A stretch of 64,000 nucleotides of DNA from Sulfurovum sp. TSL1 (GTDB lineage Bacteria; Campylobacterota; Campylobacteria; Campylobacterales; Sulfurovaceae): NCBI RefSeq assembly GCF_019972135.1, contig NZ_BPFI01000002.1, positions 186,001 through 250,000 on the forward strand. The letters are read 5' to 3'. This document shows, piece by piece, positions 1-64,000 of this stretch (within the stretch, counting starts at the first letter, position 1; every line of letters starts with the position of its first letter). Under the pieces are notes generated by a model. It worked only from the letters and a program-made list of their open reading frames with translations. It made no database searches and was not told the origin of the DNA. The position numbers and the translations under genes are program-made.

Positions 1-1135
1 TATTTCCATTTCTTGAGTAGGGTACGGATTTCTGGTTTATCCATGATGCTGTAATCTGTTTACGACGTGTAAGATTGTTATCTGTAATATCTTTACCAAA
101 TATAATATATGAAACTTCTGTGGTGCTTAGGACAGTACCCCTTAAGTATTCGAGTTCTTCAGGGAGATACAGCTTGCCTGGATTATTCTCATACCACTTA
201 GCAACCTCTCTGGCTTGTTTGGTAACTGTCTTAATTCTATTGATTGCTTCTTGTGCAACATGAACCATTGAAGGAATAATCCATTTGATCATAGGGGCTG
301 CACCTTTTGAGGGAAACCATCTTAGGCCATATTGTTCAGTACCATCCTTATCTTTTTGCGTTACTTCACAATTATATGGCAATAGAAATACTTCGTTAAT
401 ACGGTTTGGTGCACAGATCAATAGAGAAATTAGGGAGGTTGTCAGTTTTTCATAAGGTGTGATGGCCTTGTTGAATATTTCTGGTATTGCTTCTAAGCCA
501 GCTTCTGAGGGCATCTTTTTGTTTCTCTTGTCATCGGCTTCTTTCCCGACTCGAGAACCACTCTCTGGACGTTTGATGGGGTTTTTCCAATCAATTTGTA
601 TTTTTGTCAAGCGCTTCATAGAGAGAAATTTTCCAATATTTTCTAATGTTCCGCCAATACGATATGCTCTCCCTTTAGAATAAGAGGTTTTTGTGATATT
701 TGCAGCCTTGTCCAAGACATAGTTGTCAATAGCATTTGTATTTGCGGTTCCTGTGATTTGAATAAGCGCCTCTTCTATAATCCTTAAAGGCTCTAATAGG
801 TTTCCAGGAGATTTGAAAGAATTGAGCCCAAACTTATATCTAAAATACGACTTGGCAAAACTTAAGAAGGGCTCTTGCATTGGACTGATATTTTCATGGG
901 TCGCTTTAGTTCCACTTTTATTTGCAGAAGCAAACTTATGCGTTGTAAAAACTACAGAAATACGTTTTGTTTGAGCTTTCTGTTGGACATAAGGGGTAAT
1001 ATCCCACACATTTTTATCAAAGGAAAGATCTGTTCCAAAAACAGTAATATCATCTCTACACACAGCAATGAACTTATCTAGATTTTCTTGTGAACTCGAT
1101 GTCTCGATTGGTTCAAATTGAATGAATTCATTCAT
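1..1135 (-). CDS. Third tyrosine-recombinase-like protein of a trio (3' end outside window)
   Basis: An open frame runs from ATG at 1135 leftwards to the window edge with no stop, giving at least 378 residues. It begins MNEFIQFEPIETSSS. About two thirds in is the segment CAPNRINEVFLLPYNC, which has the form of the first catalytic-arginine box of tyrosine recombinases (small-R-x-x-E-x-x-x-L). The HxxR and Tyr boxes would lie beyond the edge. Its ATG overlaps the stop of the preceding recombinase as ATGA, so translation is probably coupled. By position it is the last gene of a three-recombinase operon. It could instead be a recombinase-like accessory protein without catalysis; the missing C-terminus would decide this. 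Confidence 0.72.
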   Translation of the reverse strand, partial: MNEFIQFEPIETSSSQENLDKFIAVCRDDITVFGTDLSFDKNVWDITPYVQQKAQTKRISVVFTTHKFASANKSGTKATHENISPMQEPFLSFAKSYFRYKFGLNSFKSPGNLLEPLRIIEEALIQITGTANTNAIDNYVLDKAANITKTSYSKGRAYRIGGTLENIGKFLSMKRLTKIQIDWKNPIKRPESGSRVGKEADDKRNKKMPSEAGLEAIPEIFNKAITPYEKLTTSLISLLICAPNRINEVFLLPYNCEVTQKDKDGTEQYGLRWFPSKGAAPMIKWIIPSMVHVAQEAINRIKTVTKQAREVAKWYENNPGKLYLPEELEYLRGTVLSTTEVSYIIFGKDITDNNLTRRKQITASWINQKSVPYSRNGN

Positions 1136-2661
1136 TGTGTTGATTTCCGTCTGTTTTGTGCTTTAATTTGGTCGCATTCTACAACTACCTGTGCAACTGC
1201 AAAGATGGTTTTATCATTAATGCTGGCAATTCTGTAATCGGTTATTTTCATTAATCTTTCACGCTCCTTCAGAAGATTTATAAGAAGCTGTTCATGTGGA
1301 CCATCATCCCATGCCTGAAAACTACTGCAAGTGTAACAGGCAAGAGGTGCGAACAGCCCACAAAATCCGAAACTACCACATTTTCCCATCGCTCTGCATT
1401 CACTATCGATGCTTGGATCAATAATGTCGCTTGTTGGATCATCTGCACGTGTTGCTTTTGATTTGTCAACAAACAAAATACCTGCAAATGCTTGTGCTAT
1501 GGGAGCCATGTGTAATGCCATGGCTTTATCGATTCGTTTAATTATCTCAGGAGTGGATGCAGTGTATACTCCTGCATTTTGGGTATCTTTATGGTCAAGT
1601 ATCTCAGCGATGATCAGTTCGCCATGCCCTTCAGATGCAGCTCTTGTACCTATTGTATACCGGAATCGAGTTGAAGTGATATGAAGCTTTTCTTCAGTTC
1701 TTTCCGATTTCAGATCTAAACCATCTATGATTTTTTGAATCGTGTCTGTTATTTCATCAGCATGTAAATGATATGCCAGTAATCCTGAACGTTTTTCTTC
1801 TTTGGCCGGGAAAAGGGGAGCCTGACTTGGATCATCTAAAATCCCGATAAAATTATTTTTAACTTGTTCGCCGTATGAAAAAAGCACTTTCCCTAATGAT
1901 GGAGGAATGATACGCTCCTTAAACTCCGAGCGGAATTTCATTCTATTTTTAGCTCTTGGAATGCGGATGATGTATTCTTCTGATCTGTCTTTCCTTTTTG
2001 CTACAAGCAGATCACAGACCTTTAATTGCACAAATTGTATAGGTCGGGATCCGTAGACCATTAAGAGCCAGACAAGAAGAAAATCTGCTTGTGAGATATT
2101 TCCTTTGGCGTAAGCATTATTGATGGCTGCTTGAATGCCTTCAAGTTCTAGATCGGTAAAGGGACCATCATATGGATCCATAGTTAAGACGGCTTTACCT
2201 TTTTCCGCTCCTTTAAAAGTAGTTTCAAGCAAATAATTATAAGCATCCTTGGAGAGCCCTATGAAGCCCATTTTATACCATTTCTTTAAGAAACCAGATA
2301 AATATCCTAAATACCACTCACGTTTAGTAGTTAGAGTACTTTTGTAATTTATTAGGTCTGATGATGTTATCAATATTATTTTATCACCTGACAATTCATA
2401 TAAGTATTCCAGTAGTAGTTTTATAAAGCGAAACATATTATCTGTATGACCGAGCGAATTGTTTTCTAGATACCAAACAAATGTTCGTTTGAGACCATAG
2501 ATTCTGCACTTCGAAATATGTAACGTGTTAAAGTCTAATCTATATGTATTGGAGATATCGTTAAATATCCAAACATCATCGTTTGGATCAAATATCAGGT
2601 CATTTTTTGTTTTGGCTTTGGAGAGAAAGTGTCCGGTTTGATGGTGAGGTGTATTTTTCAT
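1132..2661 (-). CDS. Tyrosine recombinase with cysteine-rich C-terminal tail (middle gene of trio)
   Basis: This 509-residue protein has the tyrosine-recombinase catalytic layout: an Arg box in YGSRPIQFVQL, an HxxxxR box HITSTR near residues 327-332, a His in LDHKDT near 357, and the likely nucleophile in NAGVYTAS near Tyr366. After the catalytic domain come Cys at about 422, 428, 434, 442 and 445 and a His near 456, with the stretch LACYTCSSFQAWDDGPHE. This looks like a metal-binding or disulfide-rich module. Both ends overlap the neighbouring recombinases by 4 bp (ATGA), so all three are probably made together. Multi-recombinase operons of this kind are known as RIT elements, Tn554-like elements and gamma-mobile-trio elements; I cannot assign the subfamily from sequence alone. 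Confidence 0.85.
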   Translation of the reverse strand: MKNTPHHQTGHFLSKAKTKNDLIFDPNDDVWIFNDISNTYRLDFNTLHISKCRIYGLKRTFVWYLENNSLGHTDNMFRFIKLLLEYLYELSGDKIILITSSDLINYKSTLTTKREWYLGYLSGFLKKWYKMGFIGLSKDAYNYLLETTFKGAEKGKAVLTMDPYDGPFTDLELEGIQAAINNAYAKGNISQADFLLVWLLMVYGSRPIQFVQLKVCDLLVAKRKDRSEEYIIRIPRAKNRMKFRSEFKERIIPPSLGKVLFSYGEQVKNNFIGILDDPSQAPLFPAKEEKRSGLLAYHLHADEITDTIQKIIDGLDLKSERTEEKLHITSTRFRYTIGTRAASEGHGELIIAEILDHKDTQNAGVYTASTPEIIKRIDKAMALHMAPIAQAFAGILFVDKSKATRADDPTSDIIDPSIDSECRAMGKCGSFGFCGLFAPLACYTCSSFQAWDDGPHEQLLINLLKERERLMKITDYRIASINDKTIFAVAQVVVECDQIKAQNRRKSTQ

Positions 2662-3974
2662 TCTTTAGCCCAGTCAGGTAGATCTTCCTCTTGAGGAAAA
2701 TTATTATCCATTTCTAATATCGACTCGTTGGCTTTACGCTGAACATGACGCTTTGTATATGTTTCCGCACTACCTGATGTTTCATCCCATCCCATTAGGT
2801 ATGAACGCATCTTCTGCTCTTTCGCTTCGGATTCATTTCTTTCATCCATTAAAGCAGAAAAATTGTCATTCCATGTATGTCTGAGTATATGAGGTGTTAA
2901 GTTTGCAAATATATCAGGATAAGTCTTTTTCAATTTTGAAAAGACTTTGTTCACGGTATCCAGACTCATAGCTGCACCTGTCTTGGATGCAACAAATAAA
3001 AACTCATGTTTATTCGCTTTCGCTAGAACTGTTCGATGCTTGGTGATATAATCAAGTGTCAGTCTGACTATTTTCTTTGGCATGGCAATTTTACGTCCGT
3101 GTGTTTTTTGGGTAGGCTGATTAAGCCTAGGGTCTTCCGGGTCATCGGGGCGACGTACAATATTAAATGTCTCTGATCTGAAATCAAGATCTGATATCTT
3201 GAGACCTAGAAGTTCACTTCTTCTGATACCGAACTGATACAGCCACAAAATGAGCAACTCATTTCGGATCTTTGTGAAATTATTTGTCCATGGATTATAA
3301 GGTGAACCTCGATCAATCACTTCAAAGAGTTTGGCAATGGCTTCTTCAGATAATCCCATTGGTGCATTTTCTGATGAATTATGTGAAGTCCCCGGGATTC
3401 TTGAATTCAGAGTGGATTCAAGAAAGTCTTTTGCATCTTTAAGTAACATGAATCTCATATCTTGTTCAGGAAGTTTTGCCATATGAATATTGGCCATCCA
3501 TACTAAAAAATTCCTGATCACCCTAATACGATTTCCTGTGGCATCAGAACTTATTGTAATGATTTGTTTCTTGGAAGTGGTGGAACGGAATTTTTCTAAA
3601 GAGCGAGTATTGATAGACTGCTTTGACTTCTGGGGTACAGCGATATCCGCACAAATCTCTTTGAGTGGCAGCTTGCATGTATCGCAGAGACTTTCAATCT
3701 CATGCAGATGAAGAATCATTCCTTTTTGGAGTCTTTTCTTCAGGTCTATCCCCTCAAGACTGTAATTCTTCAAAAAAATCTTTAACAGCATTAATGAGCG
3801 TAAGACCTGCTCAATTGTGTTTACGGCATCACTTTTTGATCTATGCTGTGTAATTGAAAAAACAGTGCTCCAATAATCAGGCATACCACTTTCTTTCTCA
3901 ATTAACATTGGGAATCTTTCTCCACTAGAAAACAATACTTTTTTAATGTAATAGGGTGTCATATTTATTTCCAT
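2658..3974 (-). CDS. Tyrosine recombinase / integrase (first gene of trio)
   Basis: This 438-residue site-specific recombinase has an N-terminal SAM-like core-binding half and a catalytic half with all the recognisable residues. These are Arg in GIRRSELLGL near 251, HILRH near 362-366, Trp in MGWDE near 396, and the nucleophile in AETYTKRH at about Tyr406. The reaction expected of the family is strand exchange through a 3'-phosphotyrosyl intermediate. It is the promoter-proximal gene: a TATAAT box lies only about 15 bp upstream of its ATG, so the leader would be very short and no Shine-Dalgarno is obvious. Its 3' end overlaps the next recombinase by ATGA. It lies directly downstream of ssb, suggesting an integrated element. 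Confidence 0.9.
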   Translation of the reverse strand: MEINMTPYYIKKVLFSSGERFPMLIEKESGMPDYWSTVFSITQHRSKSDAVNTIEQVLRSLMLLKIFLKNYSLEGIDLKKRLQKGMILHLHEIESLCDTCKLPLKEICADIAVPQKSKQSINTRSLEKFRSTTSKKQIITISSDATGNRIRVIRNFLVWMANIHMAKLPEQDMRFMLLKDAKDFLESTLNSRIPGTSHNSSENAPMGLSEEAIAKLFEVIDRGSPYNPWTNNFTKIRNELLILWLYQFGIRRSELLGLKISDLDFRSETFNIVRRPDDPEDPRLNQPTQKTHGRKIAMPKKIVRLTLDYITKHRTVLAKANKHEFLFVASKTGAAMSLDTVNKVFSKLKKTYPDIFANLTPHILRHTWNDNFSALMDERNESEAKEQKMRSYLMGWDETSGSAETYTKRHVQRKANESILEMDNNFPQEEDLPDWAKE

Positions 3975-3988
3975 TTTTCTTGTTACAC

Positions 3989-3994
3989 ATTATA
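3989..3994 (-). promoter_or_regulatory. -10 box of the recombinase operon
   Basis: On the minus strand TATAAT sits in the context GCTATAATGTG, 15 bp before the ATG at 3974. With a start site 6-8 nt downstream, the mRNA leader would be under 10 nt, close to leaderless. No good -35 is visible, as is common for Campylobacterota promoters. Confidence 0.5.
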
Positions 3995-4021
3995 GCATAA
4001 AATGGAAAGGAGTTGAAAAAG

Positions 4022-4075
4022 TGTAAATAACGTATACTTTCCTTGAAATAGGAGATATGATATGAGTTATTTACA
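4022..4075. repeat. 10-bp inverted repeat at the ssb/recombinase boundary (possible att or operator site)
   Basis: TGTAAATAAC at 4022-4031 and its exact reverse complement GTTATTTACA at 4066-4075 flank 34 bp. The repeat lies between the stop of ssb and the promoter of the recombinase trio. Paired inverted arms around a short core are typical of tyrosine-recombinase binding sites, so this is a candidate end or attachment site. It could instead be an operator controlling the operon. On the minus strand an AAGGAAAG motif lies between the arms without a start codon after it, which might be the orphaned ribosome-binding site of the gene that once followed ssb (speculative). Confidence 0.5.
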
Positions 4076-4093
4076 TTTGCATTTTGTTATATT

Positions 4094-4591
4094 TTAAAAC
4101 GGTATTTCATCTTCATTGATGTCAATTTCTGGAATATTTGACGTAGGTTGCGGTGCAGCTTTCGGAGCAGACGGTGCAGGTTGGCTATAGTTGTCATGTG
4201 ATGGGGTATCATACTCTGATGGTCCACCTTGACCATATCCATTATCACCCATAGGTGCTGCTTCGTCTTTCCCTCCTAGCATTTGAAGGTTTTCCACTGT
4301 GACTGAGTGTCTACTTCTTTTGCTTCCATCTTGTGCTGTCCACTGATCTAGTTTCAATCTTCCGTCTACTAAAACTTTGCTACCTTTACGTAAGTACTGA
4401 TTTGCAATTTCAGCAGTTCTACCAAAAAAAGTAAGGTCTATAAAGAGTACTTCTTCTTTTTGTTCACCAGTTGAAGATTTGAATTTACGTGAAGTTGCGA
4501 TGGCAGTGTTACCGATAGCACTTCCACTTTGTGTATATTTAATCTCAATATCTCTAGTGAGGTTTCCTGCTAAAATGATCTTGTTGTACAT
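4094..4591 (-). CDS. ssb: Single-stranded DNA-binding protein
   Basis: This 165-residue SSB coats single-stranded DNA in replication, repair and recombination. The first ~105 residues form the OB fold (starts MYNKIILAGNLTRDIEIKYTQ; GRTAEIANQYLRKGSKVLVDGRL is typical). A Gly/Pro/Ser/Ala-rich linker follows, then the conserved acidic tip DINEDEIPF that recruits partner proteins. The start has a good Shine-Dalgarno (AGGAG). It follows rpsF by 25 bp, as in the widespread rpsF-ssb-rpsR operon. Here the next gene downstream is a recombinase instead of rpsR. Confidence 0.97.
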   Translation of the reverse strand: MYNKIILAGNLTRDIEIKYTQSGSAIGNTAIATSRKFKSSTGEQKEEVLFIDLTFFGRTAEIANQYLRKGSKVLVDGRLKLDQWTAQDGSKRSRHSVTVENLQMLGGKDEAAPMGDNGYGQGGPSEYDTPSHDNYSQPAPSAPKAAPQPTSNIPEIDINEDEIPF

Positions 4592-4616
4592 AAGGTGGCT
4601 CCTAATCTATAGTTGA

Positions 4617-5018
4617 TTATGCTTCTGTCGCTTCTGCTGTTTCTGTCGCTTCAGGTGCTTTTGTCTCTGCTGCAGCTGTAGTACCTTTGTTCGCTTCTGC
4701 TACAAGTTTATCAAACTGTGCGATCTCTTTGTTTTTAGTATACTTCACAGTTAAAAACTTAATGATATCTTCATTGATCTTAAGGTTTCTCTCAAGCTCT
4801 TGGATCGTTGCACCTGCTGCTTTATAGAAAAGAACAGTATAGTAACCTCTGTTATGTTTTTCTACTTGGTATGCAAGTTTTCTCATACCCATGTCATTGG
4901 TAGCAACTAGCTCGGCACCTTCTTTAGCAAGAACATCTTTTACTTTCGCAATTTGTGCTGCAATCTCTTCTTCTGTAAGTGTAGGTTTGACTACAAACAG
5001 TGTTTCATAACAAGTCAT
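4617..5018 (-). CDS. rpsF: 30S ribosomal protein S6
   Basis: This 133-residue protein binds 16S rRNA as a partner of S18 in the small subunit. It starts MTCYETLFVVKPTLTEEEIAAQ and contains the family stretch GMRKLAYQVEKHNRGYYTVLFY. A longer frame begins 15 codons upstream (5063), but the ATG at 5018 is preferred because AAGGAAAC lies just before it and family members start at this point. The last ~25 residues are an Ala/Glu/Thr-rich tail. It heads the ssb operon; S18 (rpsR), usually third, is not found in the window. Confidence 0.96.
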   Translation of the reverse strand: MTCYETLFVVKPTLTEEEIAAQIAKVKDVLAKEGAELVATNDMGMRKLAYQVEKHNRGYYTVLFYKAAGATIQELERNLKINEDIIKFLTVKYTKNKEIAQFDKLVAEANKGTTAAAETKAPEATETAEATEA

Positions 5019-5245
5019 ATTGTTTCCTTTTGGTTTAATAGCCCATGTATACAGCTGTATCATTCACTGATGTGAAGAGAGCTGTCCAAAAATGAGCAAG
5101 AATTTTGGAAGCGATAGTTTACTATATTATTTCTTAGCTGCACATTAGAGCGTTATTTTCATCTTTTTTAGGCACAGTAAACGTAAGGTTAATAAGTTTT
5201 TTTGTATGATGTAATAAAGTAAATTTATTATACAAGGTAGACATC

Positions 5246-5971
5246 ATGGAAAGAAGAAATTTTTTAAGGTTATCAGCTACGTCAGCTCTGGCAGTGGCCA
5301 TTGCTCCATCATTGATTACTCAAAGACTTTATGCCGAAGACGGAAGTCTGTTTCAACCTTTTGAAAAAGTACGACTGAAAGACGCTGAAGGAAATCCTAT
5401 CAAAGCCTCTGCATTGGTAGTTGAGGAAAATTATGTATTCAATTATCCGTATGTGGGGACACCGGCTATCATGGTCAATCTTACTTCACCGGCAGAAAAA
5501 GATATTGAACTCACAGCAGAAGATGGTACGAAATATATCTATAGAGGAGGCGTAGGTGAGAAGGGTACGATCGTTGCCTATTCTGCTATCTGTCCCCATC
5601 AGTTGACACATCCTCAGCCTGAGATGAGTATGTTCCATTATATTGAGGAAAAAGGTACAACAAAAGCTTACAAGGGTGGTTCATTTGTATGTATGTCACA
5701 TTTGTCGAGATTTGAACCTAAACAAGGGGGGAAAGTCGTAGGCGGACCGGCTGCTCAAGGTTTGGCATCTATTATTTTGGAAGTGGATGCAGAAGATAAC
5801 ATCTGGGCAGTTGCAGTATTGGGTCCGGTGAAGTTCCAGGATTACTTTGATGCATTTAAAGACGAGTTTCAAAAGTTCTACGGGAACAGAAGAAAAGCGA
5901 AAAAACTTACAAAAGAAGAAGCAAAAGTACAGCCACTCAAAAATTTTTCTGCTGACATCATCCGACTGTAA
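5246..5971 (+). CDS. Tat-exported Rieske [2Fe-2S] protein
   Basis: This 241-residue protein starts MERRNFLRLSATSALAVAIAP, a twin-arginine signal or anchor. Rieske ligands are visible as C-P-H near residue 117 (AICPHQ) and C-M-S-H near 150 (FVCMSHLSRF), giving two Cys and two His for the cluster. The extra cysteines that form a disulfide beside the cluster in bc1-type Rieske proteins are missing (CPHQLTH, CMSHLS). This resembles low-potential or arsenite-oxidase-small-subunit-like members. It would carry electrons in the periplasm. It lies just upstream of an FccB-like flavoprotein on the same strand, which may be its partner. There is no cytochrome b or c1 nearby, so it is not part of a pet operon. 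Confidence 0.82.
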   Translation: MERRNFLRLSATSALAVAIAPSLITQRLYAEDGSLFQPFEKVRLKDAEGNPIKASALVVEENYVFNYPYVGTPAIMVNLTSPAEKDIELTAEDGTKYIYRGGVGEKGTIVAYSAICPHQLTHPQPEMSMFHYIEEKGTTKAYKGGSFVCMSHLSRFEPKQGGKVVGGPAAQGLASIILEVDAEDNIWAVAVLGPVKFQDYFDAFKDEFQKFYGNRRKAKKLTKEEAKVQPLKNFSADIIRL

Positions 5972-6084
5972 ACGCAAGCTATAAGAGGAGGATACACAAC
6001 ATCATATTTATCGTTGTGGGATCCAAATTTGAATGTAGTTTTTTGTTATGTCTTCAAAATTATTCATTATCATCTTCAAAATAG

Positions 6085-6141
6085 TTGAATTAAAGTAAAA
6101 ATTTGTCATAATGGAAACACTTTACGTTAGGTAAAGTGTTT
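6085..6141 (+). promoter_or_regulatory. Promoter and 5' stem-loop ahead of the FccB-like gene
   Basis: TTGAAT (6085-6090) and CATAAT (6107-6112) are 16 bp apart and make a plausible sigma-70 promoter. Immediately downstream AAACACTTTAC (6115-6125) pairs perfectly with GTAAAGTGTTT (6131-6141) around a 5-nt loop. The start site would fall within the left arm, so the palindrome could be a 5' mRNA-stabilising hairpin or an operator. A GAGGAG ribosome-binding site follows before the ATG at 6168. The presence of this promoter suggests the flavoprotein can be transcribed separately from the Rieske gene. Confidence 0.55.
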
Positions 6142-6167
6142 AAAATACCATTCTAAGAGGAGACATT

Positions 6168-7532
6168 ATGGCAATGAATAGAAGAGATACGTTTAAGCTT
6201 GCCGGTGTTGCTGCAGCTGTTGCAGCGATGCCGAGTATGGCAGTAGCAAGCGAGAAAAAAGCAGCCGCAAAAAAGACAACGGGTAAATCGGTTGTGATCG
6301 TAGGTGGAGGTTTTGGGGGATTGACTATAGCCAAAGCACTGAGAAAGAAAGATGAAAATATTGAAGTAACCGTGATCGAAAAAAACAATATCTTCATGGC
6401 TTGTCCTTTTTCCAATACACTGCTTGGCGGTCTGGATGGGGTAAGTTTAGACACTTTGGTAGGTGACTATTATCAGCCGGCTGCGAAGTATGCGTATAAT
6501 TTTGTGCATGCGACAGTAACGGATATCGATAGAAAATCAAAAACGGTTGCAACGACTACTGGTGATATCGCTTATGATATTCTTGTCCTTTCTCCGGGTA
6601 TCGCCTATGATTATGAAAAGCAATTCCCCGCCTGGTCAGCAGAAAAAATCGCAGAAGTATCACAAGCTTGTCCGGCTGCCTTGATGCCAGGTAATGAACA
6701 CATTGCACTGAAACGTCAACTTGAGAATATGGATGATGGCAATGTGATCATCGTACCGCCGGCAAGTGGGAAATACAGATGTCCTCCGGCACCGTATGAG
6801 AGAACAGCGATGTTAGCGAATTATATGAAGAATGAAGGTATAGAAGGGAAAGTGATCGTACTGGATACAAGAAACGGTAATTTTGCCAAAGGTAAGGCAT
6901 TTCAGGAGTCTTGGAACGATCTATTCCCGGATATCATTGAGTACCATGGGTTAACTGAGGTCATTGATGTCGATACAGCTAAAAAAACAATTACATACAA
7001 AGTGTTTGAGGATGAAGTTGATGAACAAGGTGTAACAAAGACGGAGAAATATGAAGTGTGTAACCTTATACCTATTAACAAATGTTCCCCTGTCGTTGCC
7101 ATGGCCGGCATTGAAGTAGATGGCGCAGGATTTGCTATGATGGACGGGTATAGCTTCAGATCTAAAACGGATTCAAACATTTACGTGGTCGGAGATGCTG
7201 TAAGTCATGCGATCCCAGCAAGTGGACAGACAGCTATCTGGACAGCCCACAGAGCAGCAGGGCAGATCTCAGATCAACTGAACTCTAGGGTAAATGATCC
7301 TAAAGAAGGCCTTCCGGCTAAAGCGGCCAATGTATGTTACTCAATGGTAGGAAGCAAACCGGAAGAAGCGATCATGGTTACACATACGTTCACAGCCGAT
7401 GAAAGTGGTAAACTGCTAGGTACAGGTAATGTTCCTAAGCCAAATGACGGTGGCGGTAAATTCCGTTCTAAAGGTACCGCAAAAGCCACCAGAGAGTGGT
7501 TTGGCGGTGTCATGAGAGAACTCTTCTCTTAA
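6168..7532 (+). CDS. Sulfide dehydrogenase-type flavoprotein (FccB/SoxF-like), Tat signal
   Basis: This 454-residue FAD protein belongs to the flavocytochrome c sulfide dehydrogenase flavoprotein family. It starts MAMNRRDTFKLAGVAAAVAAM, a Tat signal. An FAD-binding motif VVIVGGGFGG lies near 42-51. The family hallmark CPPAPYERTAMLANY lies near residues 206-220. Candidate redox cysteines are in SQACPAAL and INKCSPVV, and the second FAD contact is IYVVGDAV. The expected reaction is periplasmic oxidation of sulfide to sulfur with electrons passed to a partner. The usual FccA cytochrome c is absent here; a Rieske protein lies directly upstream. Start: ATG with strong GAGGAG upstream. Confidence 0.88.
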   Translation: MAMNRRDTFKLAGVAAAVAAMPSMAVASEKKAAAKKTTGKSVVIVGGGFGGLTIAKALRKKDENIEVTVIEKNNIFMACPFSNTLLGGLDGVSLDTLVGDYYQPAAKYAYNFVHATVTDIDRKSKTVATTTGDIAYDILVLSPGIAYDYEKQFPAWSAEKIAEVSQACPAALMPGNEHIALKRQLENMDDGNVIIVPPASGKYRCPPAPYERTAMLANYMKNEGIEGKVIVLDTRNGNFAKGKAFQESWNDLFPDIIEYHGLTEVIDVDTAKKTITYKVFEDEVDEQGVTKTEKYEVCNLIPINKCSPVVAMAGIEVDGAGFAMMDGYSFRSKTDSNIYVVGDAVSHAIPASGQTAIWTAHRAAGQISDQLNSRVNDPKEGLPAKAANVCYSMVGSKPEEAIMVTHTFTADESGKLLGTGNVPKPNDGGGKFRSKGTAKATREWFGGVMRELFS

Positions 7533-7550
7533 TAGGTCATCTTTGTAATG

Positions 7551-7646
7551 ATTTGCATTCATCTTTGAGAGATGAGTGCAGTCAGCTACCGATGTAGCTT
7601 CTTTTACTCAAACCCTCAAATCTAAATACAACTTATTAAAAATCTT
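7551..7646 (+). repeat. Double-hairpin 3'-UTR repeat, copy A
   Basis: This ~96-nt segment lies 18 nt after the FccB-like stop and matches a second copy after ilvC (18865-18962). Hairpin 1 is TGCATTCATC/GATGAGTGCA with a 7-nt loop. Hairpin 2 is AGCTAC/GTAGCT with a CGAT loop. The spacer between them and the tail TTTACTCAA are identical in both copies, and further similarity (AATCTAA...AAAAATCTT) runs to 7646. Loops differ between copies while the stems are kept, so RNA structure seems to be selected. It could act as a terminator, mRNA stabiliser, sRNA source or REP-like element. Confidence 0.75.
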
Positions 7647-7685
7647 AACCTATTAAATTTTTTCAAAATTAAACAAAAAATAACT

Positions 7686-8663
7686 TTACAGATATCCCTG
7701 CAGTTTGATCAGCATACTGTAGACCAATACCTCTTTTTGTGTAGCCGGTGCTTTTTTGATGAGTATTTCACTCTCCAGTAAATGTTCAAATATTTTCAGC
7801 AATGCCGCTGATTTGACACGCAAGGCCAACTGTGCTTTTTGTTCTTCTATCTGTTTGGGTAGTTTATAGCCCAGTATTGCTGCTGAATCTACATGTCCAT
7901 GGAGTTTGATATAGGCATGAAAGAGGAAGATCTGATTGACAAAATATTGTGTGGAGCGAAGCAGTGAAGCTTCATCTTCTCCCAACTCAAGCAGTTTGGT
8001 AATGGTTGCCGTAATAGGTTTTTTGTTAAAAAGGTCTATGAGCAGCTGTTCTGTTGCCAGAGGTGCAGTAGAGTAGACAAGTCTGTCAATGTCTTTACTT
8101 GTCACTTTGATGCCCAGAATGGCAAGCTTATCCAGTTCATTGGCACAAAGTGCCAAGTTGTTATTGAGTATGAGCATAAGGTGCTGCAGGGCATAGTGGT
8201 CAATGTCAAGCTGTATCTGCTGGGCTTTTTGCTGCAGCATCGCGATACCGTCACGTATGTTCGGTTCGAAGAATCGTACCCATACCCCGCCTTTTTTCTC
8301 ACTGAAGGCCGACTGCATACTCTTTGCATCTTTGGGAGCGCCTGTATACGCGTAAAGGAAGTAGTTGTCTTCACTTTTGTTGGCAAGTTCTATGAGGGTA
8401 TCAAGTTCTTTTTTGGGTATTTTTTTATCATGTTTGACCACGACCAGATTCGTTCCTCCGAACAGAGAGGTTTGGGAGAGAAAGTTCTTTGCCTGTTCAA
8501 AGTCCCATTCGTCGTGGTAGAGTGTGAGCATACTCTCTTTGGCATCGGTTTTTTTAATATAGAGATCAATGTAATGGTCTATGAGGTAGTCATTTTCACC
8601 ATAGAACAAGACAGCCTTCGGAAAAGCCTGCTTGAGTTTCTGGTCAAATTCCCTTTGGTACAT
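7686..8663 (-). CDS. holA: DNA polymerase III delta subunit
   Basis: This 325-residue protein resembles HolA, the clamp-loader subunit that opens the beta clamp. It starts MYQREFDQKLKQAFPKAVLFYG and shows the delta-family pattern: ENDYLIDHYI, LFGGTNLVVV, a middle AAA-like fold without a P-loop, and a helical C-terminal domain (ALCANELDKLAIL; LLRSTQYFVNQIFLFHAYIKL). The ATG overlaps the rnr stop as TAATG, so the two are translationally coupled. The rnr-holA order is also found in C. jejuni to my recollection. Sequence similarity in this family is low, but length and context fit well. Confidence 0.85.
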   Translation of the reverse strand: MYQREFDQKLKQAFPKAVLFYGENDYLIDHYIDLYIKKTDAKESMLTLYHDEWDFEQAKNFLSQTSLFGGTNLVVVKHDKKIPKKELDTLIELANKSEDNYFLYAYTGAPKDAKSMQSAFSEKKGGVWVRFFEPNIRDGIAMLQQKAQQIQLDIDHYALQHLMLILNNNLALCANELDKLAILGIKVTSKDIDRLVYSTAPLATEQLLIDLFNKKPITATITKLLELGEDEASLLRSTQYFVNQIFLFHAYIKLHGHVDSAAILGYKLPKQIEEQKAQLALRVKSAALLKIFEHLLESEILIKKAPATQKEVLVYSMLIKLQGYL

Positions 8664-10633
8664 TACACTAATTCCATTTCATCTTTACTCAGTTTTTCAA
8701 CAAATTCGACCATGATGATGGCCTGTGGGATATTGACTTCATTGATCTTGACTCTTATTTTATCAAAAAGCATCACATTGTCACCCCTGAGATGTACGGT
8801 GACCCCTTTGATCTCGCCTAAGAGCACTGCTTTGGCACTCTCTTCCGCTTCGACAACCTCCGCTTCGAAGATCTCCCCCATGTGTGTGGCTGCCCAACGT
8901 GCGAATTTTCGGTCTCTAAAGTCCCATTCTGCCTTGGTCGCTTCTCTTTCAAGATCACTGACCCTTGCACAGAGCGGCTCGATGTTTCTTAACAGATAGC
9001 TTGCCTCTTCCGGTTCATCAAATAGTTGTGTTTTGATAAGACGGTGCAGAATCAGGTCAGAGTATCTACGTATCGGTGAGGTAAAGTGACTGTAGTGACT
9101 AAAGCCCAGTCCAAAATGTCCTACATTGTATGCTGCGTAACTTGCACGTTTCAAGGATTTGATGATCATTGAGTCCACTTCTGCTGAAAGACCCATTTTG
9201 GCTGCTTCTTTTTGTATGGCACGTATAAGCGAAGGTGAGTCTTCATACTCTTCAACATAAAGACCGATAGATGCCAGTTCACTCAGTAAATCTTCTATCT
9301 TGAGGAGTTGTGGTGGTTCATGTATCCGGAAGATGCTGTCACCTTCACCTGTAAAACGTTTGGCAGCTGCCTGGTTGGCTAAAAGCATACACTCTTCTAT
9401 AAGTGAATGTGACGGTGTGCCTGTTTCTATCTCTGTACTGACCAGCAGATGTGAAGCATCTATCGTGAGCTTGGTCTCTTCGGACCTAAAGTCAAAACCG
9501 TGTTTGAGTCTTTCCTTATGCAATCTGACGGTGATTTTCTGTAAAGGGAGCAGCCATGTCAAGATCTGGGCTACGGTATCAGTGACACCCCCCGTCCCAT
9601 GTTCCAATATCTCATCGATATTGTCATAATTAAAACGGTGCTTTGAGTGGATGATCGCTTCAAAGAACTCTTCTTTTAACGGTTTTAGGGTGGCCCTGTC
9701 CAATGCTATCTTCGATACAAAGGCAAGCCTGTCGACTTTAGGTTTGAGGGAACAGATATTTTCACTGAGTTCACGAGGAAGCATGGGAAAAGATTTGTGT
9801 GGCAGGTACGTGGTGAAACCTCTTTTTTTTGCCTCTTTGTCAATGTTGCTAAAGAAAGGCACATAATGGCTGACATCTGCTATGGCAACATAAAGTGTAT
9901 AGGTTTCCATATCAAAATAGATAGCATCATCAAAATCTTTTGCAGTCACCGGGTCAATGGTACAGAAATCAAGATGCGTGAGATCCACACGGTCAGGATG
10001 CTCCTCCTTGGTGACTTCCACTTCAACCTTCAGCGCATCCGTAACACACTCTGGCGGGAATTCATCTTCACGTTCATAGAGTGCAAGAGAGATCTTTTCA
10101 TCGACTTTAGGGTCATCCAAAGTTCCCATGACTTCAAGGACTTTATCATTATCGACATCTACTTTCAATACAGTGCCCAGTTTAAATGCCTTGAGGTCCA
10201 TACCCTCCATCACGGCATGTGTGGGTTCCCCGGTACGGATGTTGAGGATAAGGAAATTACCCGATTCGTCTCTATGGGTATAAGCGATAGTGAAAAGATA
10301 GGCTTTTTCTATAACAAGCTGTACTTTACCACTGGCACGTCCGCGTCTGGCGATGATGCGCTTGGCAACGACTACATCTCCATGCTTTGCACCCCGAAGA
10401 TCATCAGGTTCTATCAGCAGGTCTCTTTGCTCTTTAAACTCTGCTTCCACATACCCTTTGCCATCTTTACCTATATAGAGTCTTCCCACACGATAGATGG
10501 ACTTCAGTTTCCAAAGTCCGTCCACCTCTTCTACGGCACCCAATTGCTGGAGCGCCTGAAAACTGTTCTGGTCTTCTTGTTCGATGTCTGAAATGAGGCA
10601 TCCGTTGATAAGTTGTATAGCAAATGGGGACAT
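8663..10633 (-). CDS. rnr: Ribonuclease R (RNB-family 3'-5' exoribonuclease)
   Basis: This ~656-residue RNase II/R-family enzyme degrades structured RNA. The RNB catalytic domain has the Asp-rich motif TIDPVTAKDFDDAI near residue 230, and later FTSPIRRYSDLILHRL; cold-shock-like OB domains precede it and an S1-like domain ends the protein. It is shorter than E. coli RNase R (813), as is usual in Campylobacterota. The frame extends to a TTG at 10639; the ATG at 10633 is the more likely start, with AAGAGAG upstream. It forms an operon with holA. Confidence 0.93.
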   Translation of the reverse strand: MSPFAIQLINGCLISDIEQEDQNSFQALQQLGAVEEVDGLWKLKSIYRVGRLYIGKDGKGYVEAEFKEQRDLLIEPDDLRGAKHGDVVVAKRIIARRGRASGKVQLVIEKAYLFTIAYTHRDESGNFLILNIRTGEPTHAVMEGMDLKAFKLGTVLKVDVDNDKVLEVMGTLDDPKVDEKISLALYEREDEFPPECVTDALKVEVEVTKEEHPDRVDLTHLDFCTIDPVTAKDFDDAIYFDMETYTLYVAIADVSHYVPFFSNIDKEAKKRGFTTYLPHKSFPMLPRELSENICSLKPKVDRLAFVSKIALDRATLKPLKEEFFEAIIHSKHRFNYDNIDEILEHGTGGVTDTVAQILTWLLPLQKITVRLHKERLKHGFDFRSEETKLTIDASHLLVSTEIETGTPSHSLIEECMLLANQAAAKRFTGEGDSIFRIHEPPQLLKIEDLLSELASIGLYVEEYEDSPSLIRAIQKEAAKMGLSAEVDSMIIKSLKRASYAAYNVGHFGLGFSHYSHFTSPIRRYSDLILHRLIKTQLFDEPEEASYLLRNIEPLCARVSDLEREATKAEWDFRDRKFARWAATHMGEIFEAEVVEAEESAKAVLLGEIKGVTVHLRGDNVMLFDKIRVKINEVNIPQAIIMVEFVEKLSKDEMELV

Positions 10634-10699
10634 GGTCAAAACTCTCTTAAATGGTCTGTAAAGTAAACGGTTCTGTCACTTTCATTAAGAGTTATTATA

Positions 10700-11530
10700 T
10701 TACTTTAACGCTTCAAGTCTCTCTATCCTCTGTTCCGTACTTGGGTGTGTACTAAAGAGTTGTTTGAGTGACATATCTTTCCCTGTAAAAGGATTGATGA
10801 TGAACATATGTGCTGTTTGCGGGTCTGCATCATGCATCATAGTGCCTCTGGCATAGTTATCCAGTTTAGCCAAAGCACTCTGCAGCCACTCTGGGTGACC
10901 TGTCATTCTGGCTGCGCCTGCATCTGCCATAAATTCACGGTTACGGCTTACGGTCATCTGTATCACTGTGGCAGCAAGCGGCATGATGATCATCAATGCG
11001 ATCATCACAAGAGGGTTCGTAGGTCTGTCCCGGTCCCCGCCAAAGAATAGACCAAACTGTGCCAGCATCGCTATGGCTCCGGCAATGGTCGCTGCAACGG
11101 TCCCTATAAGCATATCGTAGTGTTTGATGTGACTGAGTTCATGGGCGATCACGGCTTCCACTTCTTCTTCTGTCATCAGATCTAAAAGCCCTTCAGTGAC
11201 AGCCACGGCAGCATGGTCATAGTCTCTACCTGTGGCAAATGCATTAGGTTGTGCTTCAGGAATGATGTAGAGTGCAGGCATCGGTAAATTTGCACGATGC
11301 GTGAGTCTCTCTACAATGGTATAGAGTCCTGTGGCAGAGTGTTGGTCTACAGGTATGGCATGGTAATGTTTCAATACCTGTGTATCACTATAATAGTAGG
11401 CATAAAAGTTCATACCCGCTGCGACAAGGAATGCGATGATCATCCCGGTCTGTCCTCCTATCATCCCCCCAAACCAGATAAATAGCAGAGTAAGACCCGT
11501 CATTAGGGCATAGGTTTTAAATTGTTCCAT
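10700..11530 (-). CDS. htpX: Membrane zinc metalloprotease HtpX
   Basis: This 276-residue M48 membrane protease contributes to quality control of misfolded inner-membrane proteins. The N-terminal transmembrane helices ([21 protein letters not shown] and following) are followed by the zinc site [13 protein letters not shown] (HExxH) near residue 140. Two further hydrophobic helices and the third zinc ligand in [13 protein letters not shown] follow. Length fits the family (280-300). It stands alone with its own short upstream region, oriented like rnr but separated from it by 60 bp. Confidence 0.95.
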
Positions 11531-11622
11531 GGTGTTCTATCCTTAAAATAGTTATTTTTATTATAAATATACCATATAGGTACAAACCGAAGGTAAATCA
11601 TACAATACGTTATAATAAAAAT

Positions 11623-12258
11623 ATGGTAAGAATATTTTATACAATACTCACTGTCACTGTAGCAACCTTCGCCGGATTTGAATCTCAGGTTTCACAGATC
11701 ACGCCTCAGATCGAACAAAGAATGGTAGAGGGTGACTCATGGAGAACAGGTTGTCCTGTACCCTTAAGAGACCTGCGTTATTTACGCATCACACATATCA
11801 ACTTCAATGGCGAAGAGCAGATGGGTGAACTCATCGTGCATAAAGAGGTCTCTGCTGAGGTGACAGAGATATTTGAAGCACTTTACAAAGCAGGGTATCC
11901 TATCAACAAAATGCGATTGGTGAGTGACTATAAAGGGAGTGACTGGCAATCCATAGAGTCAGACAATACTTCAGCATTTAATTGCCGGGCTGCAACCGGG
12001 AGTAAAAAATGGTCCAAACACTCTTACGGAAAAGCCATCGATATCAACCCGATAGAGAATCCGTATATTTCAAGAAAAGGGCATATCTCCCATAAAGCCT
12101 CTGAAATCTATAGGAAAAGGGTGCATCAAAAGTCTACCTACGAAGATAGAGCGGTGTTGTTGAACAGTGATAAAGCCGTTCTGCTATTTAAAAAATATGG
12201 CTGGGAGTGGGGCGGCGACTGGTCCGATGTGAAAGACTATCAGCACTTTTCAAAATAA
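11623..12258 (+). CDS. Exported M15-family D-Ala-D-Ala carboxypeptidase-like protein
   Basis: This 211-residue protein has an N-terminal hydrophobic signal (MVRIFYTILTVTVATFAGF). Its zinc peptidase motifs resemble VanY/M15C enzymes: SKHSYGKAIDINP (SxHxxGxAxD) near 138-150 and WEWGGDWSDVKDYQHF near the C-terminus, which gives the last His. It would cut peptidoglycan side chains or phage-endolysin-like substrates in the periplasm. It stands alone, divergent from htpX and convergent with the kinase gene downstream. Confidence 0.85.
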   Translation: MVRIFYTILTVTVATFAGFESQVSQITPQIEQRMVEGDSWRTGCPVPLRDLRYLRITHINFNGEEQMGELIVHKEVSAEVTEIFEALYKAGYPINKMRLVSDYKGSDWQSIESDNTSAFNCRAATGSKKWSKHSYGKAIDINPIENPYISRKGHISHKASEIYRKRVHQKSTYEDRAVLLNSDKAVLLFKKYGWEWGGDWSDVKDYQHFSK

Positions 12259-12320
12259 GTTGTTGATATCTCCCTTATAAAATATGCTATACATTGCACA
12301 TTTTATAAGATTTTGAGAAA

Positions 12321-12402
12321 AGTAACTTTTAAGACTTTGGACAAGATTAAAGGAAGTATGCAGACAATGATGAATGATACACTTTAAAATTTAAAAGTTA
12401 CT
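12321..12402. repeat. 12-bp perfect inverted repeat in a convergent gap
   Basis: AGTAACTTTTAA (12321-12332) and TTAAAAGTTACT (12391-12402) are exact complements with 58 bp between. They sit in the 266-bp gap between two convergent genes (12259-12524). No T-run follows either arm, so a simple terminator is unlikely. The decamer GGACAAGATT also occurs twice in this gap (about 12348 and 12433). I see no gene here apart from a 9-codon frame after AAAGGAAGT. It may be a structured RNA or a small mobile remnant. Confidence 0.4.
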
Positions 12403-12524
12403 AGAAAACCAGAAGTATAAATAAAAAGGAGGACAAGATTCCTTCACAGTTTTCATGTGATTATTATAGTCTTAATTTAAACAATGGTTTTGAATCAACT
12501 GTATAAAAAATAACCATTTTGATC

Positions 12525-14246
12525 TCATCGATTTAACAATAGCACAATGATGACGGATAGCACTAAAGAGACCATCTTCCAGAAAAGTACGGGGTTACGT
12601 TCCAAGAGTGGCGGTCTGGATTTATTCAAAAAGACTTTATTGGGATGGCGCAGGTCAAATAAAAATTCAGACAATTCTCCATATCGTTTGTATGGGGTGG
12701 GTTCCAGTGCTTTTTTCAAGGCTTCATCGATCCACAGTGGTACCTCATGGGTATCAGAATGTAAGTGCTTGTATTTCAGTTTTTTTTGCGACTTTTTGGT
12801 TGTCGATTTGGCTACCTGTGTACCATAAGGAAGTTTGCCTGAGAGCATTTGGTAGATGATCACTGCCAGTGAAAAAAGATCTGATCTTGTGGTACCGACT
12901 TCTCCAAGAAAATATTCCGGTGCAGTGTATGGTGCCGTTCCCAGTATATTCTCCTGTTCCATATAGGCATTGCTTTCCACGATCCCTTTGATCCTGGTCG
13001 AACCAAAATCAATGATCTTCACCGTGCCTGTGCTGTCGATCATGATATTATCGGGTCTCAGATCTTGATGTATCATCTCCTGGCGATGCATGGCCAGCAG
13101 GCCTTTGGCTATCTGTTCCGCTATTTCACGGACGGTTTCTATAGTGGGGGTCGGGTTATCGATCATCCACTGTGTCAGGGTCTGGCCCTCAATGAATTCT
13201 GTCACATTATAAATATAATTACGTTGACGCGTCTGCAGATAGGACTTGACCAGATGCGCATTGTTCATACGTATGGCGATCCACTCTTCAAGCAATAATC
13301 GTTCGAGATACGCCTTGTCTTCGCTGAGGTCGATGGAAGGCGTTTTGAGAACCACAGAGGTATCCGTTTCAGTATCCACAGCCAGATAGACATGACTTCT
13401 GCTGCTGGCACTCAACTCACGGATGATCTTGTACCCATCGAACATCATACGTGCTTCAAGTAGGGGCGGCAGGGGTTTTTCGCTCAGTTGTTTTTGGATC
13501 TCATTGGCACCTTTATCGGGCAGTGTCTCCACTTTGACAAGCTGAATGGTCAAATTGTCATCACTCTCATTTTCATACGCCGTTTCTACAATGCGTTGTG
13601 CAGCAGCATTCAGATCTCTATGGTATGCCTCTATGATACTGATCATAAGAGCAGAACTGACATATTCATACACACCATCTGTCATAAATAAAAAAATGTC
13701 ATCGACTTCGACGGGTAAAGCATCGTAATCGATCTTTAGGTCTGAATCCACACCCAGGGCACGACCAAGATAACTTTTTTCCTGTGTGATCCACATACGG
13801 TGGTCTTCGGTCAACTGCTCCATCTTGTCATTTCTCAATCGATAGATACGTGCATCCCCCACATGGAAAATATGGGCTGTTGTTGACCTGATCACCATCG
13901 CACTGAAAGTACAGACATAGCCTTTATCGGCATCATAGCAATACTGGCTTTGTCTTGTCTGCGCATAGAGCCAAGCGTTCGTCGCAGTGATCACGCGTTG
14001 GGCAGACTTTTGCACAGACCAGGATTCAGGTGTGCTGAAATAATCCATGAGAAATGAGGTGACCGCTGTTTTGCTTGCGGTTTGACTGACTTCACTGCTG
14101 CTGATCCCATCAGCCAGAGCAATGGCTATGCCTTTGTTGGTCAATTGGGGTTCTTGAGGTACACAGATATCATGAAAATCCTGATTGACCTCTTTGCGTC
14201 CTTTAGTGGAATATTCGCCAATAGATATGGTTACTTGCTTGTCCAT
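12525..14246 (-). CDS. PP2C phosphatase-Ser/Thr kinase fusion with C-terminal membrane anchor
   Basis: This 573-residue protein combines two opposed activities. Residues ~1-245 form a PP2C phosphatase with metal-binding motifs ALADGISSS, FHVGDARIY, FMTDGVYE and SDDNLTIQ. Residues ~270-535 form a Hanks-type kinase with VVLKTP (Lys), HQDLRPDN (catalytic loop), IDFGST (DFG) and the activation segment GTAPYTAPEY. The glycine-rich loop is replaced by LSASSRSHVYLA, lacking its glycines. The last ~20 residues are one transmembrane helix. Related fusions are known to me from nitrate-assimilation clusters, and here the gene lies downstream of cynS and an FNT channel. It likely controls nitrogen uptake post-translationally (inference). 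Confidence 0.88.
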   Translation of the reverse strand: MDKQVTISIGEYSTKGRKEVNQDFHDICVPQEPQLTNKGIAIALADGISSSEVSQTASKTAVTSFLMDYFSTPESWSVQKSAQRVITATNAWLYAQTRQSQYCYDADKGYVCTFSAMVIRSTTAHIFHVGDARIYRLRNDKMEQLTEDHRMWITQEKSYLGRALGVDSDLKIDYDALPVEVDDIFLFMTDGVYEYVSSALMISIIEAYHRDLNAAAQRIVETAYENESDDNLTIQLVKVETLPDKGANEIQKQLSEKPLPPLLEARMMFDGYKIIRELSASSRSHVYLAVDTETDTSVVLKTPSIDLSEDKAYLERLLLEEWIAIRMNNAHLVKSYLQTRQRNYIYNVTEFIEGQTLTQWMIDNPTPTIETVREIAEQIAKGLLAMHRQEMIHQDLRPDNIMIDSTGTVKIIDFGSTRIKGIVESNAYMEQENILGTAPYTAPEYFLGEVGTTRSDLFSLAVIIYQMLSGKLPYGTQVAKSTTKKSQKKLKYKHLHSDTHEVPLWIDEALKKALEPTPYKRYGELSEFLFDLRHPNKVFLNKSRPPLLERNPVLFWKMVSLVLSVIIVLLLNR

Positions 14247-14370
14247 AGTGTTCAGTAGCCTTCTTGAGCCTATACTTTTTATGCAGTCAGATTCAATGTT
14301 AAAAGTGTTTAATTAAAAGCTTTTCAAGTAAAAAACGCCCTTAATTCAAAACTTGACGATCTTCTCTGTG

Positions 14371-14426
14371 ATGGTAGTGAAAGATCAAGACCAGTCGGAC
14401 TTAATCTTTGATCACTACACTACCAT
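14371..14426. terminator. Extended inverted repeat at the end of cynS
   Basis: ATGGTAGTG (14371-14379) pairs with CACTACCAT (14418-14426), and inside these GATCAAGA pairs imperfectly with TCTTTGATC. The right arm contains the cynS stop codon, so the structure begins at the end of that gene. It lies between cynS and the kinase and may attenuate or process the transcript. There is no clean T-tract. Confidence 0.45.
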
Positions 14427-14860
14427 GATTTATATGGCAGGAATTTACCATTCATCGTGATCACAACCCTGTCACCCAATGTATTTTTTTCTTTGTCGAT
14501 ATCCAAAGAGAAATCAATGGCACTCATGATACCATCTCCGAACTTTTCACCCACGATCTCTTTGATCGTTTCACCATACACACCGACCACTTCATACAGA
14601 CGATAGACAAGAGGATCTTGAGGTATCGTAAAATCCCAGGTTTTGTTAGGATATTCCTGTAAAGTGACAGCCACTTCTTCATCTAAACCGAGTACCTCAC
14701 ACAGTTTTTCTGCAGGTTCTTTTTTGAGGCTGTTCATTCCCAAACACGCTGAAGTAACGAATGTGGCCGAGAGACCCACTTTCTCAGCCAATGCTTCCCA
14801 ACTCATCTTGGCACTTTTTCTTGCCAGGATGATCGCTTCCGTCATTTCTATTTTTTTCAT
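14420..14860 (-). CDS. cynS: Cyanate hydratase (cyanase)
   Basis: This 146-residue enzyme converts cyanate plus bicarbonate to ammonia and CO2, giving nitrogen and detoxification. The N-terminal helical domain is HTH-like. The catalytic region PLVYRLYEVVGVYGETIKE carries the family's Arg and Glu, and GDGIMSAIDFSLDI carries the Ser. Length is near the E. coli enzyme (156). It is between a formate/nitrite-type channel and the phosphatase/kinase gene, all on the minus strand, suggesting a cyanate/nitrite assimilation unit. Confidence 0.96.
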   Translation of the reverse strand: MKKIEMTEAIILARKSAKMSWEALAEKVGLSATFVTSACLGMNSLKKEPAEKLCEVLGLDEEVAVTLQEYPNKTWDFTIPQDPLVYRLYEVVGVYGETIKEIVGEKFGDGIMSAIDFSLDIDKEKNTLGDRVVITMNGKFLPYKSW

Positions 14861-14889
14861 ATCTATATATCCTTTTTGATAGTCTTCTT

Positions 14890-14916
14890 ACCCTTCAACT
14901 TATGCAGCTGAAGGGT
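14890..14916. terminator. Hairpin at the end of the FNT gene
   Basis: ACCCTTCA (14890-14897) pairs with TGAAGGGT (14909-14916). On the plus strand five Ts follow, making a terminator-like shape, but no plus-strand gene ends here. On the minus strand it spans the FNT stop codon and precedes cynS, so it may reduce read-through or protect the upstream message. Confidence 0.4.
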
Positions 14917-15748
14917 TTTTTGATTTGTATGAAGCATTGTTCAGTTCACGTTTTGCTCCAGTTTTGATGTGTGTTGCATACAGTGTTAGACCTGTAAAGA
15001 GAAGACCGCCTGTTAGGTTACCCAGTGCAACCGGAACCTCATTCCAAAGAAGATAGTCTACGACTGTAAAGTCACCACCCATGATCAAAGAGAACGGGAA
15101 AAGGAACATGTTAACGATCGAGTGTTCAAAGCCCATAAAGAAGAACAGCATGATCGGCATCCACATAGCGATCGCTTTACCACTCACTGTTGTAGAGATC
15201 ATTGCACCCACGACACCCATGGCCACCATCCAGTTACAAAGCATTCCACGGATGAATACCGTAAACCAACCAGAAATACCGTGTGCCTGATACCCCAGTG
15301 TTCTGGCTTCACCGATACCTGCAACTTTTTGAGCGATAGCACCACCATCCGTATCAAAACCGAATGTAAAGATGAACGCCATCATAATTGCTACCGTTAA
15401 TGCACCTAGTAGGTTACCAAGTCCCACTAGACCCCAGTTTCTAAGTATCTGACCTACAGTCACTCCCGGTCGTTTATCGATCCATGCCAATGGCACCAAT
15501 ACAAATACACCTGTCAAGAGATCAAAGCTCATTAAGTAGAGCATAATAAATCCGACAGGGAAGAACGCTGCACCCACAAGACCTGAACCTGTTTTCATCG
15601 CAACAGTAATTGCAAATACAGCCGCTAGTGCTAAAATTGCTCCCGCCATGTAAGCACGGATCAGTGTATCTTTTGTAGACATATAGACTTTTGATTCTCC
15701 AGAATCAACCATTTTTTTCACAAATTCTGTAGGGGCTAAATAAGACAT
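14900..15748 (-). CDS. Formate/nitrite transporter family channel
   Basis: This 282-residue FNT membrane protein has six hydrophobic spans, e.g. AYMAGAILALAAVFAITVAM, VGAAFFPVGFIMLYLMSFDLLTG, NLLGALTVAIMMAFIFTFG and VVDYLLWNEVPVALGNLTGG. FNT pentamers pass small monovalent anions such as formate, nitrite or hydrosulfide. Its neighbour is cyanase, so nitrite or cyanate is the likely cargo (inference). Start: ATG with GGAG at a good distance. It is the first gene of the FNT-cynS unit, with a long 5' region upstream. Confidence 0.92.
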   Translation of the reverse strand: MSYLAPTEFVKKMVDSGESKVYMSTKDTLIRAYMAGAILALAAVFAITVAMKTGSGLVGAAFFPVGFIMLYLMSFDLLTGVFVLVPLAWIDKRPGVTVGQILRNWGLVGLGNLLGALTVAIMMAFIFTFGFDTDGGAIAQKVAGIGEARTLGYQAHGISGWFTVFIRGMLCNWMVAMGVVGAMISTTVSGKAIAMWMPIMLFFFMGFEHSIVNMFLFPFSLIMGGDFTVVDYLLWNEVPVALGNLTGGLLFTGLTLYATHIKTGAKRELNNASYKSKNPSAA

Positions 15749-15802
15749 GATTTACTCCATGTTGTGATCAGTAGTTTTGACATTTTCATTCCTTTTTTTC
15801 AT

Positions 15803-15865
15803 TCATAATAGTGTTACAGGCAAAATGATTACCCTATAACTTGATTGCCTCTGGATGATAGACAT
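15803..15865 (-). CDS. Possible 20-residue leader peptide upstream of the FNT gene
   Basis: ATG at 15865 is preceded by AAAGGAG and opens a 20-codon frame (MSIIQRQSSYRVIILPVTLL) that stops 54 bp before the FNT start. The strong ribosome-binding site is the main evidence. Position fits a leader peptide or small membrane protein, but I recognise no homologue. Confidence 0.25.
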   Translation of the reverse strand: MSIIQRQSSYRVIILPVTLL

Positions 15866-16366
15866 AATCATCACTCCTTTGTCCAGCAGGATATAACATT
15901 TATTAGCGTTATATGTTTTGCTTATGAGTAGTATAATGTAGTTTTGAGTGAATAGTGTTCATCTTATTGTATAAAAAATAATCATTTGAATTCAAGAAGC
16001 TTCTGATAGGCAGAGACAAACGTATCAAATATATTGATTTATAAGGTCATACAATGATATGCAAAACCGGTAACCTATAAAAACCTAGACTTCTGTAGAG
16101 TTATATTTATCCATGCATAGAGACAAAATCAAGAAAGAAAATGAAATTTAAAATATGATGTATTGGTTTGATAGGGGTCGTGATGACCGTGTGAGTAAAT
16201 GAAGCAGCACGCTCACTCTCTAACACTCATACTTGCATTAGACTCAGTATCAGTGTTAGCGTGGCGAAATTTTAGAATAACGTACAAGAGCTAGCGAAAG
16301 ATTCTATGTTAAGCTCCATCAATATATCCTTGACATAAGGTTTTTATGTTATCTGGCACAAGTCAG
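15866..16366. other. Long non-coding gap with weak structure
   Basis: About 500 bp without a convincing gene. CTAACACT (16220-16227) pairs with AGTGTTAG (16252-16259), and CACG/CGTG can extend the stem with a bulge; ACATAA/TTATGT forms a small hairpin at 16333-16349. On the minus strand short frames are broken by stops. It must hold the promoter of the FNT-cynS unit and the end of the slipin transcript. A decayed gene is possible but unproven. Confidence 0.4.
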
Positions 16367-17224
16367 TTACTTTTTAAAGACATTCCCCAACATACCTTTA
16401 ATCGCACCTTGCAGATCGGCAGGGTAAATCACAAATTTTGAATTGTCACTTTTACTGATCTGTTCTAAAGAACTGATATATCTGTCACCCAGCAAGAACA
16501 TGGCAGGAAGTTCCTGATCCTTTATGTTTTCGCTTATCATACGGATAGCTTCTGCTGAAGCATTTGCCAGTGCAACCTGCGCTTGTGCTTCTCTTTTAGC
16601 CGCTTCTAGTTTACCGTCTGCTTCTAAGATGGCAGCATTTTTGTTACCTTCAGCGGTGGTCTCTATGGCACGTCTTTCTCTCTCTGCTGCTGCCTGTCTC
16701 TCCATGGAGGCCTGCATAGAAGCACTGGGATTAATGTCTTGTATCTCAACAGATTTGACTGTGACACCCCAGTCGGCAACATCATCAATAATGGAGTCTT
16801 TGAGTTTAGCTTTAATGTGTTCACGGTTTGAGAGTGCATCATCAAGGCTCATCTCTCCAAGTATAGAACGTAAGGTGGTCATGACAAGCTGCTGTATGGC
16901 AACCCTAAAATCCTCTATACCGTAAATGGCATCTCTAGGATTGGTCACACGAGCAAATGTGACAGCATTGGTGTGGATGACTGCATTGTCTTTGGTGATG
17001 ACCTCTTGTTCAGGAATGTCCAAAATAAGGTCCCTCGTAGAGACACGCTCTCTTACGGATTCAAGATAAGGGATAATAATGTTGAGACCCGGGGTAAGTG
17101 TTCGCGTAAATTTACCTAGTCTCTCTACTACCCACTCTTCTCCCTGAGGAACGATATTGATCCCTTTGTAGAGCGTAACGATCACCGCAATGACGAGTAT
17201 AATAACGATATTTAACATTTCCAT
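16367..17224 (-). CDS. qmcA: SPFH/stomatin-family membrane protein (QmcA-like)
   Basis: This 285-residue slipin has one N-terminal membrane helix (NIVIILVIAVIVTLYKGINIV) and a SPFH/band-7 domain (GEEWVVERLGKFTRTLTPGLNIIIP; DNAVIHTNAVTFARV; DDVADWGVTVKSVEIQDI). An Ala/Glu-rich coiled coil (RQAAAERERRAIETTAEGNK) follows. Such proteins form large oligomeric membrane rings that organise membrane proteases or lipid domains. It is 14 bp downstream of an NfeD-like gene; the pair matches E. coli qmcA-ybbJ. Confidence 0.92.
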   Translation of the reverse strand: MEMLNIVIILVIAVIVTLYKGINIVPQGEEWVVERLGKFTRTLTPGLNIIIPYLESVRERVSTRDLILDIPEQEVITKDNAVIHTNAVTFARVTNPRDAIYGIEDFRVAIQQLVMTTLRSILGEMSLDDALSNREHIKAKLKDSIIDDVADWGVTVKSVEIQDINPSASMQASMERQAAAERERRAIETTAEGNKNAAILEADGKLEAAKREAQAQVALANASAEAIRMISENIKDQELPAMFLLGDRYISSLEQISKSDNSKFVIYPADLQGAIKGMLGNVFKK

Positions 17225-17238
17225 TCTTTTTCCTTGAG

Positions 17239-17700
17239 TTAGTTTGTAGTGATAGGCTCAACTTCTATGAGCTGTCCACTGATCTGTACGATCTTCACAC
17301 GTGTACCTTGGTCTATATCTACTTTAGAGATCGCATGCCAGGAAGTGTTTCCCAGCACAGGTGTGTCAAAAGTGACTTTTCCTCTGCTGTGTGGTTGTAT
17401 ATCTTCCATCACCACACCCAAGGTATCGAGTCTGTAGTTCGACTGTCCGCTCTCCGTCACAGGCTCTTCTCTGAACCACTTGAACCATACAGCAATGACA
17501 ACTATGGAGAGTATCATCCAAATGGTGAGTTCCATGGTAAAAGAGGTGTCTAAAAACGTGTCCAGTATACCTACGATAATGGCAGCAATTCCCAGTCCAA
17601 GGACAAAAAATGTCCCCATACTCATATCCCAAATAAGCAGTGCCACACCAAAAACGATCCAATGCCACCACAAAACAGTTTCGTTGAGAAATTCGATCAA
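17239..17700 (-). CDS. NfeD-like membrane protein, slipin partner (YbbJ-like)
   Basis: This 153-residue protein has N-terminal membrane helices (WHWIVFGVALLIWDMSMGTFFVLGLGIAAIIVG; LTIWMILSIVVIAVWFKWF) and a C-terminal OB-fold-like region (LDTLGVVMEDIQPHSRGKV...GQLIEVEPI) typical of short NfeD proteins. NfeD proteins pair with stomatin/slipin proteins, and the slipin gene lies directly downstream on the same strand. Confidence 0.88.
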   Translation of the reverse strand: MIEFLNETVLWWHWIVFGVALLIWDMSMGTFFVLGLGIAAIIVGILDTFLDTSFTMELTIWMILSIVVIAVWFKWFREEPVTESGQSNYRLDTLGVVMEDIQPHSRGKVTFDTPVLGNTSWHAISKVDIDQGTRVKIVQISGQLIEVEPITTN

Positions 17701-17783
17701 ATTTACTCCTTTCCAATATAAAGATTTATTATAGCATAAAAGACAAATGTGGTTAAAATTTTTGATAATAAGTATTATTTGGG

Positions 17784-17789
17784 TATAAT
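17784..17789 (+). promoter_or_regulatory. -10 box of ilvC
   Basis: TATAAT in the context GGGTATAATCGCG lies 38 bp before the ilvC ATG, preceded by AT-rich sequence with no clear -35. An AAGGA ribosome-binding site (about 17816) follows. Confidence 0.55.
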
Positions 17790-17827
17790 CGCGAAAATTT
17801 TCGTACTTCGTACATCAAGGATAATAA

Positions 17828-18853
<1,026 letters not shown>

Positions 18854-18864
18854 TCTTTTTGGTT

Positions 18865-18962
18865 ATTTGCACTCATCTTATGTTGATGAGTGCAGTCAGC
18901 TACTTGCACGTAGCCTCCTTTACTCAAGCAACATAATCTAAGCACAAATAATCAAAAATCTT
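18865..18962 (+). repeat. Double-hairpin 3'-UTR repeat, copy B
   Basis: This ~98-nt segment lies 11 nt after the ilvC stop and is homologous to copy A at 7551-7646. Hairpin 1 is TGCACTCATC/GATGAGTGCA, perfect where copy A has a G-T wobble, with a different 7-nt loop. Hairpin 2 is GCTAC/GTAGC with a different loop. The spacer GATGAGTGCAGTCAGCTAC and the tail TTTACTCAA are shared. The same strand and same position after a stop codon suggest a 3'-UTR role. Confidence 0.75.
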
Positions 18963-19038
18963 CAGTGAATTTTATTTCTTTACATATTCTTAATGCTACT
19001 TTGTTACAATAGCTGAAATTTAAAAACCAGTGGACCTC

Positions 19039-20136
19039 ATGGCAAATCAACCCAAAAGAACAACTACGAAATCTTCTCCCAGAAAAAAACCGGCACAAAA
19101 GAGCAGAGGTAGAAAGCCTGCAAAGGGCTCTACTTTCAAAAAAAGTCTTTTGATCGTTCTAGGTGTTTTTTTGATGATAGCTATGGTTGTTTTTGGATAT
19201 TTTCTGGGTCGGCAGGATAGGATACATGCTCAAAGGCCAAAAACACAGACCTTTAAGCAAGATACCAAAGAGAGTACAAAGAAACTTTTAGAGGGTCTCT
19301 CAAAGATCAAAACAGAGACACCACGTGAAAAACAGGAAGTGGCTGTTCAAAAGACACCAAAGGAAGAAAAAAAGACTTCTACCAGACCTTTATTCCCAAA
19401 AGAAGTGAACCATGAGAAGGTCGTTACAAAAGCAGAGGTCCCAAAGGCTAAGATCACACATCACAAGATAGCTTCAGATAGTATGCAAAAACCAAAACTC
19501 GTGATCATTATAGATGATGTCTCTACAAGCAGTCAGCTCAAGGATATACAAGCAACAGGTATCAAGATCACCCCATCCATATTTCCCCCGTCGCAGCGTT
19601 CCGGGGCTTCACACAGATTGGCAAGAGGCTTAGAACATTATATGATCCACCTCCCGATGGAGTCTGGCACTGCACAATTTAACCGACAGGCCAAAACACT
19701 TATGACGAATTTTGATCAAGAAGAGATTGAAGCCAGAGTGAAAGAGCTTCGCATACTTTTCCCTACAGCACGTTATATCAATAACCATACAGGTTCTGTA
19801 TTTACAGACAACTATGTTGAGATGCGGACACTCTATAGGGCACTTCGTAAAGAAGGATTTGTCTTTGTGGATAGTCGAACGATCGCTTCGACCAAAGTCC
19901 CCATGATAGCCGAAGAGTTTGGTGATACCTATGTGGCAAGAGATACCTTTATAGACAATGAACAGACTGTCCCTTATATTCATAGACAGCTTCAAAAGGC
20001 AGTGAAGAAGGCCAAGAAAAGAGGGTATGCCATCGCTATAGGGCATCCGCATCCAATGACCATGAAAGCGCTCTCAAGTGCAGCAGCCATTTTGAACGAG
20101 GTAGAACTGGTCTATTTGGATGAGCTTTACCAATAA
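19039..20136 (+). CDS. Divergent polysaccharide deacetylase family protein (DUF610/YibQ-like)
   Basis: This ~365-residue protein has a basic N-terminus, one membrane helix (SLLIVLGVFLMIAMVVFGYFLG), a Lys/Glu/Thr-rich linker, and a C-terminal deacetylase-like domain from ~155: KLVIIIDDVSTSSQL, YMIHLPMES, NNHTGSVFTDN, FVDSRTIA and AIGHPHPMT. The domain would act in the periplasm on the cell wall or glycans; the true substrate is unknown. The frame extends to GTG 19030, but ATG 19039 is more likely. It sits between ilvC and dprA, as in C. jejuni. Confidence 0.83.
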   Translation: MANQPKRTTTKSSPRKKPAQKSRGRKPAKGSTFKKSLLIVLGVFLMIAMVVFGYFLGRQDRIHAQRPKTQTFKQDTKESTKKLLEGLSKIKTETPREKQEVAVQKTPKEEKKTSTRPLFPKEVNHEKVVTKAEVPKAKITHHKIASDSMQKPKLVIIIDDVSTSSQLKDIQATGIKITPSIFPPSQRSGASHRLARGLEHYMIHLPMESGTAQFNRQAKTLMTNFDQEEIEARVKELRILFPTARYINNHTGSVFTDNYVEMRTLYRALRKEGFVFVDSRTIASTKVPMIAEEFGDTYVARDTFIDNEQTVPYIHRQLQKAVKKAKKRGYAIAIGHPHPMTMKALSSAAAILNEVELVYLDELYQ

Positions 20137-20273
20137 TATGCACCCCAATGGCATTTCTCCTTTTGGTCAGGGCACAAGATGAATTGCCATACTCTTTTCA
20201 AAAGTATGACAATATGCAATATTTTTAAGGTTGACTATACCTCTATGATATCATGGGTGTAAAAAGGCAATGT

Positions 20274-21050
20274 ATGAGTCAAATACTCACCCAATATATA
20301 CCTGCTTTAGAGGGAATGAAGAAGTATCCATCCACACTTTTTTATAAGGGGCATTTGGATCTGCTGCAGCGACCTAAGGTCTCTATAGTGGGAACAAGAC
20401 GCCCTTCAAACTACACACGTCACTCTACCTACATGCTTGCCAATGCTTTAGCCAAACGAGGGGTATGCGTGGTCAGTGGTGCAGCCATGGGAGTCGATAC
20501 GATCGCACACACCGGAGCAGGAGAAGAGAATACCATAGCAGTGGTAGCCAACGGATTGGATATACGTTATCCTGCGGTCAATCAAGATCTTATATCCGGT
20601 ATAGAGGATAAGGGACTAATGCTTAGCCAGTTCAATGATGGTTTCAGAGCTACAGGATGGAGTTTTGTGGTACGAAATGAGCTTGTCGTTGCACTCGGGG
20701 ATATCCTTGTCGTTACAGAAGCGGATCTCAACAGTGGTTCCATGCGTTCGGTTGAGTATGCGTTAAAGATGGGTAAAGAGATCTTTGTACTTCCCCAAAG
20801 GCTCAACGAAAGTTTGGGCACGAATCAGTTGTTGCACACGATGAAAGCCACAGCGATACATGATATAGAGGTATTTGCCTCTACGTTTGGGCAGATCGCG
20901 GATGATGGGCTGGAAAAAGATGATTTTTTTTATTTTTGCCAAAAATCACCTACGTTTGATGAGAGTCTTAAAAAGTTTGGTGACAGGGTGTATGAAGCAG
21001 AGCTTGCGGGGATCATTACGATACAAAATGGAATTGTAAGATTGTCTTAG
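20274..21050 (+). CDS. dprA: DNA processing protein DprA
   Basis: This ~258-residue protein loads RecA onto incoming single-stranded DNA in natural transformation. The Rossmann-like core is clear: VSIVGTRRPSNYTR, CVVSGAAMGVDTIAH, NTIAVVANGLDIRYP, and SGSMRSVEYALKMGKEIFVLP. It lacks the N-terminal SAM domain, as is usual for short epsilon-type DprA. The frame continues 7 codons upstream, but the second ATG (20274) has AAAGG near it. With ruvX nearby this is a DNA-uptake and recombination cluster. Confidence 0.94.
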   Translation: MSQILTQYIPALEGMKKYPSTLFYKGHLDLLQRPKVSIVGTRRPSNYTRHSTYMLANALAKRGVCVVSGAAMGVDTIAHTGAGEENTIAVVANGLDIRYPAVNQDLISGIEDKGLMLSQFNDGFRATGWSFVVRNELVVALGDILVVTEADLNSGSMRSVEYALKMGKEIFVLPQRLNESLGTNQLLHTMKATAIHDIEVFASTFGQIADDGLEKDDFFYFCQKSPTFDESLKKFGDRVYEAELAGIITIQNGIVRLS

Positions 21051-21059
21051 TGAAACATT

Positions 21060-21081
21060 TCTCCCTGCTGCAAGAGGGAGA
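21060..21081. terminator. Bidirectional hairpin between dprA and the TlpA-like gene
   Basis: TCTCCCT (21060-21066) pairs with AGGGAGA (21075-21081) in the 35-bp gap between two convergent genes. There is no long T-run on either side, so it may be a weak bidirectional terminator. Confidence 0.5.
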
Positions 21082-21085
21082 TAGA

Positions 21086-21619
21086 CTATTTGGCTGTTTT
21101 GGAGAGTTGTGAAATGAGTTCTTCCAGTGAAGCTTCGGGGAGCATACCTGCCTGTACAAACTGTACATCTCCCTTTGTGTCCATAGCGACCAAGAAAGGG
21201 ATACTTCCCCTCCATTGTGCTCTCTGCTGAATATAGTTTACCAATTCAGGTGCTTTCTCTTCGGAGGCTACAATGTAGTTCATCCCCTTCTCTTCTGCAA
21301 ATTTTTTGACCTCTTCATGGGTATAGCCCTGCACCTCAATAGAGACAATGGCTAAGGTCTCTTTATATTTTTCTTGAAGTTTGATCAAATGTGGAATGGA
21401 AGCGAGACAAGGAGGACATTTGTGTCCGAAAAATTCTAGAAAGATGACTTTCCCTTCAAGGCCTTTAATGTTGAGCCCCTGTTCCGTACCTGATACATCA
21501 TAGGTTTTCCCCGTGATATCGGTCATGGTCATTTCTGCTAAATATCTTTTATCTTCAGCAGCGTGGGTATAGGTTACGAGTGAGAAGAGTAGAAGAGATA
21601 TCGAGAATAATTTTTTCAT
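21086..21619 (-). CDS. Periplasmic thioredoxin-like protein (TlpA/ResA family)
   Basis: This ~177-residue protein has a signal peptide (MKKLFSISLLLFSLVTYTHA) and a thioredoxin fold with CPPC active site in FFGHKCPPCLASIP near residue 70, and the cis-Pro loop GSIPFLVAMD. It likely reduces or oxidises periplasmic disulfides, for instance in cytochrome c maturation. The start is ATG 21619 because AAGGTG lies 6 nt before it; the frame extends 3 codons to GTG. A TATAAT box is at 21649-21654 on the minus strand. Confidence 0.87.
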   Translation of the reverse strand: MKKLFSISLLLFSLVTYTHAAEDKRYLAEMTMTDITGKTYDVSGTEQGLNIKGLEGKVIFLEFFGHKCPPCLASIPHLIKLQEKYKETLAIVSIEVQGYTHEEVKKFAEEKGMNYIVASEEKAPELVNYIQQRAQWRGSIPFLVAMDTKGDVQFVQAGMLPEASLEELISQLSKTAK

Positions 21620-21648
21620 AAAATGCACCTTTATAGATAATTTTACAG

Positions 21649-21654
21649 ATTATA
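21649..21654 (-). promoter_or_regulatory. -10 box of the TlpA-like gene
   Basis: On the minus strand TATAAT occurs in GTGTATAATCTG, 30 bp upstream of the ATG, with T-rich sequence before it. Confidence 0.5.
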
Positions 21655-21711
21655 CACTATGAAGATGTAAAAATCGTGTAATTGGTTCAAATTATGTAAA
21701 AGATTTTTTCA

Positions 21712-21811
21712 AAGAGCATCATAGTTGTATGTAAAAGGGGAGGGAAAAATGATTTAAAAAATAGACCTAAAAAATATTAGGGAGAGAGGTCTATCTTTTT
21801 ATGATGCTCTT
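21712..21811 (-). ncRNA. Candidate small RNA, tandem copy 1
   Basis: A long hairpin is closed by a perfect 12-bp stem, AAGAGCATCATA (21712-21723) with TATGATGCTCTT (21800-21811). Inside, ATAGACCT (21761-21768) pairs with AGGTCTAT (21787-21794). On the minus strand this inner hairpin is followed by six Ts, and a TATAAT box (21824-21829) lies 7 nt before the closing stem. The minus-strand RNA would show an unpaired CCCTCCCC-TTTTACA motif, also present in copy 2. The orientation is inferred; on the plus strand the loop would be G-rich. No protein fits here. Confidence 0.55.
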
Positions 21812-21906
21812 GTAAAAGTATTATAGTGATATAAGGTTAACTGAACACTAATAGAAGATCATATTATAGATATAGGGGGAGGTGAAAATGGATCAGGTAT
21901 TTTTCA

Positions 21907-22012
21907 AAGAGCATCTTTGGGACAGAGGAGAAAATGTTTTTAAAAGGAGTCCTAAAATACTTTGTAAAAGGGAGGGGGGAAGATTTTAGGTTTTCTGTCC
22001 CTCGATGCTCTT
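21907..22012 (-). ncRNA. Candidate small RNA, tandem copy 2
   Basis: The same architecture as copy 1 about 200 bp away: closing stem AAGAGCATC (21907-21915) with GATGCTCTT (22004-22012). Inner stems are GGGACAG/CTGTCCC (21919-21925, 21995-22001) and CCTAAAAT/ATTTTAGG (21951-21958, 21983-21990). Inner stem sequences differ from copy 1 yet still pair. On the minus strand the apical loop carries CCCCCCTCCC followed by TTTTACA. TTAACC and a -10-like TACACT lie at the same distances before the stem as in copy 1, which argues for minus-strand transcription. Confidence 0.55.
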
Positions 22013-22068
22013 GTAAGTGTAGTGTAATACATGAAGGTTAACCGTATGCAAATAAAGAGTAGTTACAC

Positions 22069-22074
22069 TATAAT
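22069..22074 (+). promoter_or_regulatory. -10 box of the GH3 (NagZ-like) gene
   Basis: TATAAT in CACTATAATAGTG lies 25 bp before the ATG at 22100; AAAGGA follows as the ribosome-binding site. Confidence 0.5.
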
Positions 22075-22099
22075 AGTGCAGTGAGAGAAAGGATATTTG

Positions 22100-23188
22100 A
22101 TGATAAAAAAAGTTTTATTGCTGTGTCTGTTTTTAGGTACGTATACATGGGCACAAGGGTTGGCACTTGAAAAGAGAATAGGCCAAATGCTTATGGTCGG
22201 TTTTCATGGCACGCATGCATCCAAAGAGAGTCAGATATGTAAAGATATAGAAACCTATAACCTTGGAGCGGTGATTCTATTTGACTATAACCCGGTGGAT
22301 AAAACGAAACCGAAGAATATTGCCAGCAAAGAACAATTGGCCAGGCTGACCCAAGACCTGCAGGCATGCAGCAGTGACGGAAAATTACTGATCGCTGTAG
22401 ATCAAGAGGGCGGAAAGGTGCAACGACTTAAACGCAGGTACGGCTTTTACGGTCAATTCCCCAAAGCTTCTGATGTGACCAAAATGGATCAAAACAGCAT
22501 CAAAGAGACCTATACAAAAATGAGTGAGGAACTCAGCAGTGTGGGGATCAATTACGATCTTGCCCCTGTGGTAGATCTGGATATCAATAGAAAGAACCAT
22601 GTTATTCATGGCTTAGGACGTTCCTTTGGCAAAGATCCTGAAGTGGTAGCAGCGTATGCTTCTGCATTCATCGATGCCATGCACAGTCACGGTGTACTTA
22701 CCTCCATCAAGCATTTTCCCGGACACGGCTCGTCGGTTGGTGATACCCACAAAGGTTTTGTGGATGTGACGAACCTTTGGCAGGAAGTCGAACTGGAACC
22801 TTACAGACTTTTGAAAGAGAAAGCCGATACCGTTATGGTGGCCCATGTTTTTAACCAAAAGATAGATGCCACATACCCTGCAAGTCTCTCTTATAAGACG
22901 ATCACCAAGCTGTTGCGCTGGAAACTGGGCTATCATGGTGTGGTGATCACGGATGACCTTCAAATGGGTGCGATCAGTCAAAAGTATGGGTTAAAAAATA
23001 CACTCAGACTGGCGATCAATGCAGGAGATGACATCTTACTGATAGGGAACCAGCTTGATCCTAAAAAAACGGTCACTACACAGACACTGGTCGAGACCAT
23101 TAGCTCACTGGTTCAAAGCGGAGAGGTCACAGAGGAGCATATCAACAGAGCATATAAGAGAATTCAGGGATTAAAGAAGAGACTCTAG
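22100..23188 (+). CDS. Exported glycoside hydrolase family 3, beta-N-acetylhexosaminidase-like
   Basis: This ~362-residue protein has a signal peptide (MIKKVLLLCLFLGTYTWAQG) and GH3 motifs: KRIGQMLMVGFHG, AVDQEGGKVQRL, KHFPGHGSSVGDTH (the His-Asp acid/base loop of NagZ-type enzymes), and VVITDDLQMGAI with the nucleophile Asp. It probably releases GlcNAc from peptidoglycan fragments. Classical NagZ is cytoplasmic, so the signal peptide points to a periplasmic or exported version. A TTG codon precedes the chosen ATG. Confidence 0.9.
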   Translation: MIKKVLLLCLFLGTYTWAQGLALEKRIGQMLMVGFHGTHASKESQICKDIETYNLGAVILFDYNPVDKTKPKNIASKEQLARLTQDLQACSSDGKLLIAVDQEGGKVQRLKRRYGFYGQFPKASDVTKMDQNSIKETYTKMSEELSSVGINYDLAPVVDLDINRKNHVIHGLGRSFGKDPEVVAAYASAFIDAMHSHGVLTSIKHFPGHGSSVGDTHKGFVDVTNLWQEVELEPYRLLKEKADTVMVAHVFNQKIDATYPASLSYKTITKLLRWKLGYHGVVITDDLQMGAISQKYGLKNTLRLAINAGDDILLIGNQLDPKKTVTTQTLVETISSLVQSGEVTEEHINRAYKRIQGLKKRL

Positions 23189-23192
23189 TTTT

Positions 23193-23579
23193 TTACTTTC
23201 CAAGCCATCGTTCCAAGATGATCTTTGCAGCAATGGAATCAAGTTTCCCGTCTTTTTTGTGTCTGAACTGGCCCATGGTCAGTTCTTTGGCCTCAATACT
23301 TGAACTCTGTTCATCCTGATAGGCGACCTCTATATCTAGATCAAGCAGCGACACAAAATGTTTGATACGTCTTTCCATCTCTTCAGAGCTTTCAGCATCT
23401 TTAGGCAGACCTACGATGAGTTTTTCTATCTCCCACTCTTCTAAAAATGTCTTGAGGTCCCTTGCTGCCTGATTACGGTTTTTTCGCAAAATGGCATTTT
23501 GAGGTATGACGATACTCCCATCGAGGCAGATCGCCACACCTATACGTTTCAGTCCTACATCTATACTGGCTAATTTCAT
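23193..23579 (-). CDS. ruvX: RuvX/YqgF-type putative Holliday junction resolvase
   Basis: This 128-residue RNase H-fold protein starts MKLASIDVGLKRIGVAICLDG (first Asp motif), has the middle stretch EKLIVGLPKDAESSEEM, and ends near KKDGKLDSIAAKIILERWL, which supplies the last acidic residue. The family processes pre-16S rRNA and/or resolves junctions. It is convergent with the GH3 gene with a 4-bp gap. Confidence 0.92.
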   Translation of the reverse strand: MKLASIDVGLKRIGVAICLDGSIVIPQNAILRKNRNQAARDLKTFLEEWEIEKLIVGLPKDAESSEEMERRIKHFVSLLDLDIEVAYQDEQSSSIEAKELTMGQFRHKKDGKLDSIAAKIILERWLGK

Positions 23580-23785
23580 AGTGAAATTGTACCCAAACTT
23601 TTATCATCTTCTCTCATAGGCGGTTGTATCTATGATGTATCATAATTGTACTCTCTTGTTCGGGTTTGTCAGAATATAAAATATTATACTTCTAAATAAG
23701 TAAAAAAATAAAATCCTTCGATAAAATTGTAGTAGGGAAATGTCAGCATGGAGAGTATTAAATTATCAAAATAAGGTAATATCGT

Positions 23786-25933
23786 ATGTATTTGAACAAA
23801 ATAAGTATGGCCATTGTAGGCTTAAGCAGTATGGGGTATGCACAGACAGACCAAGGTGCAGGATCGGAAACTTTCTGGCTATGGATCGCTCTCTTCGCTT
23901 TGGGAATAGTGGGCATAGCTATATTATTTGTTACATCTTATCAAACACAGAAGTTGAAAGAGTTTTACAAGTCCATGTTCGAGAAACAGTTGGAGATGGA
24001 AAGAAATCAAAATCTCCTGCTTGCCAATATGAGTGAAAATGTTCATAATATTGCGAAGCAGACACTTGAAGAAACGCAGCAACTCTCCAAAACATCCACA
24101 CATAAAGATACAGTTTTAGGAAACCCTGAAAGTAGACTTTTAGATGTGACACATGATCTTTTGGATTTTCTCAGGTTAAAATCAAAACAGGTTGAGATCG
24201 TCAATGAAGCGTTTAATATCAATAACGTATTGAATGAAGTGTCAGGATCTATATGCTCACAATTTTTGGGCAGCAAGGCCGAACTTATTTTTGATATACA
24301 TAAAAATGTTCCACGACACTTGGTGGGAGACTCTTTGCATTTGGGACAAACACTCAAAAGTATACTTGAATACCTGATGGGACAAGCGGATCTGGATGAA
24401 GTCAAATTAGAAGTTTCTATGTTTGATTCATTTGAAGAAGAAGTGGAACTTCAGTTCCACTTCTCTGATAAAGGAAAAGGGATTGATCCTAAAACATTGG
24501 AAAATCTGTTTGTACCGTATTATGATGTTGAAACGGGTAAATACGTAGGTTTAGGGCTTTTTGTCGCCAATGCATTGGTGGATATGATGAAGGGAAAACT
24601 CATAGTAGAGAGCGTAGAGGAAAAAGGAAGTACCTTTACACTGACCCTGCCTTTTGACATAGTGAACAAATCGGATCAGAGAAGATACCGCCTGCCTGAG
24701 AAAACATTGATAGAGAAAAAGGTATTTATTGTTGACAGTAATTATAATTCAGCGCTGGCTGTCAAAAGAATGTTCACCTATTTCAGACATGAGGTGACGG
24801 TGCTTTCTAAAAAAGAATTCATGAAAACTATGCCTAACCTTACCTCTTATGATATCGTTATTTTGGAAGAAAGTCTCTTCGATATCAGATTGATAGAGTA
24901 CCTCAATACTATCAAGATGGACAAAGAACTGAAAGTGATCGCGCTTCATTCACTGCTTGTGTCCAATCAAAATAAAGTTCTGGATGAGGTGATCGATGCA
25001 CATCTCTTTAAACCACTCAATCAAGAGCGTGTGTTTGAACTGATCGTCAATATGTATGATATTAAAGTACCTCTTGAGGAAGAAGAACAGAAAGATGAAA
25101 CGAAACAGGCACAAACCTTCAGAAAAGATATGATCGAGACAAAAGGTATCACGCAAAACTCTTTTAAAGCGTTTTCCGGAAAAAATATTCTGCTGGTAGA
25201 AGACAACCTCATTAACCAGAAAGTACTGCTTAACCTGCTGCATCTTTCCGAAATGAATATCAGTGTGGCAAACAACGGACAAGAAGCCGTTGATATGGTG
25301 AAGCAGAGTGAGATCCCATTTGATCTGGTACTTATGGATATCAATATGCCGATCATGGATGGTTTTGCAGCGACACAAACGATACGTCTTGACAGTCAGT
25401 ATGATGCTATGCCTATCGTTGCCTTTACAGCATTGGTCCTTGAGAGTGAAATAGATAAGATGTTCAACTGCGGTATCAATGCGTTTTTATCAAAACCGCT
25501 CAATATAGGCAAGCTCTATACGGTATTCTCTACCTATCTTGGTGATGCGGAATCCGAGAAGAAAGACAGTGAGCCTAAAGAGACCCTTAGTTATCAGGGG
25601 ATCAATATTCATGAGGGTATCAGCCATGCCAATAACAGTGAAGCGCTCTATCGAGAAATATTGAAAGAGTTTACGACCGCCTATGGTACCAGTGATGAGA
25701 TCTTCACTAAATTGATAAAAGAACACCGATATGAACAGGTAAAGATGTTATGTGTAGATATGAGAGGATTGACAGGCGCTATCGGTGCAGAGGATATGCA
25801 TGATTTGATCAATGATATCCTGCATCAGATCCTCTATAAGAAGTATGAACTCCTTGCCAATTATGATGAGAAGTATAAATCCGGGATACAAACATTGAAT
25901 CGTTCTATCGAACAGTATATTACAGCAGCTTGA
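23786..25933 (+). CDS. Hybrid histidine-kinase-like protein with degenerate phospho-sites and one intact receiver
   Basis: This 715-residue protein has a membrane helix near 31-50 (FWLWIALFALGIVGIAILFV) and a coiled stretch. The H-box-like segment reads ANMSENVHNI, with Glu84 at the normal phospho-His position. The ATPase domain still has DKGKGI and GLGLFVAN. A first receiver-like domain (~315-425) lacks the phospho-Asp (IVILEES). The second receiver (~465-585) is intact: VEDN, LVLMDINMPIMDG, TAL, SKPL. The C-terminal HPt-like helix reads CVDMRGLTGAIGA, with Val where the phospho-His belongs. So only one classical phosphorylation site remains. It may act as a scaffold or phosphate sink. It is monocistronic; start ATG 23786 with AAGG upstream. 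Confidence 0.82.
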   Translation: MYLNKISMAIVGLSSMGYAQTDQGAGSETFWLWIALFALGIVGIAILFVTSYQTQKLKEFYKSMFEKQLEMERNQNLLLANMSENVHNIAKQTLEETQQLSKTSTHKDTVLGNPESRLLDVTHDLLDFLRLKSKQVEIVNEAFNINNVLNEVSGSICSQFLGSKAELIFDIHKNVPRHLVGDSLHLGQTLKSILEYLMGQADLDEVKLEVSMFDSFEEEVELQFHFSDKGKGIDPKTLENLFVPYYDVETGKYVGLGLFVANALVDMMKGKLIVESVEEKGSTFTLTLPFDIVNKSDQRRYRLPEKTLIEKKVFIVDSNYNSALAVKRMFTYFRHEVTVLSKKEFMKTMPNLTSYDIVILEESLFDIRLIEYLNTIKMDKELKVIALHSLLVSNQNKVLDEVIDAHLFKPLNQERVFELIVNMYDIKVPLEEEEQKDETKQAQTFRKDMIETKGITQNSFKAFSGKNILLVEDNLINQKVLLNLLHLSEMNISVANNGQEAVDMVKQSEIPFDLVLMDINMPIMDGFAATQTIRLDSQYDAMPIVAFTALVLESEIDKMFNCGINAFLSKPLNIGKLYTVFSTYLGDAESEKKDSEPKETLSYQGINIHEGISHANNSEALYREILKEFTTAYGTSDEIFTKLIKEHRYEQVKMLCVDMRGLTGAIGAEDMHDLINDILHQILYKKYELLANYDEKYKSGIQTLNRSIEQYITAA

Positions 25934-25945
25934 TCACTGTTGCAA

Positions 25946-26797
25946 TTAACGGATCTCCGCAATGAAGGCATCTTTTTGGATCTGTTTTTTGATAGTATCT
26001 AAAAGTGCCACAGCATCGGATCTTTGTCTGTAGGGTCCTATAAGAAGTTTGATGATCTCTTTGCCCTGGAGAGAAAATGCGATAAGCTTATAGTGGTATC
26101 CTGCTCTAGTAATTTTCTGAAGCAATGCATCCTGTGGTCTTCCGGAGAAGGAGCCTAACTGTACATAAAAGTTGCCTAAAACATGTTTCTGTGTGACTTT
26201 AGGCAATGTAGTGACGGGAGAAACTTTGTCTTTTAACGCTTCTTTTGTTTTCCATGGTTTGGTATCGTCCATTGCGATCTTTTCTTTTGAATCAGGAAAA
26301 TATCTTCGGCAGATACGCAGTCTTTTTTTATAATATGGTGAAGTATTGAGGTTGGAATAGACGATCTCATATTCAGTGGTGCTTGCATGGGTAAACCAGC
26401 CGTTACCCAGATACATACCTACATGGGTGATATTTCCTTTGGGATCTTTGTCCGTGTCAAAGAAGATGAGGTCACCATAGACCAGTTCATTCATTTTGAT
26501 CTCATTTCCGTTTTTTGCCTGTTCTCTGGCAACTCGGGGTATCTCTATACCCATACTGCCGTACAGATAGTAGGTAAAACCGGAACAGTCAAACTGATCG
26601 GGACCTTCCTCTGCCCACACATAAGGCTTTCCCTGAAGTTCTTTCACCATTTTGTCAAGGTGCTGTTTACTGGGTGCATATTTGATCATCGGTTTTTGAA
26701 TCGCATAATTGGGATTTTTAGGATGAGGATCAGGTTTACATGCAGTAAGCAGCACTAAGAGTGTAAAGGTGAAGGAGAGAGAGACGATCTTTTTCAT
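25946..26797 (-). CDS. NlpC/P60 cell-wall peptidase lipoprotein with SPOR domain
   Basis: This ~283-residue lipoprotein has the signal MKKIVSLSFTFTLLVLLTAC (lipobox LLTAC). The NlpC/P60 domain carries the catalytic Cys in FDCSGFTYYLYG, His in ITHVGMYLG, and a third polar site FTHAS. A C-terminal SPOR domain (FYVQLGSFSGRPQDA...KLLIGPYRQRSDA) would bind denuded peptidoglycan at the septum. The frame reaches 26830, but the signal peptide favours the internal ATG at 26797. A shorter paralogue lies directly upstream. Confidence 0.87.
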   Translation of the reverse strand: MKKIVSLSFTFTLLVLLTACKPDPHPKNPNYAIQKPMIKYAPSKQHLDKMVKELQGKPYVWAEEGPDQFDCSGFTYYLYGSMGIEIPRVAREQAKNGNEIKMNELVYGDLIFFDTDKDPKGNITHVGMYLGNGWFTHASTTEYEIVYSNLNTSPYYKKRLRICRRYFPDSKEKIAMDDTKPWKTKEALKDKVSPVTTLPKVTQKHVLGNFYVQLGSFSGRPQDALLQKITRAGYHYKLIAFSLQGKEIIKLLIGPYRQRSDAVALLDTIKKQIQKDAFIAEIR

Positions 26798-26842
26798 ACG
26801 TTTAGGATAGATGACTCCATTGAAATTCACTGGATCAACGCT

Positions 26843-27475
26843 TTAGCTCGGTACAGCTTTTTTAGGCAGTTTCATGCCTGGCTGCCACGGTGTGGTATAG
26901 CGTGAAGTCGTAATTTCCATTTTTTCCAAAGGGACATCACAATTCATATATTTTGCACGTTCATCTTCACTCAAATAGCGTTTACATACTTTCATACGTT
27001 TGACATAGATGGGTTCTTTGTCAAAGTGACTGACCGTGACCCTTCTATCCTTACTGCTCGCATGTGCGAACCACCCATCACCTAGATAGATACCTACATG
27101 ATTGATCGTTTTGCTTCTTTTGTTTGGAGAACCGAAAAAGATGAGGTCACCGTAATATAAGTTCTTAAACTTCACCTGTTTACCCATCTTTGCCTGTTCC
27201 CTTGCAACACGGGGGATCTCTATCCCCATAGATCCGTAAATATTATAGGTAAGTCCTGAACAATCAAAGGCATAAGGCCCTTCTTCTGCCCATACATAAG
27301 GTTTTCCAAGATAAGAATAGAGCAGATCCTGAATATTATTTCTGTTGGGAGTGCAGGTTTTTTCAGGTTTGATGATTTCATAATTGGGGTAACTGTAGGG
27401 CTTCTTCTGCGCACACCCGTTCAAAAGAAACAGGGTTGAAATAAAGAGTAAAATATATTCACATTTGACTTTCAT
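26843..27475 (-). CDS. NlpC/P60 cell-wall peptidase lipoprotein (paralogue without SPOR)
   Basis: This 210-residue lipoprotein (signal ILLFISTLFLLNGC) has the same C40 domain as its neighbour: KPYVWAEEGPYAFDCSGLTYNIYGSMGIEIPRVAREQA with catalytic Cys, and NHVGIYLGDGWFAHAS. The two proteins share long identical stretches, so they are a tandem duplication. This copy lacks the C-terminal SPOR domain. It would cut peptidoglycan stem peptides in the periplasm. Confidence 0.88.
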   Translation of the reverse strand: MKVKCEYILLFISTLFLLNGCAQKKPYSYPNYEIIKPEKTCTPNRNNIQDLLYSYLGKPYVWAEEGPYAFDCSGLTYNIYGSMGIEIPRVAREQAKMGKQVKFKNLYYGDLIFFGSPNKRSKTINHVGIYLGDGWFAHASSKDRRVTVSHFDKEPIYVKRMKVCKRYLSEDERAKYMNCDVPLEKMEITTSRYTTPWQPGMKLPKKAVPS

Positions 27476-27487
27476 AGGTATACCTCT

Positions 27488-28525
27488 CTACAATATTAAC
27501 ATCGCATCCCCATAGGAGAAAAATCTATACTTTTTCTCTATGGCCTCTTTATATAAGTCTAACGTTTTTTCTCTTCCGATAAAAGAAGAGACAAGCATGA
27601 TAAGGGTACTTTTAGGCAAATGAAAATTGGTGAGTAGATAGGTGACTCTTTGGGGCGGATTGGAAGGATTTAAGAAGAGATCACACTCCCCCTGTGTCTT
27701 TTTCGTCCGTGCATAATACTCGATCGTTCTGGTCACGGTTGTCCCTATGGCCAACAGAGGAGTATCGCTGTCAAGTACTTTTGCAGAGGTTTCAGGAATT
27801 TCAAAATACTCAGAGTGCATAGGATGGTCCAGTATCTCTTCGGCTTCGACAGGTTTAAAAGTGCCCGCACCCACATGGAGTGTGACCGTATGTGTTTTAT
27901 GTCTCGCTTTTAACGCGGTGAAAAGTTCAGGGGTAAAATGAAGAGAAGCAGTAGGGGCGGCCACAGCACCGGCATTTTTGGCAAAGAGCGTTTGGTAGTC
28001 TGTTTCATCTTCTTGATTGTCTTCTCTTTGCATATAGGGCGGCAAAGGGATATGCCCTATGGTATCAAGCACAAGCACCAGTTCCTCAAAACGTATCTCT
28101 TTGCCATGATGTGTAAACGTCACGATACGTGAACCGTCATCATTTAATCCTGTCACCGTAGCTACAAGTGCATCATCAAAAACAAGTTCCGTGCCTATCT
28201 TGACCTTGCCCCGGATGAGTACAAGATAATGGTGTGCATCCAAGGGTTTGTTAAAGAGAAGCTCTACCTGACCCCCACCCTGATTATTGAGAGATCTTTT
28301 ATGACCAAAGATACGTGCTTTGATGACACGTGTATCATTGAGAAAGACATCACACTCTTTTGGAAGATACTCCAGTAAGTGTTTAAACGTAGTATGGGTT
28401 ACTGTGTCGGTTTTTCTGTCATACACCAGCAGCTTTGCATGGTCTCTGGGCTGAACGGGTGCAGTGGCTATGAACCCTTCGGGGAGTTCATAGTCATAAT
28501 TTTTTGTCAGAAGCTCTTCATTCAT
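27488..28525 (-). CDS. queA: S-adenosylmethionine:tRNA ribosyltransferase-isomerase
   Basis: This 345-residue enzyme makes epoxyqueuosine in tRNA from preQ1-tRNA and SAM. Family motifs are visible: YDYELPEGFIATAPVQPRDHAKLLV, NDTRVIKARIFG, GHIPLPPYMQRED, TASLHFTPELF, HVGAGTFKPV and LTNFHLPKSTLIMLVSSF. It lies 8 bp from tatC, in the order queA-tatC-tatB on the minus strand, known from C. jejuni. Confidence 0.96.
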   Translation of the reverse strand: MNEELLTKNYDYELPEGFIATAPVQPRDHAKLLVYDRKTDTVTHTTFKHLLEYLPKECDVFLNDTRVIKARIFGHKRSLNNQGGGQVELLFNKPLDAHHYLVLIRGKVKIGTELVFDDALVATVTGLNDDGSRIVTFTHHGKEIRFEELVLVLDTIGHIPLPPYMQREDNQEDETDYQTLFAKNAGAVAAPTASLHFTPELFTALKARHKTHTVTLHVGAGTFKPVEAEEILDHPMHSEYFEIPETSAKVLDSDTPLLAIGTTVTRTIEYYARTKKTQGECDLFLNPSNPPQRVTYLLTNFHLPKSTLIMLVSSFIGREKTLDLYKEAIEKKYRFFSYGDAMLIL

Positions 28526-28533
28526 ACAGAGGG

Positions 28534-29325
28534 TTAGAGTGTGCTTTGGGCAGTTTCTTCATCTGCATCTTCATCCTCATCTTCATCTTCAACGTGTGGA
28601 TTCACGACACGTACGATGAGGATAGAGAGACCATAAAGGAGGACAAGCGGTGCAGCCATAAGAAGCTGGGTCAGTACATCCGGTGGTGTAAGCAGTGCAG
28701 CCACGACAAAGATGATCAGTACAGCATATTTGAAAAAATCTTTAAGTGTTTTATCCGTAACAAGGCCGAGAAGGGCTAAGAAATAGGCAAATACCGGCAG
28801 TTCAAATGCAATACCGAATCCCATCATGATCTTTGTAAAAAAGCCGACATAGTCTTCGATATTGATCAGTGGCGTATAGAGAAAAGAACCAAAGGTAATG
28901 AGGAACTGAAATCCAAATGGCGTCACGACATAGTAGGCAAACAGCACACCTACAAAGAACATGACGGAACCGCCTATCACAAATGGAAGGATCATCTTTT
29001 TTTCATTATTGTACAGGCCGGGTGCAACAAAAAGCCAGATCTGATAGAGTATGAACGGCAGTGCACCCAAGATACTCGCAAAAAATGAAACTTTCAGTGC
29101 GACAAAAAATGCACCGCCGACCTGGTGGGTCGTTACCATGCCATCAGCAGCCTTTTTTGAAAGGTGTGCCACTTGGTCCAGAGCCTCGTTCAAAGGTGCA
29201 GTGATCCATGCCAATATCGCTTCATGAAAGAAAAATGCAATGACAAATGCAATAAATACCGAGAGTACTGAGAGTCCGAGTCTTTTTCGTAGTTCAACAA
29301 GGTGAGGCCTTAATTCACTAAACAT
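28534..29325 (-). CDS. tatC: Sec-independent protein translocase TatC
   Basis: This 263-residue protein is the Tat core receptor with six membrane helices. It starts MFSELRPHLVELRKRLGLSVLS, the typical N-terminus, and has the periplasmic/TM pattern FYALQ-type segments (LPFILYQIWLFVAPGLYNNEKKM; GFFTKIMMGFGIAFELPVF). An acidic Asp/Glu tail ends the protein. It overlaps tatB's stop by one base. The Rieske and FccB-like proteins in this window have Tat signals and are likely clients. Confidence 0.95.
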   Translation of the reverse strand: MFSELRPHLVELRKRLGLSVLSVFIAFVIAFFFHEAILAWITAPLNEALDQVAHLSKKAADGMVTTHQVGGAFFVALKVSFFASILGALPFILYQIWLFVAPGLYNNEKKMILPFVIGGSVMFFVGVLFAYYVVTPFGFQFLITFGSFLYTPLINIEDYVGFFTKIMMGFGIAFELPVFAYFLALLGLVTDKTLKDFFKYAVLIIFVVAALLTPPDVLTQLLMAAPLVLLYGLSILIVRVVNPHVEDEDEDEDADEETAQSTL

Positions 29326-29786
29326 TATGCATCACCTTCAGGTTTGTCTGTTGTTTCATCCGTCGCTTCTTTTTTCTTTTGCTTTTTTGGCTTTGTAAAT
29401 GTGACCGTGTCATTCTTTGCCTCAACCTGTGTGGCAACACCTTCGTTTTGGGCTGTTTCTGCAGTGTCAGATTGATTCTCTTTCGAAACTGCTTTAGGAG
29501 ACTCTGTTGAGATCTCCTCCTCAAACTCATCAAAATCTATGTTTTTAAAATTTCTCAGTTCGTTGGTTGCATCATCCAGTTGTTTTTTATAATTGAGCGC
29601 TTCTTCTTTAAGGTCTGCGATCTTCATCTCTTCTTCAAGAGAACTTTTTGCCTCACTTACGGTCTTTTTAACACCTTTGATAAATTTAGCGACCTCTATC
29701 ATTGCCTGAGGTAGTTTATCTGGCCCCAAAAAGAGTATAGCAACAATGGAAATAAGAAGTAACTCAGTAAAGCCGATACCAAACAT
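29325..29786 (-). CDS. tatB: Sec-independent protein translocase TatB
   Basis: This 153-residue protein has the TatA/B N-terminal hairpin (MFGIGFTELLLISIVAILFLGPDKLP), an amphipathic helix (QAMIEVAKFIKGVKKTVSEAK), and a long charged C-terminal tail. The Glu in FTELL and length favour TatB over TatA. No tatA is in the window. It precedes tatC with a one-base overlap. Confidence 0.92.
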   Translation of the reverse strand: MFGIGFTELLLISIVAILFLGPDKLPQAMIEVAKFIKGVKKTVSEAKSSLEEEMKIADLKEEALNYKKQLDDATNELRNFKNIDFDEFEEEISTESPKAVSKENQSDTAETAQNEGVATQVEAKNDTVTFTKPKKQKKKEATDETTDKPEGDA

Positions 29787-29823
29787 AATATACCTTGTAA
29801 TTTAATTGCTGTATTTTATCAAA

Positions 29824-30879
29824 TTATCCTAAAATGTAGAGTGCGAGTTCATCACTCAGGAAGAAATTATCATTATAGTAATGTGTAGTATCGCAGCGCA
29901 GTTTCTTTTTTTCACAAAGTGTATATGCTTTTTGTAGCATCGCTTCTGTAAGAAGAGCCTTTTCTACACCTACGCTGCTTCGTAAGCCCAAAAAGATCTT
30001 TTCTGTCAGCAGTTCATCCGGGGTGAGTGCTTCTTCTGTGATGCTAAGCGGATCTGCCACATAGGTTTCGATATCGGTTTGGGGATAAAAACGTCTGTTC
30101 TTTAAAAATCCTACGGCACCGGCGCCTGCACCTATATAGTTCTTGAGTTCCCAATACCCTCTGTTATGTCTGCTTTGATAGGTACCGAAGTTTGAGATCT
30201 CATAGGCCTTAAAGCCTCGTTTTTCTATCTCATCGGAGACAAAGAAAGCAAGATCCTCATTGTCCTGCCTCAACTCAGGGGTCATTGAAAACTTTGTCCC
30301 GTCCTCTATGGTCAGTTCATAGGCAGATATATGATCGATAGGCAGAGAAAAGGCTTCCTTTATGTCATCTAAAAGCAGTTCTTTTGTGTCACCCCGGTAG
30401 TTGTAGATCAGATCCAAAGAGAGATGCTCAAATCCAAGCGCTTTGGCAGTATGTATGGCGTCTTTGGCCTGTTGCGGGTTATGTGCCCGGTTCAGGGCTT
30501 TGAGTTTTTGTGCATGAAAACTCTGCACCCCGAAACTGACACGGTTCACACCAAGTTTTCTCATCCCCTCAAGCCACGCTTTGTCTGCAGAGTTCGGGTT
30601 TGCTTCTGTAGTGATCTCCGCATTTTTTTTCAGATAGGGATGAAGCAGTTCAAAAATGGGAGCATAGAGTTCAGGGTCTACCGTTGAAGGTGTCCCTCCG
30701 CCTATAAAAAGCGTTTCTACACTTTGCGGTTTGACATCAAAACGTCCCAGTTCAAAAGTAAGTTGTTGATAGAGCGCTTTCATATATTTGGACTGGGTTT
30801 CAAATTTATCGACATAGGTGTTGAAGCTACAGTAGTGACACTTAGAATCACAGTAGGGAATATGAAGATAAATTAGCAA
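29824..30879 (-). CDS. hemW: HemW-type radical SAM heme chaperone
   Basis: This 351-residue radical SAM protein has the 4Fe-4S motif CDSKCHYCSF near its start, and GGGTPS and SFGVQSF motifs. The heme-binding HNRGYW motif (HNxxYW) is typical of HemW rather than HemN. It likely inserts heme into respiratory proteins. The start is a TTG at 30879 directly before LIYLHIPYCD; this N-terminus matches the family. Confidence 0.92.
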   Translation of the reverse strand: MLIYLHIPYCDSKCHYCSFNTYVDKFETQSKYMKALYQQLTFELGRFDVKPQSVETLFIGGGTPSTVDPELYAPIFELLHPYLKKNAEITTEANPNSADKAWLEGMRKLGVNRVSFGVQSFHAQKLKALNRAHNPQQAKDAIHTAKALGFEHLSLDLIYNYRGDTKELLLDDIKEAFSLPIDHISAYELTIEDGTKFSMTPELRQDNEDLAFFVSDEIEKRGFKAYEISNFGTYQSRHNRGYWELKNYIGAGAGAVGFLKNRRFYPQTDIETYVADPLSITEEALTPDELLTEKIFLGLRSSVGVEKALLTEAMLQKAYTLCEKKKLRCDTTHYYNDNFFLSDELALYILG

Positions 30880-31066
30880 ATAGTTTTCTCACTTTTCAAA
30901 TGTTTGTAACCGCAGTTTAGATAGAATAATATCAGAAAATCAGGAATGTATCGATAAACTTTAGTCAATTTAGAGTAAAAATACAATTTGGTGCTGATTA
31001 TCAAAAGAGGCGCATCTCTTTGCTTTCCTTTGGAAGAAGAAGGCACAGTACCAATGCAATAGAAGA

Positions 31067-31591
31067 ATGGAATCTTTGTTGCGTCCTATTGAATTAGATA
31101 GTGAAATGAGTAAAAGTATGCAAAAGAAAAAGAGCTATAGGCCCAATGTTGCAGCTGTAATACTCTCTTCCAGATATCCGGACAAGTGTGAGTTCTTTGT
31201 AGCACATCGAAGTGATATCAAGAACGCATGGCAATTTCCTCAAGGGGGTATCGATGAAGGTGAAACACCTCGAGAAGCACTGAAACGGGAATTGCTGGAA
31301 GAGATAGGCTGTGATAATGTAGAGGTACTGGGGGAGTTTCCGGAATGGATCACGTACGACTTTCCCAAAAGATCACGAGGTAAGACATACCCTTTTGACG
31401 GGCAGACACAAAAATATTTTTTGGTACGCCTTAAAGAGAGTGCAACCATCAATTTACAGGCATATGATATTCCTGAATTTGAAGAGTATGAGTTTGTAGA
31501 GTATGAACAGTTATTTAAAAAGGTGACCTACTTTAAACGCAAAGTCTATCGTAGGGTGATCGATTATTTTATAGAAGAGGGTTTGATATAG
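31067..31591 (+). CDS. rppH: RNA pyrophosphohydrolase (Nudix)
   Basis: This Nudix hydrolase of up to 174 residues removes pyrophosphate from RNA 5' ends, starting mRNA decay. The Nudix box is clear: GGIDEGETPREALKRELLEEIG. The family context WQFPQGG and YRPNVAAVILSS fits RppH/NudH. The first ATG (31067) has no convincing ribosome-binding site; ATGs at 31106 or 31118 may be the real start, giving a length nearer the usual 155-160. It ends one base before lysC. Confidence 0.92.
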   Translation: MESLLRPIELDSEMSKSMQKKKSYRPNVAAVILSSRYPDKCEFFVAHRSDIKNAWQFPQGGIDEGETPREALKRELLEEIGCDNVEVLGEFPEWITYDFPKRSRGKTYPFDGQTQKYFLVRLKESATINLQAYDIPEFEEYEFVEYEQLFKKVTYFKRKVYRRVIDYFIEEGLI

Positions 31592-32797
31592 ATGTTAGTT
31601 GTACATAAATATGGCGGTACAAGTGTTGGAGATTTAGATCGTATTGAAAATGTGGCCAACCGTGTAGCCAAAGCAAAAGAAGCGGGTAATGACATTGTGG
31701 TCGTTGTCTCTGCGATGAGCGGTGAAACCAATAAACTCATAAGCTATGCAGAGCACTTTACAAAGAATCCTGCAAAAAAAGAGATGGATATGCTGCTGAG
31801 TTCGGGAGAACGTGTTACGGCTGCACTGCTCTCTATTGCTTTGCAGTCAAAAGGCTATGATGCCGTAGCCATGACCGGACGCCAAGCGGGTATCGTGACA
31901 GACAATACACATACCTATGCACGGATCGAGTCTATAGATCCGTCTGCAATGCAGGATGCCATAGGTGAAGGTAAGATCGTCATTGTTGCAGGTTTCCAGG
32001 GTATCAATAAAGACGGTTCGGTCACGACACTGGGACGTGGCGGTTCGGATCTTTCTGCTGTTGCACTGGCTGGAGCCTTGAAGGCTGACCAGTGTGAGAT
32101 CTATTCTGATGTGGATGGTATCTATACAACAGATCCGCGTATTGAACCCAATGCAAAGAAGCTCGACACGATCTCTTATGATGAGATGTTGGAGCTTTCG
32201 TCACTGGGTGCGAAGGTGTTACAGAACCGTTCAGTGGAATTGGCAAAAAAACTTAATGTAAAACTCTACGCTAAAAGCAGTTTTAGCGACAATGAAGGTA
32301 CGCTTATTACAAAGGAGAGCAATAGTATGGAAGAGGTATTAGTAAGTGGTGTTGTCCTTGACAAAAACCAAGCAAGAGTGACACTCAGAGGTGTTTCAGA
32401 CAGACCGGGGATCGCAGCAGAGATATTTACCATGTTGGCAGAGGCGAACATTAATGTCGATATGATCATTCAGAATATGGGGACCGACGGTTCTACAAAT
32501 CTTGGCTTTACGGTACCGCAAAGTGAACATGAAAATGCCAAAAGACTGATGGAAAGTTTTGACCATGATATTCAGGGGATGGATTTTGATGAGCATGTCT
32601 GTAAAGTTTCTGTGGTGGGTGTAGGTATGAAATCTCACTCAGGAGTGGCTGCTGCAGCATTTACTGTACTTGCTGAAAATAACATCAATATACAGATGAT
32701 CTCTACATCAGAGATAAAGGTCTCTATGGTGATAGATGAGAAGTATGGCGAGCTTGCTATCCGCGCACTTCATGAAGCTTACGAATTAGACAAGTAG
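31592..32797 (+). CDS. lysC: Aspartate kinase
   Basis: This 401-residue enzyme phosphorylates aspartate at the start of lysine, methionine and threonine synthesis. The kinase domain begins MLVVHKYGGTSVGDLDRI (KxGGTS) and has TLGRGGSDLSAVALAGAL and EIYSDVDGIYTTDPR. Two ACT domains follow (residues ~265-400: VTLRGVSDRPGIAAEIF; SVVGVGMKSHSGVAAAAF), which give feedback control by lysine and/or threonine. It opens the lysC-hobA-holB-folP run typical of Campylobacterota. Confidence 0.97.
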   Translation: MLVVHKYGGTSVGDLDRIENVANRVAKAKEAGNDIVVVVSAMSGETNKLISYAEHFTKNPAKKEMDMLLSSGERVTAALLSIALQSKGYDAVAMTGRQAGIVTDNTHTYARIESIDPSAMQDAIGEGKIVIVAGFQGINKDGSVTTLGRGGSDLSAVALAGALKADQCEIYSDVDGIYTTDPRIEPNAKKLDTISYDEMLELSSLGAKVLQNRSVELAKKLNVKLYAKSSFSDNEGTLITKESNSMEEVLVSGVVLDKNQARVTLRGVSDRPGIAAEIFTMLAEANINVDMIIQNMGTDGSTNLGFTVPQSEHENAKRLMESFDHDIQGMDFDEHVCKVSVVGVGMKSHSGVAAAAFTVLAENNINIQMISTSEIKVSMVIDEKYGELAIRALHEAYELDK

Positions 32798-32801
32798 CCT
32801 G

Positions 32802-33350
32802 ATGCAGCAGCTTTTAAAGTGGACACTGGAGACCATTCGTGAAGAGGAGTCCTCTTTCTCATGGATGGAAGAGTACCGTTATGAGTGGGCACCTTTAGCC
32901 AAAAGTGCAGTTTCACAGAGTATTGAAGGAAAAACAGCACTGATCATTACGGATGAATCCCATGAGTGGTTTGCTAAATATATCTTGAATCATATCAATG
33001 ATCTGAAAAAGAACAGGCCGCTTCTCCCTTTTTATGCTTTATTGAGCTGCTTCCCGCATCTTCATGCGATGAAATCGACACAAGATCTGCAACTGCTTGA
33101 AGATATGCTGGAGATCTCTTATCCTAACGGTTATTATATCTGGTATATCGGCAAGGGAGACCACCCTTTGACAAAACTCGCCTACAGAAATGAAAACAGT
33201 TTTTTGTGGGTCATGGATGAAGAGGTCCAAGACAGTTTTGCCTTCCGTAGTTCGGATCCTTTACTGGATATTAAACTCCTACAGCTCTACAAGCTTTTTG
33301 ACAATACACTCTCAGCAGCACTTTTCGGGGACCTAGATCTAGAGTCATGA
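32802..33350 (+). CDS. hobA: HobA, DnaA-binding initiation factor
   Basis: This 182-residue protein matches the Campylobacterota-specific DnaA-binding protein HobA in size and place. Visible segments are EEYRYEWAPLAKSAV, ALIITDESHEWFAKYI, NRPLLPFYALL, and YIWYIGKGDHPLTKLAYRNENSFLWVMDEE. HobA promotes DnaA assembly at the origin in Helicobacter pylori, replacing DiaA. It lies between lysC and holB, as in H. pylori and C. jejuni. Confidence 0.92.
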   Translation: MQQLLKWTLETIREEESSFSWMEEYRYEWAPLAKSAVSQSIEGKTALIITDESHEWFAKYILNHINDLKKNRPLLPFYALLSCFPHLHAMKSTQDLQLLEDMLEISYPNGYYIWYIGKGDHPLTKLAYRNENSFLWVMDEEVQDSFAFRSSDPLLDIKLLQLYKLFDNTLSAALFGDLDLES

Positions 33351-33961
33351 GACTAGTTAGCCAAGTGATCATCAGCAGCGATATCGATGACACGGTGATC
33401 CAGCTCGAAGGACTGCAGCAAAATGAACGTTTTGTAAAGATCATCAAAGAAGATAATTTTTTAGTCGAAGATGCAAAACTGGCGATAGAAAAGGCGCATA
33501 TGGCCAGCGATGAGACCACTGTCATCATACTTGCGGCAAAAACGTTCTCTCCAGTGGTACAGAACAAACTTTTAAAAGTGATAGAAGAACCCCCGCCCAG
33601 AACAGAGTTTGTTCTCATTACACCGAATAAAGCGACGATCCTGGATACGATCCGTTCACGTTTGCCTATCACGGTATGTGCTTCGTATGTAGAAGAGGAA
33701 GCGTTGGAACTGGATGTAGCACAACTCTCTTTGGCTACGGTCTATGGGTTTGTACAGACCCATAAACGTACAGATGCCAAAGCAATGAAAACACTTGTGG
33801 AACGTATCAGCAAAGAGGCTATCCATTCACAGGCCTATTATCTGGATGAAAAAACGTTAAATCTATTTTCGAATGCCTTTATCGCTTTGGATGTGGGATC
33901 CCCACCACCATTTGTACTGAATACGCTACTTTTGAAACTTCTGGCTCGAAAAAAACGGTAA
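33347..33961 (+). CDS. holB: DNA polymerase III delta' subunit
   Basis: This 204-residue protein is a short HolB-type clamp-loader subunit. Motifs include TVIILAAKTFSPVVQNKLLKVIEEPPPRTEFVLITPNKATILDTIRSRLP, the sensor-like region where E. coli has SRT/SRC. It lacks a P-loop and most of the N-terminal Walker region, as in other epsilon species. It overlaps hobA (ATGA). Confidence 0.9.
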   Translation: MRLVSQVIISSDIDDTVIQLEGLQQNERFVKIIKEDNFLVEDAKLAIEKAHMASDETTVIILAAKTFSPVVQNKLLKVIEEPPPRTEFVLITPNKATILDTIRSRLPITVCASYVEEEALELDVAQLSLATVYGFVQTHKRTDAKAMKTLVERISKEAIHSQAYYLDEKTLNLFSNAFIALDVGSPPPFVLNTLLLKLLARKKR

Positions 33962-33988
33962 AATATATTAAGACTCTAAAGGGGCCTC

Positions 33989-35128
33989 ATGAAAATATAT
34001 CAACTTGGACATATCACAGACAAAAAAGCAGCCCTTAAAGCACTCAATGTAGAGAGTGGCGGTGTGGATATAATGGCAAAGAAGATGGAACTTCTCCATT
34101 TTTTCATCAAAGACCTTAAAACTCCCGCTGCAAATATACTCAAACAAGATGCCCTCAGCATAGGCGCAGAACTTGCTGTGCCCGGAGGGGTCATACTCTG
34201 TGAAAAACCCACTTATGACTGTATTCTTATGGGAACGAGAAAACATATGGAGACCCTTTCTAGAAAAGAGTTGGCACAGCCTTTTGGACTTAAAACGGTT
34301 GCTATGGAACTGAAGAGATTTCTCTCCGCTAAAACCTATCCTACACAGATCATGGGTGTGATCAATGCGAACGATGACAGTTTCTTTTCGGGAAGCAGAT
34401 TCAAGGCTGAAGATGCCATCAGAAAGATCAAAGAGATGATAGACAAGGGTGCAACGATCATCGATATCGGCGCTGTCTCTTCCCGTCCGGGGGCAGATGA
34501 GGTCAGTGCAGAAGAGGAGTTGGCACGCATGAAACCTGTCTGCGACATCATCAAAGCGGAAAAACTCTATGAGCAGGTAACATTTTCTGTAGACAGTTAT
34601 ACCCCTGTTGTCGTTGAGTATGCGCTTCAGAGCGGATTCACGCTGATCAACGATATCACGGGAGCGAGTGATGATACGCTTATCAAGCTTGCAGTGAAAT
34701 ATGATGCCAGGCTTTGCATCATGCATATGAAAGGCACGCCGAAGACCATGCAGAGTGACCCACACTATGATGATGTCATGGTGGAGATCAGTGATTTTTT
34801 TGAGGCGCGTATCGCTCAATGTGAAGCATTGGGGATTCAGAGAAAAAACATCATTCTGGATGTAGGGATAGGCTTTGGCAAAACCTTGGAACACAATCTG
34901 ACGTTGATCAGGAACATGGCGCACTTTAAAGTCTTTGGCTGTGAAGTGCTGGTGGGTGCAAGCAGGAAAGGGATGATAGACAAAATCAGCACTTCCACAC
35001 CGGAGCAACGTTTGCCGGGTACCTTGGCGATCCACCTTAAAGCGGTTGAGAACGGGGCTTCGATCGTACGTTGTCATGATGTGGCTGAGCATCAACAGGC
35101 TTTGGCAGTTTTGAGAGCGATGCAGTAA
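33989..35128 (+). CDS. folP: Dihydropteroate synthase with N-terminal extension
   Basis: This 379-residue enzyme joins p-aminobenzoate to dihydropterin pyrophosphate in folate synthesis. The catalytic domain begins near 115 (IMGVINANDDSFFSGSRF) and has IDIGAVSSRPGA, SVDSYTPVV, INDITGASDD, CIMHMKGTPKTMQ, DVGIGFGKTLEHN and GASRKGMI. The first ~110 residues are an extra domain seen in Campylobacterota. The start has AGGGG upstream. Confidence 0.95.
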   Translation: MKIYQLGHITDKKAALKALNVESGGVDIMAKKMELLHFFIKDLKTPAANILKQDALSIGAELAVPGGVILCEKPTYDCILMGTRKHMETLSRKELAQPFGLKTVAMELKRFLSAKTYPTQIMGVINANDDSFFSGSRFKAEDAIRKIKEMIDKGATIIDIGAVSSRPGADEVSAEEELARMKPVCDIIKAEKLYEQVTFSVDSYTPVVVEYALQSGFTLINDITGASDDTLIKLAVKYDARLCIMHMKGTPKTMQSDPHYDDVMVEISDFFEARIAQCEALGIQRKNIILDVGIGFGKTLEHNLTLIRNMAHFKVFGCEVLVGASRKGMIDKISTSTPEQRLPGTLAIHLKAVENGASIVRCHDVAEHQQALAVLRAMQ

Positions 35129-35132
35129 GATC

Positions 35133-38439
<3,307 letters not shown>

Positions 38440-38441
38440 CG

Positions 38442-39260
38442 TTGCCGTTGCTTAATCAGATCAAGCGTATCGCTATAGGTTCATTTGACGGTATACATCT
38501 TGGACATCAGGCGCTCATAGATAAGGTGGATGCATTGGTGATCATAGAGAGAAACAGCGGTTACCTGACACCAGGATATAAACGTTCGCTCTTTACTTCC
38601 AAAGTATGCTGTTTTTACCATTTTGATAAGATAAAATCATTGACACCTGAAGCATTTGTTCAGACTCTGGAAGCTGATTTCCCTGCACTGGAAACGATCG
38701 TAGTGGGGTATGATTTTCATTTTGGTAAAAATAAAGCAGGGAATGCGCAGATGATGAAAACACTGACGGATAAACAGATATCCATCGTGGATCAGGTCAC
38801 GCTTGGTGAGACACCTGTCCACTCCCGTATCATCAAAACGTATCTGCGTGAGGGGAAGATCGCACGGGCCAATCAATTGCTGGGCAGAACCTATCATATA
38901 GAAGGCAGGGTGGTTCCGGGACAGGGATTGGGTAAAAAAGAGTTGGTCCCTACGATCAATTTAGATGTCAAAGAGTACCAGCTCCCATTGGAAGGTGTCT
39001 ATGCAACACGCACATGTATTGAGGGACAATGGTTAGACTCTGTCAGCTTTTTAGGCCATCGTGTGACCACGGATGACTCCTATGCAGTAGAGACACATAT
39101 CTTAGAACAAGAGATCGGCGAAGTCAGTGGAGAGATCGCGTTGGAATTTGTGGACTTTCTCCGTATCAATCAAAAGTTTAAAAGTTTGGATGCCTTGAGA
39201 GCACAAATTCTTGATGATATAGAGGTCACAAAAAAGAGATTATCCTCCAGTAAGGTCTAG
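38442..39260 (+). CDS. ribF: Bifunctional riboflavin kinase/FAD synthetase
   Basis: This 272-residue enzyme makes FMN and FAD. The N-terminal nucleotidyltransferase has IAIGSFDGIHLGHQALI and VVGYDFHFGKNKAG. The C-terminal flavokinase has GRTYHIEGRVVPGQGLGKKELVPTINL and the GVYATRT strand. The start appears to be TTG at 38442, 2 nt after the tlyA stop. It is the last gene of the long plus-strand operon. Confidence 0.92.
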   Translation: MPLLNQIKRIAIGSFDGIHLGHQALIDKVDALVIIERNSGYLTPGYKRSLFTSKVCCFYHFDKIKSLTPEAFVQTLEADFPALETIVVGYDFHFGKNKAGNAQMMKTLTDKQISIVDQVTLGETPVHSRIIKTYLREGKIARANQLLGRTYHIEGRVVPGQGLGKKELVPTINLDVKEYQLPLEGVYATRTCIEGQWLDSVSFLGHRVTTDDSYAVETHILEQEIGEVSGEIALEFVDFLRINQKFKSLDALRAQILDDIEVTKKRLSSSKV

Positions 39261-39294
39261 AGGAGAGGTTTGACCGATCATCTTTTACCATAGA

Positions 39295-41139
39295 TTATGT
39301 AGAGTAGTGTACGTCTGTTTCCCCTATCTCTTTGTATTTTTTTAGACAGTAGTGATCAGGATCTATCTGAGAGTACTCTATACGGTTTTTACCATTGTTC
39401 TTTGCTTTGTACATCGCTGCATCTGCAGATTTGATCAAGGCTTCCGGTGTTACGCCGTCATCCGGGTAGATCGAAGCACCGATACTCATACCTATGGATA
39501 TCGTATTTCCTTCGATGACGTAAGGTGTTTGTGTCAGTGCATTGATCCTGTGTAAAATGTCGTTCAGATACTCAAAACTGTGCAGCTCTTCAAGAAGGAT
39601 GACAAATTCATCCCCACCGAAACGACACACGGTATCCTCTTTTCTTAAGATCCCTTGAAGCGAACTTCCTACTCTTTTGAGTATCTCATCACCTATGGTA
39701 TGACCAAAGGTATCATTAATCGGCTTAAAATTGTCCAGGTCACAGAATATGAGACTGATACATTTATTGAACCTGTCTGCATGGTTGATCGCATGTTCCA
39801 ACCTGTCGTTGAACAAAAGCCGGTTGGAAAGACCGGTAAGGGGATCATGCGTGGCCAAGTAAGCGTGGTCATGCGCATCTTTTCGCTGGTGTGTGACATC
39901 GGAAAAGATACCTATAAAGTTTTCGATCTTACCCTGAGCATTTTTGATCGTATTGATACTGAGCCACTCGATATAGATCTCACCGTTTTTTTTACGATTG
40001 GTGATCTCTCCCTGCCAATATCCGTTCACAGACAATTGGTTCCATATTTTTTGGTAAAAGTGTTTATCGTGTTTTCCGGATTTGAGGATCTTGGGATCTT
40101 TGCCTACGACATTTTCGAGTGAATAGCCTGTAATGTCAATAAATGCATCATTCACATGCAAAATACGGTTATGGCTGTCTGTGATCAAAACGCCATCCAT
40201 GGTATGTTCATAGACCGCTGAAGACATTTCAAGTGACCTGAGGTTGTTTCTGTTGTTGATAGCTGCACCGATAATGGAGGCAGCAGTACTGAGCATTTCG
40301 ACATTGGTGGATTCGAGTGTTTGTTTGTGTTCATCCCCGATACCCAGGAATCCCCACCATTTATCCTGTACAAAGATAGGCAATATCAGAAGAGAATTGA
40401 TCTTAAAGAGGTCCAGGAGTTTCTTTTTTGAGTTGTCATAATCTTCTCTGCTTCCATTGATAGGCAGGTTCTTCTCTAATTGGTTCTTCCATCGCATGAC
40501 ATAGTGTTTGCGGTAGTGGATACGTTTTTTACTTTTCGCTTCAGGGTTATCGTTGATGTAGAGAAGTTTATGTGCTGAGAGGTTATTTTCATCCTGATCA
40601 TTTTGGTAGATAAATATGGATGACATGTCAGAAGCTTCTTTAAGGTTCTGCATCTCTTGTTTGAGTGCTTGCATCCAGTCTGATTGTTGTAAAAAATTAT
40701 GGGACATTTCATTGATGGCATGAAGGATGTTCTGCTGTCGTTGAATCTCTCTGTTACTATATCTTTTCTCTATGACATCATCATACAGGCTTTGTATGGT
40801 CTTGGAAAAGCTTTTAGAAGCAAACGGCTTGGAAAGGAACTGATTCACTCCAAGCTCGATCGCTCTAAGAAGAATATCACGTTCTTCGAAGTCTGTAAAG
40901 ATGGCTATCTTCACATGTTCATCTTTTTTTCTTATCTGCTCAACCATCTCCAGGCCGTTCATATGCGGCATATTGATATCAGAGAGGATAATATCCGGTC
41001 GATGTTCCTGATAGAGTTCAAGTCCCTCTAGTCCATTGGATGCCGTGAGAATATTATCTGTATACCCATATAACATATGGTTAAGTATAGAGGTAGTTGT
41101 TTTGTCATCATCTACAATAAGTATAATTAATTTTTCCAT
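39295..41139 (-). CDS. Diguanylate cyclase: receiver-GAF-PAS-GGDEF
   Basis: This 614-residue protein has a receiver domain (VDDDKTT; DIILSDINMPHMNGLE; SKPF) at ~1-125, a GAF-like domain (~140-300), a PAS domain (AVYEHTMDGVLITDSHNRILHVNDAF, ~305-425), and a GGDEF domain (~430-600) with the active motif VCRFGGDEFVILLEE. It should make cyclic di-GMP in response to phosphorylation and a bound ligand. No EAL domain is present and no partner kinase is adjacent. It converges with ribF. Confidence 0.93.
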   Translation of the reverse strand: MEKLIILIVDDDKTTTSILNHMLYGYTDNILTASNGLEGLELYQEHRPDIILSDINMPHMNGLEMVEQIRKKDEHVKIAIFTDFEERDILLRAIELGVNQFLSKPFASKSFSKTIQSLYDDVIEKRYSNREIQRQQNILHAINEMSHNFLQQSDWMQALKQEMQNLKEASDMSSIFIYQNDQDENNLSAHKLLYINDNPEAKSKKRIHYRKHYVMRWKNQLEKNLPINGSREDYDNSKKKLLDLFKINSLLILPIFVQDKWWGFLGIGDEHKQTLESTNVEMLSTAASIIGAAINNRNNLRSLEMSSAVYEHTMDGVLITDSHNRILHVNDAFIDITGYSLENVVGKDPKILKSGKHDKHFYQKIWNQLSVNGYWQGEITNRKKNGEIYIEWLSINTIKNAQGKIENFIGIFSDVTHQRKDAHDHAYLATHDPLTGLSNRLLFNDRLEHAINHADRFNKCISLIFCDLDNFKPINDTFGHTIGDEILKRVGSSLQGILRKEDTVCRFGGDEFVILLEELHSFEYLNDILHRINALTQTPYVIEGNTISIGMSIGASIYPDDGVTPEALIKSADAAMYKAKNNGKNRIEYSQIDPDHYCLKKYKEIGETDVHYST

Positions 41140-41282
41140 ATTTCCAATTCTAATCCCTTATTCTAATTCTAATAGAAAAAGCTTTGATTTTCATGAAAAA
41201 ACATGAGATCAGCAAATTTAATACTTCAACTTATTTAGTATACTCTTTGAATATAATGATAAAAATAAAATGTAAAGAAAAA

Positions 41283-41993
41283 ATGATGCAAGATAAAGTG
41301 TTTAATAAGCCTATAGAAAAAAAATTTGAATTCGATGAAGCCGTCGCGTCTGTTTTTGATGATATGTTAAGCCGTTCGGTCCCTTTTTATGATGAGGTAC
41401 GCAAGCTGATCATCTCTTTGATACTTGCAGAACAGGAAGAGGGGAAAAAAGTACTGGATCTTGGTTCGTCTACAGCAAAGTTCCTGCTCGACCTTCACAG
41501 TAAAATGGATGTCAAGATGCAACTCAAAGGTCTGGATAATTCACAGGCAATGCTGGACAGGGCAGAGCAGAAATGTCAGGCTTTCGGTGCGAGCATAGAG
41601 CTGGAATTGGCCGATATGTTGACGTATGACTACGAAAACGAAGATATCATAGTGGCAAACTATACCTTACAGTTCATTCGGCCTATGCAGCGTGTTGAAC
41701 TTGTCAAGAAGCTTTATAAAGGGTTGAATGAGGAGGGATTGTTCATTTTTTCCGAGAAAGTGGTTTTTGAAGACAAGAAGCTTGACAAGGAGCTTATAGA
41801 TATCTATTATGAGTATAAAAAAGGGCAGGGATACAGTGAATATGAGATCGCACAAAAGCGCGAAGCACTGGAAAATGTCTTGATTCCTTTTACGATCAAA
41901 GAGAATATACAAATGTGTAGAGATGCAGGATTTAAAAGCGTTGAAACGATATTTCAATGGGCTAATTTCGTGACATTTGTTGTGAAAAAGTAA
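41283..41993 (+). CDS. cmoA: Carboxy-SAM synthase
   Basis: This ~236-residue protein uses SAM and prephenate to make carboxy-SAM for tRNA wobble uridine modification. Typical segments are [62 protein letters not shown] and [13 protein letters not shown]. The frame extends upstream to 41184, but family members begin near the ATG at 41283 (or 41286). Its partner cmoB is not in the window. Confidence 0.92.
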
Positions 41994-42015
41994 ATCTTAT
42001 CTTGATCATAAAGTA

Positions 42016-42052
42016 AAGTTATTCACCTCTATTTCACCCCTGTGAATAACTT
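42016..42052 (+). terminator. Strong hairpin after cmoA
   Basis: AAGTTATTCAC (42016-42026) pairs exactly with GTGAATAACTT (42042-42052), 11 bp with a 15-nt loop, 20 bp after the cmoA stop. A T/C-rich stretch follows. It probably separates cmoA from the DAHP synthase gene. Confidence 0.6.
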
Positions 42053-42078
42053 GATTCCTTCTTTTCATTTTTTTTAGC

Positions 42079-42084
42079 TATAAT
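42079..42084 (+). promoter_or_regulatory. -10 box of the class II DAHP synthase gene
   Basis: TATAAT in AGCTATAATCATC, preceded by a T-rich run, lies 27 bp before the ATG; AAGGA follows as ribosome-binding site. Confidence 0.55.
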
Positions 42085-42110
42085 CATCCAATTTATTTTA
42101 AGGATATACT

Positions 42111-43457
42111 ATGAGTTGGACACCGAGCAGTTGGAGAGATTTTCCCATAAAGCAACAACCAACATACCAAGACCAGGAACTTCTTAAAAAAGTAGAAGCT
42201 GAATTAAGTTCTTACCCGCCACTTATTTTTGCCGGTGAAGCAAGAGACTTGAAAGAGAAGCTTGCAAAAGCAGGACGCGGGGAAGCATTTTTACTTCAGG
42301 GTGGAGATTGCGCAGAAAGTTTTTCCGATTTTAATGCAAAAAATATAAAAAACCTTTTTAGGCTGATGCTTCAGATGAATATGGTTCTCATGTATGGTAC
42401 TGGTAAACCGGTTGTAAAAGTAGGGCGTATCGCGGGACAGTTTGCAAAACCAAGATCGTCTGATTTTGAAGAGATCGATGGCGTAAGTTTACCAAGTTAC
42501 CGTGGTGATATTATCAATGGTATCGAGTTTAATGAAGCGGCAAGGGTACCGAACCCTAAAAATATGCTCAAAGCCTATAATCAGTCTGCAGCGACACTGA
42601 ATCTTGTGCGTGCTTTTGCAAGAGGTGGTTTGGCAGACCTTACCAAAGTGCACCAATGGAACCTTGAGTTTATTAAAGACAATCCGCTTGGTAAGCGTTA
42701 TGATGAACTCAGTACCAAAATCGATCATGCGATGAAGTTTATGGCAGCATGCGGGCTTAACAGTGAGACGATGCCTCAACTGCACCAAACCACACTCTAC
42801 ACATCACATGAAGCACTGCTTCTCAACTATGAAGAGGCATTGACAAGACTGGACTCTGAGACAGGTGAATGGTACGACTGCTCAGCCCATATGCTATGGA
42901 TCGGTGACAGAACAAGAGATCTGAATGAAGCACATATCGAGTACTTCAGAGGGATCAAAAACCCTATTGGCTGTAAAGTCGGTCCAACGATGGAAGAAGA
43001 TGAACTCATTGAACTGATTGATGCATTGAACCCGGATAACGAAGAGGGAAGATTGAACCTTATCGTTCGTATGGGTGCCAGTAAGATCAGAGAGTATTTC
43101 CCTAAACTGCTTAAACGTGTAAGAGATGAAGGGAAAAATGTCGTATGGTCCTGTGACCCTATGCATGGGAATGTTGAAAAGAGTTCGACCGGGTTTAAAA
43201 CCAGAGATTTTGATAACATACTCTCAGAAGTTAAACAGTTTGTTGCTATACATAAAGAGATGGGAACTGTCGCTGCAGGTATCCATTTGGAGATGACAGG
43301 AAATGATGTCACCGAATGTACAGGTAGTACCTCTTGTGCGATTACCGCAGAAGGTCTTGCAAGCCGCTACCATACACAGTGCGACCCAAGACTGAATGCA
43401 TCCCAAGCCCTGGAGCTTGCATTTATGCTTTCACATACAGACGGAGAATCTGAATGA
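42111..43457 (+). CDS. Class II 3-deoxy-7-phosphoheptulonate (DAHP) synthase
   Basis: This 448-residue plant-type DAHP synthase starts the shikimate pathway from PEP and erythrose 4-phosphate. Visible motifs are [83 protein letters not shown] and [17 protein letters not shown]. Metal-binding Cys, His, Glu and Asp of the family are present. It supplies aroE and trpE, which lie 2-4 kb away. Confidence 0.97.
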
Positions 43458-43458
43458 T

Positions 43459-44649
43459 CTATGCCAGCGTGAAGATATTTTCTCCATCTTCATGCTGATA
43501 GTGTAACTCCATTTGATGAATATCCAAAATACTCTTTACAATATACAGTCCTAACCCTAACCCTTTTTTAGAGGCATGGAAAGGTTTGAAATAATTTTCT
43601 AATGGCTCAGGTAACGCTTCGCCTTTGTTGATGACTTTCAGTCTGTTGCCATCGATCAACACGGTAATATGCTTATCGGTACTGTACTTTATACCGTTAT
43701 CCAGCAGGTTCTTGATCACGAGAGTGAAAAGTTCAAAATCAACAGATACAGTATAATCTTTTTCAATTTTTGTTGTGATAAGACGTTTTGGATTTTCTAT
43801 CATGAGCATATCTTCACTGGCTTCAAGCAAGTCACTCATTTTGTAAGGTTTGATCGTCAGTTCAAAGTTCTTAGAAGTGATCTGTTCGATCTTTGCAAAT
43901 TCATCTATCAGAAGATTAAGTCTCTCAAAGATACTATGCATACGGGCTTTATTTTTCTCATCCTCGAGCATTTCACTTACAAGACGCCCTTTGGCTATAG
44001 GTGTTTTAAGCTCGTGCATGATGGCACGCAAAAAGAGTTGACGGGAGTGAAGAAGTTCACGTATCATGGTGACGGCATGATCAAACTCATTTGCTACCTC
44101 GGCTATTTCATCTTTTTTATCACTTTTACATTCTATATCCAGGTTTCCTTTAGAGAAGGTTTTGATCTGGCTTTTGAGCGTAGAAAGTGGTTGTAAACTT
44201 TTCATGATCCACAAATATAAAAGGATAATGAGTAGAAAGACAATGGCGAAAATAAGTACACGTTTAAGAGGGAACTGTGGTTTATTCTTGTTCTCCAGTA
44301 TGAGTTTAAATCGATCATTGTTGATAATAATAATACGCTTTAAATGAAAAGTGTCTACGGCATAACGTTTGAGTTCCCCTTTCTCTTTGAAGAAACGTTC
44401 TATCTGAACTACCATGCCTTTGTCGGTAATAAGCGAAACATTCTGTGCCTCAAGGTATGCCTCATCGATCTTTCCGTATTTTAGATAATAGGTATAGAGA
44501 TAATGGGAAATGGCTTGTTCTTGCGCAATATTCCTCTCTTCTATCATCGCATGATCATATTTGATGGAAAAGATAAAGAGTGCCCCCAGCAAAAGCAGTG
44601 TCACAGAAAAAACCAGCCTTATTTTACTGCGTAACGATGTGATGATCAT
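43459..44649 (-). CDS. Sensor histidine kinase (ArsS-like)
   Basis: This 396-residue membrane kinase has two membrane helices (LVFSVTLLLLGALFIFSI; VLIFAIVFLLIILLYLWIMK), a short periplasmic domain, HAMP-like LQPLSTLKSQIKTFSKGNL, phospho-His in RAIMHELKTPIAKG and ATP site KKGLGLGLYIVKS. It overlaps its response regulator by ATGA. Placement and layout resemble HP0165 (ArsS, acid response) of H. pylori, but the signal is not shown by sequence. Confidence 0.92.
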   Translation of the reverse strand: MIITSLRSKIRLVFSVTLLLLGALFIFSIKYDHAMIEERNIAQEQAISHYLYTYYLKYGKIDEAYLEAQNVSLITDKGMVVQIERFFKEKGELKRYAVDTFHLKRIIIINNDRFKLILENKNKPQFPLKRVLIFAIVFLLIILLYLWIMKSLQPLSTLKSQIKTFSKGNLDIECKSDKKDEIAEVANEFDHAVTMIRELLHSRQLFLRAIMHELKTPIAKGRLVSEMLEDEKNKARMHSIFERLNLLIDEFAKIEQITSKNFELTIKPYKMSDLLEASEDMLMIENPKRLITTKIEKDYTVSVDFELFTLVIKNLLDNGIKYSTDKHITVLIDGNRLKVINKGEALPEPLENYFKPFHASKKGLGLGLYIVKSILDIHQMELHYQHEDGENIFTLA

Positions 44650-45299
44650 ACGAGTTTATATCCTACACCACGCACGGCCTGTATACGCTTGTTGTCACCC
44701 AGTTTGGTACGTATCTTTGAGATGATCACATCCAGACTTTTCCCTTGTGAATCCATACTCATCGCTCTGGAAGTATTGATGATCTGTTCGCGTGATTGTG
44801 TCATGCCCTGATGTTTTACCAGTAAAGAGAGGACTTCAAATTCAGCAGGTGTCAAAGCGAGCGCTTCGCCTTTAAAATAGATGGTGTCTCCTTTGAGTTC
44901 AAAATCACTTTTAGGTGTGACTACTTTGTTATGCTCTGATTTAGAGTAACGTCTGAGAAGTGAAGTGATACGTGCATACATCTCTTTGGGGTCATAGGGT
45001 TTAGGCAGGTAGTCGTCTGCACCAAGTGCAAGACCTTCTACTTTATCATTGATGTCCGAACGTGCAGATGAGATAATAATAGGAATATCATATTTCTCTA
45101 CGACCTCTTTACAGACTTCCAGCCCATCCATACCCGGCAGTGTAAGGTCCAGGATAAGAAGATCATATTTCTTCACACCGGCACTCAGTCCGAGATAGGG
45201 GTCTTCATAGTTAGTGACTTTGATATCATATTGTGCAAGATACTCTGTCAGCAATTCTGCAAACTCTGTATCATCTTCAATCATTAAAATATTTATCAT
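44646..45299 (-). CDS. OmpR-family response regulator (ArsR-like)
   Basis: This 217-residue regulator has a receiver (EDDTEF; DLLILDLTLPGMDGLE; LPKPYD) and a winged-helix DNA-binding domain (LTPAEFEVLSLLVKHQGMTQSREQI; KSLDVIISKIRTKLGD; IQAVRGVGYKLV). It is the partner of the kinase gene that follows it. A promoter would lie at 45300-45368. Confidence 0.94.
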   Translation of the reverse strand: MINILMIEDDTEFAELLTEYLAQYDIKVTNYEDPYLGLSAGVKKYDLLILDLTLPGMDGLEVCKEVVEKYDIPIIISSARSDINDKVEGLALGADDYLPKPYDPKEMYARITSLLRRYSKSEHNKVVTPKSDFELKGDTIYFKGEALALTPAEFEVLSLLVKHQGMTQSREQIINTSRAMSMDSQGKSLDVIISKIRTKLGDNKRIQAVRGVGYKLV

Positions 45300-45368
45300 G
45301 GTTACCTCATAGTGTCTCTGTATAGTCTTATTTTAATGACTAAAGGTTAATTAAAGTCAAACGGAATG

Positions 45369-46163
45369 CTAGAGTATAAATGCTTTGCGCATATGCGATT
45401 TGATCTCTTCAAAGCCAAATGCATGCTCTGTAAAATACTCAAAAGCAATGATCCCCTGATAGAGCAGCATATCTGATCCGTCTTTTGTCGGTTTTCTGTA
45501 TGTCCTTGCAAGTTTTAAAAAAGGGGTCTCTTTCCCATAGATCACATCGACACAGGCCTTTGCGTAGGGTATCACCTTTTCCAGTATCTCGGATGGAGCC
45601 GGGAGTGCATCATCTTCAAGCCCGGCTGAGGTCATATTGATGACCAGGTCATAAGGCTTTGGCTGAAAATCATCGAACGTATGTGTGTCAAATCCATGCT
45701 CTTTGAAATAGGTCAGCCTGCCTCCGCTTCGATTCAGTATAGTGACTTCATAGCCTGCTTCTTTGAGGATGATCGAAGTAGATTTAGCTGTACCTCCCGC
45801 GCCTAAAAAAAGTACTGTCTTGATATGTTCAAATTCCGAGATCGCTTTTAAAAAGCCCGGTGCATCTGTATTGTACCCATAGAGTTTTCCTTCTTTTTCA
45901 ACGATCGTATTGACCGCACCCACTTTTTGTGCAAAAGGGTCCAATACATCACAGGCAGCATAGGCATGCTCTTTATGGGGTACAGTAATGTTGATACCTT
46001 TGAGGCCGAGAGAAAAGAAGGTTTCCTTGAGCTTACTTCCCTCTTCAAGCAGATAGCGTGCATAACATCCGTCAACATGCAAGCCCTGGAAGGAGAGGTT
46101 ATGCATCAGTGGGGATTTGGAGTGGGAAACCGGATTTCCAAAGATGGCAAAGAGCTGTTTCAT
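45369..46163 (-). CDS. aroE: Shikimate dehydrogenase
   Basis: This 264-residue enzyme reduces 3-dehydroshikimate with NADPH. It starts MKQLFAIFGNPVSHSKSPLMHN (substrate site), with NITVPHKEHAY (catalytic Lys), NTDAPGFL, VLFLGAGGTAKS (nucleotide site) and DGSDMLLYQGIIAFEYF. It is 19 bp from trpE in the same run. Confidence 0.96.
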   Translation of the reverse strand: MKQLFAIFGNPVSHSKSPLMHNLSFQGLHVDGCYARYLLEEGSKLKETFFSLGLKGINITVPHKEHAYAACDVLDPFAQKVGAVNTIVEKEGKLYGYNTDAPGFLKAISEFEHIKTVLFLGAGGTAKSTSIILKEAGYEVTILNRSGGRLTYFKEHGFDTHTFDDFQPKPYDLVINMTSAGLEDDALPAPSEILEKVIPYAKACVDVIYGKETPFLKLARTYRKPTKDGSDMLLYQGIIAFEYFTEHAFGFEEIKSHMRKAFIL

Positions 46164-46182
46164 AGGAATATTTGGCCCATGT

Positions 46183-47589
46183 TTAGAGACTCTCCATCTC
46201 TTTCAGTGTGGAGAGGAGTGCACCCAGTTTATTCTTCACTTCCAGGTATTCTAGTTCCGGTTTTGAATCTGCAACCACCCCGGCACCGGCCTGCAGGGTG
46301 ATACTGTCAGGTTTGATCAGTGAAGTACGTATGGCAATGGCTGAATCCATGTTCCCGTCAAACGAGAAGTAGCCGACAGAGCCGGAGTAGAAACCACGTT
46401 TCAACCCTTCATATTGTGCGATGAGCTTCATGGCTTCTATCTTGGGGGCACCTGTCATGGTCCCCGCAGTAAATGTGGCGGCAAAGAGGTCAAACATATC
46501 TTTATCCTCCTGCAGCATCGCTTCAACATCCGATACCATATGCATCACATGAGAGTATTTCTCTACACGCATCATATCCGTCACTTTCACGGTACCTGTC
46601 TTGGCCACACGACCCACATCATTCCGTCCCAGGTCTATGAGCATAAGGTGTTCTGCGCACTCTTTGGGATCGTTGAGCATCTCAAGTTCCAACTCTTTGT
46701 CCCGTGCTTTATTTTTACCTCTTTTTCGCGTCCCAGCGATAGGACGTAGAAGTATCTCACCGTCTGTCAGACGTACCATCACTTCGGGTGAAGAACCACA
46801 GATAGAGAAATCTTCATAGTCCAGCAAGAAAAGATAAGGTGACGGGTTCTTGGAACGTAGTACCCTGTAAAAACTCAAGGGGTCTATCTTCCCTTTTTGT
46901 GTATATCGGTTGGCCAAAAGTATCTGGAATATATCTCCCGAACGTATGTTCTCTTTGGACTCCACAACCAGTTCCTTGAAACGCTCTTCATCGATACTGA
47001 AACTGCCTTCCCCCTCAAGTTCTACCGGTTTGAGAGGCATCGGGGTACATGCGTTGGTCAAGATACTTTCAATCGCATGCACTCCCTCTTTCATAGAGTC
47101 ATCATTTAAAAGGATCGTGAGTTTTGCACTTTTGTGTGAATAGGCAATGATGATCTTTGGACGTACCAGGTCAAGGTCAGGTGTATCCAATGGATCGAGC
47201 AGTGCATCCATACTCTCTTCCAGTACAGGTTCAAATACTTTGACCATATCATAGGCGATAAAACCGATAAATCCATCCACAAAAGAGAAACCGAGTTCTA
47301 AAGCTTTTTCTTTGTAGGCAGCCTGCTCCAGGCCTTTATAATAGGTTTTTAAAAAAGTGAAGGGGTCTTCTTTTAACGTTTTTTTATGACCGACTTTATC
47401 GGTATAGACGGTTGTTTTGTCTTTATAGCTGAGACGCTCTTGTGCACCTACAGTGATAAAAGAGAAGTTCCCATCACTGGTATTGACAACACTCTCAAAA
47501 AGCATGGTGACTTCTTTGGGAAAAATCTCTTTTATTTTCCCATAGAGTGCAACAGGAGTGAGTTGATCAAAAAGTATTGTTTTATGCAT
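46183..47589 (-). CDS. trpE: Anthranilate synthase component I
   Basis: This 468-residue chorismate-binding enzyme starts tryptophan synthesis with glutaminase partner TrpG. Motifs are FQILLANRYTQKG, SPYLFLLDYEDFSICGSSPEVMVRL, LLRPIAGTRKRGKNKARD, EHLMLIDLGRNDVGRVAKTGTV, and TFTAGTMTGAPKIEAMKLI. An MLFES segment near the N-terminus resembles the tryptophan feedback site (LLES), favouring TrpE over PabB. No trpG is nearby and there is no attenuator-like leader. Confidence 0.92.
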   Translation of the reverse strand: MHKTILFDQLTPVALYGKIKEIFPKEVTMLFESVVNTSDGNFSFITVGAQERLSYKDKTTVYTDKVGHKKTLKEDPFTFLKTYYKGLEQAAYKEKALELGFSFVDGFIGFIAYDMVKVFEPVLEESMDALLDPLDTPDLDLVRPKIIIAYSHKSAKLTILLNDDSMKEGVHAIESILTNACTPMPLKPVELEGEGSFSIDEERFKELVVESKENIRSGDIFQILLANRYTQKGKIDPLSFYRVLRSKNPSPYLFLLDYEDFSICGSSPEVMVRLTDGEILLRPIAGTRKRGKNKARDKELELEMLNDPKECAEHLMLIDLGRNDVGRVAKTGTVKVTDMMRVEKYSHVMHMVSDVEAMLQEDKDMFDLFAATFTAGTMTGAPKIEAMKLIAQYEGLKRGFYSGSVGYFSFDGNMDSAIAIRTSLIKPDSITLQAGAGVVADSKPELEYLEVKNKLGALLSTLKEMESL

Positions 47590-47595
47590 GGTTAT

Positions 47596-48492
47596 CTACC
47601 TTGTTGTTATAAAAGATTGTTTATGTATGCGGTCTTTTACATCCATGAGCACACGATTCACGGATTCTCTATCGCTGTAAGGCCCTATGAGTAATCTTTT
47701 GATACCTCTTGAATTAGGTTTTGTCATAATATATCTGTACCCATTGTTTTGAATGACCGATATAAAACGTCTGCTTGGTTGTTGTCTATAGGCCCCTACT
47801 TGTACATAGTATCTTCCTGTAGAAACCGTTTTAGGTACAGGTTTGGAAGCAACAGGCTTTTTCGCAGTAGTGACCACAGGCTTAGGTGTCTGTATTGCTT
47901 TTGGTTTGAGTGCTTTTTTTGTTTTTTCTTCTTTGACCGTCACAGTTGTTTTGTTAGTACTCATGGATTCGTAGGCTAATTCTTCAGCCTTTCTCTTCTC
48001 TTGCATTTTTTCCCAATAGGCGATGTCAGCAGCATCTTTTTCCTTTTTCTCTTTGATCGTGAGTACAGGCTCTTGACCCATGCTTTGGTTGCTTGTTTCT
48101 GACACAGGCGCTTTGATCTCTTGATCCTCTATATTTGAGAGTACAGGTTCTTTTTGAACCACTACAGTCGACGCTTCAACGGTCTCTTTTGGTGTATCAG
48201 CGACCGGTGTTTGAGGTTGGCTCTCGATCATGTTTGAAAGTGATGGTTCTTTTTTGAGCTCTTCTGACGCAGCAGTCTCTTTTAACTGAAGCTCTGGAGC
48301 TATCAGCTCTGTCATATTCTCTTCATAAGCAAGCCTGTTTCCATCAGGTGTTTTAAGTAGGATCTTTGTGAGGATAATAGCCACTATCAATACAACGATC
48401 AGTAGTGCGATAATGGTTAAAAAGCTTTTGGTTTTACTGTTTTTAGGTTCGATATTATCGATAATGAGGTCATCAAGATTGTGATCATGCAT
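47596..48492 (-). CDS. SPOR-domain membrane protein
   Basis: This 298-residue protein has one membrane helix (LTIIALLIVVLIVAIILTKILL near 27-48), a long low-complexity periplasmic linker rich in Glu, Pro, Thr and Lys, and a C-terminal SPOR domain (GRYYVQVGAYRQQPSRRFISVIQNNGYRYIMT...RLLIGPYSDRESV). It should bind septal peptidoglycan. A TATAAT-like box lies upstream on the minus strand. C. jejuni has a SPOR gene at the same place. Confidence 0.88.
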   Translation of the reverse strand: MHDHNLDDLIIDNIEPKNSKTKSFLTIIALLIVVLIVAIILTKILLKTPDGNRLAYEENMTELIAPELQLKETAASEELKKEPSLSNMIESQPQTPVADTPKETVEASTVVVQKEPVLSNIEDQEIKAPVSETSNQSMGQEPVLTIKEKKEKDAADIAYWEKMQEKRKAEELAYESMSTNKTTVTVKEEKTKKALKPKAIQTPKPVVTTAKKPVASKPVPKTVSTGRYYVQVGAYRQQPSRRFISVIQNNGYRYIMTKPNSRGIKRLLIGPYSDRESVNRVLMDVKDRIHKQSFITTR

Positions 48493-48558
48493 AGGGGGAG
48501 GGTCTCCAGATATAATTTTTGTATTGATTATATCATATTTATATATATTATTTAAATG

Positions 48559-49053
48559 TTAGAGTCTATTATAGGGAAGTGTGACGATATTGTATGCTTC
48601 GGGCAGTGTAATCGAAGGTAAACATTTCCACTTTTTTGTCATTTTTTCCTTGAGCGCATTTGAAAGTATCTGAAGTTGTGCATCCGCCTCTTCCAATGGT
48701 AAGTGTTCCACCCTTATAAATACCTGCAGTCGTTCAATATCTTTACCTTGATAGATATGATAGCCAGTGATATCGAGTGTTTTAAAGAGATGCTGAATAA
48801 GATGATGAAACCTTTTGTGTTCATCTCCTTTGTATTCGATCACAAGGTAATTGGTACGGTTCTCTTTCAGTAAGGGTGCGGCTATTGTAAATTGCCTATT
48901 TTGGTGCTGCTCTAACAGCAGAGGTGTCAGTGGTTCATTGATGCGTTCAAATTTGGCATAAAAGGTACGATTGCTGAACTGTATCTGTTCAACAATCGTA
49001 TTCCTTTTAATGTAATAATGGTCATCAAAAAGATCTAAATCAAAAACTTTTAT
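48559..49053 (-). CDS. DUF1882-like protein with an apparent AUA start codon
   Basis: The open frame begins right after the glyA stop. A start at ATA (49053) gives 164 residues beginning with the segment KVFDLDLFDDHYYIKRNTIV and containing NRTFYAKFERINEPLTP, which resembles DUF1882 proteins found at this locus. AAGGTGAG lies 4-5 nt before ATA. No ATG, GTG or TTG occurs in frame until GTG at 48843, which would delete the N-terminal 70 residues. Function is unknown. Translation may be coupled to glyA, whose TAA lies 9 nt upstream of the ATA codon. Confidence 0.72.
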   Translation of the reverse strand: MKVFDLDLFDDHYYIKRNTIVEQIQFSNRTFYAKFERINEPLTPLLLEQHQNRQFTIAAPLLKENRTNYLVIEYKGDEHKRFHHLIQHLFKTLDITGYHIYQGKDIERLQVFIRVEHLPLEEADAQLQILSNALKEKMTKKWKCLPSITLPEAYNIVTLPYNRL

Positions 49054-49062
49054 TGTCTCACC

Positions 49063-50313
49063 TTAGTAGATAGGTTTGTCATAGATCACAAAATCTTGTG
49101 CCAGTACTCTCATCTCTTCTTTGATCGTTGCATGCAGGGCAGCATCATTGATATTGTCAAGTACATCAGCGATCTTGTTTGCGATGAGCTCAAACTCTTT
49201 CTCTTTCATCCCTCTGCTTGTCAGGGCAGGAGAACCGATACGTACACCTGAAGTCACAAACGGGCTTCTTGTCTCACCAGGGACAGTGTTTTTGTTGACG
49301 GTGATACCTGCTGCACCTAGTGCCGCATCTGCATCTTTACCGGAGAAATCTTTGTTCAGGAATGAAACCAGTACCAGGTGGTTGTCAGTACCGCCAGATA
49401 CGACATCATAGCCTCTTTCCATGAGAACATTTGCAAGTACTGCTGCATTGGCTTTGACCTGTTTTGCATAGACTTTCCATGCATCACTGAGGTTGTGTTT
49501 GAAACCTACTGCTTTTGCAGCAACCACATGGACAAGGGGCCCGCCCTGGAGTCCAGGGAAGATCGCTGAATTGATCTTTTTGGCTATCTCCTCATCATTT
49601 GTCATGATCATACCGCCACGAGGTCCTGCAAGTGTTTTATGTGTTGTTGTTGTGACTACATCCGCATATGGGAATGGACTAGGGTGTTCACCTGCACATA
49701 CCAATCCTGCAATGTGTGCGATATCTGCAAAAAGGATAGCCCCCACTTCATCAGCGATCTCTCTGAATTTTTTAAAGTCTATCTCTCTTGCATACGCAGA
49801 AGCTCCACATACGATGATCTTAGGCTGTACGATCTTAGCGATCTCGAGTACTCTGTCATAGTTGATACGACCGTCAAGCTCTACACCGTAAGTGAAAGAA
49901 GAGTAGTTCTTACCGGAAAAACTTGGCTTGGAACCATGTGTCAAGTGACCACCGTGGCTTAGGTCCATCCCGAGTATCTTCTCTCCGGCTTTAAGCAGTG
50001 CTGCATAGACAGCGCCATTTGCCTGAGAACCTGAATGCGGTTGCACATTCGCATAGTTACACTCAAAAAGCTCACATGCTCTGTCGATAGCAAGCTGCTC
50101 TACGGTATCAGCAAATTCACATCCGCCATAATATCTTTTATATGGGTATCCTTCAGCATACTTGTTTGTGAACACAGAACCCATTGCTTCCATTACAGCA
50201 GGAATGGTAAAATTCTCGCTGGCGATCATCTCTAAGTGATCTGTTTGTCTTTTTCTCTCATTTTCGATCGCTTCAAAAATCTCTGGGTCAAATGTTTCTA
50301 TGGCATAACTCAT
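49063..50313 (-). CDS. glyA: Serine hydroxymethyltransferase
   Basis: This 416-residue PLP enzyme interconverts serine and glycine and loads tetrahydrofolate. Motifs include [46 protein letters not shown], and the PLP lysine in [17 protein letters not shown]. It follows lysS by about 44 bp and precedes the DUF1882 gene. Confidence 0.98.
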
Positions 50314-50357
50314 AAGGTATCCTTTGTTGGGTTTATTGGTGGATTTATATCCAAATT

Positions 50358-52013
50358 TTACTTTTGCTTCTCTTGCACTCTCTGTTTACAGGCAGCGACA
50401 TCTATACAGAACATACCCTTGCCTTTTTTGGCAGGTTTGAGTTCAATGAGATTTTCGTTTCCACACTTTTTACATTTACTTTCTGGTGCACAGACCGGTG
50501 CAAGCTCTTCTCTTGGGACTTCCGGTTTCATCGCCGGGAACAGAAGTACATCACGGATACTGTGTTGGTTGGTCAGCATCATCACAAGTCTGTCTATACC
50601 GATACCCTCACCGGCTGTTGGTGTCATACCGTAGCTCAGTGCCTTCACATAGTCAGTGTCCATATGCATCGCCTCATCATCACCGGTCGCTTCTTTGGCA
50701 TCCACTTGCCCCTTAAATCTCTCATACTGGTCGATAGGGTCATTCAGCTCAGAGAAACCATTGGCGATCTCTTTACCTGCCATAAAGAGCTCAAAACGCT
50801 CTGCAATATCCGGGTTCTCATCACTTCTTCTTGCAAGCGGTGAGATATCCACAGGGAAATCTGTAATGAACGTAGGGTTGATGAGTTTCCCTTCGACAAA
50901 TTCATCAAAGAGTTCAGCCTGAAGATAACCCAAGGTAAGGTTAGGATCAACCTTGACATTGTGTTCCTGGAGATAGGCCAATGCTTTCTCTTTATCTGTG
51001 GCAACCTCTGCGGGTACCCCACCGATGGTGGTCAGTGATTCGATATACGGCACTTTTGCAAACGGTGTGGCAAAGTCTATCTCCAGTTCACCGTAAGGCA
51101 GCTTCCTCTCAAGGCCAAGGTTGTCAAAGAGATAGTCAAACAGTTCTTCGGTGATCTCCATCAGTTCGATATAGGTTTTATAGGCCCAGTAGAACTCGAT
51201 CATTGTAAATTCAGGGTTATGGGTATGGTCCATCCCTTCATTTCTGAAGTTTCTGTTGATCTCAAACACCGCTTCCATACCGCCAACAATAAGACGTTTG
51301 AGGTAGAGTTCAGGTGCGATACGCAGATAACGCTCTACATCCAGCGCATTGTGGTGCGTGATGAACGGTTTTGCATTGGCACCGCCAGGGATAGGGTGCA
51401 TCATAGGTGTTTCTACTTCCAGGAACTCTTTATCTTCAAAGAATCTTCTTACCATCGAAACGATCTTGGATCTCATCACAAAGTTCTCTTTGACTCCGGG
51501 ATTCATGATCATATCAAGGTAACGTTGTCTGTATCTGAGCTCCTGGTCTTGCAGTCCATGGAACTTTTCAGGCAGTGGAGAGATCGCTTTGGAAATGATC
51601 TTCATCTCTTTACAGTGAAGTGTAAGCTCACCTGTCTGTGTCACAAAAGGGTATCCTGTTGCTTCGATGATATCTCCGACCTCAAAGAGTTTCTTTGCCA
51701 CATTGTTATAAAAACCTTCCGGAAGTTCATCTCTATTGTAATAGATCTGCACCAAACCATGGGCATCTTCTATCTTTGCAAAGGCAGCTTTCCCCATGAT
51801 ACGGATAAACTTGAGCCGTCCTGTCAGTGAGTAGGTTCTGTTCTCATCTTTTTTTTCATCACTTTTCTGCTCTTGGATATCAGCACACTCTTCTAAAAAC
51901 TGTGTTGAAGGAGTTCCTTTTTGTATCTGGTTAGGGTAAGGATTGATACCTTCTTCTCTTAGTTTTTCTGTTTTTTTGATTCGTTCTTGGATATATTGAT
52001 TTTCAAATATCAA
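50358..52013 (-). CDS. lysS: Class II lysyl-tRNA synthetase with C-terminal Cys-rich tail
   Basis: This 551-residue enzyme charges tRNA-Lys. The OB-fold anticodon domain is at ~60-160; class II motifs are [23 protein letters not shown] and [26 protein letters not shown]. After the usual end, about 45 extra residues carry Cys pairs ([11 protein letters not shown] ... [11 protein letters not shown]), a zinc-ribbon-like tail. This makes it longer than the E. coli enzyme (505). Confidence 0.97.
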
Positions 52014-52050
52014 GCTCTCTCCTGTTGTTGATCTGGTTATTGCATCTCTA

Positions 52051-52067
52051 TAGGGTCAAGCCCTATG
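52051..52067. other. Small hairpin between fur and lysS
   Basis: ATAGGG (52051-52056) pairs with CCCTAT (52062-52067) around a 5-nt loop in the 130-bp gap between fur and lysS. It may be a weak terminator after fur; no T-run follows. Confidence 0.35.
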
Positions 52068-52143
52068 GAGTATTTTGATGTTGAGGCTGCTTTTCAAGCA
52101 ATCTCTCACGATTGATTGTAATGTATGAGCGTGTTCAGTCCGG

Positions 52144-52581
52144 TTATTGGCACTTCTCACAAAGACCGGTGATCTTCATCGTATGGTCTGTCATTTGAAA
52201 GTTGAATTTTTTTGCTATCGCTTCTTGTCTCTCTTCAATGGTTTCGTCGTAAAATTCTATAATCTTACCACATTTTGTACAGATAAGATGGTCATGATGT
52301 TTTTTAAGACCAAGTTCATATTTTTTGCCCTGTACACCAAAAGAGATAGAACTGGCGATCTCTGATGATTCCAGTAAAGCAAGTGTACGGTAGACAGTTG
52401 CAATACCGATATTGACATCGGGGTGTTGCTCTTTCAGTAGGGTATAGATATCCTCAGGCGTAAAGTGTCCGTTGTTTTCGTAAAGGAACTTCAAAACAAG
52501 CTCTCGTTGTTTTGTGAACTTCAGTGCGTTTTCCTTCAAAAGTGTTTGGAACTTTTCTAAAAGTAGAGGATATTCAATCAT
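52144..52581 (-). CDS. fur: Ferric uptake regulator Fur
   Basis: This 145-residue metal-responsive repressor has the winged helix (FTKQRELVLKFLYENNGHFTPEDIYTLLKEQHPDVNIGIATVYRTLALLE) and the metal motifs HHDHLICTKCGKIIEFYDE and a second GLCEKC near the C-terminus (two CxxC pairs). It likely represses iron-uptake genes with Fe2+. It overlaps cvpA by 4 bp (ATGA). Confidence 0.95.
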   Translation of the reverse strand: MIEYPLLLEKFQTLLKENALKFTKQRELVLKFLYENNGHFTPEDIYTLLKEQHPDVNIGIATVYRTLALLESSEIASSISFGVQGKKYELGLKKHHDHLICTKCGKIIEFYDETIEERQEAIAKKFNFQMTDHTMKITGLCEKCQ

Positions 52582-53228
52582 ATGGACCCTTGGTTTTCTA
52601 TAGTAGTATTCGTACTATTGGTTTCGATGATCGAAGCGTTTGTCTCAACTGAAACATTCATTTCGACCGGAGCAGCGACCTCTTTTGTATCAGAAACAGT
52701 CAGCCCCAGATCAGAGGTATCCAGGTTGATAAGGTACGAACCTGTGGCCCTGAGATACGGATAGAGTACAGAATCATTGATGTACTTTTCCAAATTATCT
52801 TTGATCAGTGTGACATTGGATAACGCAGTGACGATCAACGCAAAAATAAGGAAATACTTCCCCCCTCCTGCGATAAAACCAAAAAGACGATTGAGAAAAC
52901 CTAAACCGCTTTCACTGGTCAGTTTGGAAAATATCGTACCAAGAATGGTAGCACTCACCCAAATAATGATCAAAATGGCAAGGAAACCGATAAGTTTAAG
53001 GAGGGATGCATTCTCTAAAGGTAAAAAGTTCGTATCAATAAATGTTGCAGCTTTATCAGAAAGTCTGGAGGCGAAGTAGACCCCGCCTACCAGACCTAAA
53101 AGACCGAATAGTTCTTTGATAAAACCCTGCATAAAACCTTTGATCCCCAGTATCAGTATAATGGCTGAGATGGTGACATCAAAGTAATTAAAGTCCATCA
53201 TTGAAAAACTTTCCATTGAAAAATCCAT
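52578..53228 (-). CDS. cvpA: CvpA family membrane protein
   Basis: This 216-residue protein has four membrane helices (YFDVTISAIILILGIKGFMQGF; LFGLLGLVGGVYFASRLS; LLKLIGFLAILIIIWVSATILGTIF; FIAGGGKYFLIFALIVTAL) and a Thr/Glu/Asn-rich tail. CvpA proteins are linked to colicin V export and envelope stress. It sits just before fur, as in C. jejuni. Confidence 0.88.
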   Translation of the reverse strand: MDFSMESFSMMDFNYFDVTISAIILILGIKGFMQGFIKELFGLLGLVGGVYFASRLSDKAATFIDTNFLPLENASLLKLIGFLAILIIIWVSATILGTIFSKLTSESGLGFLNRLFGFIAGGGKYFLIFALIVTALSNVTLIKDNLEKYINDSVLYPYLRATGSYLINLDTSDLGLTVSDTKEVAAPVEMNVSVETNASIIETNSTNTTIENQGSI

Positions 53229-53270
53229 ATTATCCCCTGTTTTTACTTATAGTTTTTGCGTATTGTATCT

Positions 53271-53302
53271 ATATCTCTCTAAAAATGTTTTTAGAGAGAT
53301 AT
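53271..53302 (-). terminator. 32-nt palindrome after pilT
   Basis: ATATCTCTCTAAAAA (53271-53285) and TTTTTAGAGAGATAT (53288-53302) are exact complements separated by two bases, starting 10 bp beyond the pilT stop. The stem is long and A/T-rich inside, without a T-run afterwards. It likely ends or protects the pilT transcript, or serves as a protein-binding palindrome ahead of cvpA. Confidence 0.6.
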
Positions 53303-53311
53303 TTGTGATGA

Positions 53312-54370
53312 TCATATTTTTCCAGAAAGTTCAGCTGGCCTGTTGGCATACTGTATAGCAACATCACGGCTTATCTTCCCGTCTTTGAGGAATTTAAGCA
53401 GTGCCTGAGTTTGCGTTTGCATACCTGTATCACCTTGACCCAATTGCATTTGTGAATAGATCTGGTGTACTTTATCTTCACGAATGAGGTTTGAAATCGC
53501 ATGATTAGTGACCAGGATCTCAGAAGCAGCGACACGGCCTCCTCCCAACTTAGGAAGAAGCGCCTGTGCGATAACCGCAACCAGTGAAGAGGCGATCATC
53601 GCTCTGATCTGCGGTTGTTCATCCCCTGTAAATACATCGATGATACGGTTAATGGTTCCCGGTGCCGAAGAGGTATGCAGGGTACCGAATACAAGGTGAC
53701 CTGTTTCAGCGGCAGTAAGCCCTGCTTCTATGGTTTCCTTATCTCTCATCTCCCCGATCAGTATGATGTCAGGGTCTTGACGCATGGCATATTTTAGGGC
53801 TGTGGCAAAAGAGGCAGTATCTTCACCGACACCTCTGTGAGAGAAGACAGATTTTTTATTCTGGTGGATAAATTCCACTGGATCTTCCACAGTGACGATG
53901 TGTTTTTGTTCATTAAGGTTTATCTCATTGAGCATAGCGGCGAGTGTGGTCGATTTACCGGAACCTGTTGGCCCTGTGACCAAAATAAGCCCTTTTTCTC
54001 TCTTGATAAGACTTTTATAGACTTCAGGCGCACCCAGGTCATCCAGTGAAGGCACATCAATAGGAATGATCCTGAAGGCAGCAGCAGTGTCCCCCAAGGT
54101 ACGATAGTAGTTTGCCCTGAACCGTCCGATACCAGGAAGCAAGAGTGCAAAGTCAAGTTCATCATACTCTTCAAATTGTTGTTTCTGTTTCTCTGTGATA
54201 AGCGAGTAACACATCTCCTCAATGTCATCCCCTGTCAGTACAGGAAGGTTAACGGGTTTAAGTACACCATCGAGTCTTATCTGTGGTTCGGTACGACTTA
54301 CGAGGTGGAGGTCCGATGCACCATGTGTAACAACACTTTGAAGCAGTTTCTTGATATCAAAAGCAGCCAT
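53312..54370 (-). CDS. pilT: PilT-type secretion/twitching ATPase
   Basis: This 352-residue hexameric ATPase family member has ASDLHLVSRTEPQIRLDG near the start, Walker A GPTGSGKSTT near 130, Asp and His boxes (VTVEDPVEFIHQNKKS; MRQDPDIILIGEMRDKETIEAGLTAAETGHLVFGTLHT), and AVIAQALLPKLGGGRVAA. PilT powers type IV pilus retraction. No other pilus genes are near, and the flanks are housekeeping genes, so the target machine lies elsewhere. Confidence 0.93.
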   Translation of the reverse strand: MAAFDIKKLLQSVVTHGASDLHLVSRTEPQIRLDGVLKPVNLPVLTGDDIEEMCYSLITEKQKQQFEEYDELDFALLLPGIGRFRANYYRTLGDTAAAFRIIPIDVPSLDDLGAPEVYKSLIKREKGLILVTGPTGSGKSTTLAAMLNEINLNEQKHIVTVEDPVEFIHQNKKSVFSHRGVGEDTASFATALKYAMRQDPDIILIGEMRDKETIEAGLTAAETGHLVFGTLHTSSAPGTINRIIDVFTGDEQPQIRAMIASSLVAVIAQALLPKLGGGRVAASEILVTNHAISNLIREDKVHQIYSQMQLGQGDTGMQTQTQALLKFLKDGKISRDVAIQYANRPAELSGKI

Positions 54371-54382
54371 GATTATCCTTTT

Positions 54383-54724
54383 TTAATGTATGATTTTTAG
54401 ATATTGAGACTCATTATACCCAACTATCACCTGGTTATCAAGCTCGATAACGGGACGTTTGATAAGCATATTCTCTTTTGCAAGCCATTGCTGTTTATCT
54501 TCGTCAGACAGATCAAGCTCTTTCAGTTTTAGGGTGCGGTAGGTCGTACCTCTGGTATTGAAGAGGGTCTTGATATCGGTATATTCTAACCATGAAGCGA
54601 TCGTCTCCCCGTCCACCGGCGTTTCACGGAAATCTATGAACTCGTAGGCTATCTCATGGGATTTAAGATATTTTATCGCTTTTCTGACACTGTCACAATT
54701 TTTTATACCATAGATCTTCAGCAT
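54383..54724 (-). CDS. ArsC/Spx-family reductase-like protein (YffB-like)
   Basis: This ~113-residue thioredoxin-fold protein begins MLKIYGIKNCDSVRKAIKYL with a single conserved Cys, and has NTRGTTYRTLKL and MLIKRPVIEL, matching the YffB/ArsC-like family. Arsenate reduction is not expected from this subgroup; function is uncertain. A GTG three codons upstream (54733) is an alternative start, abutting gatC. Confidence 0.87.
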   Translation of the reverse strand: MLKIYGIKNCDSVRKAIKYLKSHEIAYEFIDFRETPVDGETIASWLEYTDIKTLFNTRGTTYRTLKLKELDLSDEDKQQWLAKENMLIKRPVIELDNQVIVGYNESQYLKIIH

Positions 54725-54733
54725 GCAATACAC

Positions 54734-55024
54734 TTATTCGATGATCGCTGGTACGATGAAAAAGTCGTCTTGTGCCTGAGGGGCATGAGAGAGTATATCT
54801 TTTGCAATATCATCGGCTTCTCTGGGACTATCGGCTCTTAAAGGTGTTCCCCCTTCGAGCGTTGAAAATGAAGCATCCAGGCCTTCTGTATCAAGTTCAT
54901 TGAGATTATCCACATAAGTGAGGATACCTGAGAGTTGTTCGATCACCGCCTCTTTTTTAGAATCGTCGATCCTTAGGTGTGAAAGTTTTTCAAGTTTCTC
55001 TAAAACAGTGTGATCTATGTGCAT
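54734..55024 (-). CDS. gatC: Asp/Glu-tRNA amidotransferase subunit C
   Basis: This 96-residue protein stabilises GatA in the GatCAB enzyme that makes Asn-tRNA and Gln-tRNA. It has LEKLSHLRIDDSKKEAVIEQLSGILTYVDNLNELDTEG and the C-terminal LRADSPREADD. gatA and gatB are not in the window, as is common in this phylum. It lies 1 bp from the ArsC-like gene. Confidence 0.93.
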   Translation of the reverse strand: MHIDHTVLEKLEKLSHLRIDDSKKEAVIEQLSGILTYVDNLNELDTEGLDASFSTLEGGTPLRADSPREADDIAKDILSHAPQAQDDFFIVPAIIE

Positions 55025-55127
55025 GATATCCCTTATTTCTGGTCAATTTTTATAATGGCTCTTATTATATATTAATTTAGTTTAAGATATAACTACAAGT
55101 AAAATAACAGAGATAAAGGTGTAAACG

Positions 55128-55469
55128 ATGCAACAATTAGATATGAACTCAGAAGAATTTAAAGCAGAAATGGTGAAGACAAAACAGTTTACAGATAAAG
55201 TATGTGAAAGTAAAGGTTGGGTCTATAACAGCAATGAAGAGGTTAATGAAGCCATCATCATGGGGCTTTCACGTCACAAATTACTTTATGGTAAAAGATT
55301 CTGTCCCTGTTTCATGGTTGAACCGGATGAGTCAAAGCCAGGTAAGTTCAAAAGTGTTGATGACAGGATCTGCCCGTGTAAACCTGCGATAGAAAAAGAG
55401 CTTCCTGAAGATGGTATCTGCCATTGTCAGATCTTCTGTACTCCTGAGTACCGCGAAGCAAATAGTTAA
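55128..55469 (+). CDS. Ferredoxin-thioredoxin reductase catalytic (beta) subunit-like
   Basis: This 113-residue protein has the FTR catalytic motif series: RFCPCFM, RICPCKP and ICHCQIFC, i.e. CPC, CPC and CHC with spacing typical of the 4Fe-4S/disulfide site. FTR reduces thioredoxin with electrons from ferredoxin. No variable (alpha) subunit is seen nearby. A rhodanese gene follows 80 bp downstream, suggesting a link to sulfur or redox handling (inference). Confidence 0.88.
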   Translation: MQQLDMNSEEFKAEMVKTKQFTDKVCESKGWVYNSNEEVNEAIIMGLSRHKLLYGKRFCPCFMVEPDESKPGKFKSVDDRICPCKPAIEKELPEDGICHCQIFCTPEYREANS

Positions 55470-55515
55470 GTAAAGTGTATTTTTAACTTAACAGCAGGTT
55501 ATAATTTTGATTGAC

Positions 55516-55521
55516 TATAAT
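55516..55521 (+). promoter_or_regulatory. -10 box ahead of the rhodanese gene
   Basis: TATAAT in GACTATAATACTT lies 30 bp before the rhodanese ATG; a CAGGAG ribosome-binding site follows. It suggests separate transcription from the FTR-like gene. Confidence 0.5.
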
Positions 55522-55551
55522 ACTTGATTATTTTAGTCAGGAGATCACAAT

Positions 55552-55896
55552 ATGCAAGAGTTACTTGAAAAAGATGATATCAATTCGGAAGAGTTGGAAA
55601 TTTTATTAGAAGCACGGGATGAAGGGAAAGTAGATTTCCTTTTGGTCGATGTAAGAGAAGAGATGGAGTATGAGATGGGCCACATTAAAGGTGTGGACAT
55701 GCTTAAACCTACGACTGCTTTTCAACAATGGGCACAAGAGCTTTTTGATGAGACCAAAGAGAAGAAAGTCATCTTTACCTGTCGTACAGGCAGCAGAAGC
55801 GGGCAGGTACAACATGTATTCAAGCAACATGGGCATACAGGCGTATTGAACCATTTTGGCGGTATTGTGACCTACCATGGTGAAATAGAAAAATAA
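55552..55896 (+). CDS. Single-domain rhodanese
   Basis: This 114-residue rhodanese transfers sulfane sulfur. It has LLVDVREEMEYEMGHIKG and the active-site loop FTCRTGSRSGQV with the catalytic Cys, then NHFGGIVTYHGEI. No signal peptide, so cytoplasmic. It is followed after 1 bp by an esterase gene. Confidence 0.92.
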   Translation: MQELLEKDDINSEELEILLEARDEGKVDFLLVDVREEMEYEMGHIKGVDMLKPTTAFQQWAQELFDETKEKKVIFTCRTGSRSGQVQHVFKQHGHTGVLNHFGGIVTYHGEIEK

Positions 55897-55897
55897 A

Positions 55898-56455
55898 ATG
55901 TCTAAAATCCTCTATCTTCACGGTTTCGCATCTTGCGGAGAAGGGAATAAATCTTCACTCCTTAAATCCTATTTTGGTGCAGACAATGTCATCGCACCGG
56001 ATCTTCCGCCTTCTCCTATCGATGCTCTGGCATTGGCCGAAGAGATCTTAGGCTCTGCAAACATTGATACCTTGATAGGTTCATCGTTAGGCGGATATTA
56101 TGCAACCGTTTTGGCTGAAAAATACCGCATGAAAGCCATACTGCTTAACCCGTCGACCCGGCCATGGGAAACTTTGGCTGCCTATACAGGGTGGCAAAAA
56201 CGTTTTTGTGATGAAGAGATATTTGAATTCAAACCGGTCTATCTCGAACAACTCAAAATGTTACAGACAGCTCCGGATAAAGGAAAATATCTACTGCTTT
56301 TGCAAAGTGGAGATGAAGTATTGGATTATGCAAAAGCACAATCTCTTTATAAGAAACACAAAGTGATCGTTGAGTATGGCGGGAATCACCGTTTTGAAAA
56401 CCTGGATGAGTATCTCTCCATGGTAGAAAAATTTATAAAAAATGAGTCTGAATGA
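55898..56455 (+). CDS. YqiA-like alpha/beta hydrolase (esterase)
   Basis: This 185-residue hydrolase starts MSKILYLHGFASCGEGNKSSLL, has the nucleophile elbow LIGSSLGGYYATVLA near residue 63, a later Asp in QSGDEVLDY, and the catalytic His in YGGNHRFENLDEYL. E. coli YqiA acts on short acyl esters. It overlaps dapE. Confidence 0.88.
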   Translation: MSKILYLHGFASCGEGNKSSLLKSYFGADNVIAPDLPPSPIDALALAEEILGSANIDTLIGSSLGGYYATVLAEKYRMKAILLNPSTRPWETLAAYTGWQKRFCDEEIFEFKPVYLEQLKMLQTAPDKGKYLLLLQSGDEVLDYAKAQSLYKKHKVIVEYGGNHRFENLDEYLSMVEKFIKNESE

Positions 56456-57561
56456 ATGTAGTTGATCTATTGCTAAAACTGTTGAGTTTTGAATCTTTAA
56501 CACCTGATGATGCAGGATCGTTAAAATTCATTGAAGCGTATCTTGATGAGTATGAAGCGATCTATGTAAACAAAGAGGGTGTGAAAAATCTCATGTTGAG
56601 TAAAAAGTTCTCAGAAGGGCCGCATCTTTGTTTTGCCGGGCATGTAGATGTCGTTCCTGCGGGAGATAAGTGGGATACAAACCCTTTTGTTCCCGTGATC
56701 AAAGAGGGCAATATCTATGCCCGTGGGGCACAAGATATGAAAAGCGGAGTGGCCGCTTTTGTACAAGCCTGTAAAGAGAGTGAACATTTTGAAGGTACGC
56801 TCTCCGTACTGCTTACCTCCGATGAAGAAGGTGAGGGAAAATACGGTACGGCAGTGATGCTTGAGCACCTCAGAGAGATAGACTTTTTGCCGGATTACTG
56901 TATTGTTGCAGAACCGACGTGCGAGCGTGTCTTTGGAGATGCGATCAAGATAGGCAGACGTGGCTCGATCAATGGATATTTGACGTTGAACGGCAAGCAG
57001 GGGCATGCTGCGTATCCTGAGAAAGCGATCAACCCGGTCCATCAGATAGCCACGATTCTAGATAAGATCGCGGGGATAGATCTGGATCAAGGGGATGATG
57101 ATTTCGCACCGAGCAAAATGGTGATCACGGATATCCGTGCAGGTATGGAAGTGACCAATGTGACACCAGGGACATTAAAAATGATGTTCAATGTACGTAA
57201 TTCCACTAAAACTACACAACAAGAGGTTAAACTTCACATTGACAAATGTTTTGACGGCCTGGATTACAGTTTGGAATTAACGCAGGGTTCGTACCCGTTT
57301 GTAACGAAAAGAGATTCCAAGATCGTACAGAAGCTCACTTCAAGCATTAAAAATATTACGGGGGTGGAAACCAAATTCTCTACCGCCGGTGGTACGAGTG
57401 ACGCCAGGTTTATGGGGGCTTATGGCATAGATGTGGTAGAGTTCGGTGTGATCAATGATACGATTCATGCACCCAATGAAAGGACATCCATCAAAGAAGT
57501 CGAAGCACTTTGTGCTGTGTTTAAAGATACAGTGAAACATTTTAATGAAGGATCGATATGA
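56452..57561 (+). CDS. dapE: Succinyl-diaminopimelate desuccinylase
   Basis: This 369-residue M20 zinc enzyme works in lysine and meso-DAP synthesis. Motifs are CFAGHVDVVPAGDKWDTNPF (His and Asp metal ligands), YARGAQDMKSGVAAFV, SDEEGEGKYGT, and TAGGTSDARFM. Upstream overlap ATGA with the esterase and downstream overlap with a thioredoxin-like gene suggest one operon. Confidence 0.95.
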   Translation: MNVVDLLLKLLSFESLTPDDAGSLKFIEAYLDEYEAIYVNKEGVKNLMLSKKFSEGPHLCFAGHVDVVPAGDKWDTNPFVPVIKEGNIYARGAQDMKSGVAAFVQACKESEHFEGTLSVLLTSDEEGEGKYGTAVMLEHLREIDFLPDYCIVAEPTCERVFGDAIKIGRRGSINGYLTLNGKQGHAAYPEKAINPVHQIATILDKIAGIDLDQGDDDFAPSKMVITDIRAGMEVTNVTPGTLKMMFNVRNSTKTTQQEVKLHIDKCFDGLDYSLELTQGSYPFVTKRDSKIVQKLTSSIKNITGVETKFSTAGGTSDARFMGAYGIDVVEFGVINDTIHAPNERTSIKEVEALCAVFKDTVKHFNEGSI

Positions 57562-57941
57562 ACAAAATAGTATTAAGCGTTGTACTTCTCTCAAGTCTGC
57601 TCTTTTCCGTAGAATGGAGTAAAGACCTGGAGACAGCATTTGCTGTAGCAAAAAAAGAACATAAAAACATTATGGTCTTGGTAGAAAGTGAAAACTGCAG
57701 ATGGTGTAAAAAACTAAAACACCGTACGCTGGCAGATGAAGCGGTAGAGAAGAGACTCGAAAAGTTTGTGACCGTCAAGGTCATGAGAGAAGATGCTTTT
57801 GCAATGTCTGAATTGCCGGAGGTCAAAGGTGTCCCTACGATTTTTTTTATGAATGAAGACAAGGTCATTTCAGATGAAATTCTGGGTTATGTGGATGTAG
57901 AGGATATTATCTATTATATCAATGATATAGAAAAAAAGTAG
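57558..57941 (+). CDS. Exported thioredoxin-fold protein, CRWC
   Basis: This 127-residue protein has a signal peptide (MNKIVLSVVLLSSLLFSVEW) and a DUF255/thioredoxin-like domain: AFAVAKKEHKNIMVLVESENCRWCKKLKHRTL, with CRWC as active site, and GVPTIFFMNED as the cis-Pro loop. It likely handles periplasmic disulfides. It is adjacent to a related gene, so they are a tandem pair. Confidence 0.87.
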   Translation: MNKIVLSVVLLSSLLFSVEWSKDLETAFAVAKKEHKNIMVLVESENCRWCKKLKHRTLADEAVEKRLEKFVTVKVMREDAFAMSELPEVKGVPTIFFMNEDKVISDEILGYVDVEDIIYYINDIEKK

Positions 57942-57947
57942 AGATCA

Positions 57948-58475
57948 GTGTTAAAGAGTCAAGGCATCATCACAGCTATTACATGGATCGGGCTGCTCTT
58001 TTCTCCCGCCTGTGCTGAAGAAACAGTCCAAACAGAGAAGACCACTATTTTTAAAGGTCAAAAAGATGAAACGACCCAGATCGTGCAACACAAAGCAGGT
58101 ACCCCTCTTGCCTATGAGACACTGAGTTGGGAAACAGATATGGATCATGCTTTTGAACGTGCCAAAAAAGAGCATAAAAATGTCATGATCATGGTAGAAG
58201 ATACACGGTGTAAATGGTGTAAAAATATCAAAAAAGGTGCTTTGTCCGATCCAAATGTACAGGATAAACTGCAATCTTATATCTTGTTAAGAGTACAAAG
58301 ATCAGACAAGAAGACCGCTGCACGTATTGAGGATTTCACCGGCGCGATCCCGAGTTTTTATTTTATGCAGCCGGACCAGGAACTGTTTGAATCGGTAGTG
58401 GGCTATTTTGCTACAGAGGATTTTTTAAGTTTTCTCAAGGGTATTGAAGAAGAGAATGAGGTCTTTGATCTATGA
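57948..58475 (+). CDS. Exported thioredoxin-fold protein, CKWC (paralogue)
   Basis: This 175-residue protein has an N-terminal hydrophobic signal ending near CAEE, a ~40-residue linker, and the domain HAFERAKKEHKNVMIMVEDTRCKWCKNIKKGAL with CKWC and GAIPSFYFMQPD. It is clearly related to the preceding protein. It starts at GTG and overlaps the histidine kinase by 4 bp. Confidence 0.85.
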   Translation: MLKSQGIITAITWIGLLFSPACAEETVQTEKTTIFKGQKDETTQIVQHKAGTPLAYETLSWETDMDHAFERAKKEHKNVMIMVEDTRCKWCKNIKKGALSDPNVQDKLQSYILLRVQRSDKKTAARIEDFTGAIPSFYFMQPDQELFESVVGYFATEDFLSFLKGIEEENEVFDL

Positions 58476-59494
58476 TCTTCAGGCGTCCCTATTTTACAGA
58501 ATATATTATGGCAAGGCTCGTAACCCTGGCTGTTTTTACCGGATTTGTTTTTAGTACACTTTTGTATATCTTTATTCCTGAAGCCGATATTGCTTTTGTT
58601 GCTATAGTACTTTTGATATCAGGTTTCTCCGTATTTATTTATGCGATAAACCGCGGGGCAAGACACATGGAAAATGAACTCCGGCTTATCAATACATATT
58701 TGGAAAATCTTGAAAAAACAGAAAAGATAGACTATCAGGCACAATTTTTTACCCAAGAGTTTGAAGATATCAACCAGAACCTGATCAAAGTACTTGACAG
58801 TGCTAAGAAACGTGAAGATATCAAGCAGCGTTACAACGCAAAACTGAAGCTTAAAAATCGCCAGCGTGCAGATATGATCTCAGCCATCGCCCATGAGTTT
58901 CGTAACCCTATCGCTTCTATCATGGGATATGCCCAGACATTGGAGGAAGATAAAGAGATCCCTCAGGCATTGCAGGAAAAATTTTTAAATAAGATCTATA
59001 ATAATGGTGTAAAAATTGAAGCACTCCTCAGCAGACTGGTACTCTGGAATAAGTTTGAGAGTGGTGAAGCCACACTGCATCCAAGTCAGTTTGACCTCTA
59101 TACACTGGCACAGGAAGTGACAACATCTTTGGAAGAGAAGTACCCTCAAAGAGAGATCGTATTGCAGGGGCGTAGTTATAGGGTCGAAGCGGACCGTACA
59201 CTTCTGGAGATCGTACTCAAAAACCTGATAGAAAATGCACTGAAGTATTCAAAAGATGAAGTTGTGGTCACAATGGATGAGGGACATATCTCGGTGATAG
59301 ATAAAGGTGCAGGTATCTCTCCTTCGGATATTGACAAAGTCACTAAAAAGTTTTATCGTTCGGGTACACACAGCTGGGATAACTCTATGGGACTGGGGCT
59401 CTCCATCGTCAAGCGTATCCTCGCGTTACACGGTACGGAACTGGAGATCCAGAGTGAGGAGGAAAAGGGCTCTACCTTCTCTTTTACGCTTTAA
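58472..59494 (+). CDS. Sensor histidine kinase without adjacent regulator
   Basis: This 340-residue kinase has two membrane helices near 12-60 (VTLAVFTGFVFSTLLYIFI; IAFVAIVLLISGFSVFIYAI), phospho-His in SAIAHEFRNPIASIMGYAQ and ATP site DKGAGISP and GLGLSIVKRIL. It has nearly no periplasmic domain, so it may sense through the membrane or via the two thioredoxin-like proteins encoded just upstream with an ATGA overlap (inference). No response regulator is adjacent. Confidence 0.9.
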   Translation: MIFRRPYFTEYIMARLVTLAVFTGFVFSTLLYIFIPEADIAFVAIVLLISGFSVFIYAINRGARHMENELRLINTYLENLEKTEKIDYQAQFFTQEFEDINQNLIKVLDSAKKREDIKQRYNAKLKLKNRQRADMISAIAHEFRNPIASIMGYAQTLEEDKEIPQALQEKFLNKIYNNGVKIEALLSRLVLWNKFESGEATLHPSQFDLYTLAQEVTTSLEEKYPQREIVLQGRSYRVEADRTLLEIVLKNLIENALKYSKDEVVVTMDEGHISVIDKGAGISPSDIDKVTKKFYRSGTHSWDNSMGLGLSIVKRILALHGTELEIQSEEEKGSTFSFTL

Positions 59495-59527
59495 AATTTT
59501 TCGTTGGTACATACCGCTTTTAATCTA

Positions 59528-59995
59528 TTAATCCCAGATAGGTACGTAGGCATACCCTTCATTCTGTTTGTCTATCAAACCTATCGTTGTATTGGGGATG
59601 ACCTTTACAAAGTCATAGACATCTTTTTTTTCCAGATCATGTTTCCTCAAGCCCACCCCGCATACCAAAAATTCTACATCATAGGTTTCGGCCAGTGTTT
59701 GAATACGTTTTCCAAGTGATTGATACGTAGCAAGTAATGCTTTGTCATCTTTGTACTTACTGTTTGCAGGGTCTTTTAGAAAGAACTTGTAGCTACCGCC
59801 ATGAATGACAACCGTAACATCAAGCTCGCGGAGAGTACTTTCATAATGTGCTTTATTTGCGACTATGGCACTTAAAATACGCAGTTCAAAATTATCCAGA
59901 TCTTTGGTTGTCAGATCGTACACTACTTTGGCAGGCGCTTCTTGTGCGTAGAGTATGCCTAGAGTGAGCAGTAGACTCAAGATAATTTTTTTCAT
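59528..59995 (-). CDS. Periplasmic DsrE-family protein
   Basis: This 155-residue protein has a signal peptide (MKKIILSLLLTLGILYAQEA) and a DsrE/DsrF-like fold (KVVYDLTTKDLDNFELRILSAIVANKAHY; VTVVIHGGSYKFFL; VEFLVCGVGLRKHDL) with one Cys. Cytoplasmic DsrE proteins move sulfur; exported forms are common in sulfur oxidisers and less understood. It converges with the kinase and diverges from the Cache operon. Confidence 0.82.
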   Translation of the reverse strand: MKKIILSLLLTLGILYAQEAPAKVVYDLTTKDLDNFELRILSAIVANKAHYESTLRELDVTVVIHGGSYKFFLKDPANSKYKDDKALLATYQSLGKRIQTLAETYDVEFLVCGVGLRKHDLEKKDVYDFVKVIPNTTIGLIDKQNEGYAYVPIWD

Positions 59996-60032
59996 GTATG
60001 TTCCTTTTAGTAAGTTTAAGATAGGATAGCGT

Positions 60033-60038
60033 TATAAT
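60033..60038 (+). promoter_or_regulatory. -10 box of the Cache-RR-HK operon
   Basis: TATAAT in GCGTTATAATATT lies 41 bp before the ATG at 60079. Confidence 0.5.
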
Positions 60039-60078
60039 ATTAAAAAAATATAAATTTTAAGGAATAGGATCCCACTTT

Positions 60079-61215
60079 ATGCGTGTAAAAATGAAATCAT
60101 GTACACCTTCAAAGTACATCAGTAAAATAGCAGCCTATATTACTTTTGGTGTATTAATGATCCTTTTTATCTCTGTTTTCTTTTTTGTAAAACAGAGTAA
60201 AGAGGACAGGCTCATCAGTCTGGGTGATCAGTTGGTAAGTGATTTTAGAGCAGGACTTGACTATGAGATGGCCGATCTTCTCTCATTGTCCTTGGCCCTC
60301 TCTGAAGATGGTGAACTTAAAAATGCATTGACCGCAGGAGATGAGTCTCAAGGATATCGTATCTTGAGTAGGATCACAGAACGGTTTAAAAAATATACAC
60401 ATGTCAAAACCCTGCGTATCCAGGTACTCACCCCGGACTTTTTTATTTTTGCACGAAGTTGGGATGAAGGGTATGAGGGGATGCCTATCTGGTGGTTCAG
60501 AGAGGATCTGGCCTCACTGGATAAGAACAGCCAGCCAAAAGTAGGGATGGAAACGGGTAGACTACTGACTCTGAAGGCTACGATCCCTATGCGCAGCGGA
60601 GATAAGGTCCTGGGTTATCTAGAAGTGATCAAATTTATCGATGATTTTACACTGAAATTACGTAAAAAAGGTATCGAGCTTTTTGCACTGATGGATGAGA
60701 AATATCTGGAACAAGCTGAACTGATGCGAAATTTCCCTCTGTTAAATGGATATGTGATCTCCAATCAAAACTATAACCAACAGTACATGGATAAAATAGA
60801 AATGATGGACTGGGATGCTCTGTTGCTCAATAATTATGAATATGAAGATGGTATACTTTATTTATATGAACCGATGGTCAATGGAGCAGGAAAACAGATC
60901 GGAATATACCTTTTATGTATCTCGAAGGATGTATTGAAACAATATGAAAAGGCAGATCAAAGTGTGTCGGTCTTCACTCAGTTCTCAGATGAAGATATAA
61001 AAAATGTGGTAGATGCCTGGCAGACACCGCACGACAGTTTCCGTAACGCTTATGATAAGGAGCTCATAGGGATCTTGCCGAAGCTGAACGATGAAGATAA
61101 AAAAGAACTTGAAGTAGAAGCGAAACGTATACTCTATGGCTACAGCAAAGATGAACTTATTGATATCATTGTTGAAAATAAGCATAATGAGAAAAAGTCA
61201 GGGACGATAAAATGA
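60079..61215 (+). CDS. Membrane-anchored Cache-like sensor protein, no signalling domain
   Basis: This 378-residue protein has one membrane helix (YITFGVLMILFISVFFFV near 20-37) followed by a long extracytoplasmic sensor resembling double-Cache domains: LISLGDQLVSDFRAGLDYEMADLLSLSLALSED, RIQVLTPDFFIFARSWDEGYEGMP, VGMETGRLLTLKATIPMRSGDKVLGYLEVIKF. No HAMP, kinase, GGDEF or methyl-accepting domain follows; a helical tail ends the protein. It overlaps the response regulator (ATGA). It probably passes a ligand signal to the kinase two genes on. Confidence 0.8.
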   Translation: MRVKMKSCTPSKYISKIAAYITFGVLMILFISVFFFVKQSKEDRLISLGDQLVSDFRAGLDYEMADLLSLSLALSEDGELKNALTAGDESQGYRILSRITERFKKYTHVKTLRIQVLTPDFFIFARSWDEGYEGMPIWWFREDLASLDKNSQPKVGMETGRLLTLKATIPMRSGDKVLGYLEVIKFIDDFTLKLRKKGIELFALMDEKYLEQAELMRNFPLLNGYVISNQNYNQQYMDKIEMMDWDALLLNNYEYEDGILYLYEPMVNGAGKQIGIYLLCISKDVLKQYEKADQSVSVFTQFSDEDIKNVVDAWQTPHDSFRNAYDKELIGILPKLNDEDKKELEVEAKRILYGYSKDELIDIIVENKHNEKKSGTIK

Positions 61216-61871
61216 AAATACTAATTTTAGAAGATGAAAGCATACTTGCACTCAGTATGAGTGAATTTTTGGAAGAGAGCGGGTATGAGGTTGAATGTTT
61301 CACAGATTCTGAGGCAGCGTATGATGCGATTTACGAGAATGTGTATGATCTGCTGCTTCTGGATGTGAAAGTACCTGGTGAAAAAAACGGTTTTGAGATG
61401 TTGGAAGAGTTACGGGAAGATGGCAATATCACACCAGCTATTTTCATTACCTCGTTGACGGACATCGATGATCTGAGTCGGGGGTATGAGTGTGGTGCCT
61501 GTGATTATATACGGAAACCTTTTGACCTTGCAGAGCTTAAGTTTCGGGTAGAACAGGTGATGAAAGTACAATGTTTCGCTTCCTCAGAAGAGAGCATAGA
61601 ACTGCCATCGGGGTATAGTTATGACCTTAAAAAGATGAAGCTTACTTTTAATGGAGAAACGGTACAACTTGCCAAGACAGAGGCAAAGATATTGGAACTT
61701 CTTATCAAAAAAAGAGGCTCTGTTGTAAGTTGTGAAATGTTTTGGGAAGAGGTATGGGGAGAGTGGGTGGACCCTGCAAATATTCGTGTACAGGTAGGCA
61801 GTTTACGTAAAAAACTTGAAAAAGATTTTATTAAAAATGTACGTGGTGTAGGGTATAGTATTGATTTTTAA
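61212..61871 (+). CDS. OmpR-family response regulator
   Basis: This 219-residue regulator has a receiver (LEDESI; DLLLLDVKVPGEKNGFE; TSLTD; RKPFDL) and a winged-helix domain (KTEAKILELLIKKRGSVVSCEMFWEEVWGEW; IRVQVGSLRKKLEKDF; VRGVGYSIDF). It is in a three-gene operon with the Cache protein and kinase. Phased direct repeats before the porin downstream are its likely site (inference). Confidence 0.93.
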   Translation: MKILILEDESILALSMSEFLEESGYEVECFTDSEAAYDAIYENVYDLLLLDVKVPGEKNGFEMLEELREDGNITPAIFITSLTDIDDLSRGYECGACDYIRKPFDLAELKFRVEQVMKVQCFASSEESIELPSGYSYDLKKMKLTFNGETVQLAKTEAKILELLIKKRGSVVSCEMFWEEVWGEWVDPANIRVQVGSLRKKLEKDFIKNVRGVGYSIDF

Positions 61872-63006
61872 TACCGATGATTTTGCCCGTAAATATGCGC
61901 TTATCTATACCGGGATATTGGCTGTTCTGTTGATAGCACCGCTGGTGGTCTATATGCAGCTGCTTTTACAGATTGATGAAGCAAAAGTAAAACTTTCTCT
62001 TGAATCTCAGGCAAAGAAGATCATCACTTCCATGCAGCAGTACCAAAATGAAGATCAAGTCTACTATTTCCCACGCTATAAAGAGTATAAAGCGGCACTC
62101 TATACGGACCAGTATGAAGAGATATTTTCAAATTTAGAGTTTGAACCTTTGTCCTTTACGGAAGGGTTTCATCAAAAAAGAAACCGTTATTATTATGTCT
62201 ATCCTCTTCCAAACGGTTATTATTTCGGTGCAAACTATCTATTGGTATCTACCGTACATACAGCCTATGATATTTACTTTTTTGCCGCGATGGTGATGAT
62301 CGCTATTGTGATCGCTCTGTTCATATTTTCATTTTTATTACTGAGAAACTTTTCAAGGCCTTTCGAAAAACTCAATATGCAGCTTGATAATTTCATCAAA
62401 GATTCTATGCATGAGATCAATACACCTTTGAGTATCATTAACCTCAATTCGGATCTTTTTGCCAGTAAATATGGTGAAAATAAATATCTGTTACGTATGA
62501 AGTCTGCTGCCAAAACCCTTGCCACTATTTACAATGATATGGATTATCTTGTGAAAGAAGGGAGGGTCAAGTATAAAAAAAGCACCTTGGACTTTGGAGA
62601 ATTTATCCAAAACAGAGTCGATTATTTTCAGGAAATAGCAAATCTCAAGCAGATACAGCTCCATACGAATATCCTTCCGGGACTCACACATACATTTTCA
62701 AAAACGAAACTGCAGCGTATTGTTGACAATACGATCTCCAATGCGATCAAATACAGTAATGACAATAGTGATGTTGAGGTCAATGTATATATGAAGGATG
62801 CACATATAGTCTTTGAAGTAAGAGATCATGGTGTCGGTATCAAGGATACCAGTAAAATATTTTCACGATACTATAGAGAAAATGAAGCCAAAGGTGGTTT
62901 TGGAATAGGGTTGAATATCGTAAAGAAAATTATTGATGAAGAGAATATTCTTTTAGAGGTCGATTCAAAATTTGGAGAAGGCACAAGATTCCGCTATACC
63001 TTTTAA
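61861..63006 (+). CDS. Sensor histidine kinase of the Cache operon
   Basis: This 381-residue kinase starts at TTG, overlapping the regulator by 11 bp. It has two membrane helices (ALIYTGILAVLLIAPLVVYMQ; IYFFAAMVMIAIVIALFIFSFLLL) flanking a ~110-residue periplasmic region, phospho-His in SMHEINTPLSII, and ATP motifs VRDHGVGI and GGFGIGLNIVKKI. Short periplasmic region and the separate Cache protein suggest that the two form one receptor. Confidence 0.92.
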   Translation: MIFNTDDFARKYALIYTGILAVLLIAPLVVYMQLLLQIDEAKVKLSLESQAKKIITSMQQYQNEDQVYYFPRYKEYKAALYTDQYEEIFSNLEFEPLSFTEGFHQKRNRYYYVYPLPNGYYFGANYLLVSTVHTAYDIYFFAAMVMIAIVIALFIFSFLLLRNFSRPFEKLNMQLDNFIKDSMHEINTPLSIINLNSDLFASKYGENKYLLRMKSAAKTLATIYNDMDYLVKEGRVKYKKSTLDFGEFIQNRVDYFQEIANLKQIQLHTNILPGLTHTFSKTKLQRIVDNTISNAIKYSNDNSDVEVNVYMKDAHIVFEVRDHGVGIKDTSKIFSRYYRENEAKGGFGIGLNIVKKIIDEENILLEVDSKFGEGTRFRYTF

Positions 63007-63196
63007 GCTCCTCTCCCCTTTTACAATATAAAACAAAAATACATAGATAAAAAATGTTGATAGTTTTACCCATATAACTTTATAGAACAGATAAGGCCAG
63101 CTTTTTTTTAGCTGGAGATTGACACCAAAAAAACAGATTATTGTATAAAGCACTATTTTTCAAATACATTAAAATATTTTATATTTAATAATAAAT

Positions 63197-63231
63197 TATT
63201 TTACACATATTTTACACTTAACCGCTAAGAT
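63197..63231 (+). promoter_or_regulatory. Direct repeats and promoter ahead of the porin gene
   Basis: TATTTTACAC occurs at 63197-63206 and again at 63208-63217, an 11-bp step typical of OmpR/PhoB-type regulator sites. A TAAGAT -10-like box is at 63226-63231, so the repeats cover the -35 region, as for activated promoters. The regulator gene 1.3 kb upstream is the obvious candidate. AGGAGAGG follows as ribosome-binding site before ATG 63261. Confidence 0.6.
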
Positions 63232-63260
63232 ACCTCTTCAACTTATAAACAGGAGAGGAA

Positions 63261-64000
63261 ATGACACAAGGAAAAACAAGTGTTTCAAAACGATCACTAT
63301 TGAAATTTGCTTTGGTTGCACCGCTATTATTTAGTGGGCTGGAAGTGAATGCAGCAAACTGGCTCATGCTTCAGGGTACACAACCTGATATGGTAGCACC
63401 CAAAGGGGTGAAAGTACCGTATAGAAGCAAGGTGCCTAAAGTATGGGGTTTTATTCAAGCCAACTACAAAAAAGATTTTGGAGATGTCTTTATCGCACCG
63501 GATGGAAAAAATAAAACGCCGTTTTCATACCTTAACCCAAATCTGGAAGATCAAGAAGGTTTTAGTATTTTCAGAGCACGGCTGGCAGTTAGGGGGATGG
63601 CTGACAGCGAGAACCTTGTCAACTATTTCTTTATGACAGAGTTTGGAAACAGTGCTGTAAATAATCTTGCCGGGCATGATGTGGCTACCTATTTTACGGA
63701 TGCTTCTATTACACTCAAGCATATACCAGGAGCTAAAGTTCGAATGGGGATGTTCAAGACACCTGGAAGTGAAGAGGGCCTTCGAGCGGTATTTGTCTCT
63801 CCTTATATAGAATTTACGACGATGACAAATCACCATCTTCTTGAACGCCAGATCAGTGATGTGGGTTCTGCACAGACTGGTGCAGCTGCCGGAGGTGCTT
63901 CGACAACGCATTATACTAGTACAAGCATAGATAAGCCTATAGCGGCATTCAGAGATAAAGGGGTACAGATCTTTGATACCTTTAAATTTCAGGATGACTG
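63261..64000 (+). CDS. Outer-membrane porin, phosphate-selective/OprP-like (3' end outside window)
   Basis: The frame is open from ATG 63261 to the window edge, at least 246 residues. It has a signal peptide (KRSLLKFALVAPLLFSGLEVNA) and then beta-barrel-like strands: VWGFIQANYKKDFG, FSIFRARLAVRGMADSENLVNYFFMTEFG, FTDASITLKHIPGAKVRMGMFKTPGSEEG. This pattern matches OprO/P-type porins with alternating strands and the RxRxxVRG start. The substrate is unknown. The adjacent two-component system probably controls it. Confidence 0.8.
   Translation, partial: MTQGKTSVSKRSLLKFALVAPLLFSGLEVNAANWLMLQGTQPDMVAPKGVKVPYRSKVPKVWGFIQANYKKDFGDVFIAPDGKNKTPFSYLNPNLEDQEGFSIFRARLAVRGMADSENLVNYFFMTEFGNSAVNNLAGHDVATYFTDASITLKHIPGAKVRMGMFKTPGSEEGLRAVFVSPYIEFTTMTNHHLLERQISDVGSAQTGAAAGGASTTHYTSTSIDKPIAAFRDKGVQIFDTFKFQDD

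Follow-up and report, generated by a model that had tools for sequence, protein, structure and literature searches.

The window analysed here, a stretch of 64,000 nucleotides, comes from Sulfurovum, a genus of sulfur-oxidising bacteria of which many are marine, and it contains two tandem copies of a candidate small RNA gene on the minus strand between a TlpA-like redoxin gene and a divergent GH3 glycosidase gene. The features of the locus, in order of position, are as follows:

21086 to 21619, minus strand: TlpA-like redoxin gene (Redoxin/AhpC-TSA), lying downstream in nearly all relatives
21649 to 21654, minus strand: -10 element of the separate promoter that serves the TlpA-like gene, located downstream of copy A, in a conserved TTACACGATTnTTACAT...TATAAT arrangement
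21712 to 21811, minus strand: body of RNA copy A, bounded by the two arms of the outer stem (100 nt; 118 bits with covariance model R1)
21712 to 21720, minus strand: 3' arm of the copy A outer stem, GATGCTCTT
21803 to 21811, minus strand: 5' arm of the copy A outer stem, AAGAGCATC, partner of 21712 to 21720
21813, minus strand: likely 5' end of RNA copy A
21820 to 21825, minus strand: copy A -10 hexamer, TATAAT
21833 to 21852, minus strand: copy A promoter box, ATTAGTGTTCAGTTAACCTT, with TTA repeated at 11 bp, spanning the -35 region
21907 to 22012, minus strand: body of RNA copy B (106 nt; 109 bits with R1)
21907 to 21915, minus strand: 3' arm of the copy B outer stem, GATGCTCTT
22004 to 22012, minus strand: 5' arm of the copy B outer stem, AAGAGCATC, partner of 21907 to 21915
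22014, minus strand: likely 5' end of RNA copy B
22021 to 22026, minus strand: copy B -10 hexamer, TACACT
22034 to 22053, minus strand: copy B promoter box, ATTTGCATACGGTTAACCTT
22069 to 22074, plus strand: the GH3 gene's own TATAAT
22100 to 23188, plus strand: GH3 (NagZ-type) glycosidase gene, the divergent neighbour

Just before the GH3 start codon, several relatives (e.g. L008, L082 and L125) carry tandem GAAATTA-type 7-nt repeats (AGAAATTAGAAATTAGAAATTAGGATG), which are possibly length-variable beside the ribosome-binding site.

The first-pass annotation had described two rods of about 100 nt in this interval, and both are present, at 21712-21811 and 21907-22012, each closed by AAGAGCATC/GATGCTCTT and each with an inner stem that pairs despite differing in sequence between the copies. 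On the minus strand the fold z-scores are -6.6 for copy A and -5.0 for copy B, with none of 200 dinucleotide shuffles folding as well in either case, and the plus strand gives the weaker values of -2.6 (A) and -3.1 (B). A second calculation gave -7.2 for copy A and -5.8 for copy B. Together with homologues in 73 of the 78 Sulfurovum genomes examined, this places the rods beyond chance.

These homologues were initially found by searching the DNA of the taxonomic family and by a stem pattern search, and an alignment of 43 of them was used to build the covariance model R1. The covariance-model search of relatives that had been proposed at the outset yielded 99 copies, with E-values of 1e-8 to 1e-18 in the 73 matching Sulfurovum genomes, of which 48 have one copy, 24 have two and one has three. 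The relatives that share the locus and carry names are mostly Sulfurovum metagenome-assembled genomes. When 399 genomes were sampled evenly across the order, the RNA family was not found in 86 other genera, and those other genera in which GH3 and tlpA are arranged alike usually lack such an RNA between the two genes. The exception is another genus of the family (genome G034, locus L117), where the RNA occupies the matching syntenic position with an E-value of 3e-4 and a fold z-score of -5.5; its closing stem differs (AAGGATATCGG/CCGATATCCTT), and it keeps a TATACT -10 element as well as the CTCCTTT and TTTCCTCCTCCTTTT tracts. One pattern match lacking both promoter and motifs (L050) was set aside, as were L118 and most matches above an E-value of 0.01, which we regard as chance.

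Two further matches are of a different kind. At L115:3035-3145 (G133), a copy has shrunk to a 66-nt RNA in which the closing stem and the tracts are kept and the inner hairpin seems mostly lost. A weak match at a different locus in yet another genus (L119:2577-2708, G153) has a box-like sequence, TATAAT and CU tracts, and may be either a distant relative or a chance hit. No Rfam 15 family matches the window at its gathering score, a search of six loci at a relaxed threshold gave nothing relevant either, and we found no published description of this RNA family in the literature searched.

The stems are kept in the homologous regions of relatives, where each of the 898 cells scored for the 9-bp closing stem holds a standard pair in an alignment fitted to that stem, which favours the pair count; an alignment-free count on the match ends of 98 unique copies gives the same picture. 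At least one double (compensatory) change occurs at seven of the nine closing pairs, a result equalled by none of 500 shuffles, and slid controls collapse. Inside the closing stem, type B copies folded separately show double changes at six of the nine pairs of their inner hairpin, and type A copies have an inner stem ACCTAAAAT/ATTTTAGGT with matching changes recognised by eye and seen only in individual folds. RNAalifold applied to the first automatic alignment recovered the outer stem only in part and no inner stem, because false matches had been included and the inner stems vary in length and sequence. The fold predicted from these data is a panhandle: nearly invariant pairs form the 9-bp stem that closes it, the inner hairpin has a C-rich loop, and a long 3' single strand would bear one or two further CU-rich tracts.

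As for the strand, the mean fold z-score of 50 non-redundant copies is -4.7 for minus and -2.9 for plus, with minus the better in 48 of the 50, and the closing stem contains 15 G-U combinations and no A-C combination. This asymmetry and the z-scores identify minus as the strand that would be transcribed; the counts come from related, non-independent sequences and thus amount to strong support and not to a calibrated probability. In many copies, the complement of the 3' tract does resemble a Shine-Dalgarno sequence plus start codon (GGAGGAGGAAAAAATCTATG or GGAGGGAAAATGATG), as would suit a plus-strand element, either a small ORF or a GGA-rich RNA. We consider such an element extremely unlikely, given that the ATG is missing in 24 of the 50 non-redundant copies, that the peptides would be 1-24 aa long with no sequence in common, that CsrA is not detectable in this genome, and that the asymmetry, the z-scores and the -10 element all indicate minus. 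CsrB and RsmZ act by titrating CsrA; a plus-strand sponge of their type was set aside because CsrA is absent and the GGA motifs lie on the disfavoured strand. The rod with its asymmetric internal loop also recalls a divergent 6S RNA mimicking an open promoter, all the more as a whole-genome search with RF00013 found no other 6S RNA (the model did match in other bacteria used as controls, none of the matching ones belonging to Campylobacterota). However, the RNA is about 100 and not about 180 nt long, it has no RF00013 match itself, and its conserved CU tracts and one-sided loop are foreign to 6S, making this the least probable of the readings weighed.

It is the unpaired part of the RNA that carries the C-rich motifs. 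A CCCTCCC-type motif followed by TTTTACA had been noted in both copies, and CCCTCCC(C)TTTTACA is indeed found in each, but the TTTTACA tail is not a feature of the family (relatives have TTTTAAA, TTTTTAG and others); the conserved exposed elements are the pyrimidine tracts themselves. Two to three tracts of the CCUCC type are exposed per RNA in the predicted folds, on single strands that are otherwise free of G, and the count of pyrimidine tracts per RNA is 2.36, compared with 0.55 in shuffles. Within the CUCC-type cores, 88% of the bases are unpaired, versus 48% of the remaining inner bases, and the unpaired share is only 10% for G and 76% for C. In these models, exposure follows the pattern expected for an RNA that would hold C-rich strands open to G-rich sites.

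Each copy is preceded by the same promoter architecture. The 38-nt match described between the copies proved exact, with TTAACC, nine bases, TATAAT (A) or TACACT (B), seven bases and CAAGAGCATC aligned ungapped on the minus strand. When 50 non-redundant copies are aligned by their stems, the order is ATTAGTATTCGGTTAACCTT, a block of 20 bp, then seven positions of weak conservation, the hexamer TA[T/C/A][A/C][A/C]T (T1 in 49 of 50, A2 and T6 in all 50) and a conserved A seven bases past the hexamer, with no conservation upstream of the block. With up to one mismatch allowed, every occurrence of the block in the eight genomes tested is at an RNA promoter, and at two mismatches its matches elsewhere are no commoner than those of a control pattern. 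The 20-bp box and a TANNNT -10 element at fixed spacing make up, as judged from sequence, a dedicated promoter, predicted to be of the sigma-70 type without a -35 hexamer and with an activator-type box. From the two TTA steps 11 bp apart we infer that the activator might be of the OmpR/PhoB type.

The position of the RNA between GH3 on the other strand and the TlpA-like redoxin on the same strand recurs in nearly all genomes, and in five genomes a further copy precedes a second neighbourhood gene, c4 (presumably polysaccharide-deacetylase-like), on the strand of c4. With no intrinsic terminator found after the RNA by scan, such an arrangement is also what a cis-acting 5' leader, a riboswitch or attenuator of the TlpA-like gene, would produce. 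Against a leader, either kind of downstream gene has a conserved promoter of its own that separates its start codon from the RNA, each tandem copy has a full promoter, and no alternative terminator/anti-terminator or sequestration of a ribosome-binding site was seen; we therefore hold it to be very unlikely, although some read-through from the RNA into the gene may occur. The location upstream of the TlpA-like gene, remarked on in the first-pass annotation, is real and conserved, but that gene's own promoter lies downstream of the RNA. Because the downstream genes have promoters of their own in this position, the RNA is best seen as a putative free-standing sRNA gene and not as a leader, and a tandem pair of independent minus-strand sRNA genes with exposed C-rich motifs, as originally proposed, is supported by the covariation and comparative data.

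The promoter of the TlpA-like gene (21641-21680, minus strand) has a conserved block, TTACACGATTnTTACAT, before its TATAAT across the genus. The extra copies (L086, L082, L089, L090 and L092) are inverted and lie 3-4 kb from the main locus, flanked by what we take to be ilvC-like and polysaccharide-deacetylase-like genes, which suggests a local duplication.

Several known C/U-rich sRNAs resemble this RNA in part. LhrC1-5 of Listeria monocytogenes are multicopy RNAs of about 111-114 nt with three redundant CU-rich sites in loops and single strand, which all depend on LisRK and for which Hfq is dispensable in the regulation of lapB (PMC4132741). The Sulfurovum RNA is similar in size, in its multiple copies, in its several redundant CU-rich sites and in what would be one common regulator, but LhrC consists of stem-loops and a terminator and belongs to a different phylum, whereas the Sulfurovum RNA is a panhandle with a closing stem and no intrinsic terminator. 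In rhizobia, NfeR1 (alpha-r14) exposes several identical CCUCCUCCC anti-Shine-Dalgarno motifs per RNA while its stem sequences diverge (PMC10746234). Both traits have their likeness in Sulfurovum; the alphaproteobacterial RNA, however, forms three separate hairpins instead of one nested rod. Tandem C-rich sRNAs are also found in CcsR1-4, the 'cuckoo' RNAs of Rhodobacter, which carry a CCUCC motif. They arise from a transcript shared with a DUF1127 protein gene, from which RNase E excises them (PMC10253847), unlike the Sulfurovum copies, each of which has its own promoter and no DUF1127-type operon.

Closer in lineage are CJnc190 of Campylobacter and RepG of Helicobacter, in which a C/U-rich loop pairs with a G-rich ribosome-binding site or G-repeat in Campylobacterota that lack Hfq (PMC8687705). 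The Sulfurovum RNA has candidate C/U-rich pairing segments in an equally Hfq-less setting, but with several tracts instead of the one loop described, and we saw no relation to CJnc190 or RepG in sequence or locus. CJnc190 also differs in that it is processed by RNase III and has an antisense partner; inspection by eye showed no conserved promoter-like block for such a partner beside the 3' end of the Sulfurovum RNA except the promoter of the downstream gene. The Sulfurovum RNA would work like LhrC and NfeR1, but the tests run, which for LhrC were the Rfam searches, showed no kinship with either. The novelty lies in the RNA family and in the fold, promoter box and lineage that go with it, the way of working being already known.

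Given that CJnc190 and RepG repress G-rich mRNA sites through C/U-rich loops, that LhrC and NfeR1 function with several redundant CU-rich sites in each RNA, and that the exposed strands here are nearly G-free and kept open by stems, we take multi-site pairing in trans with Shine-Dalgarno regions as the most likely mode of action. The analysis as a whole makes it reasonably probable that the locus encodes a multi-site anti-Shine-Dalgarno-like repressor sRNA, in two tandem genes of a Sulfurovum-wide family. Each RNA of about 100 nt would be made from its own promoter under a putative activator at the 20-bp box, the stems would hold the nearly G-free strands open, and these C-rich strands would pair with purine-rich Shine-Dalgarno regions so as to block translation of several mRNAs without Hfq, with extra copies providing a higher dose or a broader target set. 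In keeping with what is generally said of Campylobacterota, Hfq is not detectable in this genome.

The pairing to Shine-Dalgarno sites that had been suggested found no backing in the target searches run, which covered parts of the genome. Among 15 genomes, extended complementarity to the 3' tract returned the RNA genes only, bar one match with three mismatches in two relatives, and window-wide duplex energies show no preference for ribosome-binding sites over coding sequence (-8.9 versus -8.9 kcal/mol). No co-evolution of the RNA with neighbouring genes was found, and direct control of the neighbours (GH3, tlpA, dprA, ruvX and others) was set aside because pairing within the own genome is hardly above that of swapped or shuffled combinations.

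A serious rival to multi-site pairing, if a rather unlikely one, is a protein-binding sponge, in which the pyrimidine tracts would titrate a KH-domain, cold-shock or S1-like RNA-binding protein and no mRNA would be paired. One short motif is repeated in loops and single strands, as is also typical of protein-binding RNAs, the gene is present in multiple copies, no mRNA target is identifiable, and the genome has a KhpA homologue. However, the exposed tracts are of the CCUCC type of proven mRNA-pairing sRNAs, two of them in Campylobacterota, there is no known partner protein, and in the case of CsrA the protein is absent and the GGA motifs are on the other strand.

Multi-site pairing by a repressor sRNA thus remains our preferred reading. 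A wider one, to which we give little credence at present, is that of a genus-wide, Hfq-independent regulator with its own dedicated activator, whose panhandle would present two to three anti-Shine-Dalgarno mimics on a long open strand and would either put a broad brake on translation or act as a sponge for a CU-binding protein. If true, this would be an RNA class with a two-level array (copies times sites) that is new to Campylobacterota. Post-transcriptional control in this phylum is known mainly from two pathogen genera and a handful of RNAs. A well-defined, covariation-supported family in almost all Sulfurovum genomes offers a free-living, chemolithotrophic model for C-rich sRNAs without Hfq. 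Its covariance model is ready for use, and its promoter box is defined sharply enough for the activator to be sought. Multi-copy, multi-site CU-rich sRNAs, seen in Firmicutes and Alphaproteobacteria, thereby gain a further case that is apparently independent.
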